From Bdellovibrionota bacterium (GTDB lineage Bacteria; Bdellovibrionota_G; JALEGL01; DATDPG01): a stretch of 41,797 nt of DNA. Within the stretch, counting starts at the first letter, position 1, and every line of letters begins with the position of its first letter. The stretch spans positions 1 through 41,797 of the forward strand of contig DATDPG010000014.1 of assembly GCA_035292885.1 (NCBI GenBank), written 5' to 3'. Shown piece after piece: positions 1 through 41,797 of this stretch. Under the pieces are notes generated by a model. That model made no database searches and had not been told where the DNA came from. It saw nothing but the letters and a program-made list of their open reading frames with translations. Both the position numbers and the translations under genes were made by a program.

Positions 1-99
1 AAAGCCCGTGCTCTTTGTTCTCGGGTCAAAATGTCCTCAACGTACCTATTCAAGTACGCTTCCGGGCATTTTGACCCTGCGGCCTCGATCACGGGCTTT
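1..99. repeat. Nested imperfect palindrome (element 0), possibly cut by the window edge
   Basis: Three nested inverted repeats are visible: AAAGCCCGTG (1-10) with CACGGGCTTT (90-99), GGGTCAAAATG (23-33) with CATTTTGACCC (67-77), and CGTAC (41-45) with GTACG (54-58). The core around 35-59 (TCCTCAACGT ... CAAGTACGC) closely matches the core of the palindrome at 20717-20885. It could form one long hairpin. The left end may continue before position 1. It is followed by about 110 bases with no gene that I recognise. Confidence 0.75.
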
Positions 100-208
100 T
101 CGCTCGGTCTCGCGACGAATCCATTTATGAGACCGGTTCTAGAATTATTATTCGATGATGCCCGAAGATTGCGTATTGCGGTCTTATATACGTACGTACG
201 ACATGATA

Positions 209-238
209 TTGACATTCGTACGTGATTTTGGGTAATCT
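209..238 (+). promoter_or_regulatory. Promoter and possible operator of the antitoxin-toxin pair
   Basis: A perfect -35 box TTGACA (209-214) is followed after 18 bases by TAATCT (233-238) as a -10 box, ten bases before the antitoxin ATG. Repeats of GTACG lie on both sides of the -35 box (about 192-200 and 217-222, in inverted order), the kind of arrangement an autoregulating antitoxin binds. The operator role is inference. Confidence 0.55.
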
Positions 239-247
239 ATTGAAGAC

Positions 248-481
248 ATGAAGGCTATTGCGGCTTCACAGTTGCGCCAGAATATTTACCGGCTCCTCGA
301 TCGCATATTGCAGACAGGCATTCCTTTGGAGATCGTTCGGCGGGGCAAGCGTCTTCGGATTTCCGCTTTGGAACCCCCAAGCAAGCTTGCGAGCCTTCCG
401 AAAAGGAGAATCATCAAGGGAAACCCAGAGGATATGGTGCATCTGGATTGGTCCGGCGAGTGGAAGCCCGAACGTTCGTGA
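248..481 (+). CDS. Phd/YefM-family antitoxin
   Basis: A 77-residue protein with the Phd/YefM layout: an N-terminal DNA-binding part (MKAIAASQLRQNIYRLLDRI, then a strand with the EIVRRGKRLRIS pattern) and a C-terminal tail carrying VHLDWSGEW, a motif that recurs in antitoxins paired with PIN toxins. It should neutralise the toxin encoded just downstream and repress the shared promoter through its N-terminal half. The stop codon overlaps the toxin GTG start (GTGA), so the two are probably translationally coupled. Length and neighbour both fit. Family-level identification is firm; the exact subfamily is not. Confidence 0.85.
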   Translation: MKAIAASQLRQNIYRLLDRILQTGIPLEIVRRGKRLRISALEPPSKLASLPKRRIIKGNPEDMVHLDWSGEWKPERS

Positions 482-855
482 TCTATCTCGATACGCACGT
501 GATTGTGTGGCTCTATTCGGGCGAGGTGGATCGCATCCCCGCCAAGGCTCGGCACGAGATGGAAAGGAACAATCTTCTCGCCTCTCCCGTCTGCGCCCTC
601 GAAGTTCAGTACCTGTTTGAACTGGGAAGAATCCGGGCTTCTTCACGCCAGATTCTCACCGATCTCGAAGCTCGAATCGGATTGGAGATATGCGGCTTGG
701 CGTTTGATCGGGTGATCGCGCATGCACTCGAGGAATCGTGGACCCGCGACCCGTTTGATCGAATCATTGTTGGGCAAGCGCGCGTTCAAAACGCGGGGTT
801 GGTTACCAAGGACGACGAGATTCACCGGCATTACCGGGGGACGGTTTGGGAGTAA
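478..855 (+). CDS. vapC: PIN-domain toxin, VapC-like ribonuclease
   Basis: A 125-residue PIN domain, predicted Mg-dependent endoribonuclease toxin. Acidic positions fit the family: D5 in MIYLDTHVIVWLY, E42 in CALEVQYL, D91/D94 in DPFDRIIVGQA, and D112/D113 in LVTKDDEIH. An in-frame TTG lies further upstream at 448, but GTG at 478 gives the typical MIYLDTH start and overlaps the antitoxin stop as GTGA, so I prefer it. The partner antitoxin is Phd/YefM-like. Target RNA cannot be inferred from the sequence. The symbol is given at family level. Confidence 0.85.
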   Translation: MIYLDTHVIVWLYSGEVDRIPAKARHEMERNNLLASPVCALEVQYLFELGRIRASSRQILTDLEARIGLEICGLAFDRVIAHALEESWTRDPFDRIIVGQARVQNAGLVTKDDEIHRHYRGTVWE

Positions 856-900
856 CTGTTTTAACCCCCCTAGATCATTGTCGGTTTTCGGGGTTTCCCG

Positions 901-930
901 TTGACATTGCCGCTCGGCATGTACTATAAA
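901..930 (+). promoter_or_regulatory. Strong sigma70-type promoter of the ffh operon
   Basis: A consensus -35 box TTGACA (901-906) and a -10 box TATAAA (925-930) are separated by 18 bases. The expected start of transcription, near 937, leaves a leader of about 50 bases before the ffh GTG. It probably drives the whole ffh-rplS run. Confidence 0.8.
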
Positions 931-988
931 CCCGCGTTTAAACTTTGAACCCAGTGGGAGTTTTAACCATCTTTTCAGGTAGTTCCAC

Positions 989-2329
989 GTGTTTGATCGA
1001 TTACAAGAACGCCTTGGGCGGACATTTCGTACTCTTCGCGGTCTCGGAAAGATTCGGGAATCGAACATTTCCGAAGCTCTGGCGGAGGTCCGGGAAAGCC
1101 TTTTAGAAGCGGACGTTTCGTACCGCGTCGTTCAATCCTTCATCGATACCGTGCGTCAGCGCGCGCTCGGTACAGAGGTTTTGGACAGCGTCGAACCAGG
1201 TCAACAGTTCATCAAAATTCTTCACGATGAGCTGGTTCAAATCTTGGGCGGACAGGTCGCCGAGATCCCCCGCGTCCAGGGGAGGCCGCTCACGATTCTT
1301 ATGGCCGGGCTACAAGGCTCCGGAAAAACGACGACGGCGGCCAAGATCGCAAAAATTCTCCGCGATCAGCGCGGCGAGCGGCCGTTGTTGGTACCGGCCG
1401 ATACGCAACGACCCGCGGCGCGCGAACAACTGATCCAGTTGGGACAGAAAAACGGCTTGACGGTATTTGCCTCGAACGAGACGGACCCGGTCGCGATTGT
1501 TCGTGCGGCACGACGAGCCGTGGAACAGAGGGAAATCGCAGCCAATTGCTTGGTCATCGACACAGCTGGCCGGCTTCACATCGATGAGGCGTTGATGGAG
1601 GAACTAAAACTCGTGCGGGATGCGGCGAGGCCCGACAGCGTGCTTTACGTTCTGGATGCCATGGCGGGGCAAGATGCCGTTCGTAGCGCCGAGACATTCG
1701 TTCAGAAAATAGGTTTTGACGGCGTGATTGTGACGAAAATGGACGGCGACGCCCGCGGCGGCGCGGCGCTTTCCGTCCGGTGGACGACTGGAAAGCCGAT
1801 TCTGTTTGTTGGGACCGGCGAGAGTGTGGAAGCAATCGAGCCGCTTCATCCGGATCGCATGGCCTCCCGCATATTGGGAATGGGCGACGTGGTTTCATTG
1901 GTGGAAAAAGCGCAGGAAGCGTTCGATCTTCACGAGGCCGACAAACTTTCCGAAAAGCTTCGGAAGAATCAGTTTACGATCGCCGATTTCGCCGAACAGC
2001 TGGAAGGGCTCAAGAAGATGGGGTCGTTCGAACAGTTGATGGAGTATTTGCCGGGCGGCGCGCAAATGAAACAGGCGCTGGCGGGTGGGGTTCCGGAAAA
2101 AGAGTTCAAAGTTTTTGAATCGATCATACGATCGATGACGCCGCGGGAGCGCACGAATCATCAGATCATCGACGGCAGCCGGCGGAAGCGGATTGCGTCG
2201 GGGAGCGGGACGTCGGTTAAGGAAGTGAATCGGTTTTTGAAACAATTTTTGGCGGCGCGAAGTGTCGCGTCGCGAATCGGGCGGCTAGGAGCGGCGGGGA
2301 TTCGCCGCGGCGGCCTTTTCCCAAAATAG
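989..2329 (+). CDS. ffh: Signal recognition particle protein Ffh (SRP54 GTPase)
   Basis: A 446-residue protein that binds SRP RNA and signal sequences and hands ribosomes to FtsY at the inner membrane. N domain is at about 1-85. The G domain has the P-loop GLQGSGKTT (107-115), DTAGR (191-195) and [10 protein letters not shown] (249-258). The M domain begins near 325, with the RNA-binding segment [18 protein letters not shown] at 397-414. It starts at GTG 989. It heads the operon ffh-rpsP-khpA-rimM-trmD-rplS, a common bacterial order. Odd point: after residue 383 there is no methionine, whereas the last helix and tail of the family are usually methionine-rich; here the segment is alanine- and arginine-rich. 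Confidence 0.97.
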
Positions 2330-2348
2330 GCAGAGAAAGGAAGAGTCT

Positions 2349-2606
2349 ATGGCAGTGACCATTCGATTGACGAGAACAGGAAAAAAGAAACATCCGAGCT
2401 ACCGAATCGTTGTGGCGGACGAACGCCGAAAGAGGGACGGACGCGTGATTGAAGCGGTCGGATTGTACAATCCGCGTAAGGAAGGTGAAAACCTGACGCT
2501 CGACCGGGCGCGGCTCGAATATTGGGTCGGCAAGGGTGCCCGGCCCTCGGCTACGGTCGCCCGATTGATCAAACGAACTCCGGCTCCGGCGCCCGTGAAG
2601 GCGTAA
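2349..2606 (+). CDS. rpsP: 30S ribosomal protein bS16
   Basis: An 85-residue protein of normal bS16 length. It starts with [20 protein letters not shown] and continues with [12 protein letters not shown] and the GLYNPR segment, all diagnostic of the family. It binds 16S rRNA early in assembly of the small subunit. A good ribosome-binding site (AGAGAAAGGAAGAG) lies just upstream. The tail is short and rich in Pro/Ala. It sits 19 bases after ffh and before khpA, in the usual housekeeping order. Confidence 0.97.
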
Positions 2607-2626
2607 CCGAGTCTCGGTGAAATGCC

Positions 2627-2860
2627 ATGTTGAAAGACTTGATCGTCTTCATCACGAAGAACCTGGTCGACCATCCCGATGACGTGAACGTCAACGAGGT
2701 GGCGGGCGAGCAAACCTCGGTTTTCGAGTTACGGGTGAATCAGGAAGATTTGGGAAAAATCATCGGAAAACAAGGACGCACGGCGCGCGCATTGCGAACG
2801 GTTCTAAGCGCCGCGGGCGTGAAAGAGAACAAACGGATCGTTCTGGAGATCATGGATTGA
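2627..2860 (+). CDS. khpA: KH-domain RNA-binding protein KhpA
   Basis: A 77-residue single KH domain. The GXXG loop is in [15 protein letters not shown] at about 44-58, the signature of the small KhpA (YlqC) family. Members bind RNA, often as a dimer with KhpB/EloR, and are nearly always encoded between rpsP and rimM, as here. The C-terminus overlaps the downstream rimM start (TTGA), which suggests coupled translation. Its exact RNA targets in this organism are unknown. Confidence 0.93.
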
Positions 2861-3381
2861 CGTCGGACGTCTCGAAATGGGTCCCGGTCGGGAAAGTGGG
2901 GAGGGCCAAGGGCCTGCATGGAGAACTGCGTGTGGAACTCTTCAACCCCGGCTCCGAGATTCTGACACGGGTGGACGACGTTCGAATCGGCACGTCGCCG
3001 GAACGGACGGAATCGTATGTACTGGATCATGTGTCGCTTCAAGCCTCCCGAATCGTCGTGCGTTTTGAGGGTGTGGAGACTCGGAATGACGCCGAGAGGC
3101 TGACGAACCAGACAATCTTTGTCGCCCGAAGCAAGTTCCCTGCGCTAGCCGCGGGAGAGCACTATTGCGTGGATCTGATCGGTCTGCCGGTCGTGACCCC
3201 TTCCGGGAAAGTCGTGGGGACGCTTCGTGAAATTTGGCCGACCGCCTCCAACGACATTTACGTCGTCGACGCCGCCTCGGGAGAAATTCTTCTTCCGGCC
3301 ACGAAGGATGTCATCGTAAAGGTCGATATGGATCACGGAAGAATCGTGGCGAATCCGCCGGAGACTTCGAATGAAGTTTGA
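2857..3381 (+). CDS. rimM: Ribosome maturation factor RimM
   Basis: A 174-residue protein matching RimM: an N-terminal RimM barrel with [19 protein letters not shown] (about 11-29), then a PRC-barrel domain from about residue 95 that includes the [18 protein letters not shown] pattern. It helps mature the 3' domain of 16S rRNA and binds uS19. The TTG start overlaps the khpA stop codon by four bases (TTGA). No better start lies nearby, and this one keeps the full first barrel. Its end overlaps trmD by 11 bases. Confidence 0.95.
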
Positions 3382-4093
3382 CGTCATCACGATCTTTCCG
3401 CAGATCTTCGAGTCCCTTCGAGTCAGCGAAATTTGGAAACGGGCCGAGAGTGCCGGACGGATTGAATTCGGAGTTCACGATCTTCGGGCGTACGCCGAGG
3501 ACAAGCATCAGACCGTCGACGACGTTCCGTTCGGAGGAGGCCCCGGCATGGTACTCAAAATCGAACCGCTGGTTCGGGCGGTCGAAACAATCGCCGCGGT
3601 TCCGGGGCGGAAGGTGTTGTACGCCTCTCCTCAGGGGCGGATTCTGACTCAGTTCTGGGTTTCGGAACTGGCCCAAGTTCCTCAGTTGGTGGTCGTGGCC
3701 GGCCGTTACGAGGGAGTCGACGAGCGTTTTGTCGAAGGCTGGGTCGACGAGACCTTTTCGATCGGGGATTACGTTGTGGCCGGCGGAGAACTTCCGGCCA
3801 TGGTTTTGTTGGAAGCCGTGGCCCGTCAGGTGCCGGGTGTCGTCGGAAGCTGGGAATCGGTCGCCACCGACTCTTTTACGTCGGGGCTTCTCAAGTATCC
3901 GCAATACACGAGGCCGGCGGAATTTCGCGGAAAAGCCGTTCCGGAAGTCTTGCGTTCGGGGAATCACCGTGAGATTGAGCGCTGGCGAAAAGCGATGGCG
4001 TTGAAACGGACCCTGGAACGAAGACCCGCGATTTTGGCCGGATCGATTTTGGAGACCATTCGGTCGCCGGAAAAAGGGAAAAATCCAGATTAG
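3371..4093 (+). CDS. trmD: tRNA (guanine37-N1)-methyltransferase TrmD
   Basis: A 240-residue SPOUT methyltransferase that methylates G37 next to the anticodon and prevents frameshifting. It begins [16 protein letters not shown]. The trefoil-knot SAM-binding region shows [10 protein letters not shown] (about 82-91), [14 protein letters not shown] (about 113-126) and [14 protein letters not shown] (about 134-147). Length is normal. The start overlaps rimM by 11 bases and rplS follows after 16 bases, so the operon is very compact. Confidence 0.97.
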
Positions 4094-4109
4094 AGGTGAG
4101 GAGAGCGTT

Positions 4110-4550
4110 ATGAATACGAGAGGGTTATTGGATGGATTACAACCGAAGAAAAAGGTTCCCGAGTTTCGAGTCGGCGACACGCTCAAAGTGCATGTCCGAA
4201 TCACCGAAGGTGAAAAGGAACGTGTTCAAGTCTTCGAGGGTGTGGTGATCAAGAAGCATCGAAGCGGAGCCGGATCGAGTTTCACGGTCAGGAAGGTCTC
4301 GTACGGGGTCGGTGTGGAAAGAATTTTCCCGGTTCAAAGTTCGGCCATCGACAAGATCGAGGTCGTGCATCGGGGCGATGTGCGGCGAGCGCGACTGTTT
4401 TACCTTCGAAAAAAGCAGGGGAAAGACACCGTCATTGCCGATGCCACCCGGACCGACAAGGTAAAGGAATCGGAGAAGGCTCCGGCTCCGGAAGCCGCCG
4501 ACACCTTGAAAACAGCTTCTGCTGAAGCCCAGGGCACACCTGTATTATAA
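4110..4550 (+). CDS. rplS: 50S ribosomal protein bL19 with C-terminal extension
   Basis: A 146-residue protein. Residues 1 to about 110 are a standard bL19 ([51 protein letters not shown]). It lies at the interface between the ribosomal subunits. A strong ribosome-binding site (GAGGTGAGGAG) precedes the ATG. Beyond the usual end there are about 30 extra residues rich in Ala, Glu, Pro and Thr, probably disordered. It is the last recognisable housekeeping gene of the operon. Confidence 0.96.
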
Positions 4551-4583
4551 TCGTCGGACGGCGAGGAGGGTTCGCCGGCCATC

Positions 4584-6374
4584 GTGAAACTGATCGAGCT
4601 GATTCTTCAAGGAGTTCCCGGCACTCAAGGCGTTCTGCGGTATCCGTTCCAGCCCGGATTGAATCCCTGGAAGCAGAAGGGGGACCTTTTTCGTCTTGAG
4701 GCTTTGGTCGACGTCGTCGCGAGTCTTTTCTATCCGTCCCAAAACCAGAGCACGCCGTTGGGGCCCGGAAAGGCTCAGCGCGCCGGTATTACGTTTGAGG
4801 CGCGGGGAACGACCTACCGCCTTACCCGCGACTACGTCAGCAAAACCTTGAACCTCGCCCAGTTGGACCAGGGTACAAAAGATCACTTCACGGAAATCTC
4901 CAAAGATCCGCATTTTATTCTGGCCACGCTGGCCCGTGCGGCGCAAATCCCATCACAGCGCGTATTTCGTTCGCTCTTGGTCGCCAGGCATGGAGCGTCG
5001 TCGTCGGAGGAGCAGCAAAAGTGGCAATCGGCAGAACGTCACCTGGCCAAGGAACGGGCCTTCGAGGCGCCCGATCCGCAAGCTCGGTTGGCCGAATTGC
5101 GGGCCGAACAGGGCCAAATTCGCACGATTCACGAACGGGAAGCGAAGATCGACGAACTTCAGGCGCTCGTTTTTCAAATCGAAGATCAACTCCGTCGGTT
5201 TGAAGAACCCACTGCACACTTGAAAAAGATAATGGAGGAGTACGAAGCATACGCGGTCTTTGATGCGCCGGGGGTGCTCACGCCACAAGTGATTCAGAAA
5301 CTGGACCGGTACGCGAAAGTTCAGGAGCAACGGGGGACCGATCTTCAAACGCTCGAAGAAAAATCGAAAGAGTGGACGGAACAATTGAATGGTACGCCGA
5401 ACCGCCCGCCCTGGAACGAGCCGGTAGCTATTGGAGGCGTGGTGGCTGCATTGATTGCTTTCATCGGAGCCACGTTTTTTCGACCTTGGCTCTGGCCCCT
5501 CTTGGCGGTGTTTGTTCTCGGTCTAGGTGCCATGTCGTGGGGGCTCTGGGAAGGCTTGCGCCGAAAGGAAAAGATTCGTTCTCTGATGCAGCAAATTCGC
5601 GGCCTGGACGCTGAAAAAGCCGGCATCGACAAGCGATTTGAAATCGAGACGGGGCCGGTGCGGAAACTTCTGGAGACGGTTCGGATTAAAGACGCACATG
5701 ACGTTTCGGACATGCTAATGCGGCGGAAGGAATTGCAGATGCAACGAAAAGCGGTGGAAGTGGAACTTGCCGCCGCAGAGACAACCACGCCGCGGGAAAA
5801 ACTGATGGAAGAAAAAGACAAGCATCTTAAAGAGATCGCGGCTATCCAGGCGACGTTGCAAAATTTGCCACCCGCGTCCGTCGATCCGAACGCTTTGGAA
5901 AAAGAGATTCGAGACCTGGAGGCCACGCTCGCTTCCGATACCGTTCCGCCGCAATATGAGCAACCGTCGACCCCCGCTTCGGATGACGTGAATCGTCTCG
6001 TTGTTCTCGCGGCGGAACTTTTCGATTGCCCGGTCGCCGGGCTCCTTCGCCGTGTGCAACAGGGAGTTGCGGCGAATCTGACGATTCTCACCGACAAGCG
6101 GTTTGCCGGGATCGAAGTCGCCCATGGAAAACTCACGGCGTTTCAGACGTCGGACGGAAAATTGGTCGCTTGGCCCGCGGTGGATCCATCCGCGAAAGCC
6201 GCGCTTCTCTTCGCCGTACAGTTCACACTTTGGCAGCTCTTAGCCGCTGAACGGCCGCTGCCGCTCTTTCTCGATTTGATTTCAGGCCGTCAACACGAAA
6301 AGCTTTGCGCGCTCAGTCTTCGGGCGGCCCAGCACGTGGCGAGGCAGACACAGGTGGTTGTTCTGTCTGCGTGA
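4584..6374 (+). CDS. Degenerate YhaN/SMC-like coiled-coil membrane protein
   Basis: A 596-residue protein of uncertain function. Its ends resemble the split ATPase lobes of YhaN/SMC/Rad50-type proteins: an N-terminal strand pattern (MKLIELILQG ... FQPGLNPW) where a P-loop would follow, and a C-terminal segment at 556-596 (PLPLFLDLISG ... RQTQVVVLSA) that lines up with Walker B and the following strand. The P-loop is absent and the Walker B acidic pair is reduced to LDLISG, so ATP hydrolysis is unlikely. Between them lie long charged coiled coils (about 140-275 and 325-455) flanking a two-helix membrane hairpin at about 278-325. It starts at GTG 4584, 33 bases after rplS. Its 3' end overlaps the convergent gene by 62 bases. 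The family link is my reading of motifs and needs a structure-level search. Confidence 0.7.
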   Translation: MKLIELILQGVPGTQGVLRYPFQPGLNPWKQKGDLFRLEALVDVVASLFYPSQNQSTPLGPGKAQRAGITFEARGTTYRLTRDYVSKTLNLAQLDQGTKDHFTEISKDPHFILATLARAAQIPSQRVFRSLLVARHGASSSEEQQKWQSAERHLAKERAFEAPDPQARLAELRAEQGQIRTIHEREAKIDELQALVFQIEDQLRRFEEPTAHLKKIMEEYEAYAVFDAPGVLTPQVIQKLDRYAKVQEQRGTDLQTLEEKSKEWTEQLNGTPNRPPWNEPVAIGGVVAALIAFIGATFFRPWLWPLLAVFVLGLGAMSWGLWEGLRRKEKIRSLMQQIRGLDAEKAGIDKRFEIETGPVRKLLETVRIKDAHDVSDMLMRRKELQMQRKAVEVELAAAETTTPREKLMEEKDKHLKEIAAIQATLQNLPPASVDPNALEKEIRDLEATLASDTVPPQYEQPSTPASDDVNRLVVLAAELFDCPVAGLLRRVQQGVAANLTILTDKRFAGIEVAHGKLTAFQTSDGKLVAWPAVDPSAKAALLFAVQFTLWQLLAAERPLPLFLDLISGRQHEKLCALSLRAAQHVARQTQVVVLSA

Positions 6375-6948
6375 TTTTTCGCAGGCGCTCCGTCCCCTGG
6401 CTGGTTTTTCCGGCGGAGATATCGCGTAACGCCAATTCAATCTCTTGCCGTTGAGTACCGAGGGTCTCGATCACGGCGTTTAAGTGGGTCGCAAAATGCG
6501 TCAACAGATCGTGCCGTCTCAAGCGCACCTGGCCCGGGACTTCCCCTCGTGCAATCTGCTGAAGCTTGTTGGACATGGCGTAGAGAGGGCCCGCGATGCG
6601 GTGACTGAAAAATAGCCCCAAGAGCGGGAACATGACCATTTCGAAAAGTCCGACGAAGACGATCGTGTTGAGATAGAGGCGGTAGTTATCTTGGAAAACG
6701 TCTTCCGTCAGGGCGTAATCCGGAATCCGGATGGCCAACCGCATGAACGATTCTTGCGAATAGAAATAAATCAGGATCGTGAAATAGAGGGCGTTCACGC
6801 CGCAGACGAGAAGAATCAGAAGGGCGAAATTGAACTGCAGCTTCTTGTCGAGAAAAAGGTAATTGCGGAGTTTACGCCTTCGAAGACGCTGCCAGAAGCC
6901 CCACTCCCCGGACGGCGCGTCTTCAACTGCCGGACTGGGTTCGTTCAT
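6313..6948 (-). CDS. Membrane protein with HAMP-like segment
   Basis: A 211-residue inner-membrane protein. Two hydrophobic helices (about 40-63 and 93-112) surround a short periplasmic loop. They are followed by SHRIAGPLYAMSNKLQQIARGEV, the start pattern of HAMP and methyl-accepting-type signalling proteins. The cytoplasmic tail after about 130 is helical and polar, with no kinase, cyclase or methyl-accepting signature. An in-frame TTG lies at 6963, but ATG 6948 has a GAGG ribosome-binding site at a normal distance, so I use it. It overlaps the convergent upstream gene by 62 bases at its 3' end. It may be a truncated sensor or an adaptor; the role is unknown. Confidence 0.75.
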   Translation of the reverse strand: MNEPSPAVEDAPSGEWGFWQRLRRRKLRNYLFLDKKLQFNFALLILLVCGVNALYFTILIYFYSQESFMRLAIRIPDYALTEDVFQDNYRLYLNTIVFVGLFEMVMFPLLGLFFSHRIAGPLYAMSNKLQQIARGEVPGQVRLRRHDLLTHFATHLNAVIETLGTQRQEIELALRDISAGKTSQGTERLRKITQTEQPPVSASPRAGPPED

Positions 6949-7075
6949 CCTAGATAACCTCAACTGATTGCCGGGAATTGGTCAAGTGATTGGTATTTCT
7001 CTTTTTCTCGCTTTTGCCGCAATGCATAATTAAGCAAAGTTATCATTAATTGACATATAAGTATAACCAATTTAC

Positions 7076-7105
7076 TTGACGTTCGCATATCATTTCAGAT
7101 AACCT
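7076..7105 (+). promoter_or_regulatory. Putative promoter of the pil operon in an AT-rich divergent region
   Basis: TTGACG (7076-7081) and TAACCT (7100-7105) are spaced by 18 bases. The surrounding stretch from about 7000 to 7105 is clearly more AT-rich than its neighbours and separates two divergent genes. A second TTGACA at 7050-7055 has no good -10 partner. The call is tentative. Confidence 0.4.
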
Positions 7106-7190
7106 ACACATCGCCGACCTGTTAATTTGATCCCAGAATGCCTGTGTGGGTGGTCCGGAGCGCGGCAAGAATCGCGTACCGAGGAGAGTT

Positions 7191-7391
7191 GTGCCCAGCA
7201 AGAATTCAAATAACGTTCGTAAATTTCGAGAACAGCTTCTCATGAGTAAAGCTGAACTCGCCAAAGCTGCCGGTCTCTCCGTACTGACGGTGGATCGGGT
7301 GGAGGGCGGTAAGTTGTGCCGAATGGCGACCAAACGAAAAATCATCAAGGCGTTGGGTTTAACCTTGGCCGAGAAAGATAAGGTATTCTGA
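7191..7391 (+). CDS. Small helix-turn-helix protein upstream of pilM
   Basis: A 66-residue protein that is essentially one XRE/Cro-type helix-turn-helix: VRKFREQLLMSKAELAKAAG, then LSVLTVDRVEGGKLCRMA and KRKIIKALGLTLAEKDKVF. I chose GTG 7191 because GAGGAG lies four bases upstream; a GTG at 7146 would add 15 residues without family resemblance. It ends 14 bases before pilM, so it is probably co-transcribed and may regulate the pilus operon. That role is inference from position. No ligand domain is present. Confidence 0.75.
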   Translation: MPSKNSNNVRKFREQLLMSKAELAKAAGLSVLTVDRVEGGKLCRMATKRKIIKALGLTLAEKDKVF

Positions 7392-7405
7392 GCGTAGGGG
7401 GATAA

Positions 7406-8479
7406 GTGTTCAGCCGAAACAAAAGTCTCGTCGGGCTCGATATCGGTTCTAGCGCCGTCAAGTTGGTGGAGCTCAAGCAGACGAAAAAAGGATTGGAACT
7501 TCTCCATTTCAAGATGGTTCCGCTTCCGCCGGAAGCGATTGTGGACGGCGCCATTATGAACTCCAATGCCGTCGTGGACGCGATCACCGAACTGATCGGC
7601 CAGGAAAAGCTTAAAAGAAAAGACGTGGCGATTTCCGTCAGCGGCCACTCGGTGATCGTAAAGAAGATCAAATTGCCCCAAATGACCGAACAGGAATTGG
7701 AGGAGTCGATTCAGTGGGAAGCGGAGCAGTACATTCCGTTCGATATCACCGACGTGAACCTGGATGTTCAGATCCTGGGAAACGACGAGCAGGATGTCGG
7801 ACAGATGGAAGTGTTGCTGGTGGCCGCGAAGAAAGACATGATTAACGACCATACGGCCGTGGTAATGGAGGCTGGTTTGCAGCCGCTCGTCCTGGATGTG
7901 GATGCGTTTTGCATCGAGAATATGTTCGAAGCGAACTACGGAGCTCCACAGGAAACGGTCGTTCTGGCGGATATCGGCGCGAGTTTGATCAATATCAACA
8001 TTCTTCGAAACGGGATCTCGACGTTCACGCGCGACATCTCCATGGGGGGCAATCAATTCACGGAAGAAATTCAGAAGCAACTCAACGTGAGCCGGGAAGA
8101 GGCTGAGTCGTTGAAGTTGGGCGGTGAGTTGGGCGGTCCGACCGAGACGACGGAGGCCGTTATTCCTCAGGAGGTCGGGGGAATTATTCGTTCGGTGTCG
8201 GAAACGATGGCCGCGGAAATTCAGCGGTCCCTCGACTTTTTCGCCGCGACGGCGGCGGATGACAAGATCGCAAAGATTTATTTGACCGGCGGAAGTTCGA
8301 AGGTGCCCGGTCTCCCCGCGATTATCGAACAGAAGGTGGGAATTCCGGTCGAGATCGCCAACCCGTTCCACGCCGTTCAGATCAACGAGAAGAATTTTAA
8401 TGTGGAGCACATCACGGATGTGGCTCCGGCGGCGGCGGTCGCGGTGGGGTTAGCCCTACGGCGAGTGGGGGACAAATGA
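7406..8479 (+). CDS. pilM: Type IV pilus assembly protein PilM
   Basis: A 357-residue cytoplasmic actin-like ATPase-fold protein. Its phosphate-1 motif LVGLDIGSSAVKLVEL (about 8-23) and later VVLADIGASLININI and IYLTGGSSKVPGLPAIIEQ motifs are typical of PilM/FtsA-like proteins. PilM binds the cytoplasmic N-terminus of PilN and links the alignment complex to the motor. It starts at GTG 7406 behind an AGGGGG site. Its stop overlaps the pilN start (ATGA). Length is normal for the family. Confidence 0.96.
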   Translation: MFSRNKSLVGLDIGSSAVKLVELKQTKKGLELLHFKMVPLPPEAIVDGAIMNSNAVVDAITELIGQEKLKRKDVAISVSGHSVIVKKIKLPQMTEQELEESIQWEAEQYIPFDITDVNLDVQILGNDEQDVGQMEVLLVAAKKDMINDHTAVVMEAGLQPLVLDVDAFCIENMFEANYGAPQETVVLADIGASLININILRNGISTFTRDISMGGNQFTEEIQKQLNVSREEAESLKLGGELGGPTETTEAVIPQEVGGIIRSVSETMAAEIQRSLDFFAATAADDKIAKIYLTGGSSKVPGLPAIIEQKVGIPVEIANPFHAVQINEKNFNVEHITDVAPAAAVAVGLALRRVGDK

Positions 8480-9036
8480 TTCGCATAAACCTGCTCCCCA
8501 CGAAAGCCGCACGGCGCAAGGAGAGCGTGATCGTACAACTGTCCATCGGCGCGGTCGCGATCGCGCTCGCCCTTATGGCGTGTTGGTGGATCAACGCTTC
8601 GGAAGAACGGAAAATCGCCGCGAAACAGGCCGAAATCGACGATTTGAACAACAAGATCAAACAGCTCCAGGCTATTATCGTGAAAGTCGACAACTTCAAG
8701 ACGGCCAAGGCGAATCTCAATCAGAAAATCAATACGATCAAGGATCTGAACGACAAGCGATCGGGCCCGGTGAAAATGCTGGAAGAGTTTACGTACGTCA
8801 TTCCCCGCAAAGCCTGGGTCACGGGTTTTCGGGAGGTGGAAAAACAGCTCACCCTTGAAGGCGTGGCGGTCGATGGACCCACGGTCGCGGATTTCATTGA
8901 TAACCTCAGGGGTTCGAAGTTTTTCTACAACGTTCAGCTGATTCAAGTGCAGCAGGTCGACGAAGCGGGCAAGAAGGTCCAACGGTTCAATATCAATTGC
9001 CGCGTGAATTACGTCCCCACGGGTGGGAAGGCGTAA
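8476..9036 (+). CDS. pilN: Type IV pilus inner-membrane protein PilN
   Basis: A 186-residue bitopic protein. The N-terminal MIRINLLPTKAARRKES contains the INLLP motif that inserts into PilM. A transmembrane helix (about 18-38) is followed by a coiled coil (about 40-90) and a periplasmic ferredoxin-like domain. It pairs with PilO in the alignment complex. It overlaps pilM by four bases and pilO by one base. Confidence 0.95.
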   Translation: MIRINLLPTKAARRKESVIVQLSIGAVAIALALMACWWINASEERKIAAKQAEIDDLNNKIKQLQAIIVKVDNFKTAKANLNQKINTIKDLNDKRSGPVKMLEEFTYVIPRKAWVTGFREVEKQLTLEGVAVDGPTVADFIDNLRGSKFFYNVQLIQVQQVDEAGKKVQRFNINCRVNYVPTGGKA

Positions 9037-9608
9037 TGCAGCAGTTTCTCGATCAATTCGCGAAACTCCCGCTGGTTGCGAAACTGATCACGCTGGTGGT
9101 GATTTTGGTGGTCATCGTAGCCGTGGAATACCAAGTGTTCCTCGTCCCCAAGAAGGAAGCGTACAACGCCTTGGAAGCGAAGGCCCGGGATCTACAGGTA
9201 AAGCTCCTTGAAAACGAGGCGATCGCCGCCAATCTTCCCAAGTTCCAGGAGGAAGTGAACATTCTCAACGAACAGCTAAAACAGGCTGTGGCCCTTCTTC
9301 CGAACGAGGCGAACATCCACGCGATTCTCAGGCAGCTCTCGATTCTTTCGAAGAAGACCAATATCGAGTTAAATTACTTTCGACCGGGAGGAGAGGCCAG
9401 CCGCGGATTCTACAGCGAGATTCCGATGGACCTCAAGCTCTCGGGAACCTATCATGACCTGGCTACGTACTTGGATCAGATCGGCAAGCTGAGCCGCATC
9501 ATCAACATTTCAAATATCGTGTTTTCGGGCATTCGCCAGGCGGGCAATACGGTCGAGCTTGACCTGGACTGCCGGGCGACGACGTTCATGTTCCGAGGTG
9601 GCCGATGA
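9036..9608 (+). CDS. pilO: Type IV pilus inner-membrane protein PilO
   Basis: A 190-residue bitopic protein: a transmembrane helix at about 14-35 (VAKLITLVVILVVIVAVEYQ), a coiled coil (about 45-90) and a periplasmic domain with the ANIHAILRQLSILSKKTNIEL and GTYHDLATYLDQIGKLSRII patterns of PilO. I start at ATG 9036, which overlaps the pilN stop as TAATG; an earlier in-frame start at 8997 would sit inside pilN and adds nothing recognisable. It forms the heterodimer with PilN that holds PilP. Confidence 0.95.
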   Translation: MQQFLDQFAKLPLVAKLITLVVILVVIVAVEYQVFLVPKKEAYNALEAKARDLQVKLLENEAIAANLPKFQEEVNILNEQLKQAVALLPNEANIHAILRQLSILSKKTNIELNYFRPGGEASRGFYSEIPMDLKLSGTYHDLATYLDQIGKLSRIINISNIVFSGIRQAGNTVELDLDCRATTFMFRGGR

Positions 9609-10183
9609 AATTTCGCTGTCGAGGACTCTCCACTCTGACCGCGGCAATCGTCGGACTGAACCTGGCCGGTTGCGGTGAGCCGGAAATTCAGAGAAAACGG
9701 AGCGGCCCGGCGACACCCCCTCCCGTGACGGCCGCGCCGGGGGCGCCTGCGCCTGCGGAGAAGACGGAAGTTCCTTCTATCTTTGGGAAGGCGGGAGAAG
9801 AATACACGTACAATCCGGTCGGCAGACGGGATCCGTTCAAGGCCTACGCCGGGGAGTTGGTGCAAGACATTACGTTACCGACTTCGCCGCTGGAACGTTA
9901 CGGTTTGGAACAGTTGAAATTAACCGCCATCATTTGGGGACTAGCCAGTCCCCGCGCTTTGGTCCAAGCTCCGGATGGACAGAGTTACATTGTTCGGAGA
10001 GACATGCGGGTGGGGACCCATCGAGGCCGAATCTCTCGGATTACACGCCGAGAAATCTTCGTCGAGGAAGAATACCGGGACCCGACCGGAAAGCTGGTTG
10101 TCCGGGAGTCGTTATTGGAGATTCGCCCGAAAGGTGAAAGTGAAAAGGAACGATTGCAGTTGCAGCTAGAGGGACAGCGATGA
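9605..10183 (+). CDS. pilP: Type IV pilus lipoprotein PilP
   Basis: A 192-residue lipoprotein. The signal ends in LNLAGC with the lipidated Cys at about 23. A Pro/Ala-rich linker precedes the PilP beta-domain from about 75, with NPVGRRDPFKAY, GLEQLKLTAIIWG and RRDMRVGTHRGRI matching the family. PilP bridges the PilNO dimer to the N0 domain of PilQ. It overlaps pilO and pilQ by four bases on each side, so the operon is tightly coupled. Confidence 0.95.
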   Translation: MKFRCRGLSTLTAAIVGLNLAGCGEPEIQRKRSGPATPPPVTAAPGAPAPAEKTEVPSIFGKAGEEYTYNPVGRRDPFKAYAGELVQDITLPTSPLERYGLEQLKLTAIIWGLASPRALVQAPDGQSYIVRRDMRVGTHRGRISRITRREIFVEEEYRDPTGKLVVRESLLEIRPKGESEKERLQLQLEGQR

Positions 10184-13100
10184 ACAGGGAAGGAAGGAAA
10201 AAGATGTCGAACCACGTGCTGCGTTTCATAGGCGCGTCGATCTGCTTACTCGTGTGGACGGGATGCGCGTCCAAACCGGCGCCCACAACTCCGGCAGAAC
10301 TTACTGCGGGCACCGCACAGAAAAATCAACTGTCCTCCATTCAAGTCGAAGATCGCGGTCAAACGGCGGCGGTGGTCATTTCCGGCTCCCAGCCCGTATC
10401 CCCCAACATTTTTAAACTGACGGATCCCGACCGAATCATCGTGGATTTAACCGATACGACTCTCGGCTCGGTGCAGGGGCCGATCGACGTCAAGAACGGC
10501 GGGATTCAGCAGATCAGCGTGAGCCAATTCGACGATGCGAACAGTTCCTTAAGCCGCATTGTGGTTAATCTCGATCAAGCGGCCGAATATCAGGTCAGCG
10601 CGGAGGGGAACAAACTCACCGTCAGCATTCAAAAATCCGGGGGGAGCGCCTCGGCAACAGCGGAAGCTGGCTTGCCCGTTGTCCCGGAGACGGGAACTTC
10701 GGCGGAAACACAGCCCGTGGCAGAAGCTCCGGCTCCGCTTGAAGCCTTGCCGGCCCTGGAGGCCACTCCGACGCCCGAGGAACCGACTCCAGTGGCTGAG
10801 GTGGCAGCTCCGCCTCCCGCAGCCGAGACGGTTGCGACGAAATTGCTCGATGTTCAATATGCCTCGAGCGGCAGCGGAACGACGGTCACATTGGTGGGAG
10901 ACGGATCGATCGCCGACTACGAAGATCGTGTACTGACGAATCCTTCGCGGATCGTAGTCGATCTCAGGGGTTTAAAGAACGCCTACCAAGGGGGAAAAAC
11001 GATTACGCTCGGGACCCCCGAAGTGAAGCAGCTGAGACTGGGGCCCACCAAAGGCAAGGTCCGTTTGGTGGTCGATGTGGGTGGAACCGGCAAACCGGCA
11101 TACACGATCGACCGTTCCGGGAATTCATTGGTTATGAATGTGGCCACGGCGGCGGCCGAAGCGCCGTCACCGACAGCCGAGTCCGCACCCGAAGCGGCTC
11201 CAGCGACGGAAGGCGTTCCCTCCGTGGAAGCGGCCGCGCCTGAGACTCCGGCCGCCGAAACGGCCGCGCCTTCGATGGAGGCCGCTCCTGTTCCTTCGGC
11301 GCCGATGAAGCCGGTGATGATCACCGGCCTTGGGTTCAAGCAAATGAAGGAAGAAAGAAAATCTCGTCTGATCATCGGGCTCAGCGAGCCGACCTCGGAC
11401 TATTCGACGCGCGAGGAAGGGCCGGGGACCATCGTTCTTGAGGTCCAGAACGCCCGGCTCCAAAAATCCATTTTGAAGAGAGAGTTCAATACTTCGGAGT
11501 TTCAGACGGCGATCATGAGTATCTCGCCCAAGGAAAACCGAAAGACCAAAGTGGCGACACTGACGATTGCGTTGGAACAGCAGGTCCCGTACCGCGTGAG
11601 CCAAGAGGGGAATAGCCTCTTCGTGGACGTCGATATTCCCGATCAGATTCTCCGCAAGCAGACCCCCACTGTGGCGAAATCCGAATCGGCCGCCCCGCCT
11701 CCGCCGCCGGCGGACGAAACGAATACCGAGGCGCCTTCGGCAGCACCGGAAACGGAGGGTGAGGCAACCGGTGCGGGCGCTGTGGATGTTGCCGGTTTTC
11801 GGAAAGAAAAAATGCTCGGCTCGGAAGAAGTAACGCCGATTCAGGAGCAAAAGGACCTCCGGCCGAAGAATTACCGTTACGTGAAAGAAGAATTTCTGAG
11901 TGATTCGACCTCTTCGGGTGAACCTCTCAGTTCCATGGGGCAGATCTTGGCGGGAGAATTTGCCGGGAAAAAGTTCACCGGCCGCAAGATCTCGCTCGAT
12001 TTCAAAGACGCGGAGATCCGAAGCATCTTCCGCCTGCTGGCCGATATTTCCAAACTGAACATGATTATTTCGGACGAAGTGGGCGGGCGCGTCACCGTTC
12101 GCCTCGACAACGTGCCGTGGGATCAGGCGTTCGCCATTATTCTGCAGACCAAGGGTTTGTGGTTCGAAAAATACGGCAACATCGTTCGGATCGCCCCGGC
12201 TGATAAGTTGCGCCAGGAGCGCGAGTTGGCCGCCGCCGCGGCCCGTGCGTCCCAAGCTTCAAAGCCGTTGGACGTACTTTTCAAACCGGTCAGTTACGCG
12301 CAGGCCGGCGAACTCACACGCCAGGTGAAAAGTGTTCTGAGCGATCGTGGCATGATCGATATCGACAGCCGGACCAATACGCTCATCATCAAGGACATTC
12401 GAGAGAATCTGGAAAAGGCGAAGCGGATGGTGGAAGTTCTCGATACGCAGACCCCGCAGGTTTCGATCGAGGCGCGAATCGTCGAGGCGAATACGAACTA
12501 CACGCGTTCCTTCGGTATTATCTGGGGCGGCCAGGCGCGATTCACGGCCGCCACGGGGAATCCGTCCGGCGTGTTTTTCCCGAATTCCGCGAATTTGGTC
12601 GGCGGTGCCAACGGACTTGGAACCAGCTTCTCCGGACTTCCGGTCGCCCTCAACTACCCATCGCCCCTCGGTGTAAATTCCGGTATCGGGATCCGCTTCG
12701 GCAGCATCAACAACATTCTCGATCTCGATCTCGCGCTGGGTGTTTTGGAAACACAAGGCCAGGCCAAGCTGATATCGAGCCCGAAGATCACCGTGCTCGA
12801 CAATAAATCGGCCAACATTCAGGCGGGTTCAAAAATTCCGTTCCTGACGCAGACGGCGAATGCCGGCTCCAACGTGCGGTTCGAAAGCGCCACGACCTCA
12901 TTACAGGTCACGCCGCACATTACCAACGACGGGTCCGTTCTGCTGACGATCAACGCCACGCGAAACGAACCGAACTTCGCTCAGTTGGTTCAAGGGAACC
13001 CGTTGGTCGATCAACGCTCGGCCAATACCGAGGTGTTGGTTAAGAGCGGAAACACGACGGTCTTGGGGGGAATCTACTCCATCCGAACCGGCGGTACGCA

Positions 13101-13251
13101 GGATGACTTGCCGGGTCTGTCCAAGATTCCGATCATCGGATGGTTGTTTAAGAACTATGCGAAAGAGCTTCGAAGAACCGAGCTCCTGATTTTTGTGACG
13201 CCTCGAATCGTGGGCGACGAACGGGAAGCGGTTCGGGACATCCGCGGGTAG
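10180..13251 (+). CDS. pilQ: Type IV pilus secretin PilQ with three AMIN domains
   Basis: A 1023-residue outer-membrane secretin. A signal peptide with a lipobox-like end, VWTGC (Cys about 29), is atypical at -3. Three AMIN peptidoglycan-binding domains lie at about 45-150, 220-325 and 380-490, separated by linkers rich in Pro, Ala, Glu and Thr. The secretin N0/STN domain is near 600-680 (ISLDFKDAEIRSIFRLLADI), N1 near 705-765, and the secretin barrel at about 830-1015, with VTPHITNDGSVLLTI and GLSKIPIIGWLFK. It is longer than typical PilQ because of the AMIN repeats and linkers. An in-frame ATG at 10204 is an alternative start, but ATG 10180 overlaps the pilP stop (ATGA). Confidence 0.96.
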   Translation: MNREGRKKMSNHVLRFIGASICLLVWTGCASKPAPTTPAELTAGTAQKNQLSSIQVEDRGQTAAVVISGSQPVSPNIFKLTDPDRIIVDLTDTTLGSVQGPIDVKNGGIQQISVSQFDDANSSLSRIVVNLDQAAEYQVSAEGNKLTVSIQKSGGSASATAEAGLPVVPETGTSAETQPVAEAPAPLEALPALEATPTPEEPTPVAEVAAPPPAAETVATKLLDVQYASSGSGTTVTLVGDGSIADYEDRVLTNPSRIVVDLRGLKNAYQGGKTITLGTPEVKQLRLGPTKGKVRLVVDVGGTGKPAYTIDRSGNSLVMNVATAAAEAPSPTAESAPEAAPATEGVPSVEAAAPETPAAETAAPSMEAAPVPSAPMKPVMITGLGFKQMKEERKSRLIIGLSEPTSDYSTREEGPGTIVLEVQNARLQKSILKREFNTSEFQTAIMSISPKENRKTKVATLTIALEQQVPYRVSQEGNSLFVDVDIPDQILRKQTPTVAKSESAAPPPPPADETNTEAPSAAPETEGEATGAGAVDVAGFRKEKMLGSEEVTPIQEQKDLRPKNYRYVKEEFLSDSTSSGEPLSSMGQILAGEFAGKKFTGRKISLDFKDAEIRSIFRLLADISKLNMIISDEVGGRVTVRLDNVPWDQAFAIILQTKGLWFEKYGNIVRIAPADKLRQERELAAAAARASQASKPLDVLFKPVSYAQAGELTRQVKSVLSDRGMIDIDSRTNTLIIKDIRENLEKAKRMVEVLDTQTPQVSIEARIVEANTNYTRSFGIIWGGQARFTAATGNPSGVFFPNSANLVGGANGLGTSFSGLPVALNYPSPLGVNSGIGIRFGSINNILDLDLALGVLETQGQAKLISSPKITVLDNKSANIQAGSKIPFLTQTANAGSNVRFESATTSLQVTPHITNDGSVLLTINATRNEPNFAQLVQGNPLVDQRSANTEVLVKSGNTTVLGGIYSIRTGGTQDDLPGLSKIPIIGWLFKNYAKELRRTELLIFVTPRIVGDEREAVRDIRG

Positions 13252-13263
13252 GAGGGAGATACA

Positions 13264-13737
13264 ATGACGGCTACGTTGCAAAAGACAGGTTTGGTTGGGG
13301 TTCTTCTGGCGGCTATGTTGCCTGCATTGTCATGCAACCAGGCAGCGGAGGGGTTTAACGCGGAATCGGGGTCATCGATCTCTATGGGTACGCCGGCCAG
13401 CGCTACGACCAGTGAGGATGTGTACTATTTGATTACGTTCAGCGTGACGAACTCCTTGGGGCAACCGGCGAATGGGATTCAGGTCCAGACATTTTGCCAG
13501 TTTTGCGAATTTTTCGACCGGGCGCCGGGGGAAGATATAACGATCTGCGATCCCGCCCGTCTTCAAGCCGTTTCACAGCCGGCGGTGTTCAAGACGGGCG
13601 ACCGAGGCAGTTATCAGCTGTGTGTTTTGGAGCCTGCTCCGGCAAACGTGGGTTTATCCTCATACACGGACCACATCACCGCCGATATCGGCGTTCAGCA
13701 AACGTCGGTATCGGTAACGCTCACCCAGCAGAAATAA
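13264..13737 (+). CDS. Putative lipoprotein following pilQ
   Basis: A 157-residue protein with a signal peptide ending PALSC (Cys 24) and an excellent ribosome-binding site (AGGAGGGAG). The mature part looks like an all-beta, Ig-like fold: YYLITFSVTNSLGQPANGIQVQ resembles an invasin/Big-type strand pattern, and DRGSYQLCVLEP follows. Several cysteines (about 77-98 and 118) could form disulfides. No named family is recognised. Its place 12 bases after pilQ suggests a link to the pilus or its secretin, but this is only positional. Confidence 0.75.
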   Translation: MTATLQKTGLVGVLLAAMLPALSCNQAAEGFNAESGSSISMGTPASATTSEDVYYLITFSVTNSLGQPANGIQVQTFCQFCEFFDRAPGEDITICDPARLQAVSQPAVFKTGDRGSYQLCVLEPAPANVGLSSYTDHITADIGVQQTSVSVTLTQQK

Positions 13738-13756
13738 ACATGATAAGGTGGGCCGC

Positions 13757-14500
13757 GTGAGCGAGGCGGTTCAAGCCGAGATTAAGAAGTACAGCGAGCA
13801 ACTTGCCGCCGATCCAAAGTCCCGTTCGTTTGTTCCCCTCTCGGACGCCTATCGAAGATTAGGTCAGTACGACGAAGCCATCGCCGTGGCGCGCGAAGGC
13901 GTCGGCCATCACCCCCATTACCTTTCGGGCAAGATGGCCTTGGCCCGGGCGTTGTTTGAAAACGGAGAACTTGACGAGTCTCAAAGTCTTCTGGAGGCGG
14001 TGCTCCACGTTTCCCCCGACAACGTCCTGGCGAATCGGATTCTTTCGTCACTCTATCTCCAAAAAGGACTGCCGGAGCGCGCCGCACCGGTTCTCAAACA
14101 GCTCCTCAAGTTGGATCCGAATGATACGCGTGCCGCCCAGCAACTCGAAGCCATAGCGAAAACGACACCGTCTCCGCCTGCGCCCGAGACACATATCCCT
14201 GTTGAAGCGGCTGTGGCGGTCGGTCCCGGGCCTGGCGCAGCCTCGTCGGCTTCGGAATTGAGGACCGCGACGCTGGCGGAGCTGTATCGAAAACAGGGAC
14301 ATATCGATCAAGCGCTTGAGATTTATCGCGATGTCTCCCACGGGGACCCGGGGAATCCCGAGTGGAAAAACAAAATCGAGGAATTGGAGCAAAACCTTTC
14401 CGCCCGCTCCTCCGCGGGAGGCGATATCCGAAGGGACCGTATTTCGACGTTACGGGACCTGTTGAAACGTATCCAAGAACGAAAGCGGAGGGCGGCATGA
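13757..14500 (+). CDS. TPR-repeat protein of the pilus operon
   Basis: A 247-residue soluble protein with tandem tetratricopeptide repeats at about 20-145 (RLGQYDEAIAVAREGVGHHP, ENGELDESQSLLEAVLHVSP, LPERAAPVLKQLLKLDP), a Pro/Ala linker, and one more repeat at about 175-212 (YRKQGHIDQALEIYRDV). I use GTG 13757 because AAGGTGG lies just upstream; GTG 13748 is also possible. The stop overlaps the next gene (ATGA). It is likely a scaffold for pilus or polarity proteins, judged by the repeats and by the roadblock protein next to it. Confidence 0.85.
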   Translation: MSEAVQAEIKKYSEQLAADPKSRSFVPLSDAYRRLGQYDEAIAVAREGVGHHPHYLSGKMALARALFENGELDESQSLLEAVLHVSPDNVLANRILSSLYLQKGLPERAAPVLKQLLKLDPNDTRAAQQLEAIAKTTPSPPAPETHIPVEAAVAVGPGPGAASSASELRTATLAELYRKQGHIDQALEIYRDVSHGDPGNPEWKNKIEELEQNLSARSSAGGDIRRDRISTLRDLLKRIQERKRRAA

Positions 14501-14856
14501 ATTTCGAGGAAGGATTGAAGTCGATGTTAAGAGATGTCGATGGTTCCCAGGCCGCGGTGCTGATGGGCTTTGACGGAATTCCGGTCGCCGAATCAAAAAC
14601 CGACGGCGCCGAAGGTGTGTCGCAAGACATTTTGGTGGAATACAGTCGCCTGCTTCTCGACATGATCAAGATCGGCCAAAGTTCGAACTTGGGGCCCGTA
14701 TCCGAACTGACGGTGGCGATGGGGACGCGGAGGCTGTTATTCCGTGTCGTTTCCGAAAACTATTTTGTCGTTCTGGCCACTTCTTCGGAGGCGAATCTCG
14801 GCAAGAGCCGCTACATCTTACGAAGAACAGCACCTATCATCGAAGCGGCACTCTAA
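14497..14856 (+). CDS. Roadblock/LC7-domain protein (MglB-like)
   Basis: A 119-residue protein made of one roadblock/LC7 domain: a helix with FEEGLKSMLRDVDGSQAAVLMG, a strand with FDGIPVAES, and C-terminal strands LTVAMGTRRLLFRVV and YFVVLATSS. Roadblock proteins such as MglB act as GTPase-activating partners of MglA-type small GTPases that set cell and pilus polarity. No MglA is present in this window. The ATG overlaps the TPR gene stop by four bases, so TPR and roadblock proteins are probably made together and may interact. A pilus-polarity role is inference. Confidence 0.85.
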   Translation: MNFEEGLKSMLRDVDGSQAAVLMGFDGIPVAESKTDGAEGVSQDILVEYSRLLLDMIKIGQSSNLGPVSELTVAMGTRRLLFRVVSENYFVVLATSSEANLGKSRYILRRTAPIIEAAL

Positions 14857-14932
14857 GACAACGAAACTATTAGTAAATTCCCCTTAATTGGCGGTGGACA
14901 AAACCCTTCTCAGTCGTTAGAAAGACACCCCT

Positions 14933-15418
14933 GTGAATTTGAGGGAACTCAAAGAGATCTTCCGGATGGTCGAGAAAACCGATTTCTCGCAAGTGGAAAT
15001 CGTTCACGGGGAAACCCGCGTTCGAATCGAGCGGGGACCCTCCCACCCGGTCGTGGCGCCGGTCCACTTCGCTCCGCCCACGGCCGCTCCCCACGTTCCA
15101 GTCCCCCTCCCTCCGACTCCGGCCGGCGTGACTTCCGTCCCCGAAACGAAAACCCCGGCCGCCGAAAAGAAGAGCAATCAAGAAATGGTGACCTCACCCT
15201 TCGTGGGAACGTTCTATCGATCTCCGTCGCCGGACGCCGATCCCTATGTCACCGTCGGACAGGTGGTGAAAAAGGGGGAAATTCTCTGCATCATCGAAGC
15301 GATGAAGCTGATGAACGAAATCGAATCCGATTTTGACGGGAAGGTCGTGGCGATCTATCCCGAAAACGGCCAGCCCGTGGAATTCGGGGAGAAGCTTTTT
15401 CTGATCGAAGTCACCTGA
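14933..15418 (+). CDS. accB: Biotin carboxyl carrier protein of acetyl-CoA carboxylase
   Basis: A 161-residue BCCP. N-terminal helix region [20 protein letters not shown], a Pro/Ala-rich flexible linker (about 35-75), then the biotinyl domain from about 85, with [20 protein letters not shown] and the biotinylation motif EAMKLMNE, whose lysine carries biotin. It shuttles carboxylated biotin for malonyl-CoA synthesis. It starts at GTG 14933 with only a weak upstream site. It is six bases from accC, the usual pair. The 76 bases before it show no clear terminator or promoter. Confidence 0.96.
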
Positions 15419-15424
15419 GCCTCT

Positions 15425-16771
15425 ATGTTTCGTAAGGTTCTTGTGGCCAACCGGGGGGAAATCGCCCTTCGTGTCATCCGGGCTTGCCGGGAAATGGGAA
15501 TCGCGACGGTCGCCGTGCATTCCGACGTCGACCGCGAATCTCTGCACGTGAAGATGGCGGATGAGTCGGTGTGTATCGGGCCGGCCGAAAGCCGGGAAAG
15601 TTACCTTTCGGTTCAGAGAATTTTGGCCGCGGCGGAAGTCACCAATGCCGACGCCATTCACCCGGGTTATGGATTTCTCGCGGAGAACGCCGAGTTCGCG
15701 CGCGTATGCGAAAAATGCGGCGTGGCGTTTATCGGTCCGACGGCCGCCAACATCGATTCGATGGGTGACAAGCTGTCGGCCCGGGAGGCCATGAAACAGG
15801 CGGGCTTGCCGATGATGCCTGGGATCGAAGTGGACGTGGACGACGCCGCCAAAGCGGCGTCGGTTGCCCAAGAAATCGGCCTTCCGGTGATCGTAAAGGC
15901 GACGGCGGGAGGAGGAGGAAAAGGCATCAAGGTCGTTCGCTCGATGGAACAGCTTTGGAACACGCTGAAGGCCGCTAAATCGGAAGCGCAGGCGGCATTT
16001 GGAAATTCCCGTGTCTACATCGAACGATATTTGGAGGAAGCGAGGCACATCGAGTTTCAAGTGGCGGCGGATGGAAACGGGAATGTGGTTCACTTTGGAG
16101 AGAGAGATTGTTCGATCCAGCGCCGGTATCAGAAAGTGTTGGAGGAGTCTCCTTCTCCGGCCGTGCCGGCCGATGTTCGGCGGGATATGGGTAAGATTGT
16201 GACCGACGCGATTCGTTCGATCGGTTACCGAAATCTCGGAACGGTCGAGTTCTTGATGGATCCGCAAAAACGGTTTTATTTCTTGGAGATGAACACCCGT
16301 ATTCAGGTTGAGCATCCCATCACGGAAGAAGTGGTGGGAATCGATCTGGTGAAGCTCCAGCTTCGGCTGGCTGCGGGGGATCCGCTCCCGGTTCGCCAGG
16401 AAGATATTCGGATGCAGGGGCACGCCATGGAGATGAGAATCAATGCCGAAGACCCGGAGAAGTTTTATCCGTCGGCGGGCCAGATCACGGCCTATCACGT
16501 GCCTGGAGGGCGAGGCATTCGGGTCGATTCGGGTGCGTACGACGGCTACGCCATTAGTCCATATTACGATTCCATGATCGCCAAGCTGATCGTTCATGGT
16601 GTAGACCGGCCGGAGGCGATTGCCAAAGGGGAGGTGGCTCTGCGCGAATTCCTCATTGAAGGGATTCATTCGAACATTCCGCTGCACCAACGCATTCTAT
16701 CGAACCCGGAGTTCCGGAGTGGGACAACGAGCGTAACGTTTTTATCTAAATTATTGAATTTAAAGTATTAA
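15425..16771 (+). CDS. accC: Biotin carboxylase subunit of acetyl-CoA carboxylase
   Basis: A 448-residue ATP-grasp enzyme that carboxylates biotin on BCCP with ATP and bicarbonate. It begins MFRKVLVANRGEIALRVIRA, the standard N-terminus. The glycine-rich lid VKATAGGGGKGIKVV is at about 157-171, with HIEFQVAADGNGNVVHFGERDCSIQRR after it and EMNTRIQVEHPITEEVVGIDLV as the metal/active-site segment. Length is normal. It is co-transcribed with accB. Confidence 0.97.
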   Translation: MFRKVLVANRGEIALRVIRACREMGIATVAVHSDVDRESLHVKMADESVCIGPAESRESYLSVQRILAAAEVTNADAIHPGYGFLAENAEFARVCEKCGVAFIGPTAANIDSMGDKLSAREAMKQAGLPMMPGIEVDVDDAAKAASVAQEIGLPVIVKATAGGGGKGIKVVRSMEQLWNTLKAAKSEAQAAFGNSRVYIERYLEEARHIEFQVAADGNGNVVHFGERDCSIQRRYQKVLEESPSPAVPADVRRDMGKIVTDAIRSIGYRNLGTVEFLMDPQKRFYFLEMNTRIQVEHPITEEVVGIDLVKLQLRLAAGDPLPVRQEDIRMQGHAMEMRINAEDPEKFYPSAGQITAYHVPGGRGIRVDSGAYDGYAISPYYDSMIAKLIVHGVDRPEAIAKGEVALREFLIEGIHSNIPLHQRILSNPEFRSGTTSVTFLSKLLNLKY

Positions 16772-16789
16772 AATTTACATAACAGGGGA

Positions 16790-16818
16790 TACTTTTGTTT
16801 GCGCTCGTGTCCTATAAT
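16790..16818 (+). promoter_or_regulatory. Promoter before the large TPR gene
   Basis: A perfect -10 box TATAAT (16813-16818) lies in the gap after accC. The -35 region about 17 bases upstream (TACTTT, 16790-16795) is poor, so an activator or leader control is possible. Transcription would start near 16825, giving a leader of about 77 bases. Confidence 0.6.
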
Positions 16819-16819
16819 A

Positions 16820-16901
16820 GAAAGGTTGAGGTCCGTAAGGCCGGCCTGGTAGGTTCACACCGCCGGGGAGGCGGATTCACGACCGCAGGGGTCTATGTAA
16901 C
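16820..16901 (+). promoter_or_regulatory. Structured 5' leader with competing helices
   Basis: CCGCC (16860-16864) pairs with GGCGG (16870-16874). The same GCGG (16871-16874) can instead pair with CCGC (16883-16886). GACC (16881-16884) can also pair with GGTC (16890-16893). An ATG followed at once by TAA (16895-16900) lies two bases before the TTG start of the gene. It matches no riboswitch class that I know. Regulation is inference. Confidence 0.35.
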
Positions 16902-19694
16902 TTGGCGTTTAACCGAAATAAATCGCTGACCAAGGCGCAGAAACTTCTCCAAAAGGGGAAGGTCGCCGACGCCATCAAGGACTACCAAGAGGTGGTCGAC
17001 AACGACCCGACCGATATTCGTACGCTTCTCAAGATCGGAGACCTCCAAGCCAAACTTGGAAACATCGAAGCGGCCAACGACACGTATCGGAAGGTCGGCG
17101 AACACTATGCGAAAGACGGATTTTTTCTCAAAGCCGTCGCCGTTTTCAAACAAATTCTTAAACTCGATCCGGGTCTCATTACCGTCTACATCCGCTTGGC
17201 CGAGCTTTATCAACAGCTCGGCTTGAACAGCGAGGCGATGAAACAGTACCAGGTCGTCGTTCGTCATTACGAAAACAAAGGTCTCAAAAAGGAGTCCCTC
17301 GACGTTCTCCGGAAAATGTCGGAGCTGGATCCGGAAAATACGTCCAGCAAGATCAAGCTGGCGGAACTGTACGCCCGCGAAGGGCACAAAGAAGCCGCCA
17401 CGGATCAGTTTAAGGCCGTCACCGAAGATCTTCGAAAAAAGAACAACTTCCAGGATCTCGCGCGCGTGTTCGAAAAAATGGATTCGTTGGGGATGGCGGA
17501 TTCGACGATTAAGTTGGAACAGGCGGAGATGTATCTCAAGACCGCCGAACCTAAACGGGCGCTGACGGAGTTGCAGGCGCTTTTCCAGCAAGATCCGAAA
17601 CATCCTCCCACGTTGGAGCTGCTGGCTCGAAGTTTCCTCGACTTGCAGCAGCCGGAAAAGGCCAAATCGGTTTACAAAGAGCTCGTGGCGGTTTTAGACG
17701 CGAAGGGGATGCTGGAGGAGCGCGACCGAATTATGGCGAAACTCCGCGCGTTGGGAGTCTCCGCCGCGGCCGCAGCCGCATCGATTCCCTCAGCGCCCTC
17801 GACGGCTCTACGGGCCGAAGCGTCGAAACCGGCGCCGCCGCCTGCGGCGGCGGGTCCGGTCGATTCCACGAAAGTCTTGGGCGAAGTGGATGTCCTGTTG
17901 CAATACGGCCTTGTCGACAAGGCATGCGAAACGCTGGTGCGAATCGTGATGAGCGACCCAGAAAACGAGTCCATACGGAAAAAACTGATCTCCGTTTATC
18001 TCACCAGCAAGGATGTCAATGCGCTTGGCGAGGTTTTGAATCGCGCAGCGAAAACCGCGGAATCCCGGAAACAAAATGAACTCGTGAACACGCTGCGAGC
18101 CGAAATGGCTTCGCTCGGTATCGGAGCTGCGGCGCCATCGACGAAGAACGAAGCAGCGCCGTTGAATCCGGCGGACATGGGAGAAGCGGAAATCAGCAAT
18201 GCTATTGAGCTGGAGATCGTGGACGATGAGGCCTCGGCCGCTCCGGCGGTGGAAGCATCCCCGGAAGTTTCATCGGCGCACATGGAAAGCGAGTTCGAGC
18301 GACCGGTTTCCGAGGCCGGAGAACCCTCGTTTGATTTGGACGCTTCAGAAATCGTCGAGGACGGCGGAGAGGAGCCGGGTGAAAAGACCGTATTCGAGCC
18401 GCAAGTCTCGGCACCCGCTGCGGCGAAACCGGTGCCTCCACCGGAGGTCCCGACCGAAGACGTGGATGCGGCGATTCACTTTGACCTTCCCGACGAGTCC
18501 TTTGAGATTTCCAGCGAACCTTCCGCGCCGGTGGCCGAAGAGCCGGCCCCGGTCGTTGAAGACGAGGCGGTGGTGGAAGTGCAAGAGGCCGAAGAAGCGG
18601 AAGCCGTCGAGATTGAAAGTGCGGCCGCGGAAGCGGAACCGGAACCGGAAGATGAAGAAGAGGAAAGCGGCGAGGAGCCGGTGGTGGAAGAGACGCGGCA
18701 GTTCCGCCATTCCTCGGCGGAACGCAAAGATCATTTTACGACGGACATGGAAGAGGCGGCTTATTTTGTCCAACAGGGTCTCCTCGATGAGGCGATCGAA
18801 CTGTACGAAGATATTCTCTCCCAGGATCCGAAATATTCCCCCGCAGCGGAACGATTGGCGGAATTACGCGGCGTAAAACCCGCCCGGTCCTCCGTTCGAC
18901 CGGGATCCTCGGAACCGGAACGCCGAAAGGAAGCGCGGCCCTCGAAGGTTCAGCTCGACGAGGTCTCGCAGCCGAAATCGAAGAGCACGATGCGCGTGCT
19001 GTCGGAGAAAGCAAAATCGGCAGCTCCGAAGGAAGACTTCTTCGACCTCTCTAGCGAACTGCAGGACGAGATTTCAGACCTTGAAGCGGCGCTGGACAAA
19101 AAGAAAAGCCCGGACGAGGAAGAATATCTGAGTCCCGAAGAGGTAATCTCGGAATTTAAAAAGGGCGTCGCGCGCACCGTGGCGAAGGACGATTACCAGA
19201 CCCATTACAATCTGGGGATCGCTTATCGTGAAATGGGCCTTTTGGACGAAGCGATTGCAGAGTTTCGGGTGGCTTTCCACGACCCAAAGATGAGCGTTCA
19301 CTGCGCTTCGATGATCGGTCTCTGCCTTGTCGGTAAACGGGACTTCTCCGCCGCGATCGAGAATTATCGCAGAGCGTTGGCTCAGATCTCTCCGCAATCG
19401 GTGGAGGCATTGGGTCTCAATTACGAGTTGGCCGAGGCGCACATCGCCAGCGGAAACTTGACGGAGGGATACAAACTCTTCGCTCGTATTCGAGATGTAG
19501 ACCCTGCTTTTCGCGATGTGCGTCGCCGCGCCAAGGAACTCGAAGCGGATTTGGGTTCGTCTGCGCCGCCGCATTCCGCGCCGGAAAAGCCGGCGGAACC
19601 TAAAGCCAAACCAACTAAGGTCGCGGCGGAAAAAGGCGAAAAAGAAGATCAGGTGAAAATTCGCGCCAAGAAGACTAAAATCTCGTACATCTAA
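16902..19694 (+). CDS. Large TPR scaffold protein with acidic linker
   Basis: A 930-residue soluble protein. Residues 1 to about 285 are consecutive TPR-like repeats (KAQKLLQKGKVADAIKDYQE, FFLKAVAVFKQILKLDPGL, YIRLAELYQQLGLNSEAMKQ). A middle helical part follows, then a long low-complexity acidic Glu/Ala/Pro segment at about 430-610. A short repeat occurs near 620-660 (FVQQGLLDEAIELYEDIL), and C-terminal TPRs at about 760-890 (YNLGIAYREMGLLDEAIAEF). The tail is basic (VKIRAKKTKI). It starts at TTG 16902. The stop overlaps the downstream ATPase ATG by one base (TAATG). It resembles myxobacterial TPR proteins in layout; the function is unknown. Confidence 0.85.
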   Translation: MAFNRNKSLTKAQKLLQKGKVADAIKDYQEVVDNDPTDIRTLLKIGDLQAKLGNIEAANDTYRKVGEHYAKDGFFLKAVAVFKQILKLDPGLITVYIRLAELYQQLGLNSEAMKQYQVVVRHYENKGLKKESLDVLRKMSELDPENTSSKIKLAELYAREGHKEAATDQFKAVTEDLRKKNNFQDLARVFEKMDSLGMADSTIKLEQAEMYLKTAEPKRALTELQALFQQDPKHPPTLELLARSFLDLQQPEKAKSVYKELVAVLDAKGMLEERDRIMAKLRALGVSAAAAAASIPSAPSTALRAEASKPAPPPAAAGPVDSTKVLGEVDVLLQYGLVDKACETLVRIVMSDPENESIRKKLISVYLTSKDVNALGEVLNRAAKTAESRKQNELVNTLRAEMASLGIGAAAPSTKNEAAPLNPADMGEAEISNAIELEIVDDEASAAPAVEASPEVSSAHMESEFERPVSEAGEPSFDLDASEIVEDGGEEPGEKTVFEPQVSAPAAAKPVPPPEVPTEDVDAAIHFDLPDESFEISSEPSAPVAEEPAPVVEDEAVVEVQEAEEAEAVEIESAAAEAEPEPEDEEEESGEEPVVEETRQFRHSSAERKDHFTTDMEEAAYFVQQGLLDEAIELYEDILSQDPKYSPAAERLAELRGVKPARSSVRPGSSEPERRKEARPSKVQLDEVSQPKSKSTMRVLSEKAKSAAPKEDFFDLSSELQDEISDLEAALDKKKSPDEEEYLSPEEVISEFKKGVARTVAKDDYQTHYNLGIAYREMGLLDEAIAEFRVAFHDPKMSVHCASMIGLCLVGKRDFSAAIENYRRALAQISPQSVEALGLNYELAEAHIASGNLTEGYKLFARIRDVDPAFRDVRRRAKELEADLGSSAPPHSAPEKPAEPKAKPTKVAAEKGEKEDQVKIRAKKTKISYI

Positions 19695-20719
19695 TGAGTT
19701 ACCTGCAGTACTACGGCCTCGAACAGGAACCTTTCTCGAACGCTCCCGTCAGCCGATTCTATTTTCACTCGAAGCAACATGATCAGGCGCTTCTGCGTCT
19801 CCGGCGCGTGACGGATCAGATGAAGGGTCTGGCCGTCCTGGTCGGAGATATCGGCGCCGGCAAGACGACGCTCGCGCGAAAGATGCTCGATAGCCTTCCG
19901 GAGAGTGATTATGAAGCTGCGTTATTGGTGATCATTCACTCTTCGATTAGTGCTCAGTGGCTGCTTCGGCGGATCGCCCAGCAATTGGGAGTTCAAAAGC
20001 CGGCGGAGACCAAGCTTCAGATTTTGAGTCAGCTCTATCGGCGGCTGCTTCAAATCGCGGATAGCGGCAAAAAAGCGGTCGTATTGATCGACGAGGCGCA
20101 GATGTTACAGACGCGGGAGATCATGGAAGAGTTCCGCGGCCTACTCAATCTGGAAATCCCCGATAAAAAGCTGATTACGTTTATTTTCTTCGGTCTTCCC
20201 GAAATCGAAGACACCCTGAAACTCGATCCTCCTCTCCAACAACGAGTGGCGTTCAAATACCGACTGGATGCCTTTGATTCCGAATCGACGCGTCGCTACA
20301 TCGAACACCGCTTGAATCTTTCGGGTGCGACGAGAGCGATTTTCGATGCAAGCGCCATTGATGCCATCCATCAATATTCAAGGGGAATTCCGCGGTTGAT
20401 TAACACGCTGGCCGACAATGCGTTGTTTGAAGGATTTATCTTGAAGAGTGAAACGATTCGGACGGAGATCATCGAAAACATCGCCGTGGATCTTGGGCTT
20501 TCCGTTGCGCAAAAACGTGAGCTCCGGGTTGTCGGCAGCGATCAACCGGTCACCGTCGTGGACGAGGTATCGTTCGGAAATCCATTGGCGGAACCGCCGC
20601 TCATCCCTGAAGTGGAACTGGCGGAAGAGAAACCCGCGGAGCAACCCTTTGAGCGGTCCGAAACGCCGGAAAACGAGGATATTGATTCCATTCTCGCCGG
20701 CCTCGAAGAGAAGCTTTAG
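19694..20719 (+). CDS. ExeA/GspA-type AAA ATPase
   Basis: A 341-residue P-loop ATPase. The opening MSYLQYYGLEQEPFSNAPV is the ExeA/GspA signature. Walker A is GDIGAGKTT (51-59), Walker B VVLIDEAQ (129-136), and sensor 2 lies in YSRGIPRLINTLADNAL (about 229-245). The C-terminal 60 residues are acidic and Pro-rich; no membrane segment or peptidoglycan-binding domain is visible, unlike full GspA. ExeA-type proteins help assemble secretins across peptidoglycan, which would suit the PilQ or CpaC secretins in this window. The stop codon TAG is part of the following palindromic element. Confidence 0.88.
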   Translation: MSYLQYYGLEQEPFSNAPVSRFYFHSKQHDQALLRLRRVTDQMKGLAVLVGDIGAGKTTLARKMLDSLPESDYEAALLVIIHSSISAQWLLRRIAQQLGVQKPAETKLQILSQLYRRLLQIADSGKKAVVLIDEAQMLQTREIMEEFRGLLNLEIPDKKLITFIFFGLPEIEDTLKLDPPLQQRVAFKYRLDAFDSESTRRYIEHRLNLSGATRAIFDASAIDAIHQYSRGIPRLINTLADNALFEGFILKSETIRTEIIENIAVDLGLSVAQKRELRVVGSDQPVTVVDEVSFGNPLAEPPLIPEVELAEEKPAEQPFERSETPENEDIDSILAGLEEKL

Positions 20720-20885
20720 TGTCCCGAGTCCGACATATCTTGATAGACGGCCGCCGCTGCATCCCGGCTGGCTGCGTTGCTCCTCCTCAGCGTGCGGCCC
20801 TGCAAGTACGCCATCGTCGTCGCGCCTTGCCATCCGGGTGCATCGGTGTCCTTTGTTATCAAGCTATCTCGGACTCGGGACACTA
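20717..20885. repeat. Long imperfect palindrome (element A)
   Basis: The outer arms TAGTGTCCCGAGTCCGA (20717-20733) and TCGGACTCGGGACACTA (20869-20885) are perfect inverted repeats, and pairing continues inward (CTTGATA with TATCAAG; CATCCCGG with CCGGGTG-type bases). The centre contains TCCTCAGCGT ... CAAGTACGC, shared with element 0. The left tip includes the TAG stop of the ATPase gene. No reading frame of note lies inside. Its arms recur around hicA-hicB at 38367 and 39188. It may be a MITE/REP-type mobile palindrome and may also act as a transcript end. Confidence 0.85.
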
Positions 20886-21024
20886 GACGCCGAGATCCTG
20901 CTCATCGCTATCAAAAAGTCTAAACTCCTTGCGTAGTAAGCTGGCATCAGTGGTTTAAGTACTTGTAATTTCAATTGAAACTCCCTGGCATGGGCATTGC
21001 TGTGATCAGCTTAGGGAGTATTCG
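20886..21024 (+). promoter_or_regulatory. Intergenic leader with hairpin covering the ribosome-binding site
   Basis: ACTCCCT (20980-20986) is complementary to AGGGAGT (21013-21019), which contains the ribosome-binding site of the gene starting at 21025. A small GCTG/CAGC hairpin (20999-21010) sits in the loop, and a 12-base perfect palindrome TTTCAATTGAAA (20969-20980) lies just before. The rest of this gap shows nothing clear. Translational control is possible but unproven. Confidence 0.45.
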
Positions 21025-22431
21025 TTGAATTACGGTGGTTTAAGAAATTCGTACATTGCGATCAACTTTATCGGTCTGATGGCGCTGTTTTCGGGGTGTA
21101 GTTCCGCTGGAAAAACCACGGGAATCCCATTCCAGGATAAGGTGGTGGTGACGAACATCGATCCGAGCGCCGGGGCGGGTGGTGTAGTCGTGGCGATTAA
21201 TGGATCGGGCTTTTCTGAAGTCACTCACGTTTTCTTTGGACCGAATGAAGCGGCTATTTTGACCGTCGCGGACACGTCCGTTGTCGTGACGGTTCCGGCC
21301 GGAACCGCCGGAGCCGCGGATGTAACGCTCGAGAACGATGCTGGGGATAGCGTAATCTTTACCGGTGCGTTTACGTATACTGCGACGACAAATTGCACCA
21401 ACGGACCGCAGGTCGATCCGCTGCCCGCATTGGCGGGGACAAACGGGGATGCCGTTGAAATCCGCGGAAAGAATTTCGTCATAGATCTTTCTCACTCCAC
21501 GACAGTCTCGATCGGAGGTGAGCTCGCAGATCTGGCGTTTGCCGGGCGGATCAGTTCGACGGACATCATCGTGAAAGTCCCGAACCTGGATTCAAAATGC
21601 CCGGCGCCCGTATGTTCGGTGGATCTGGTGGTCGTCAATCCGGATGGTTGCCAGGCCGTGCTGGCCGGCGGCTTTTCGTATATTCGGAGCGACACTGACG
21701 GCGACGGATTGAGCGATATCGAAGAGCAATCCTGTCAGTCAGATCCGCTTCAGATGGATACGGATGGTGACTGCCCGCAAGGTGCTGACCCGAAATTATG
21801 TGCCACGAACGACTACTATGAGTGCACTTATGCCGACCCGAACCATATCGACGCCAATGGAAAACCCATTCATCTGGATGCCCGGAAATGGGACACCGAC
21901 GGCGATAATTTGAGCGACTACAACGAGATCGTGCTCTGGGCAGCCGATCCGCTGGATCCCGACACGGATTGCGACATGAACCCGGACGGCGAGGAAGTCC
22001 AACCGTCTGATCCGCTGGTTACTCCCACATCGCCCACTGTGGCCGATCCCGCTATCGCATACAAGGGTAACTTGGATACAGCAACCGGAGGTTACAATTG
22101 TAACGAGATCGGTGCGGACGTCATGACCCTACTGGTGTCCGCTATGAACCCCCGTGCCCTCGACCCGCCCCATGAGTGCAAAGTCGAATCAATCATAATC
22201 CGAGGAAAATCGTACGGTACCTACTCCCACTTTTCTGTCTACGATAATCTGCTTACGTGGAGCGGTGACAGTTGGTACCCGGGTAACGGGGTAATGTACG
22301 ATAGGATCATAGCCAATCCGCACACGGACCTATGGATCCCGGCCGGCGTCACGGGCCTTACCATCAATGGCTTTAGCGGCGACTATCCTTACATTTGCCG
22401 GATCTCGTTTCTGTATCGACGCGCGTACTAA
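21025..22431 (+). CDS. Surface lipoprotein with IPT/TIG and TSP3 calcium-binding repeats
   Basis: A 468-residue lipoprotein. The signal peptide ends FSGC (Cys 25). Two IPT/TIG-like domains follow at about 38-118 (VVVTNIDPSAGAGGVVVAIN) and 125-212. Thrombospondin type 3-like repeats lie at about 218-330, with acidic calcium-binding strings DTDGDGLSDIEEQ, DTDGDCPQGADP, DTDGDNLSDYNE and DTDCDMNPDGEE. The C-terminal 125 residues are unassigned and contain aromatic and glycine residues. It starts at TTG 21025 with AGGGAG upstream. It is likely outer-membrane anchored and binds calcium; adhesion is a guess. The paired cysteines in the repeats may form disulfides. Confidence 0.85.
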   Translation: MNYGGLRNSYIAINFIGLMALFSGCSSAGKTTGIPFQDKVVVTNIDPSAGAGGVVVAINGSGFSEVTHVFFGPNEAAILTVADTSVVVTVPAGTAGAADVTLENDAGDSVIFTGAFTYTATTNCTNGPQVDPLPALAGTNGDAVEIRGKNFVIDLSHSTTVSIGGELADLAFAGRISSTDIIVKVPNLDSKCPAPVCSVDLVVVNPDGCQAVLAGGFSYIRSDTDGDGLSDIEEQSCQSDPLQMDTDGDCPQGADPKLCATNDYYECTYADPNHIDANGKPIHLDARKWDTDGDNLSDYNEIVLWAADPLDPDTDCDMNPDGEEVQPSDPLVTPTSPTVADPAIAYKGNLDTATGGYNCNEIGADVMTLLVSAMNPRALDPPHECKVESIIIRGKSYGTYSHFSVYDNLLTWSGDSWYPGNGVMYDRIIANPHTDLWIPAGVTGLTINGFSGDYPYICRISFLYRRAY

Positions 22432-22500
22432 GCCCAGTTCACTGAAGGCAGACAAAACATTCTTCGCCATCACCGGAGATGCTGTAGACTTTCGCTGGTG

Positions 22501-23274
22501 ATGCCCTATCTGCAGATCCCCCGGTTTCATTTCCTCGGCCTGCAAATCGATATTTTCGGCGTCCTGGTTGCCACCGGATTTCTTCTCGGATCGCACCTGG
22601 CGGCTCGGCGGGCGGTCCGAATGGGCCTCAGTCCGTTGCCGATTCACGACGCGGCGCTCTTGGCGATCCTCTGCGGGATGTTCGGCGCTCACTTGATGCA
22701 TCTCGTCGCCTACTTTCCGAAGGAACTGATCGAAAAGCCCTGGCGGATTTTTCAGGTATGGTCCGGAATCTCTTCCTTCGGTGGTTTTCTGGGTGCGGGT
22801 CTTGCGATTTGGTATTACTTCCACCGAAAAAAAATACCGTTTTACCCATACGCCGATGCGTTGATGTTCGGCATGGCACCCGGATGGATTTGCGGGCGGC
22901 TCGGCTGTTACACGGCCCACGATCACCCGGGGCGCCTCACCGATTTCTTCCTGGCGGTGAAATATCCGGGAGGGTCGAGGCACGACCTCGGCCTTTACGA
23001 TGCACTTTTGGCAATGGCGATGACCGGTGTGGTCTATTTCTTGGGGCGGAAAAATGCGAAACCAAGACCTCCCGGATTTTTCTACGCGCTCGTTCTGATT
23101 CTGTACGGCATCCCGCGGTTTTTCTTCGATCACTTAAGAGCCGTGGACGTTCCGCGGCCGGACGCGCGTTACTTCGGGTGGACGCCGGGACAGTATTTGG
23201 CGGCGGCCCTCGTGACATTCGGCGCGTACCAGATGGTGCGAGCGTATCGGCAAGAATCGGCATCCACCGACTAG
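22501..23274 (+). CDS. Atypical prolipoprotein diacylglyceryl transferase-like protein
   Basis: A 257-residue multi-pass membrane protein related to Lgt, which adds diacylglycerol to lipobox cysteines. [37 protein letters not shown] and [13 protein letters not shown] follow the family order. Compared with Escherichia coli Lgt, the essential His of the SFHGG motif appears replaced (SSFGG), the Asn and Glu of the GRIGNFINGE motif are replaced, and HPTxLYE has become RHDLGLYDA. It may be a variant enzyme or a non-canonical paralogue. GTG 22498 is a start option; ATG 22501 follows directly. CATCACC (22468-22474) could pair with GGTGATG (22497-22503) over the start. Confidence 0.8.
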
Positions 23275-23281
23275 AGATGAT

Positions 23282-25405
<2,124 letters not shown>

Positions 25406-25411
25406 AGAATC

Positions 25412-26533
25412 ATGATCGCGCCGGCTACGACAAAGAAGAATATCCGTTGGATTCTGGCACTGTCGGCCGTCGGAATCCTCGACTCGATCTGGCTGCTTGT
25501 TCTGCATCTTTCGACCGGGTCTCTTTCCAACGCCTGCGCCGTCAGTTCATTCATCAATTGCGACCTTTTGCACTTTAGTGCGTACTCGGAAGTTCTCTCC
25601 GTTCCGGTGCCCGCCTTCAGCATTATTTTCTATTCCTGGATGCTCACCGTGGTCTTGGCGGCTTGGAAGCGCGCAGAAGCCGATGCCACCCGTCCCGCGG
25701 CTTATTTGAGATTAATGTCGTGGGGCGGACTTTTCGTGACCGTATACTTTGCATCGCTCTCGGCTTTTGTGTTGAAGGCAATTTGCCCGTTTTGCACGCT
25801 GCTTTATGCGGTGAACATCGCTCTTTGGATCGTCACGTGGCGGTGGATGAAGGGGATCGGCCAGCCCTGGGGGCATCTCGTGCGCTACGATCTGCGCAGA
25901 GCGCACAAGAGTCCGTGGCTCTGGATTCCAGGGGCCGCCTTTCTTTTCGTGATCATCGCGTTGCCTCGTCTGTTTCCGAAACCCTCGTTGTTGTCCGAGG
26001 AACAGCATTCGATCGCGTCTGAAGATCGCCGCTCTCTGGGACTAAAAGAATCCCCCATCACCGTAGTGGAATTTGCTGATTTTCAATGCCCCTTTTGCAA
26101 AGTCGTGGGGGAGTTTTTGCGGCAGCTTGAGTCTGAAATGCGCGGGCGGGTACGCCTGGTCTATAAGTTTTTTCCCCTCGACAAGAGCTGCAACCCGTCG
26201 GGAGGCATGCATCTATATGCGTGTCACGCTGCGTTCGCGGCTTTTTGCGCCAGTCTTCAGGATCGGTTTTGGGAGTACAGCGAACTCCTGTTTTCGAAAC
26301 AGGAGGATCTTCCCGATCGGCAGCTTTACGCCTTCGCAAAGGAGCTGGGGCTCGACCTTTCGAAGTTTGATCGCTGCATGAACGACGACCTCTCTCGAAA
26401 GGAGATCAGGAAGGATATTCAAGAGGGGCATCAGCTCAAGATTCGCGGAACGCCGGCGCTCTTCATCAACGGCAAACTTTATTCAGGTCCTCCCACCCTA
26501 GACGCGATCCGGCAGGCGATTTCAAACCCTTAG
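25412..26533 (+). CDS. VKOR-DsbA fusion, disulfide-forming membrane protein
   Basis: A 373-residue fusion. Residues 1 to about 150 form a vitamin K epoxide reductase-like membrane domain with the four expected cysteines: Cys 42 and Cys 50 in the loop and the CPFC pair at 125/128. After a further membrane helix (about 168-186) comes a DsbA-like thioredoxin domain (about 205-373) with CPFC at 225/228 and the cis-Pro segment RGTPALFING. Such fusions pass electrons from substrate thiols to quinone in one chain, replacing DsbA plus DsbB. It probably oxidises the Cys-rich envelope proteins seen in this window (inference). Confidence 0.93.
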   Translation: MIAPATTKKNIRWILALSAVGILDSIWLLVLHLSTGSLSNACAVSSFINCDLLHFSAYSEVLSVPVPAFSIIFYSWMLTVVLAAWKRAEADATRPAAYLRLMSWGGLFVTVYFASLSAFVLKAICPFCTLLYAVNIALWIVTWRWMKGIGQPWGHLVRYDLRRAHKSPWLWIPGAAFLFVIIALPRLFPKPSLLSEEQHSIASEDRRSLGLKESPITVVEFADFQCPFCKVVGEFLRQLESEMRGRVRLVYKFFPLDKSCNPSGGMHLYACHAAFAAFCASLQDRFWEYSELLFSKQEDLPDRQLYAFAKELGLDLSKFDRCMNDDLSRKEIRKDIQEGHQLKIRGTPALFINGKLYSGPPTLDAIRQAISNP

Positions 26534-26657
26534 GTTCGTTTCGGGTGGGGCGCGGATGCCCTCGTTTCCCGCCTCATGGCCGGGACTTCGCCAGAGCTAA
26601 CTTACTGAAAAGACTTGTGTTCCAAGGGCATGGTCTTTGCCACTAGAATAGATCCGG

Positions 26658-27887
26658 ATGAGGACCCTGGGACAGATCAGAAGATGGATCGTATTCGCAT
26701 CGGTTCTTCTCTCGATGAGTGGTTGTCGAAAGACGCTGAATCCTCAGTTCTTGCCGAAGAGCGGAGAGATTGATGTGCCCCTGAATGCCGTAGGGTTTGT
26801 TTCCTTTACGGGAGACTCCGCGATTCGAGACAGCGACATCAACACGGACAATTTCCGATTTACGGAATGCGCGGACCAGAACGGATCTGGGGGCGATTCA
26901 CAGAATTCGTCATCCTCGTCCGATTCTTCGAATGACAGTTCCGGTTCGCAGAGCGGTGACTCGAAGGAGAAGACCAAAACACAATCCACTGCGGGATCCG
27001 CCACTCCCGGAAGACTTTGGTGGCGGACGCTTCCTTCCGATGAACCCTCGAGCAACGGTACGCAGAAAGGGGTTGTTACCGAAGTGTACTTTATTCCCTA
27101 TGGCCCCCCCGGTTCCCGCTCCCCGCTGAAGGAGGGGACGGATTACTGTTTCGAAGTGGCCGGTACGGTGAAGGATGAAGGCGGAAACGAGGCCCTGACC
27201 GGCAGCACGACGTTTACCACCGAATCCAGCTCCTCGTTCAGTTTTGCGGCGCCGGGGAAACCGGTTCAAGCGGAGTTGATCGTCCGAGAAGACCCCATCT
27301 GGCCGCAAGACATGGTCGTTCTGCATTTTACCAAGGCCTTAAATCCAAACGAAGTTCTGGAAGGAACTTATGCGTGCCGGACTCGCGAAGACATTCCGCG
27401 AGATGAGTTTGATAACGGAAAGGATAACGGGACGGAAGAGCCGGACAAAACGCCTCCTCAAGCAAAGACTCGAAAGGGAGGAAAATCCGTAAGTCGTACG
27501 GTCTCAAGCGCCGATGAAGAATGTTCTTCCGGCTTCCGATCCCCCGCAAATGTCGTTCTGCTGGAAAACTTGGACGAAAAAGACGGTGTGGTTTTGGCGG
27601 ATTTCAACACTTATGCCGTCGGCGGGTTGTTCGCCGGCGATCAGAATGCGGATATCGAGTATCGGATCGAAGTGGACATCGGCTCTTCGCGTAAGGATTC
27701 CAGCGGAAAAGCTCGCGTGTCGATCATGGGTCCGGATACGGGCCCGGCGTCATTTCGAATTAGAGACGATGGCATCGTTAAGAGCGCGGATGACGTGAGG
27801 AAAGATGTCATCGCCTCGGTGTCTGAGTCTGAGTCCAAAATTCGACAGGGTTATGCAGCGTTTATCGAACTGGGCCGTACGCACTAG
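26658..27887 (+). CDS. Putative lipoprotein with Ig-like domain and Ser/Asp-rich stretch
   Basis: A 409-residue lipoprotein: signal peptide ending SMSGC (Cys 23), then EIDVPLNAVGFVSFTGD, the opening typical of the Big_5/SbsA Ig-like domain in surface proteins. It is interrupted at about 75-115 by a low-complexity stretch rich in Ser, Asp and Gly, probably disordered. A second beta-rich part begins near 205 (PVQAELIVREDPIWPQDMVV) with another charged insert near 250-290. The 124-base gap upstream holds a TAGAAT (26644-26649) that could be a -10 box, but no good -35. Function unknown; cell surface is likely. Confidence 0.8.
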   Translation: MRTLGQIRRWIVFASVLLSMSGCRKTLNPQFLPKSGEIDVPLNAVGFVSFTGDSAIRDSDINTDNFRFTECADQNGSGGDSQNSSSSSDSSNDSSGSQSGDSKEKTKTQSTAGSATPGRLWWRTLPSDEPSSNGTQKGVVTEVYFIPYGPPGSRSPLKEGTDYCFEVAGTVKDEGGNEALTGSTTFTTESSSSFSFAAPGKPVQAELIVREDPIWPQDMVVLHFTKALNPNEVLEGTYACRTREDIPRDEFDNGKDNGTEEPDKTPPQAKTRKGGKSVSRTVSSADEECSSGFRSPANVVLLENLDEKDGVVLADFNTYAVGGLFAGDQNADIEYRIEVDIGSSRKDSSGKARVSIMGPDTGPASFRIRDDGIVKSADDVRKDVIASVSESESKIRQGYAAFIELGRTH

Positions 27888-27949
27888 AAAAGAGGCCCGG
27901 CCGCAGCACGTTGGGCTTTTGTTTACAGCATGGTAATTTATACGTCCCC

Positions 27950-28432
27950 GTGAAATCTTCCCGATCCTCACGTTCGCAGCTATCCACGGTACGAATGATC
28001 GATATCGCGCCTAAGAAGGTGACCGAGAGAGTGGCGAAGGCCCACGGTGTCGTGAGGCTCTCCGAGAAAACTCTCCGATCCATTGAAAGGGGCGAGGTGC
28101 CGAAAGGGGACGTCCTCGCGGTGGCGCGCGTGGCCGGAATCATGGCGGCCAAAGAAACGTCCAGGATCCTTCCGCTCTGCCATCCGATCCCGTTGGAATC
28201 GGTCGATGTGGAATTCACGCTTCGCCATCGTCCGACGGAAATCGAAGTGAGGACGACAGCTCGCGCGACCTGGAAAACAGGGGTTGAAATGGAAGCCTTG
28301 GCCGCGGCGGCGGCGGCCGCGCTCACGATCTACGATATGTGCAAGTCGCTGGAGCGGGGGATTACCCTCGAGCGATTGGAACTTGCGGAGAAACGAGGGG
28401 GCCGCAGCGGAATCTGGGTGCGTCGATCGTGA
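27950..28432 (+). CDS. moaC: Cyclic pyranopterin monophosphate synthase MoaC
   Basis: A 160-residue MoaC, which converts the MoaA product to cyclic pyranopterin monophosphate in molybdenum cofactor synthesis. Conserved stretches are KGDVLAVARVAGIMAAKET, ILPLCHPIPLESVDVEF and TGVEMEALAAAAAAALTIYDMCK, with the active-site Lys and Asp of the family. GTG 27950 gives a normal family length; ATG 27995 (MIDIAPKKVTERV) and TTG 27911 are alternatives. No other moa gene is nearby. The stop overlaps the next gene start (GTGA). Confidence 0.95.
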   Translation: MKSSRSSRSQLSTVRMIDIAPKKVTERVAKAHGVVRLSEKTLRSIERGEVPKGDVLAVARVAGIMAAKETSRILPLCHPIPLESVDVEFTLRHRPTEIEVRTTARATWKTGVEMEALAAAAAAALTIYDMCKSLERGITLERLELAEKRGGRSGIWVRRS

Positions 28433-29028
28433 TCTGGCCATCATGGGCCGTGATCTATCTCTTCCCGGGTCTGTTGTGTGGGATCGTGGTTGCGTTTGCA
28501 ATCGGGCTGATCCGCGCTCTTAAGGAAAGGAGTGCCGAAGGGACCCTTCCTACAGTTCCCGACCTGGACAAGAGTTTAATCGCGGCGCTTGTCCAAAGCG
28601 GAGATGTCGGCCAGGCCCTAAAGAAAATGGAAGGCCTGGTACGTGAGCATCCGGAATATCCCGATCTTCAGCACCATGTAGCCGTTTTGTTACGGGCAAG
28701 CGGCCGTTTCGAGGACGCTCGTCGGGCTTGGCAGACATCGATTCGCCTCAACCAAAACTACGTCGAGGCCCGTCTGGGCCTGGCCGATCTGCTCTACGGC
28801 TTAGAAGACCTAGAGGGAGCCGAGGAACAGTTTTCCGAAGCGGTTCGGCTGCGACCGCAGTTCGCCGATGCTCAACTCGGACTAGGGAAAACGCTTCTTA
28901 AATTAGGTAAGGTCGATCAAGCAATACACGCCTTGGAGAAAGCCAAGGCCATCAACCCTTCCCTCCACGCGGCAGAAGAATTGCTGGGTGAATGCCGAAA
29001 GATTTCTCATGCGCCAAGAAAGGCATAG
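28429..29028 (+). CDS. Membrane-anchored TPR protein
   Basis: A 199-residue protein. One N-terminal transmembrane helix (about 3-25, WAVIYLFPGLLCGIVVAFAIG) is followed by a short linker and tetratricopeptide repeats from about 48 to 190 (ALVQSGDVGQALKKMEGLVR, LRASGRFEDARRAWQTSIRL, LEDLEGAEEQFSEAVRLRP, LLKLGKVDQAIHALEKAKAI). I place the start at GTG 28429, which overlaps the moaC stop; earlier in-frame starts lie inside moaC. The layout resembles LapB/YciM-like anchored TPR proteins, but the rubredoxin-type metal domain of LapB is not seen. Function unknown. Confidence 0.85.
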   Translation: MIWPSWAVIYLFPGLLCGIVVAFAIGLIRALKERSAEGTLPTVPDLDKSLIAALVQSGDVGQALKKMEGLVREHPEYPDLQHHVAVLLRASGRFEDARRAWQTSIRLNQNYVEARLGLADLLYGLEDLEGAEEQFSEAVRLRPQFADAQLGLGKTLLKLGKVDQAIHALEKAKAINPSLHAAEELLGECRKISHAPRKA

Positions 29029-29119
29029 ATCGAATTCCGGCGTGACCAGAATATTAAATGATATCAAGAAGTTACCGTCAGTTTTTCGTAGGCGTTGTTG
29101 GCACGCTCGTTGCGGTAGA

Positions 29120-29764
29120 ATGAATTTAATGGACCCCAGATATCAGGCAAGAACATTCTTTTTGGTTATCGGCCTTGCAGGGGTTATCGCCCGGCCGGCG
29201 CTGGCACTTCCTCCATCCTCTACTCACGTCTCGACACGGGATTTTTCGGGATTAGGGATCAACCGCGGATCAGTCAACGGTGGCTTCGATTTTGGTCCGC
29301 GTTCATCGTTGCAGTTCGGTGGGTCGCGTGGATACGATCCCTACTACGACAGGTACGACAACTTTTCCTCGGGAATGTTGCCTCGCAATTACTACCCGGA
29401 CACCGGTATGTATAGCTACCTCCTGGCCCGATACAGCCTGCAGCAACCGACGACCGCTAACTTGATCAGCAATGTTTTCGATCTTTTCCTGGGTGACAGC
29501 GGGACGTTTGCCGACCGTTGGACGAATTTCTGGAAACAAGGCCTTTTGAAGCCGCTGGGGATGAAAGCGGTCGCAGCCGTCCTAGGTCGGACGAAGATCG
29601 ATTCGTATCTTTCGGTGGCCGATCGGTATAAACGGGGTCTCACCCGGTCCGGCGGCCAAGTGTTAAGACCGTTCCAGCAATTCGCTTGTAACCGATTTGG
29701 TCAGCAGCTCCGGGGATCCTCGTATTCCCAAGTGGGCGATGTTTTTCGTCACTTAGGTTACTAA
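29120..29764 (+). CDS. Secreted protein of unknown function
   Basis: A 214-residue protein with a clear signal peptide (RTFFLVIGLAGVIARPALALP, about 10-31). The mature part opens with a Gly/Ser/Tyr/Asp-rich stretch (PRSSLQFGGSRGYDPYYDRYD) and ends in a more helical region with hydrophobic patches (LISNVFDLFLGDSGTFADRW). I recognise no family. ATG 29120 and ATG 29129 are both possible; longer in-frame starts add a basic segment that would spoil the signal peptide. The next gene begins 20 bases later and also encodes an exported protein. Confidence 0.7.
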   Translation: MNLMDPRYQARTFFLVIGLAGVIARPALALPPSSTHVSTRDFSGLGINRGSVNGGFDFGPRSSLQFGGSRGYDPYYDRYDNFSSGMLPRNYYPDTGMYSYLLARYSLQQPTTANLISNVFDLFLGDSGTFADRWTNFWKQGLLKPLGMKAVAAVLGRTKIDSYLSVADRYKRGLTRSGGQVLRPFQQFACNRFGQQLRGSSYSQVGDVFRHLGY

Positions 29765-29783
29765 TATTGCGTAAAATAGCGCC

Positions 29784-30197
29784 GTGAAGTTCGTGATGCG
29801 GCAATCGTTTCTATTCCTGGTCGTTCTTTTCGTTTTTGCCGCGAGTTGCGGAAAGCCGAGGGTTCAGAAATTATCCGAGCGGGCCGATTCCTACAATCGG
29901 GCGCTTCGGTGGTCCAGCATCACGGCGGCAAGCACGTTAATCGCCGAAGATGTTCGTCGATCGGTGATTCAGGACTTGCTGCAAAAGATCGGCCGGAATC
30001 GAATCGTGGACTACTCGATAGTCGACCTTGGTGTGGATCCCGAAGAGATCAAAGCGAGCATCCTGGTCGAGTTCAGCTATTACGGAATATCCGATCAGGA
30101 CCTGAAATATCGCCAAGAAGTTCAAAACTGGGCGTGGGATTCACGGCAGAGGGATTGGTTTCTGCGCGAAAGCCGAGATCTTCCCGCGCCGAAGTAA
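29784..30197 (+). CDS. Putative small lipoprotein
   Basis: A 137-residue protein with a signal peptide ending FAASC (Cys 22). The mature part is mixed alpha/beta with a helix (SERADSYNRALRWSSITAAS) and strands IVDYSIVDLGVDP and KASILVEFSYYGI, and ends QNWAWDSRQRDWFLRES. The pattern is like small NTF2/cystatin-type periplasmic domains, but I cannot assign it. GTG 29784 is used; an ATG at 29796 is possible. The stop codon TAA touches the palindromic element that follows. Confidence 0.75.
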   Translation: MKFVMRQSFLFLVVLFVFAASCGKPRVQKLSERADSYNRALRWSSITAASTLIAEDVRRSVIQDLLQKIGRNRIVDYSIVDLGVDPEEIKASILVEFSYYGISDQDLKYRQEVQNWAWDSRQRDWFLRESRDLPAPK

Positions 30198-30362
30198 GGA
30201 CCCGTGACAAAATAACCTAGACATTTTTGCTTGGTCTTTTGAACCAGCTCTTCGTTGTTCGTCCTCGCGTTAGTGCCTCTGGCTAGCGCTTCGTCCTCAC
30301 GCCTCGATCTGATTCAAAATCCGTTGCGCAAAAATTGTCTACCTTATTTTGTCACGGGTCCT
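30197..30362. repeat. Long imperfect palindrome (element B) between convergent genes
   Basis: AGGACCCGTGAC (30197-30208) pairs with GTCACGGGTCCT (30351-30362). The pairing continues through AAAATAA/TTATTTT-type bases, GACATTTTTGC with GCAAAAATTGTC (to about 30230 and 30328), and TTTTGAACCAGCTC with GATCTGATTCAAAA. The core carries TCGTCCTCGCGT, related to elements 0 and A. It fills the whole gap between a plus-strand stop (30195-30197) and a minus-strand stop (30368), so it may serve as a two-way terminator. Confidence 0.85.
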
Positions 30363-30367
30363 AATGT

Positions 30368-31708
30368 CTAAGCGTCCATCCGAATCTTGTCTGAAAGCAA
30401 GGAGCGGTTTCGGCGAACCTGACTCTGCGAACCGTCTTTTACAAGATCCGCAGCCGTCATCGATTTGGAAAAATAAAATCCCTGCCCAAAGGCGACGCCT
30501 GTTTTCATCAAAAAAGCGAGTTCCTCACGGCTCTCGATCCCTTCTGCGATAATGATGGCATCTATTTTTTTGGCCAGAGCGCAAAGCAGGCGGAGCATTT
30601 CTTGTTTGATTGGACTTCGGTTGATTCCGCGGACCATGGACAGATCGAATTTAAGGTACCGCGGATTAAGTTCCACAATCGCTTCCAGCGTCGAATAGCC
30701 GGTCCCGGCGTCGTCAATGGCGATCGCCATGCCGATATCGGTGTAATAGCGCATCGCTTCGCGGAACGATGAAAAATTCTCGATGGCGGCCCGCTCCGTT
30801 AACTCGAATACGATATTGGAGGGTTTTTTGTCCACGTCCCGGAGAAGATCTTCCAGGTATTTTCCTCGAAACTCGGGGTCGTGAATCGTATGGGGAATCG
30901 TGTTGATGAAAAGTTTGCAGTCGGAGGGAAGCGGAGCCGCTGATCGGAGCGCCATCTTCCGGCAGAGGCGATCGAGTTCGAACACCAGTCCGGCGTCCCG
31001 CGCCAGGGTGAACAAGAGGGTGGGGGATTCAAAAACGGTCCCGGCGGGACCCCGGCTTAAGGCTTCGTATCCCATGATTGTGCCGGTATTGAGATTCACA
31101 ATCGGCTGAAAAAGCGTCGTCACCTCCTCGGACAGAATCAATCGCTGTAGTCTCTCTTTGTTCCGTATTTCCGTACGCGGAGATTGCAGATAAGCCATTT
31201 CCCGTGCCTCATCGATCAACCGATGCAGCAGCCGCCGAATCCGAATCAACGGGTTGTGAACAACAAACGAATAGCCGATCAGGAGTCGCGGCTTTTCCTT
31301 CGTGTAGTGATAAAGCAAAGCGAAAACCTGCGGGAAAAGATATTCCTGGACGCGGTCGGCGACCATTTCCACATCGTGCTTTTGAAGTTTGCCCGTCTCC
31401 CGTTTATCTCTTTTTTCGGAGAGAAAGATCATGAAGCCGGTGCCGCCGATGTCCGAAATCGCAAGCAGGTCGTTTTTCCGGACGATGGATCCCTGCATTC
31501 GCTTCAATAATTTCGTGATGTCGCGAAGAATTTTGTCGAACACCTTCGGGCCGTGAGCTTCTTCAACCCGGTCGAGGCCGTTGATGTTGAGATAGAGCAT
31601 CCCGATCGCAAGGTCGTCCCGTAGCCACTGCTCGAGGTCCGGCAGGAGGGCTACGTAGTGAGGCAAATGACTGACCGGATCGACGAAGTGCAGGGTTTTG
31701 CTATCCAT
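30368..31708 (-). CDS. EAL-domain protein with degenerate GGDEF domain
   Basis: A 446-residue cytoplasmic protein of c-di-GMP signalling. The N-terminal GGDEF-like domain (about 1-180) has GGTGF (88-92) in place of GGDEF, so it should not make c-di-GMP. The EAL domain (about 190-430) keeps the key residues: E215 in YEALSR, N269, E305 in ELTER, D332/D333 in IDDAGTGYS, K353, E389 in AEGIES and Q409 in GQGF. It is therefore a probable phosphodiesterase, perhaps with GTP binding by the dead domain as a control. It lies 71 bases after tadC on the same strand. Confidence 0.92.
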   Translation of the reverse strand: MDSKTLHFVDPVSHLPHYVALLPDLEQWLRDDLAIGMLYLNINGLDRVEEAHGPKVFDKILRDITKLLKRMQGSIVRKNDLLAISDIGGTGFMIFLSEKRDKRETGKLQKHDVEMVADRVQEYLFPQVFALLYHYTKEKPRLLIGYSFVVHNPLIRIRRLLHRLIDEAREMAYLQSPRTEIRNKERLQRLILSEEVTTLFQPIVNLNTGTIMGYEALSRGPAGTVFESPTLLFTLARDAGLVFELDRLCRKMALRSAAPLPSDCKLFINTIPHTIHDPEFRGKYLEDLLRDVDKKPSNIVFELTERAAIENFSSFREAMRYYTDIGMAIAIDDAGTGYSTLEAIVELNPRYLKFDLSMVRGINRSPIKQEMLRLLCALAKKIDAIIIAEGIESREELAFLMKTGVAFGQGFYFSKSMTAADLVKDGSQSQVRRNRSLLSDKIRMDA

Positions 31709-31779
31709 GATTTGATTCTACGAAAGGCGAATAATATCAATAATATAGCGGATTAGTCGGGTCTTGGCTAGGGGGCGGG

Positions 31780-32646
31780 TTAAGACCCTGAAAATAAACG
31801 CATTCCGATGGGGGCAAAGAGCAAAATAAAGACCACGGGGAAGATCAATCCAATCAGAGGAAGGAGCATTTTGACCGGAGCTTTCTGCGCCTGTTCTTCG
31901 GCTTGACGCACCAAATCTTTTCGGAGCGCTTCGCTTTGAAGACGAAGCAGGCTGCCCAGACTCGACCCCAATTCTTCCGATTGCCGGATCGCGGAAGCCC
32001 ATAACGTTAGCGATTCCACACCGGTTCGGTCCGAAAGGCGCGTGAACGCTTGCGATCGAGTGTTGCCCATTTTCACGTGCTTCAGCGTCATCGCAAGTTC
32101 GTCGCGCAAGGGATGATTCGAGTCTCGAAGAATGATTTCTTCCACGGCTGCCACGAGATCGAGTCCGGCCTCCAGAGCTAAAGTCAGTAGGTCGAGATAA
32201 TAAGGAAGAGCGAGGACGATCTCCCGCTGTCGTTTTCGGATCGCCGCCTGAATTCGCATGGACGGCCAGATGAAGCCGGCCAAAGGAAGCACAACTAGCA
32301 AAACGGGGAGATCCGTTGCGAGCCAAAGGCAAAAGCCGAGAATCATTCCGCCGAGACAGAAGAGAATCTTTGTTGTGACAAATGATCCGGCCGAGGAGGA
32401 GGATAGTCCAGCCCGCTCAAGGGTCTTACCGATCGTCTCCAAGGATGATTTCGGAAATCGTTGATGAACGTTATGGACGGCCCAAGCATAGAGCGCGGGA
32501 AGGAAAGCGGAGACGGAGCGAGGTTTCTCTTTGCGTTCCTTGTGGATCTCCACCGACCGATAAAAGTTCGTGAGAAAACCTGAGGTAGGTACGGAGAGAT
32601 ACCGCAGCGCAAAGAAAATGCAGCCTATTCCGACCCATTCCATCAT
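31780..32646 (-). CDS. tadC: Tad secretion inner-membrane protein TadC
   Basis: A 288-residue platform protein with a T2SSF domain. Membrane helices are seen at the start (WVGIGCIFFALRYLSV), at about 110-150 (ILFCLGGMILGFCLWLAT and VLLVVLPLAGFIWPSM) and at the C-terminus (LLPLIGLIFPVVFILLFAP). The domain shows LPYYLDLLTLALEAGLDLVAAVEEI and EELGSSLGSLLRLQSEALR. The ATG at 32646 overlaps the tadB stop (ATGA). It pairs with TadB to form the platform for the Tad pilus motor. Confidence 0.92.
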   Translation of the reverse strand: MMEWVGIGCIFFALRYLSVPTSGFLTNFYRSVEIHKERKEKPRSVSAFLPALYAWAVHNVHQRFPKSSLETIGKTLERAGLSSSSAGSFVTTKILFCLGGMILGFCLWLATDLPVLLVVLPLAGFIWPSMRIQAAIRKRQREIVLALPYYLDLLTLALEAGLDLVAAVEEIILRDSNHPLRDELAMTLKHVKMGNTRSQAFTRLSDRTGVESLTLWASAIRQSEELGSSLGSLLRLQSEALRKDLVRQAEEQAQKAPVKMLLPLIGLIFPVVFILLFAPIGMRLFSGS

Positions 32647-33491
32647 CGCAAGAGCTCCGCTCGGCAAATTCGATGGATCCAAAATCCACCCAGCGTCATG
32701 GCGATCGCGCAGAGCGCGAGAAGCAGGTGGCCGGTTGTCGTGGTCAATAAAGGCTTAAGATAACCGGGCGCAATCATCTGCAAGGCCCCGGTCATAACGA
32801 TCGGCATGGCGATCGCGACCCACGTTTGTACTTTCCCTTGTGCGGTGAGCGCTGAGAGGCGGTCGCGAAGGGCCGATCGCGCGCGAATCATCTCCGCCAC
32901 ACGGTCAAAGGCTTCCGCCAGGTTCGAACCGACTCGGCGGGAAATGCCGACCGCCCGAACTACGATCTCAAGATCGCGGCTCGGAAAACGTTCGAGAAGG
33001 CTTTCCAGGGCGCTTTCCATGGATACGCCTAGGCGCAACTCCTTCAAAACCAGTTCCAGTTCTTGATTAAGGGGCGGGGGTTGCGTGCGCGTCAGAGCCT
33101 CAACGGCGCGCTCGAACGTGTGTCCTGCGCGCAGAATCGAGGAAAGCTGCGGCAACACGACCGAGAACTGTTTATGAAAGAGCGCACGACGCCGTCGCTG
33201 GAGCAGCCGCAGGAAGAGATAAGGCAAGAGCCACGCAGACGCCAGGCAGACGGCTAAGGGGAGAAGCGAACGGAAGAGCAGCGTCGCCAATAGACCTGCG
33301 AAAGCGATCCATCGAGTTCGCTGCCGGAACGTGTGCGGTTCGATGAAAAGAAATTCGTTGGCCAATCCCTGTCGGACCATTTTCAGCCATTCGGACTCCA
33401 TTCGCCGAAAGTTCGTTTCATGGCGGCGAATCACCGGCGGCAGGACCAGGAAAATCGCGAAGAACAAACAGACAGAACCGAGAGGAATCAT
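32643..33491 (-). CDS. tadB: Tad secretion inner-membrane protein TadB
   Basis: A 282-residue T2SSF-domain membrane protein. Helices lie at about 1-22, 60-98 and 225-275. The cytoplasmic domain contains LPQLSSILRAGHTFERAVEAL and GSNLAEAFDRVAEMIRAR, the usual TadB signature region. It overlaps cpaF and tadC by four bases each. It forms the inner-membrane platform with TadC. Confidence 0.93.
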   Translation of the reverse strand: MIPLGSVCLFFAIFLVLPPVIRRHETNFRRMESEWLKMVRQGLANEFLFIEPHTFRQRTRWIAFAGLLATLLFRSLLPLAVCLASAWLLPYLFLRLLQRRRRALFHKQFSVVLPQLSSILRAGHTFERAVEALTRTQPPPLNQELELVLKELRLGVSMESALESLLERFPSRDLEIVVRAVGISRRVGSNLAEAFDRVAEMIRARSALRDRLSALTAQGKVQTWVAIAMPIVMTGALQMIAPGYLKPLLTTTTGHLLLALCAIAMTLGGFWIHRICRAELLR

Positions 33492-34762
33492 GCGGCCTTC
33501 CCTAGGGGGTCCAGAATCTTCAGAAAAATCTCGCGGTCATTTGACCCCACGAGACCGAGAAAACGGGGGACGCGGCCGGTGCAGCGAAGCGTCGTGTCGC
33601 CGTGCTGCCGGAGAAAGAGATCCTGTGTGAGGATCGTTCCTTCTTCGGCCCCGCACACCTCCGTAACATGCGTTACGCGGCGCGTGCCGTCCGCCAGGCG
33701 GGCCTGAAATACGATGAGATCGAGAGCGCTCGCGATCTGTTCCCGAATCGCCCGTAAGGGCAGATCGAATCCGGCCATCAAGACCATGGTTTCCAGTCGA
33801 AGCAGGGCGTCTCGGGGAGAGTTCGCGTGAGCGGTGGTGAGGGAGCCGTCGTGACCGGTGTTCATCGCCTGCAACATGTCGAGGGCCTCGCCTCCCCGGC
33901 ATTCACCCACCACAATTCGGTCGGGTCGCATACGCAACGCATTGCGAACCAGATCGCGGATGGCCACTTCGCCCTTGCCCTCGACGTTTGCGGGTCGTGT
34001 TTCAAGCGAGACGACATGATCTTGGGGAAGCTTCAACTCGGCGGCGTCCTCGATCGTCACGATGCGCTCGTGCCGCGGAATAAATCCGGACAGAGCGTTC
34101 AGTAATGTTGTTTTTCCGGAACCGGTCCCTCCGGCGATGAGGATATTTTTCCGGATGCGGACGGATTCGCTCAGAAACGATGCCGCCTGATCCGTCAACG
34201 ATCCGAACTCGATCAATCGGGAGACGGAGAGGGGGACCTTCGAAAATTTTCGAATCGTGATCGTCGGGCCGTTGAGCGCTAAAGGAGGAATGACCGCATT
34301 GACGCGTGATCCGTCCGCCAGGCGCGCATCGACCATCGGGGAAGACTCGTCAATTCGCCGGCCCAGCGGAGAGACGATCCGATCGATGACGGAGCGAAGC
34401 GAGCTGTCGGAAATAAACTGAAACGGCGTTCGCTCGATTTTTCCGCCTCGTTCAACGTAAATTGCGGTTCGACCGTTCACCATCACTTCGGTCACGCTCG
34501 GATCTCGGAGAAGATTTTCCAGGGGTCCCAGGCCCACCGCTTCGTCCACGATATCCTGGACGAGAGCGGCGTCATCCGCCAGTCGATAATCCTGATGCAT
34601 TTTCTCCAGACATTGCCGGACGAGATTTTCCACTTTTCGACGAAGGGAAGCGCCGCGAAGTTGGGTGTAATCGGCCCGACGGAGATCGATGATCTCCAAA
34701 AGGTGTTCGTGGAGAAAAGCGCGGGCGCGGTCGCGAATCTCTTGGGGAATCGTTGACGACAT
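33488..34762 (-). CDS. cpaF: Tad pilus motor ATPase CpaF/TadA
   Basis: A 424-residue secretion ATPase of the VirB11/GspE superfamily. Walker A is [16 protein letters not shown] (about 235-250). Further signatures are [26 protein letters not shown] (Asp box), [39 protein letters not shown] (Walker B and His box). The N-terminal part includes [27 protein letters not shown] start at ATG 34762, one base after the cpaC stop; a longer in-frame reading inside cpaC has no family resemblance. It powers assembly of the Tad pilus. Confidence 0.95.
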
Positions 34763-34763
34763 G

Positions 34764-36167
34764 TCAGTCCAGGATCGACAGTTCGAGTTCTTTGTTCTTC
34801 TTTTGCATCCCTTCGTCCATGTGACGAAGTTGTTTTTCGTGCGTAAAGCTTCCGGGGTCGGCGGGAAGGGGTGTGAGGAAGACGAGGAATTCCGTTTCGT
34901 TCTTCTGAAAGGAGCGGCTCTTGAACAGCTCTCCCAGGATCGGGATGTGTCCGAGGAGGGGAACCTTCTTAATGTTTTTTCGCGCCCGGTTTCCGATAAG
35001 ACCTCCGAGGACAATGGTGTCACCGAGGCGGAGATTTGCCGCAGTCTTGACGTTGTTTTCGACGATGCCGGGAATGTTGTCGATGGCTGTGGCCGAGTCG
35101 AGATCACTCACTTTCGCCTCAATATCCAGAGAAACTTTTCGCGATTGGTCCGCCTGTGCAGTGACATTTAAGCTGACGCCGTATTGTTTAAAGATAATGT
35201 TGGCGGTCCGTTCAGAAACCAAGCGAATCGGAATTTCTCCGCCGGCCATGAACGATGCCGGTGTCCCGCTTCGGCAGAGAAGCTTCGGGTTAGCCAGCAT
35301 TCGGGCGTATCCCTTTTCCATGAGCATGCGAAGAGAGCCCTCGGCCTGGAACCCGAGCGTTGTACTCGACATCGACCCCGTGCCGATCGAGCCACTCCCT
35401 TTTAGATTGATCTGATCGGGCCATCGAACCCCCACTTCGCCGAGCGAATTGCTCCGGACTTCCATCATTTTGAGATCAATGAGTACGAGCGGAACACTGT
35501 TAACGCCGACGGTCAGTTGATTAGAGACGCGTGAATAGATCGAAGAGACCACTCGCTCCGCCCGCTCGGCATCCGATTTCTTGGATACTTCACCTTCGAG
35601 GTAGAGCGTGTCGCCGGCAGCGCGAATCTTTACATGTTCAAAACCGGCCGCATCGAGCGCCGAGTCGGCTTCTTGGCCGAGATATTTGAGAGCATTCTGG
35701 TTTACGCGCGTGAGGTTGACGACGGCGGGATACATTTGGAGAACTTTATGAATCCGGTCGAGGTCCTCGCCACGAAAGACCTGTCCGTCAATGATCAGGC
35801 GACCGCCATTTACTCGAAGGCGGATGCCTTCAATCCCTTTCAGAAGCGCACCGACCTCAGGCTCCAAGTTACGGACGCCGCTCTTCACCTGGATCGAGTA
35901 AGTCTCTTTCTTGTTTCCTTCGGACCAGATAATGAGGTCGGTTGTCCCATCGGTTAAACCGGTCACGATGACCTGTTTGGCCTCCGGCAACGCTTTGACG
36001 TCCGCGACGGCCGGATTTCCGATGGCGACGCGAACGACTCCCGGAGCCTGAATCACCTGTTGGTGACCTGGAGATATGGAGATCGGGCGCCCGGCAAAAA
36101 CGCTCGAACTCCAAGCGGCCAGGCCGGCGCTGAGAAGGAATCGAAGGATATGAAGTTGGTGTTGCAT
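34764..36167 (-). CDS. cpaC: Tad pilus secretin CpaC/RcpA
   Basis: A 467-residue outer-membrane secretin. The signal peptide ends near AGRPISIS (about residue 25). An N-terminal pilus-type domain follows (VIQAPGVVRVAIGNPAVADVKALPEAKQVIVTGLTDGTTDLIIW, about 38-80), then a BON-like domain (about 105-200, DTLYLEGEVSKKSDAERAERVV) and the secretin domain (about 225-430), with PKLLCRSGTPASFMAGGEIPI and VVLGGLIGNRARKNIKKVPLLGHIPILGELFK. It leads the cpaC-cpaF-tadB-tadC operon on the minus strand. Confidence 0.94.
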   Translation of the reverse strand: MQHQLHILRFLLSAGLAAWSSSVFAGRPISISPGHQQVIQAPGVVRVAIGNPAVADVKALPEAKQVIVTGLTDGTTDLIIWSEGNKKETYSIQVKSGVRNLEPEVGALLKGIEGIRLRVNGGRLIIDGQVFRGEDLDRIHKVLQMYPAVVNLTRVNQNALKYLGQEADSALDAAGFEHVKIRAAGDTLYLEGEVSKKSDAERAERVVSSIYSRVSNQLTVGVNSVPLVLIDLKMMEVRSNSLGEVGVRWPDQINLKGSGSIGTGSMSSTTLGFQAEGSLRMLMEKGYARMLANPKLLCRSGTPASFMAGGEIPIRLVSERTANIIFKQYGVSLNVTAQADQSRKVSLDIEAKVSDLDSATAIDNIPGIVENNVKTAANLRLGDTIVLGGLIGNRARKNIKKVPLLGHIPILGELFKSRSFQKNETEFLVFLTPLPADPGSFTHEKQLRHMDEGMQKKNKELELSILD

Positions 36168-36283
36168 CGAGAGCGCGTTAGCGCAAGCCGGGTGCCAAAC
36201 AGCTAAAACTCTATCTTGCTAAAATCTATGGTATTTTTGTCGCAGCCGTGAATCGTACAAGATCTGAAGTGCTCCCCTTGAGA

Positions 36284-37165
36284 ATGAAAATCGGTCTTTG
36301 GGTTTTGGCGGCGGTACTGATCGTGGAACTGCCGGGCCAAACCCAATCCGCTTCCTCTCCGGATCCTTTAAACGTCCTCACCAGTGGATTTGAGAATCAG
36401 ACGTCCGATGTTCAGCAGAAAATTCTTCGGCACGTGGGGCTGCTTCAATCCGAGGAATCCATACCGTTCTTGGCGAGCGTGGCGTTGACGGAGTCGTTCG
36501 GTCAAGAGGTGCGTCGAGAGGCGCTGAAGGCTTTTCTGGCGTTACGGTCCCCCGAACGCTTTCGCCCCGTTTTACGGCCGCTTTCCAGCACATTGCTTGA
36601 GCTCACTTCGATCATCGATGCGTTTTTGGAAATCGACGACCGGCAATTGGTTGCCCCATTTGTCCAGGCGGCTGTCCAACCGGAGATCGACGAAAGAATC
36701 CAGCGCAAGATGATTTTGGCCGTTCTCTCCTTGTGGAGCGAACGTGAATCTTCACACGAAAATTTCGAGCTTTGGCGAAAAACTAAAGCGAGCGAGATCC
36801 TCGCAGAGGTCGCGAAAAACTCTACGGGCGCCCGACAATCGCGCGCACTGCTTGTTCTTGGGCGAATTCATGATGAGGCATCGACGAAAGCCTTGATCCG
36901 CTTTTTGGATTCGGATGACCACGCTATCGTGGCCTCCGCCATCAAGGGGCTGGCTCGGGGGGGTGAAAAAGGGGCGCCGGCCCTCGGGAGGTTTCTCCAA
37001 AAGTCGAAGTCGCCCGAGCTTCGGCGGTTTGCCGTCGAGGCGCTCGGCCGGATCGGAGGAGCCGCATCCGTGAGGGCCTTGGAATCGTATCGATCTCGAG
37101 CGGAGCCATCCGAGAAAGGCCTTGTTTCGGAAATGCTGGCGCGGCTTAAGAAGAAAAACCGGTGA
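36284..37165 (+). CDS. HEAT-repeat protein with signal peptide
   Basis: A 293-residue protein. N-terminal signal or anchor helix (MKIGLWVLAAVLIVELPG). The rest is alpha-helical with HEAT/PBS-lyase type repeats, clearest near the C-terminus (ARQSRALLVLGRIHDEASTKALIRFLDSDDHAIVASAIKGLARGGE and LRRFAVEALGRIGGAASVRALES). I prefer ATG 36284 since it begins right at the hydrophobic segment; GTG 36248 adds 12 residues. Neither has a strong ribosome-binding site. It is divergent from the Tad operon, with 80 to 116 bases between, and converges on the next gene 10 bases away. Probably periplasmic; binding partner unknown. Confidence 0.82.
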   Translation: MKIGLWVLAAVLIVELPGQTQSASSPDPLNVLTSGFENQTSDVQQKILRHVGLLQSEESIPFLASVALTESFGQEVRREALKAFLALRSPERFRPVLRPLSSTLLELTSIIDAFLEIDDRQLVAPFVQAAVQPEIDERIQRKMILAVLSLWSERESSHENFELWRKTKASEILAEVAKNSTGARQSRALLVLGRIHDEASTKALIRFLDSDDHAIVASAIKGLARGGEKGAPALGRFLQKSKSPELRRFAVEALGRIGGAASVRALESYRSRAEPSEKGLVSEMLARLKKKNR

Positions 37166-37175
37166 GAGAGTTGAC

Positions 37176-38354
37176 CTACACGACTTGACCCGCCGCCCAG
37201 CCGGATGCCCAGGCCCACTGGAAATTGTACCCGCCCAACCAGCCGGTCACATCCACGACTTCGCCTATAAAATAGAGTCCCGGCACCTTCTTGGATTCCA
37301 TCGTCTTGGACGAAAGTTCGTTCGTATCGACGCCGCCTCGAGTGACCTCCGCCTTGTTGTAACCGACGGTTCGTTTGGGAATGAATTCCCATCGATTCAG
37401 CATTCGACCGAAAGCCTCTAGTTTGGAGTCAGCGATGGATCCGATCGGCCCCGAGTCGGCCAGATACTGGTTGGAAAAGAGATCCGCAAAACGGTTGGGA
37501 AGGAGAGGGACAAGCAAACGTTTCACCCGTGCGTCCGGATTTCTGCGCTTTTGGTCGATCAACCAGGCGGAGGCGCGGATCTTGGGCAGGAAATTGACGC
37601 TGACAACGTCACCGGTGTGCCAATACAGAGAAGCTTGCAGAGCGGCGGGGCCGCTGAAACCGACGTGAGTGAAAAGAAGACTTTCACGAAAAGAGGATTT
37701 GTCGCATTGAATTTCGGCATTGAGGGAAACGCCGGCCAACGATCCGAATTGCGTCCGTTCCGGTTCGGCGAAAACAAAACCGTCAAGCGCCGGGGCGGTG
37801 TCCACGATGTTGAGTCCAAACTGGCGGGCGATGCGATACCCGAAATCGCCGGCGCCGATCCGTTGAAAGGAGAGGCCGCCGGTGGCGATCACCAAGGAAT
37901 ACGAATCAAATTCATCTCGACTCGTCACGCAATGGAACGTGGATGTTTTTGTGACACTTTCCACGCGGCAATCGAGAAAGAGCTCGACGTGGGCGGTATC
38001 ACATTCGCGGATGAGCATGTTTACGATTTGATCGGCGAGGCCGTCGCAAAAGAGCTGTCCCAAATGTTTCTCGTGAAAGGCGATTTTGTGCCTCCGGACC
38101 AGCTGAATGAAATCGGCCGGCGTATAACGGGAAAGGGCGGAGATCATGAATCGAGGATTTTGAGAGACGAACCGCTGGGGCACCGTGCCGGTGTTCGTGA
38201 AGTTGCACCGTCCGCCTCCGGAAATAATGATTTTGCGGCCCGGCCGGCCGGAGTGTTCGAGGAGAACTACGGATCTCCCGCGCTTACCAGCTTCAATGGC
38301 ACACATCATTCCGGCTGCGCCGGCGCCGATGATGACGACATCATAGGAGGCCAT
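37176..38354 (-). CDS. NAD(P)/FAD-dependent oxidoreductase, HI0933/BaiN family
   Basis: A 392-residue flavoprotein. The Rossmann motif VVIIGAGAAGMMCAIEAGKRG (about 5-25) binds FAD, followed by GRPGRKIIISGGGRCNFTN, the HI0933 signature. The C-terminal FAD site is VTGWLGGYNFQWAWASGWAAG. Members are common and reduce unsaturated substrates in some cases (BaiN), but the substrate here is unknown. Length is normal. Its start is 12 bases from the left arm of the hicA-hicB element, so the promoter of this gene would lie in or beyond that arm. Confidence 0.92.
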   Translation of the reverse strand: MASYDVVIIGAGAAGMMCAIEAGKRGRSVVLLEHSGRPGRKIIISGGGRCNFTNTGTVPQRFVSQNPRFMISALSRYTPADFIQLVRRHKIAFHEKHLGQLFCDGLADQIVNMLIRECDTAHVELFLDCRVESVTKTSTFHCVTSRDEFDSYSLVIATGGLSFQRIGAGDFGYRIARQFGLNIVDTAPALDGFVFAEPERTQFGSLAGVSLNAEIQCDKSSFRESLLFTHVGFSGPAALQASLYWHTGDVVSVNFLPKIRASAWLIDQKRRNPDARVKRLLVPLLPNRFADLFSNQYLADSGPIGSIADSKLEAFGRMLNRWEFIPKRTVGYNKAEVTRGGVDTNELSSKTMESKKVPGLYFIGEVVDVTGWLGGYNFQWAWASGWAAGQVV

Positions 38355-38366
38355 GGGGGATACTAT

Positions 38367-38410
38367 CGCGAGTCCGACATGCCTTGATAGTCAGTCGCCG
38401 CTACGTCCCG
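38367..38410. repeat. Left arm of inverted-repeat element C
   Basis: GAGTCCGACAT (38370-38380), CTTGATAG (38383-38390) and CGCCGCTACGTCCCG (38396-38410) match the left arm of element A (20724-20765) with a few differences, in the same orientation. The arm is complementary to the right arm at 39141-39188 (GAGTCCGA with TCGGACTC; CTTGATA with TATCAAG). Confidence 0.8.
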
Positions 38411-38429
38411 ACTCGATCCAGAAGGTTTT

Positions 38430-38855
38430 TCATGCCGCAAGGCGGATATCGATATTCTCTCCCAGAGCTTCGCTGATCGTAACAAGAGTCTTGACGGTCG
38501 GGTTTGATTTACCCGGAGTTTCCAACTTCTGAAGTTGTTGAAACGTGATGCCGATCCGTTTAGCAAGCTCCTTCTGCGTAAGTCCATGCCTCCGGCGTTC
38601 CTGGCGTATCAGCAACGGGATTAATACATCTTCATAGGGAGTAACCCACTCATACCGCTTGCTTCGTCGAACCTTCGAACGAGGCAGATCCCATTTCGGA
38701 TCACGCGCTTCCTCCAGATATAGGCTCATTGCTTCCCGCGCATTTCGGCGAGCTTCATCCCTGGTCGCTCCGTCACTAAAGCACCCCGGGAGATCCGGAA
38801 ATTCAACGGAGTAACGAGTGCCATCTTTATAGATCTTTGCTTGATACCGAATCAT
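38430..38855 (-). CDS. hicB: HicB-family antitoxin with XRE DNA-binding domain
   Basis: A 141-residue antitoxin. The N-terminal HicB domain (about 1-65) shows RYSVEFPDLPGCFSDGATRDEARRNAREAM, the partial RNase H-like fold that covers the HicA active site. A C-terminal XRE helix-turn-helix (about 82-135, RHGLTQKELAKRIGITFQQLQKLE) should bind the operator upstream of hicA. Its start overlaps the hicA stop by four bases (ATGA). The toxin-first order is the usual one for hicAB. Its DNA target is likely the perfect palindrome at 39053-39072. Confidence 0.93.
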   Translation of the reverse strand: MIRYQAKIYKDGTRYSVEFPDLPGCFSDGATRDEARRNAREAMSLYLEEARDPKWDLPRSKVRRSKRYEWVTPYEDVLIPLLIRQERRRHGLTQKELAKRIGITFQQLQKLETPGKSNPTVKTLVTISEALGENIDIRLAA

Positions 38856-39043
38856 AAGAGTTTCTCTCCCGTCTGTTTTTCTATCGCGCGCACCAATCCA
38901 ATTCCCAAATCGTGGTTGGCGTGGACAGGCACCTCCGTCATTTTTCCCTCCTTAACCAGTTTGACATGAGAACCTCGCTGGCTTTTCACGACCCATCCTC
39001 GCTTTCTCAGGATTTTGATGACCTTCTTTCCCGAGATGGGCAT
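38852..39043 (-). CDS. hicA: HicA-family mRNA interferase toxin
   Basis: A 63-residue toxin with a double-stranded RNA-binding-like fold. MPISGKKVIKILRKRGWVV and the catalytic-His segment SQRGSHVKLVKEG are diagnostic. HicA cuts mRNAs in translation. I use ATG 39043, the usual MPxSGKxV start; an in-frame ATG-like start at 39061 would add six residues inside the operator. No ribosome-binding site precedes the ATG, and the promoter is so close that the message may be nearly leaderless. It looks intact. Confidence 0.92.
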   Translation of the reverse strand: MPISGKKVIKILRKRGWVVKSQRGSHVKLVKEGKMTEVPVHANHDLGIGLVRAIEKQTGEKLL

Positions 39044-39052
39044 TCGGCATGT

Positions 39053-39089
39053 ATACAGCAATTATGCTGTATTTCAAGACTTTAGGCAA
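39053..39089 (-). promoter_or_regulatory. hicAB promoter with palindromic operator
   Basis: On the minus strand TTGCCT (39084-39089) and CATAAT (39061-39066) are spaced by 17 bases. The -10 box lies inside a perfect palindrome, ATACAGCA-ATTA-TGCTGTAT (39053-39072), ending ten bases before the hicA ATG. A repressor bound here, most likely HicB through its XRE domain, would block RNA polymerase. Confidence 0.7.
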
Positions 39090-39102
39090 GCGGATGCCTC
39101 TA

Positions 39103-39137
39103 TGTAAAAAGAAAAGGGCCAACCTTCCGCCCGGCCC
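39103..39137 (-). terminator. Rho-independent terminator on the minus strand
   Basis: On the minus strand GGGCC (from 39137) pairs with GGCCC (39120-39116) across a 12-base loop and is followed by a T-rich run (TTTTCTTTTT, 39115-39106). It would stop transcripts coming from the helicase gene at 39194-40345 before they enter hicA. Confidence 0.75.
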
Positions 39138-39140
39138 CCC

Positions 39141-39188
39141 GGTCGCATCGGCGTCCTTTGTTATCAAGCTATCTCGGACTCGGGACAC
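39141..39188. repeat. Right arm of inverted-repeat element C
   Basis: From GCATCGG (39145) to CGGGACAC (39188), this is almost base-for-base the right end of element A (20840-20883), with one clear difference (GGCGTCC instead of GGTGTCC). The end lies five bases from the stop codon of the helicase gene (39194-39196). Confidence 0.85.
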
Positions 39189-39193
39189 GAGGG

Positions 39194-40345
39194 TTAGCGC
39201 CAGCGGCGTCTCCGGTTGTCCCGTGGACCCGGGGTGGGTGCGCGTTCCAACTCGACTCTTTGATGTATGGCCTTCTCGATTTTCTGCAGCAGTTCAAGAT
39301 CGTACTGCGTCACAAATGTGATCGCGTCTCCCTCCTTTTTTGCGCGGGCCGTCCGGCCGATCCGATGGAGGTAATCGTCCGGGTCTCGGGGAATGTCGAA
39401 GTTGACCACATGCGAGACGTCGTTGATGTCTAAACCACGCGAGGCGATATCGGTGGCCACCAAAACTCCGATTTCGCCGCGCCGAAAGCGTTCCAGCGCT
39501 TCCACGCGTTCTTCCTGCGGCCGGTCCCCGTGAAGCGCATCGCAAGCCACGCCCGCGTTGTGCAGTTTTCGATCCAGACGGCGCACCTCGTTTTTGGTCC
39601 GGGCGAACACCAAGACCGATTCCATCCTTTCCGCTCGGAGGAGGCGGAGCAGGAGACTTTCTTTGCCGGTCGGCGATACCTCGAAGAATCTTTGCCGGAC
39701 GGACGCGACAGGCATCTGCCGGCCGATCTGAATTTCCTTCGGATGGCGCATGAATTGCCGGGCCAGTTTTTTTACCTCGGGACTGAGCGTGGCGGAAAAG
39801 AGCAGCGTTTGGCGCTCCGTCGGGAGTTTCGAAAGAATGGTTTGAACGTCGGGCAAAAAACCCATGTCGAGCATCCGGTCGGCTTCGTCGAGAACCAGCA
39901 CCTCGACCGAACCGAAGTCGACGTGGTCGAAACGAAGATGATCGAGCATCCGTCCCGGCGTGACGATCAGCACTTCGACCTTCTCGCGGATCACGCGTTC
40001 CTGGTAACCGAACGACAAACCTCCGACGACGCACGCGGACGACACACCTGTGTAATAAGCCAGGCCGGTCAGCTGTTCGTCGATTTGTATGGCCAATTCA
40101 CGCGTGGGAGTCACGATCAGCGCCCGGGTCACGCCTTCAGGAAGGCGCAACAGTCGGTCGATCAACGGAATCAAAAAGGCCGCGGTCTTTCCCGTCCCGG
40201 TCTGCGACGCGCCGAAAAGATCGTGACCTTCCAGGGCAAGGGGGATGACCTGTTCCTGGATCGGAGTCATTTCCCGGTATCCCATGTCGCGGATCCCATC
40301 CAGGAGACGGGAATCGAGAGGAAGGTCTTCAAAAAGCCGGCTCAC
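39194..40345 (-). CDS. rhlE: DEAD-box RNA helicase, RhlE-like
   Basis: A 383-residue ATP-dependent RNA helicase with all core motifs: Q motif in MTPIQEQVIPLAL, motif I ASQTGTGKTAAF (about 46-57), Ia PTRELAIQ, TPGR, motif II VLDEADRMLDMGF, motif III SAT, motif IV VFARTK, LHGD, motif V VATDIASRGLDI and motif VI HRIGRTARA. A short basic tail (RDNRRRRWR) is all that follows the helicase core, as in short RhlE-type proteins of ribosome assembly or RNA decay. It starts at GTG 40345. The symbol is at subfamily level. Confidence 0.93.
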   Translation of the reverse strand: MSRLFEDLPLDSRLLDGIRDMGYREMTPIQEQVIPLALEGHDLFGASQTGTGKTAAFLIPLIDRLLRLPEGVTRALIVTPTRELAIQIDEQLTGLAYYTGVSSACVVGGLSFGYQERVIREKVEVLIVTPGRMLDHLRFDHVDFGSVEVLVLDEADRMLDMGFLPDVQTILSKLPTERQTLLFSATLSPEVKKLARQFMRHPKEIQIGRQMPVASVRQRFFEVSPTGKESLLLRLLRAERMESVLVFARTKNEVRRLDRKLHNAGVACDALHGDRPQEERVEALERFRRGEIGVLVATDIASRGLDINDVSHVVNFDIPRDPDDYLHRIGRTARAKKEGDAITFVTQYDLELLQKIEKAIHQRVELERAPTPGPRDNRRRRWR

Positions 40346-40442
40346 GTGCGCGTTCTTATCCTTTCCTTCCGAGGGGGCAAGGTTTGTTTTGAATGAACGA
40401 GGGGGTGCCGTGGATTCAAGAACCGTGACGTTGCCGTTCTTT

Positions 40443-41720
40443 TCAGCGCGCTTCGAGGGCCGTCAAGATTTCGACATGGTACGTCTGGGGAAACATATCG
40501 AACGGTTGAATCCATCGAACCTGAAATCCCGATTGGAGCAACACCTTGAGATCTCTCGCCATTGTGGCCGGCGAGCAAGAGACATAAAGAAGATTCCGAA
40601 TGCCGAGGGAGGGAAACGAGGCGATAAGGTTGGGGTGAAGGCCCTTTCGGGGGGGATCGACAATGGCCGCCGGAAATCGTTCGCCTTCCCGATGCAGACG
40701 GAGAAGGATCGTATCCGCTCGTCCCGCTCGAAAGCGTGCCCGATCGGAAAGATCGTTGGCCTGTGCGCTCGTTTGTGCACTGCGGATAGAGTGATGGGCG
40801 ATTTCTACGCCCAACGTTCGAACTCCTTTCCGTGCGAGCGCCAAAGTAAACAGACCCGCGCCACAGTAGACATCCAATATAGAGTCGATCGCTCGTTCGC
40901 CGGCCCATTCGATGGCATGTGCGACGAGCTGTTCGGTGATTTCTGAATGGATCTGAAAGAAAAGGTCGGGTCGCACCAAGTACTGTACGTCTCCGATTTC
41001 TTCGGTGATGCCTTCTTTCCCATGTACGAGGATCATTTCATCGCCGAAGGGCGAATAGCTCCCTGCCTTTATCCGCGTGACATAAAGCGAACGGATATTG
41101 GGTATCGTCGACAGCCTTTTTGCCAAGTCTGAATCCGACGAATCGACCGTCGTGCTGAGGATAACAGCGCATGCCCCGGTCGTCGCGCGGCGGAGCGTAA
41201 CGTAGGGCAATTTGTCGGCGGAAAAATCCTCAAGCGCATGCCGAACGGAACGCCACAGATCATTGAGTTCGTCTTGGGCGATCGGGCAGGAATCGATGTC
41301 GAGGACCTCCCGGCGGTTCCGAAACGAAATGTATCCCTGAGATCCCCGGGCCGAGCGGTGGTACGTGACGCGATTGCGATAGTTCCAGAGTTTTTTCGGA
41401 GAGAGAATCGGTCGGACGTCGAGCCTCCCGGGGCCGATTCTTTCGAGAGCGTCGCGAATGTGATCGACTTTTTGTTCTGCGGCGAAATTCGATGGAAGGT
41501 GTTGATAGTGGCATCCGCCGCAACGGTCAAAGTGCGGGCACTTCGATTCGATACGATGCGCGGAAGGCCGAAGAACTTCCAGAGCCAGACCCCGGCCGTA
41601 CCGCTTTCGAACGTCCGTGATTTGCAACCTGACGAGATCTCCCGGAGCGGTTCGAGGGACGAAAACGGTGAATCCTCCGGGATGGGTGACTCCGTCGCCG
41701 CCGTAAGCGAGGCGGTCCAC
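40443..41720 (-). CDS. rlmD: 23S rRNA (uracil-5-)-methyltransferase, RlmD/TrmA family
   Basis: A protein of at least 425 residues. It has an N-terminal TRAM domain (DRLAYGGDGVTHPGGFTVFVPRTAPGDLV), an Fe-S cluster motif CPHFDRCGGC with the fourth Cys in DIDSCPIAQ, a SAM-binding LDVYCGAGLFTLALA, DPPRKGL and the catalytic Cys in VSCSPATMARDL. It methylates C5 of uridine in rRNA; RlmD, RlmC and TrmA cannot be told apart with certainty. The GTG 41720 start would cut the first TRAM strand: the open frame continues upstream with GEILTASVDRLAYGG to a stop at 41781, without ATG, GTG or TTG. Confidence 0.88.
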   Translation of the reverse strand: MDRLAYGGDGVTHPGGFTVFVPRTAPGDLVRLQITDVRKRYGRGLALEVLRPSAHRIESKCPHFDRCGGCHYQHLPSNFAAEQKVDHIRDALERIGPGRLDVRPILSPKKLWNYRNRVTYHRSARGSQGYISFRNRREVLDIDSCPIAQDELNDLWRSVRHALEDFSADKLPYVTLRRATTGACAVILSTTVDSSDSDLAKRLSTIPNIRSLYVTRIKAGSYSPFGDEMILVHGKEGITEEIGDVQYLVRPDLFFQIHSEITEQLVAHAIEWAGERAIDSILDVYCGAGLFTLALARKGVRTLGVEIAHHSIRSAQTSAQANDLSDRARFRAGRADTILLRLHREGERFPAAIVDPPRKGLHPNLIASFPSLGIRNLLYVSCSPATMARDLKVLLQSGFQVRWIQPFDMFPQTYHVEILTALEAR

Positions 41721-41797
41721 GGAGGCCGTAAGAATTTCTCCAATCGCGGGGATGGGGAGCAGGGGAATATCCGTGTCCGATCAGTTCGCTTCGGTTT

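Follow-up and report, generated by a model that had tools for sequence, protein, structure and literature searches.

Palindromic elements of a Bdellovibrionota genome share a structured core with Correia/NEMIS elements and with palindromes of about a dozen bacterial phyla

Introduction

Bacterial miniature inverted-repeat transposable elements (MITEs) are usually treated family by family or species by species, as decayed insertion sequences with an empty centre. Several described systems resemble the elements reported here. Enterobacterial ERIC sequences (127 bp) are likewise imperfect palindromes with TA ends, and transposons of the IS630/Tc1-mariner group likewise target TA. RUP of Streptococcus pneumoniae, a MITE of IS630-Spn1, is small and non-coding, targets TA and carries the terminal inverted repeat (TIR) of a resident IS630 element (PMC2229807). 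Correia/NEMIS (CREE) shares with our elements an imperfect palindrome (about 105-156 bp), TA ends, an intergenic position and a directional core, and differs from them in its TIR, TATAGTGGATTAA, and in the IHF site of its longer form. Correia elements are known only from Neisseria and their mover is stated to be undetermined (PMC2649163); a role of their transcripts and RNase III in cleavage and mRNA stability has been reported (PMC10969869, PMC2649163).

Here we describe three palindromes, elements 0, A and B, in a window of 41,797 nucleotides, contig DATDPG010000014.1 of a Bdellovibrionota bacterium. Unlike IS630/Tc1-mariner transposons, they encode nothing.

Results and Discussion

Three families of palindromes

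Element 0 (1..141, plus strand) comprises most of a palindrome of about 182 bp with the TIR GAACCGGTCTCATAAAT and a flanking TA at 140-141. The initial annotation had confined it to 1-99; it reaches 139-141, and its left end is lost at the contig start (position 1). Element A (20717..20885, plus strand) reads TA-GTGTCCCGAGTCCG...CGGACTCGGGACAC-TA, and element B (30195..30363, plus strand) reads TA-AGGACCCGTGAC...GTCACGGGTCCT. A genome search recovered about 16 copies of family 0, about 17 of A and 3 of B, plus fragments. Alignment of copies defined sharp ends at TA-GTGTCCCGAGTCCG for A, TA-GAACCGGTCTCATAAAT for 0 and TA-AGGACCCGTGAC for B. The palindromes measure about 170-182 bp, and complete family-0 copies elsewhere in the genome about 178-182 bp. 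All three are MITE-like in being shorter than 500 bp, devoid of coding capacity, inverted at their termini, present in multiple copies and set in unrelated flanks. Most copies of A and 0 are flanked by TA, although without an empty site a target duplication looks the same as part of the palindrome. Against 200 shuffled sequences, each of the three has a far better fold (z of -5.5, -6.2 and -7.7 for 0, A and B, respectively).

Some stretches depart from this plan. The element at 840-1050 of L093 (C47) has family-0 arms and a centre nearer to that of A (Z of 26 to 0 and 5.3 to A), and by sequence is apparently a mosaic of the two. Mini-palindromes of about 30-55 bp at L096 (about 1588-1640) and L300 (about 300-330) have A-type ends only and no core. 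A Longimicrobiales chromosome (L124, 4718-4938; L136, 6991-7460) carries the element as 172-bp copies arranged head to tail in tandem. In the window, left and right half-arms of A type (38361..39191, no strand assigned) flank a short ORF and, after it, a gene for a HicB-like antitoxin, which looks like an A element with its centre swapped for genes, as if for a toxin-antitoxin pair. Directly beside element 0, at 240-860, lies a two-gene unit resembling by eye a Phd/PIN-type toxin-antitoxin pair.

Two unpaired strands are the constant part of the core

The initial annotation had proposed that the three elements join different arms to related cores. The core strings lie where it placed them, within 1-2 bases (TCCTCAACGTACCTATTCAAGTACGC at 34-59, TCCTCAGCGTGCGGCCCTGCAAGTACGC at 20784-20811 and TCCTCGCGTTAG...CTAGCGC at about 30262-30288), and the string of GTT-G/C-TC type that it saw ahead of each takes the forms GTTCTC, GTTGCTC and GTTGTTC. 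Copies and alignments bear out that the arms are unlike and the centre common, and a genome scan with TCCTCNNCGTN{6,18}GTACGC returned the expected enrichment, with 24 matches, all belonging to families 0 and A, against 1 for the reversed control (3.1 Mb). A second core pattern gave 12 matches against 0 in its control. What had been singled out within the centre needs correction, however: the aligned CGTAC/GTACG stem varies with compensation, and it is the unpaired strands flanking it that stay constant.

These two strands, TGCGTTGCTCCTC and TCGTCGCGCCTT, show no pairing with each other; around the stem they make up an internal loop that measures about 16 x 16 nt. In element A they read TGCGTTGCTCCTCCTC (20773..20788) and ATCGTCGTCGCGCCTTG (20813..20829). 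The core of element B (30251..30305) consists of the loop TTCGTTGTTCGTCCTC, the stem GCGTTAG/CTAGCGC and the loop TTCGTCCTCACGCCTC, and matches a covariance model of the core with E=1.7e-5. Element 0 has the inner core TCCTCAA-CGTAC...GTACG-C at 34..59, and its outer left loop strand, aligned with A, is TTTGTTCTC at 14..22 (TGCGTTCTC in sister copies); all these features are on the plus strand. Across additional copies with other arms (C202, C206, C130, C52, C28, C174 and C47) the left strand TGCGTTGCTCCTCnnTC and the right strand TTnnTCGTCGCGCCTT remain constant and are followed by the outer helix. The enclosed stem takes compensated forms such as CGTAC/GTACG, GTTAG/CTAGC, GAATAC/GTATTC and GAAAATCC/GGTTTTC, among others, and helices within and outside the loop change freely, in a compensated manner. 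An additional helix divides this loop in family 0 (11 bp) and in C28 (5 bp). These extra helices sit at facing positions of the two strands, as the alignment of L050, a family-0 variant, with A also shows; facing insertions in both strands would be difficult to account for without true pairing of the two sides. Note that the link between families 0 and A is drawn from alignments of diverged copies. The covariance model did not retrieve family 0, because of the extra helix.

The initial annotation had also predicted covariation in the stems. Among 57 cross-phylum cores aligned plainly with MAFFT, before any realignment, both sides had changed at 14 of 15 pairs, with 172 double-change cells against 79 in shuffled controls. 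After realignment of the same cores by the model, a step that leans towards structure, the counts were 226 and 94.5 and the scores 0.436 and 0.157, and every slid register scored far lower. Stems were also swapped inside a single genome (G216), between GTGTC/GACAC and CCCGC/GCGGG. Arms paired better with their own partners (12.0) than with swapped ones (6.0). Part of the loop conservation among the 80 database loci follows from the search pattern itself. None of 4227 Rfam families matched the elements.

Distribution across phyla

Searched against about 85,000 species genomes, the pattern CGTTGCTCNTC-N14-44-CGTCGCGCCTTG returned at least 120 stretches, against about 1 expected by chance (up to about 4 with base composition considered), by our own estimate. 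The matches listed span about a dozen phyla with the two-strand core. They come from Acidobacteria, Gemmatimonadota, Elusimicrobia, Omnitrophota, Myxococcota, Nitrospirae, Eisenbacteria, Krumholzibacteria, Verrucomicrobia, Binatia, Deltaproteobacteria, one actinobacterium and many Beta- and Gammaproteobacteria, the last including cultured isolates. Variovorax, Ramlibacter and Iodobacter are among the cultured carriers. Since many carriers are metagenome-assembled genomes, single taxon assignments may be wrong. Nearly all matches listed are flanked by complementary arms that differ between taxa; one, L181, looks like a chance match in coding sequence. In a sample of 385 genomes a strict pattern gave 21 matches in 6 genomes, the source genome included, and 0 in the control. 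The strict pattern had 0 matches in 2.9 million viral contigs and the core of A had none among phage or plasmid records, and carriage by phages or plasmids was rejected on these searches. Two chromosome-size records, NZ_CP119142.1 (N. gonorrhoeae, 2.17 Mb) and NZ_CP134663.1 (E. coli, 4.9 Mb), stand in the plasmid collection under the label of plasmids.

Kinship with Correia elements

The covariance model was built from cross-phylum stretches with Neisseria left out. On a complete N. gonorrhoeae chromosome its matches numbered 13, with a best E of 0.0012, and 13 of 13 proved by BLAST to be Correia elements; these copies are not independent of one another and count as a single event. Elements A and B also align to Correia (Z of 5.0 and 6.0, respectively). 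The Correia TIR is absent from 0, A and B, and the arms differ, so the three elements are relatives of Correia by their core and are not themselves Correia elements. As judged from sequence, the shared core makes Correia part of a cross-phylum superfamily. The statement of the initial annotation that no named family has this layout was only half true: a model of their core retrieves a named family. ERIC resembles the elements by eye and was rejected as a member, as the model retrieved none of the 19 ERIC places on an E. coli chromosome and alignment gave Z of at most 2.6.

MITEs, IS630 MITEs and Correia are already known. A search of the open-access literature found no report of the core beyond Neisseria, nor of a structured core that unites Correia with palindromes of about a dozen phyla.

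Terminal repeats and insertion sites

Five contigs of the genome start with an identical 139 bases that hold the C-terminus of an IS630-family transposase, assigned by similarity to annotated IS630 transposases, and then the end TAGTGTCCTGAGTCAG, to be compared with TAGTGTCCCGAGTCCG of family A. The C-terminus at these contig ends finishes in TAGTGTCCTGAGTC, which equals the end of family A but for one base. The shared TIR of about 14 bp links the same-genome IS630 to family A only, and similar ends occur on elements of other genomes. The assembly holds no full IS630 body with the repeat of A, and no transposase sharing a TIR with family 0 or B was found in the genome. The two IS630 genes found with Pfam (C95 and C203) were rejected as movers of A, 0 and B, as their terminal repeats differ.

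In 16 of 25 copies an ORF of at least 100 amino acids has its stop codon within 6 nt of an element edge, some of these stops being created by the element itself; the corresponding figure for free TA sites in the window is 22 of 168 (13%). About half of the 16 stops lie wholly outside the element, and the rest overlap with its TA. An element that enters a stop codon at its TA would restore the stop, as the elements start with TAG or TAA.

Origin and role of the core

Given the copies with their TA ends and palindromy, the common loop strands, the covarying helices, the IS630 end of A type and the place of Correia, we consider it probable that these palindromes belong to an IS630-type MITE superfamily that extends across phyla, includes Correia/NEMIS and has a structured core under selection. 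Elements 0, A and B would be non-autonomous and moved in trans by TA-targeting IS630/Tc1-type transposases, and we infer that such enzymes move all the families, the arms of each following the terminal repeat of its own transposase. The centre would be an inherited module, in which a hairpin stem adjoins a large internal loop, whose two unpaired strands are conserved, and an outer helix closes the loop; this module would be shared by a superfamily of about a dozen phyla with Correia/NEMIS among its members. Selection would keep the module in its folded state, be it an RNA hairpin in a transcript or extruded or single-stranded DNA. The core may be a recognition site, most likely one bound by a widespread host factor or by the mobilisation machinery. 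Copies inserted at stop codons, with TA-G or TA-A remaking the stop, could build up harmlessly at gene 3' ends.

A special form of this explanation, which we hold tentatively, is that the core acts as RNA, with copies co-transcribed at gene 3' ends and governing mRNA stability by way of RNase cleavage, a role reported for Correia/NEMIS (PMC10969869, PMC2649163). The position of copies at stop codons and the Correia literature on RNase III are in its favour. Arm mismatches of A-C exceed those of G-T on the printed strand by 171 to 84 (42 to 21 in families A and 0), which corresponds to G-U on the opposite strand, but these counts are biased by the pyrimidine-rich loops, so that as a guide to RNA over DNA the excess is confounded by loop base composition. 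Orientation relative to the upstream gene shows no clear bias, and a match in Rfam is lacking.

It is rather unlikely that complementarity is kept by quasi-palindrome correction at the DNA level (template switching or gene conversion between arms), with the core shared by descent and horizontal transfer instead of selection on the fold. Long palindromes are prone to correction of this kind, and the arms are well matched inside single copies. Correction should, however, either have erased the non-complementary loop strands or left them to drift, yet they are alike in families with no arms in common. Intrinsic transcription terminators, also hairpins at gene 3' ends, are a very improbable identity for elements that lack a T-run after the hairpin and occur in multiple copies with near-identical arms. 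Chance or compositional likeness of unrelated palindromes, conceivable for strings so short and pyrimidine-rich, is refuted by the reversed-pattern controls (0-1 matches) and hardly credible beside model E-values as low as 2.5e-14.

Returning to the superfamily with a selected core, it is quite possible, if short of probable, that the loop module has a function as a structured nucleic acid, that a factor conserved in most bacterial phyla recognises it, that palindromes carried it from one transposase, and hence one set of arms, to another, and that Correia is one branch of this history. Two unpaired strands that stay constant as every surrounding helix changes, within unrelated arms and in a dozen phyla, suggest that the centre of these elements has a function. 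Correia elements, for their part, gain a wide kinship and a testable link to IS630.

Follow-up and report, generated by a model that had tools for sequence, protein, structure and literature searches.

Element A, a palindrome that begins at the stop codon of an ATPase gene in the window (the whole 41,797-nucleotide stretch of Bdellovibrionota DNA analysed here), is probably a non-autonomous mobile element that is tolerated at stop codons by regenerating them and that would be read as a folded hairpin by an enzyme acting in trans; we put the probability of this reading at about three in four. Counted in its favour are a family of copies with common ends and unrelated flanks, the alike ends of ATPase orthologues, empty sites, the bases flanking the TA positions, the frames of entering ORFs, covariation, a patchy spread and half-elements. 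In the proposed mechanism, an element of about 165 bp would insert at a TA in a pyrimidine-TA-purine context and duplicate the TA. Insertion at a stop codon would rebuild a TAG, so that the protein would stay unchanged and the copy would be tolerated. An enzyme supplied in trans would move it and would probably recognise the folded form, hairpin or cruciform, by means of an asymmetric internal loop that is conserved close to the tip. The parts of element A and the adjoining gene are as follows.

19694..20719, + strand: ATPase gene of the AAA_22, ExeA-like type; its stop codon forms the element edge (ORF and domain search)
20717..20885, + strand: element A, a complete copy, 169 nt with both terminal TA positions counted, core orientation +
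20717..20719, + strand: TAG stop of the ATPase gene, modelled from the related family's empty sites as a target TA followed by the G that opens the element
20717..20733, + strand: left outer arm, 17 nt, perfect complement of 20869-20885
20869..20885, + strand: right outer arm
20774..20831, + strand: core, with conserved internal-loop strands GCGTTGCTCCTC and TCGTCGCGCCTTGCC flanking a variable apical stem

The extent of the palindrome and its perfect 17-base outer arms, described in a first-pass annotation of the window, were confirmed by a direct check of pairing, and longer arms of 29 nt are 93% complementary with the outermost 17 bases perfect. The same annotation had pairing running inward for most of the 169 bases; pairing is indeed extensive, but it is not continuous, being interrupted near the tip (at about 20774-20831) by a conserved internal loop that is the same throughout the family. 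The proposed strong hairpin, placed where the gene ends, agrees with RNA folding: element A reaches -92.6 kcal/mol, whereas 200 dinucleotide shuffles give -56.7 +/- 4.1 and 0/200 are as stable (z -8.9). Once transcribed, it would leave the mRNA with a highly stable hairpin in the 3'-UTR, and this may influence the stability of the transcript. Selection in the host for a terminator or mRNA stabiliser at the 3' end of the ATPase gene would account for such a structure directly 3' of the stop, but no U-run was found at the 3' foot of the palindrome, where an intrinsic terminator would carry one immediately after a GC stem, and copies of the element are found next to unrelated genes and also just upstream of starts (for instance, L004 and L014 are insertions at gene starts rather than ends). 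This explanation is very unlikely; as a terminator, the hairpin would be non-canonical, and such a function is not supported.

The first bases of the element are the TAG stop of the ATPase gene, as the annotation had stated, and the ORF encodes 341 aa of the AAA/ExeA type (AAA_22, E 9.7e-24). The annotation further suggested that element A may have ended the reading frame when it inserted; truncation by insertion inside the coding region would fit a stop codon placed exactly at the element edge. It named as a sign against truncation orthologues with the same C-terminus and non-homologous DNA downstream, and this is what the comparison found. The ATPase of the window ends in ...DIDSILAGLEEKL, and clear versions of this motif lie within 0-1 residues of the end in 4 of 7 orthologues from other genomes (DIDAILEGIVEKN, EIDSILDKLEKGN, EIDRYLEGLGKL and KIDALFDDLEEK); two of the remaining orthologues have a weaker acidic tail and one is without the motif. 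Judged by eye, the DNA 3' of the stops appears unrelated in the seven orthologues. The common C-terminal end, together with empty sites in a related family that have an existing stop at, or about one codon from, the insertion site (4/4), argues against truncation, which is highly improbable. Element A thus probably left the ATPase protein whole, having inserted at the stop and rebuilt it, with empty sites coming from the related family and none from the window copy itself.

The related family, with ends TAGTGCCC...GACACTA, is found in G010 and G297, two genomes of one genus. At a P-II gene, the protein end and stop are SERGESAL-TAA in the genome without the element and SERGEAAL-TAG in the filled one, where the TAG is the element's first bases; the Pfam P-II domain is present in both orthologues. 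A single combined query was made from the flanks of four further copies, which had been chosen because an ORF ends in each, and therefore the test addresses truncation and not the frequency of stop-codon insertion. Three contiguous element-free sites were found, and none was found by this search for the fourth copy (L209). In the pair L224 and L235, the empty site has a single TA; in the filled site, AA precedes the element and TA follows it. The gene stop is TAG in both. The orthologue of L223 has a TGA stop one codon earlier than the filled copy, and that of L220 has a TGA at the same codon (codons read by eye in both). At all four element-free sites, which lie at gene ends, entry was at or beside the stop, where TA plus G gives TAG, and the protein end is unchanged or shifted within about one codon. 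TA ends and duplication of the TA target are seen at these sites, with the TA undamaged on both readings in only 1/4 and its copies decayed at the others.

The same target appears in the wider set of copies. Both ends could be placed in 41/45 copies, the 4 exceptions being L214, L216, L219 and L221. Of these 41, 39 have C or T immediately before the left TA position and 27 have G immediately after the right one. ORFs of at least 150 codons enter the element in the TAG frame in 19 cases and in the other frames in 7 and 4 (45 copies, L212 being left out at a contig end; p 7e-4); in this and the flanking-base count, some ends, such as those of L154, L210, L215 and L222, are poorly placed. A long ORF in that frame is found at 19/45 elements against 35/197 YTAR sites of the same loci, an excess (p 7e-4) that weakens to p 0.02 if the count is restricted to the 15 copies for which an original stop could be inferred. 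When L209, L211 and L127, whose far flank is hidden by a tandem remnant, are left out of the 19 TAG-frame copies, 15/16 reconstruct by hand tabulation to TAA, TAG or a decayed form and 1/16 (L003) to TAT. Over all TA sites of the same loci, no stop-codon excess was found (19/45 copies against 827/2110 random TA sites), and a strong preference for stop codons beyond the target rule was accordingly rejected. An in-frame YTAR is a stop codon by definition, and therefore there is no in-frame target inside a gene. Moreover, the element starts with G and ends with C, so that insertion at a stop codon regenerates TAG in either orientation. The simplest account is a target preference combined with the loss of harmful insertions, stop codons being harmless through TAG regeneration.

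That the palindrome is a mobile repeat with other copies, as the annotation implied, is borne out by a split copy in the window and by 15 near-full copies, element A included, in the window's genome (3.1 Mb, 214 contigs), each with at least 162 bases matched at 86-100% identity. The genome also holds numerous single ends and two further matches to part of the element, one of 131 bases and the other of 82. Aligned copies have common ends, mostly YTAGTGTCC and GGACACTAG, and flanks without similarity. A later model of the core, applied with an E cutoff of 1, matches 26 places in this genome (E below 2e-4 in 25), and these include element B and families with quite different arms. An Rfam search with the element gave no match. 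The other members in the window are as follows.

30197..30362, + strand: element B, with other arms and the same core layout, starting at the TAA stop of ORF 29784-30197 (core model E 2.8e-7)
38361..38413, + strand: split copy, left arm (79% identity with positions 1-53 of the element)
38430..38855, - strand: HicB-like antitoxin gene between the split-copy arms (Pfam HicB_lk_antitox E 7.1e-12, HTH_3)
38856..39046, - strand: HicA toxin gene between the split-copy arms (Pfam HicA_toxin E 4.7e-17)
39128..39191, + strand: split copy, right arm (88% identity with the right part of element A)

A second copy of element B, 83% identical, lies at L063:713-875. At L060:246-347, a family member with other arms (CCAGACTCAAAATTTA...) abuts the 3' end of an apparent tRNA gene, and at L059:1500-1560 (G000 contig C162) an end remnant lies between apparent atpG and atpD genes, its TAG being the upstream stop (genes judged by eye at both loci).

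In the split copy (38361-39191), the core is exactly replaced by about 714 nt carrying hicB and hicA. Many of the matches in G010 and G297 are half-elements broken near the core, and G000 contains halves and arm-only forms, the smallest a perfect palindrome of 25 bp. Nucleases of the SbcCD type cleave hairpin tips, a plausible reason for breaks at the core, and the half-elements would fit tip cleavage of an unstable palindrome. In L211 and L217, the copy is followed by a partial second left end with the same private variants, which suggests head-to-tail multimers. Core matches are also found in head-to-tail arrays with a spacing of about 171 bp in L090 and L097 (OX639991.1, Longimicrobiales), as inverted, BIME-like pairs about 110 nt apart in G216, G241, G068, G340, G350 and G370, and with an extra insert of ~65 nt inside one arm, with a motif like GTTACATTCTGTCATGT, in L087, L099, L104, L113 and others (Gemmatimonadota).

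The exact core pattern was found in at least 119 stretches of named genomes, with usable flanks in 114 matches. Among the matches listed, genome labels include Acidobacteria, Gemmatimonadota, several Pseudomonadota, Myxococcales, Verrucomicrobia, Binatia, Eisenbacteria, Krumholzibacteriia and others. In the 385 genomes sampled around that of the window, 27 (the own genome counted) have a core match at E up to 0.001, and none was found at this threshold in the four nearest relatives. Viral contigs gave 10 pattern matches, of which L074 and L075 alone look genuine and the remaining 8 resemble chance matches in coding DNA; a plasmid search with the window core gave no match. Covariation was scored on an alignment made by sequence (A1) of 42 of 44 diverse cores, L060 and L061 being omitted for their long apical parts. 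The named pairs of the outer arms and apical stem are formed in 72% of cells, with 238 double-change cells, and the covariation score is 0.565 compared with 0.18 in shuffled and 0.13-0.19 in slid alignments; 19/19 pairs have changed on both sides. Both strands of the internal loop hardly vary, which is partly by construction, as 30 of the 44 sequences were redundancy-reduced from the 114 exact-pattern matches; the rows found otherwise, which like the 26 core-model matches of the own genome are less bound by the exact pattern, largely keep them.

Correction of quasi-palindromes is a known mutational process. Such correction, or tandem duplication during replication, could keep the arms complementary without any recognition of a folded form, and the partial tandem second ends with common private variants in L211 and L217 would be in keeping with it. 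The internal loop, however, is mismatched and yet conserved while the arms change on both sides, a feature that correction alone would erase; we regard this explanation as rather unlikely and prefer recognition of the fold. The attC sites of integrons likewise combine variable arms with a conserved structure, in which conserved bases are left unpaired and the terminal stem varies; a tyrosine recombinase recombines them in the form of a folded strand. The element may be compared with them by resemblance only, and here the whole element moves, with TA duplication. Tentatively, and at somewhat less than even odds, the copies may form one superfamily across many phyla, in which complementary arms change around a conserved asymmetric loop read as a folded strand by one putative kind of enzyme, gene ends serve as a safe harbour, and tips are breakable or carry cargo (hicBA).

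Clustering of ORFs near the 119 cores gave no identifiable recurrent linked gene; the clusters mainly overlap the element itself (distance 0), with a few small ones off the element, and a linked mover gene may yet lie among them. Transposases of the IS630/Tc1-mariner type use a TA target. A MITE moved by such an enzyme would agree with the TA target and TA duplication seen here and with the two DDE_3 genes of G000. Against this, DDE_3 genes occur in 4/18 element-bearing and 4/18 element-free genomes and were not found in G010, G297 or G158 (drafts of 72-85% completeness), the terminal repeat of L232, the one locus read of the two in G000, is unrelated, and such a MITE would presumably not need a conserved tip core; this origin is unlikely. 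A REP/BIME-type repeat moved by a hairpin-reading Y1 (RAYT) transposase would also be based on a hairpin located at gene ends, and Y1 genes are present in G000. Yet Y1 genes occur in 13/18 element-bearing and 11/18 element-free genomes, five of the former (G010, G297, G158, G216 and G350, some incomplete) gave no Y1 match, the element is five to eight times as long as a REP, and the related family shows TA duplication, which makes a RAYT origin quite improbable. Both Y1/RAYT and IS630 were set aside as movers, their presence showing no association with the element in these 18 and 18 genomes.

By its TA ends, TA duplication and long palindrome, the nearest known kind would be TA-inserting palindromic elements such as ERIC. 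In the accessible text of the sources, ERIC (enterobacterial repetitive intergenic consensus; also IRU or RU-1) is likewise short, palindromic, non-autonomous and intergenic, with TA ends and duplication and no known mover (PMC2229807, PMC2759123); ERIC differs in its length of 127 bp, against about 165 for the element, and in its terminal sequence. Homology to ERIC is not supported: the core model scores an E. coli ERIC copy at 4.3 bits (E 5.6, not significant), and in a block test 54/500 shuffles were as good. Placing ERIC in the same superfamily, attractive by eye, was rejected on these tests. REP/BIME repeats with RAYT (the GTAG and CGTC super-families) are hairpins close to gene ends, and the ends of GTAG REPs have already been reported to give TAG stops to ORFs often (PMC3733652, accessible part); the same text gives REPs as hairpins of 20-40 bp with a GTAG or CGTC tag, whereas the element has 169 nt and ends YTAGTGTCC. 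RUP, Correia/NEMIS and other MITEs are similarly short and non-autonomous with TA ends, as far as the accessible text of PMC2229807 goes. According to that text, RUP has ends in common with a resident IS630 (RUP/IS630-Spn1), whereas the ends at the one IS630-type G000 locus read are unrelated, and a conserved mismatched tip core is not described there for RUP, Correia or NEMIS. Literature searches, with most subscription papers and all preprints outside their scope, found among the matches listed no paper on such an element by core or end sequence and no account of the superfamily by topic.

The movement of ERIC-like palindromes is a long-standing open question, left for future work in the accessible part of PMC2229807. 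The present set, with its empty sites, target rule and conserved, testable core across phyla, would give the search for a mover a defined substrate. It would also explain how such elements can reside harmlessly at gene ends, where the in-frame target is a stop codon that the element itself rebuilds.

Follow-up and report, generated by a model that had tools for sequence, protein, structure and literature searches.

A hicAB toxin-antitoxin operon between the two ends of a palindromic repeat element in a Bdellovibrionota genome

In the genome of a Bdellovibrionota bacterium (GCA_035292885.1), a hicAB operon was found where the middle of a palindromic repeat element should be. The window, by which we mean the whole stretch of 41,797 nucleotides that was analysed (contig DATDPG010000014.1), carried the two ends of this element on either side of the operon. 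We consider it probable that hicAB, acquired by horizontal transfer, was inserted or joined into a resident REPIN/MITE-like palindrome at its tip.

The reference copy of the element, intact and 169 bp long, lies at 20717-20885 on the forward strand with the ends TAGTGTCCCGAGTCCG...CGGACTCGGGACACTA. The palindrome that a preliminary description had placed there is real: its arms are 93% complementary and its single strand was predicted to fold into a long hairpin (z = -6.2). From shuffled sequences, 0.04 occurrences of the terminal 18-mer would be expected in the window; there are three. In the source genome (3.10 Mb in 214 contigs) we counted 15 intact copies with lengths of 162-169 bases and identities of 86-100%, and about 20 copies in total; beyond the intact ones there were two copies that run off the ends of contigs, a truncated copy and a divergent one, shortened copies of 46 bases and short stumps. 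Double changes that preserve pairing were seen at 8 of the 52 predicted pairs. The element's arms differ from each other in sequence, its end types being asymmetric. The base preceding the TAG at the start of the element was mostly T, also C or A, and only in some copies did the extreme ends show a TA-type duplication; outside the ends of the intact copies, no target duplication was seen by eye.

The element is noncoding and multicopy with terminal inverted repeats, like a MITE, and consists of inverted halves that fold into one hairpin, like a REPIN. It shares with REPINs and REP elements (Bertels and Rainey 2011, PMC3116915; Di Nocera 2013, PMC3733652) its short length, its multicopy and mostly intergenic occurrence, the hairpin formed by the whole element and the compensatory changes. 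Unlike them, it lacks a GTAG/CGTC tag at the base of the stem, is present in few copies (about 20), does not have its ends beside either of the two Y1 genes of the genome, and is conserved in its core and variable in its arms. An Rfam scan of the elements returned tRNAs only, blastn against a plasmid collection gave no match, and the exact arm pattern was absent from the genome_contigs collection and from viral contigs.

Two further observations concern the copies themselves. The first TAG was the stop codon of the abutting gene in the window copy at 20717 (L001), where it ends the upstream reading frame, and likewise in L005 and L006 (1501-1503) and at L035:6216, which suggests a preference either for gene ends or for a target TAG. 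In the shortened copies of about 46 bases (L032:3076-3121, L034:1587-1632) the ends were joined almost directly and formed a near-perfect short hairpin; these copies probably arose via deletion of the palindrome centre.

At the hicAB locus, the left arm (38361-38413, forward strand) corresponds to element positions 1-53 and the right arm (39139-39188, forward strand) to positions 118-167. As had been described before, the arms match the two ends of the palindrome in the same relative orientation; they turned out to be slightly longer than first delimited. A genome-wide search with arm models recovered the left one at 38366-38413 with an E-value of 9.9e-8 and the right one with 2.1e-17. Both are of the correct asymmetric end type and in the proper relative orientation, and their similarity to the consensus ends at mirror positions around the palindrome centre. 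The middle of the element (approximately positions 54-117, about 64 bases) is gone, and some 725 bases with one hicAB operon stand in its stead. Because the arms are not identical and each is of the correct end type, they represent one interrupted element. The initial proposal that hicAB replaces the core of the palindrome was thus borne out, with end-type-correct halves and symmetric breaks. The outer spacings are tight: about 6 bases separate the left arm from the ATG of an HI0933-like flavoprotein gene (37176-38354, minus strand; PF03486, E 3e-90), and about 6 bases lie between the right arm and the stop codon of a DEAD-box helicase gene (39194-40345, minus strand; PF00270/PF00271), so that the gap into which the element originally inserted was about 12 bases. 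Both arm halves were within one contig, and in an assembly of 214 contigs a misassembly at a repeat keeps some residual chance.

The arms were also said to be complementary to each other, and this held in part only. The end types do match, but much of the left arm no longer pairs with the right one, chiefly at the degraded outer end of the left arm (TACTATCGCG vs TAGTGTCCCG). Against the consensus of the 15 intact copies, the left arm showed 10 mismatches in 53 positions and the right arm, near-perfect, 1 in 49 (over 39140-39188). The combined divergence of 11/102 is within the range of the intact copies, 2 to 12, and therefore fits one ordinary copy. The distribution over the arms, however, is unequal (Fisher p = 0.008), contrary to what one would expect of a single old copy. 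It could instead be read as the trace of two separate truncated copies of unlike age that flank an older hicAB insertion by chance, and lone halves or fragments do occur elsewhere in the genome (C63:13850, C76:40984, C157:521). Yet two lone halves of opposite type would face each other within 900 bp with a simulated probability of about 0.002, assuming 4 left and 3 right lone halves, near the numbers seen in the genome; that both are also truncated in a complementary manner at mirror positions lowers the likelihood further. Such a coincidence of two copies is very improbable. One intact copy (L007) is unbalanced as well, more mildly (1 vs 7, p = 0.027), and the imbalance at the hicAB locus is a blemish on the single-copy reading, not a refutation of it.

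The cargo itself is an ordinary member of the HicAB family. The antitoxin gene hicB (38430-38855, minus strand) encodes 141 amino acids with a HicB-like domain (PF15919, E 7e-12) and an Xre-type helix-turn-helix (PF01381, E 5e-14). The toxin gene hicA (38852-39061, minus strand; PF07927, E 6e-17) encodes at most 69 amino acids, its start codon being uncertain, and overlaps the start of hicB by four bases (ATGA), making up a two-gene operon. HicA contains the motif GSHVKL with the expected active-site histidine and has solved relatives in 5yrz and 9svk. At the hicA start lies an operator palindrome (39054-39073; ATACAGCATAATTGCTGTAT on the minus strand), and all six hicAB loci that were aligned have its consensus, ACAGCATA..GCTGT, in this position. 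HicA would act as an mRNA interferase, and HicB would neutralise it and repress the operon via the operator palindrome. The gene order and the helix-turn-helix of HicB agree, without differences, with the HicAB modules known for their patchy distribution and horizontal spread (Makarova et al. 2009, PMC2701414). A terminator-like hairpin with a T tract (39113-39140, minus strand) lies between hicA and the right arm, touching the right-arm junction, and could insulate hicAB from the upstream helicase gene; a terminator consensus scan gave 2 matches in the region against 1.1 expected, weak if taken alone. From the earlier account of the cassette we thus retain a single hicAB between the arms and a conserved operator, while the terminator is present as a hairpin with weak support from the scan. 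No recombinase and no target duplication accompanied hicAB.

The closest HicB relatives, most of them outside the window's phylum, came, by MAG label, from Oligoflexia (78% identity), Euryarchaeota (73%), Acidobacteriota (70%), Deltaproteobacteria (65%) and Bacteriovoracaceae (54%); the Oligoflexia MAG very probably belongs to the window's own phylum. The neighbouring flavoprotein had its best match within the same order at 48-49% identity. An in-phylum identity of 78% for HicB against about 49% for the flavoprotein, together with 70-73% in MAGs labelled Acidobacteriota and Euryarchaeota, argues for horizontal transfer, and judging by these comparisons hicAB has probably moved horizontally. 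In the five closest hicAB relatives, homology ran from the operator to the hicB stop only, the flanks were unrelated, and no inverted repeats surrounded the operon; the Acidobacteriota relative was not inside a palindrome. Searching viral contigs with HicB brought up nothing closer than distant helix-turn-helix matches, and the 20 records listed for plasmids reached no more than 37% identity. In two genomes of the same order the flavoprotein was present with helicase and hicAB not adjacent, so the gene order was not kept, and neither an empty site nor an allele with the element alone turned up there. As an aside, the Euryarchaeota-labelled contig (L107) carries the same operator next to its 73% HicB, reflecting either inter-domain transfer or a misbinned contig.

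Taken together, these data would be accommodated by the following course of events. A resident, noncoding palindrome of the REPIN/MITE-like type would first have inserted into the narrow space that separates the helicase and flavoprotein genes. Later, hicAB would have inserted into this copy, or would have been joined into a break at the tip of its hairpin. About 64 bases of the middle would have been lost symmetrically, and the arms would remain around hicAB as passive remnants. Palindromic repeats are part of what may be a small insertion-tolerant intergenic space, so that one such event per genome would need no special targeting. Insertion sequences are known to target REP palindromes (Tobes and Pareja 2006, PMC1525189), and there, as at the hicAB locus, foreign DNA interrupts a palindromic repeat. 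Those insertion sequences bear a transposase and the events recur, whereas in the window a toxin-antitoxin operon without a recombinase did so, and was seen once. The locus contributes one clear instance of a palindromic repeat in which foreign DNA has landed.

The alternative favoured by the preliminary description was that MITE/REP-like arms are the carrier of hicAB, that is, terminal inverted repeats of a non-autonomous transposon mobilised in trans. Such a vehicle would explain the spread of toxin-antitoxin pairs that have no recombinase of their own. The geometry, with inverted arms of about 50 bp and hicAB between them, and the multicopy, dispersed nature of the element family in the source genome speak for it. 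The searches did not support it. When the whole genome was scanned with a sequence-only model for either arm, no second facing arm pair with cargo came up: among all arm matches, facing pairs were limited to the intact copies and the hicAB locus. This was the arm search that the preliminary description had suggested, and with other cargo lacking in the source genome and the hicAB relatives armless, the findings largely agree with the outcome that it had itself named as refuting the carrier idea. HicA had seven matches in the source genome, of which one lay between arms and six were armless. Single-arm sites at C63, C76, C109, C157 and C162, considered as further carriers, were stumps or internal deletions, and those at C124 and C159 were 46-bp shortened copies of the element.

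No transposase with matching ends came out of the searches either. For DDE transposases these were the arm searches, and of Y1/RAYT-like transposase genes there were two, neither of them flanked by element ends or core, so that the anticipated RAYT gene with matching ends did not appear. That no target duplications were seen by eye around the intact copies counts against the transposon too, as do the degraded outer left end and the missing core, which is conserved across phyla. Since hicAB removed this core, the armed copy is probably immobile. In the related Acidobacteriota family of 28 copies, no split copy and no facing pair of halves with cargo was among those listed. Transposon-like units of this general build do exist, namely TIMEs and Tn3-family transposons with toxin-antitoxin pairs (PMC4133298, PMC7157771). 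The window unit resembles them in having inverted ends around a cassette and a toxin-antitoxin pair tied to mobile DNA, and differs in showing no 5-6 bp target duplication, in having no transposase or resolvase, and in being a single instance. A search of the literature for hicAB with a MITE or palindrome gave no hit. We regard the transposon as very unlikely.

A specific version of our preferred reading, in which hicAB came into a resident palindrome, concerns the route of entry. An SbcCD-type nuclease would have cleaved the hairpin tip, both ends would have been resected equally, and a fragment with hicAB would have been joined in, the palindrome serving as break site and not as vehicle. In E. 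coli, SbcCD is established as a nuclease that cleaves palindrome hairpins (PMC4245961, PMC3315005), and such cleavage would account for the symmetric loss that left positions 1-53 and 118-167; the long hairpin and its covarying pairs (double changes at 8 of 52) also speak for this route. The junctions, on the other hand, showed neither microhomology nor another signature, and the truncated copies at C63, C157, C124 and C159 had no common break pattern. This particular route is therefore conceivable but unlikely.

The less familiar part of the case is the palindrome family itself, which merits a study of its own. The Acidobacteriota MAG with the hicAB relative contained a family of palindromes of 165-177 bases with ends TAGCAG...CTGCTA in 28 full-length copies (L209:842-1018 and 27 more in the genome of L108). 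They matched the window element in the core only (positions 32-70 and 99-129), not in the arms. Within the source genome, palindromes at C202:15254 and C206:260 also had the same core and different arms, and genome G010, outside the window's phylum, held a variant of the palindrome. Including the copy at 20717-20885 with the 15 source-genome copies and a further one at L045 (approximately 1465-1630), these long imperfect TAG...CTA palindromes have a core, GGCTGCGTTGCTCCTC ... GTCGCGCCTTGCCA, that is common to different phyla, and arms that vary from one genome to another. Among the copies compared, conservation resides in the core and variation in the arms, the reverse of a usual MITE. The exact core pattern was absent from viral contigs and from 384 other genomes, and a literature search for a stretch of the core found no match. 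One might go further and suppose that in these multi-phylum palindromes with conserved core and variable arms the hairpin tip is a recurrent joining place for foreign operons such as hicAB, which would amount to an unrecognised route of entry of toxin-antitoxin pairs into chromosomes. With one tip-joining event seen, we give this generalisation very little credence.

Two minor observations may be added. The palindrome on C206 with the shared core and different arms (L037:246-350) lies directly after a tRNA gene. The window also contains an unrelated strong inverted repeat at 30197-30362, with ends AGGACCCGTGACAAAATA and 32-base arms that are 91% complementary and 102 bases apart.
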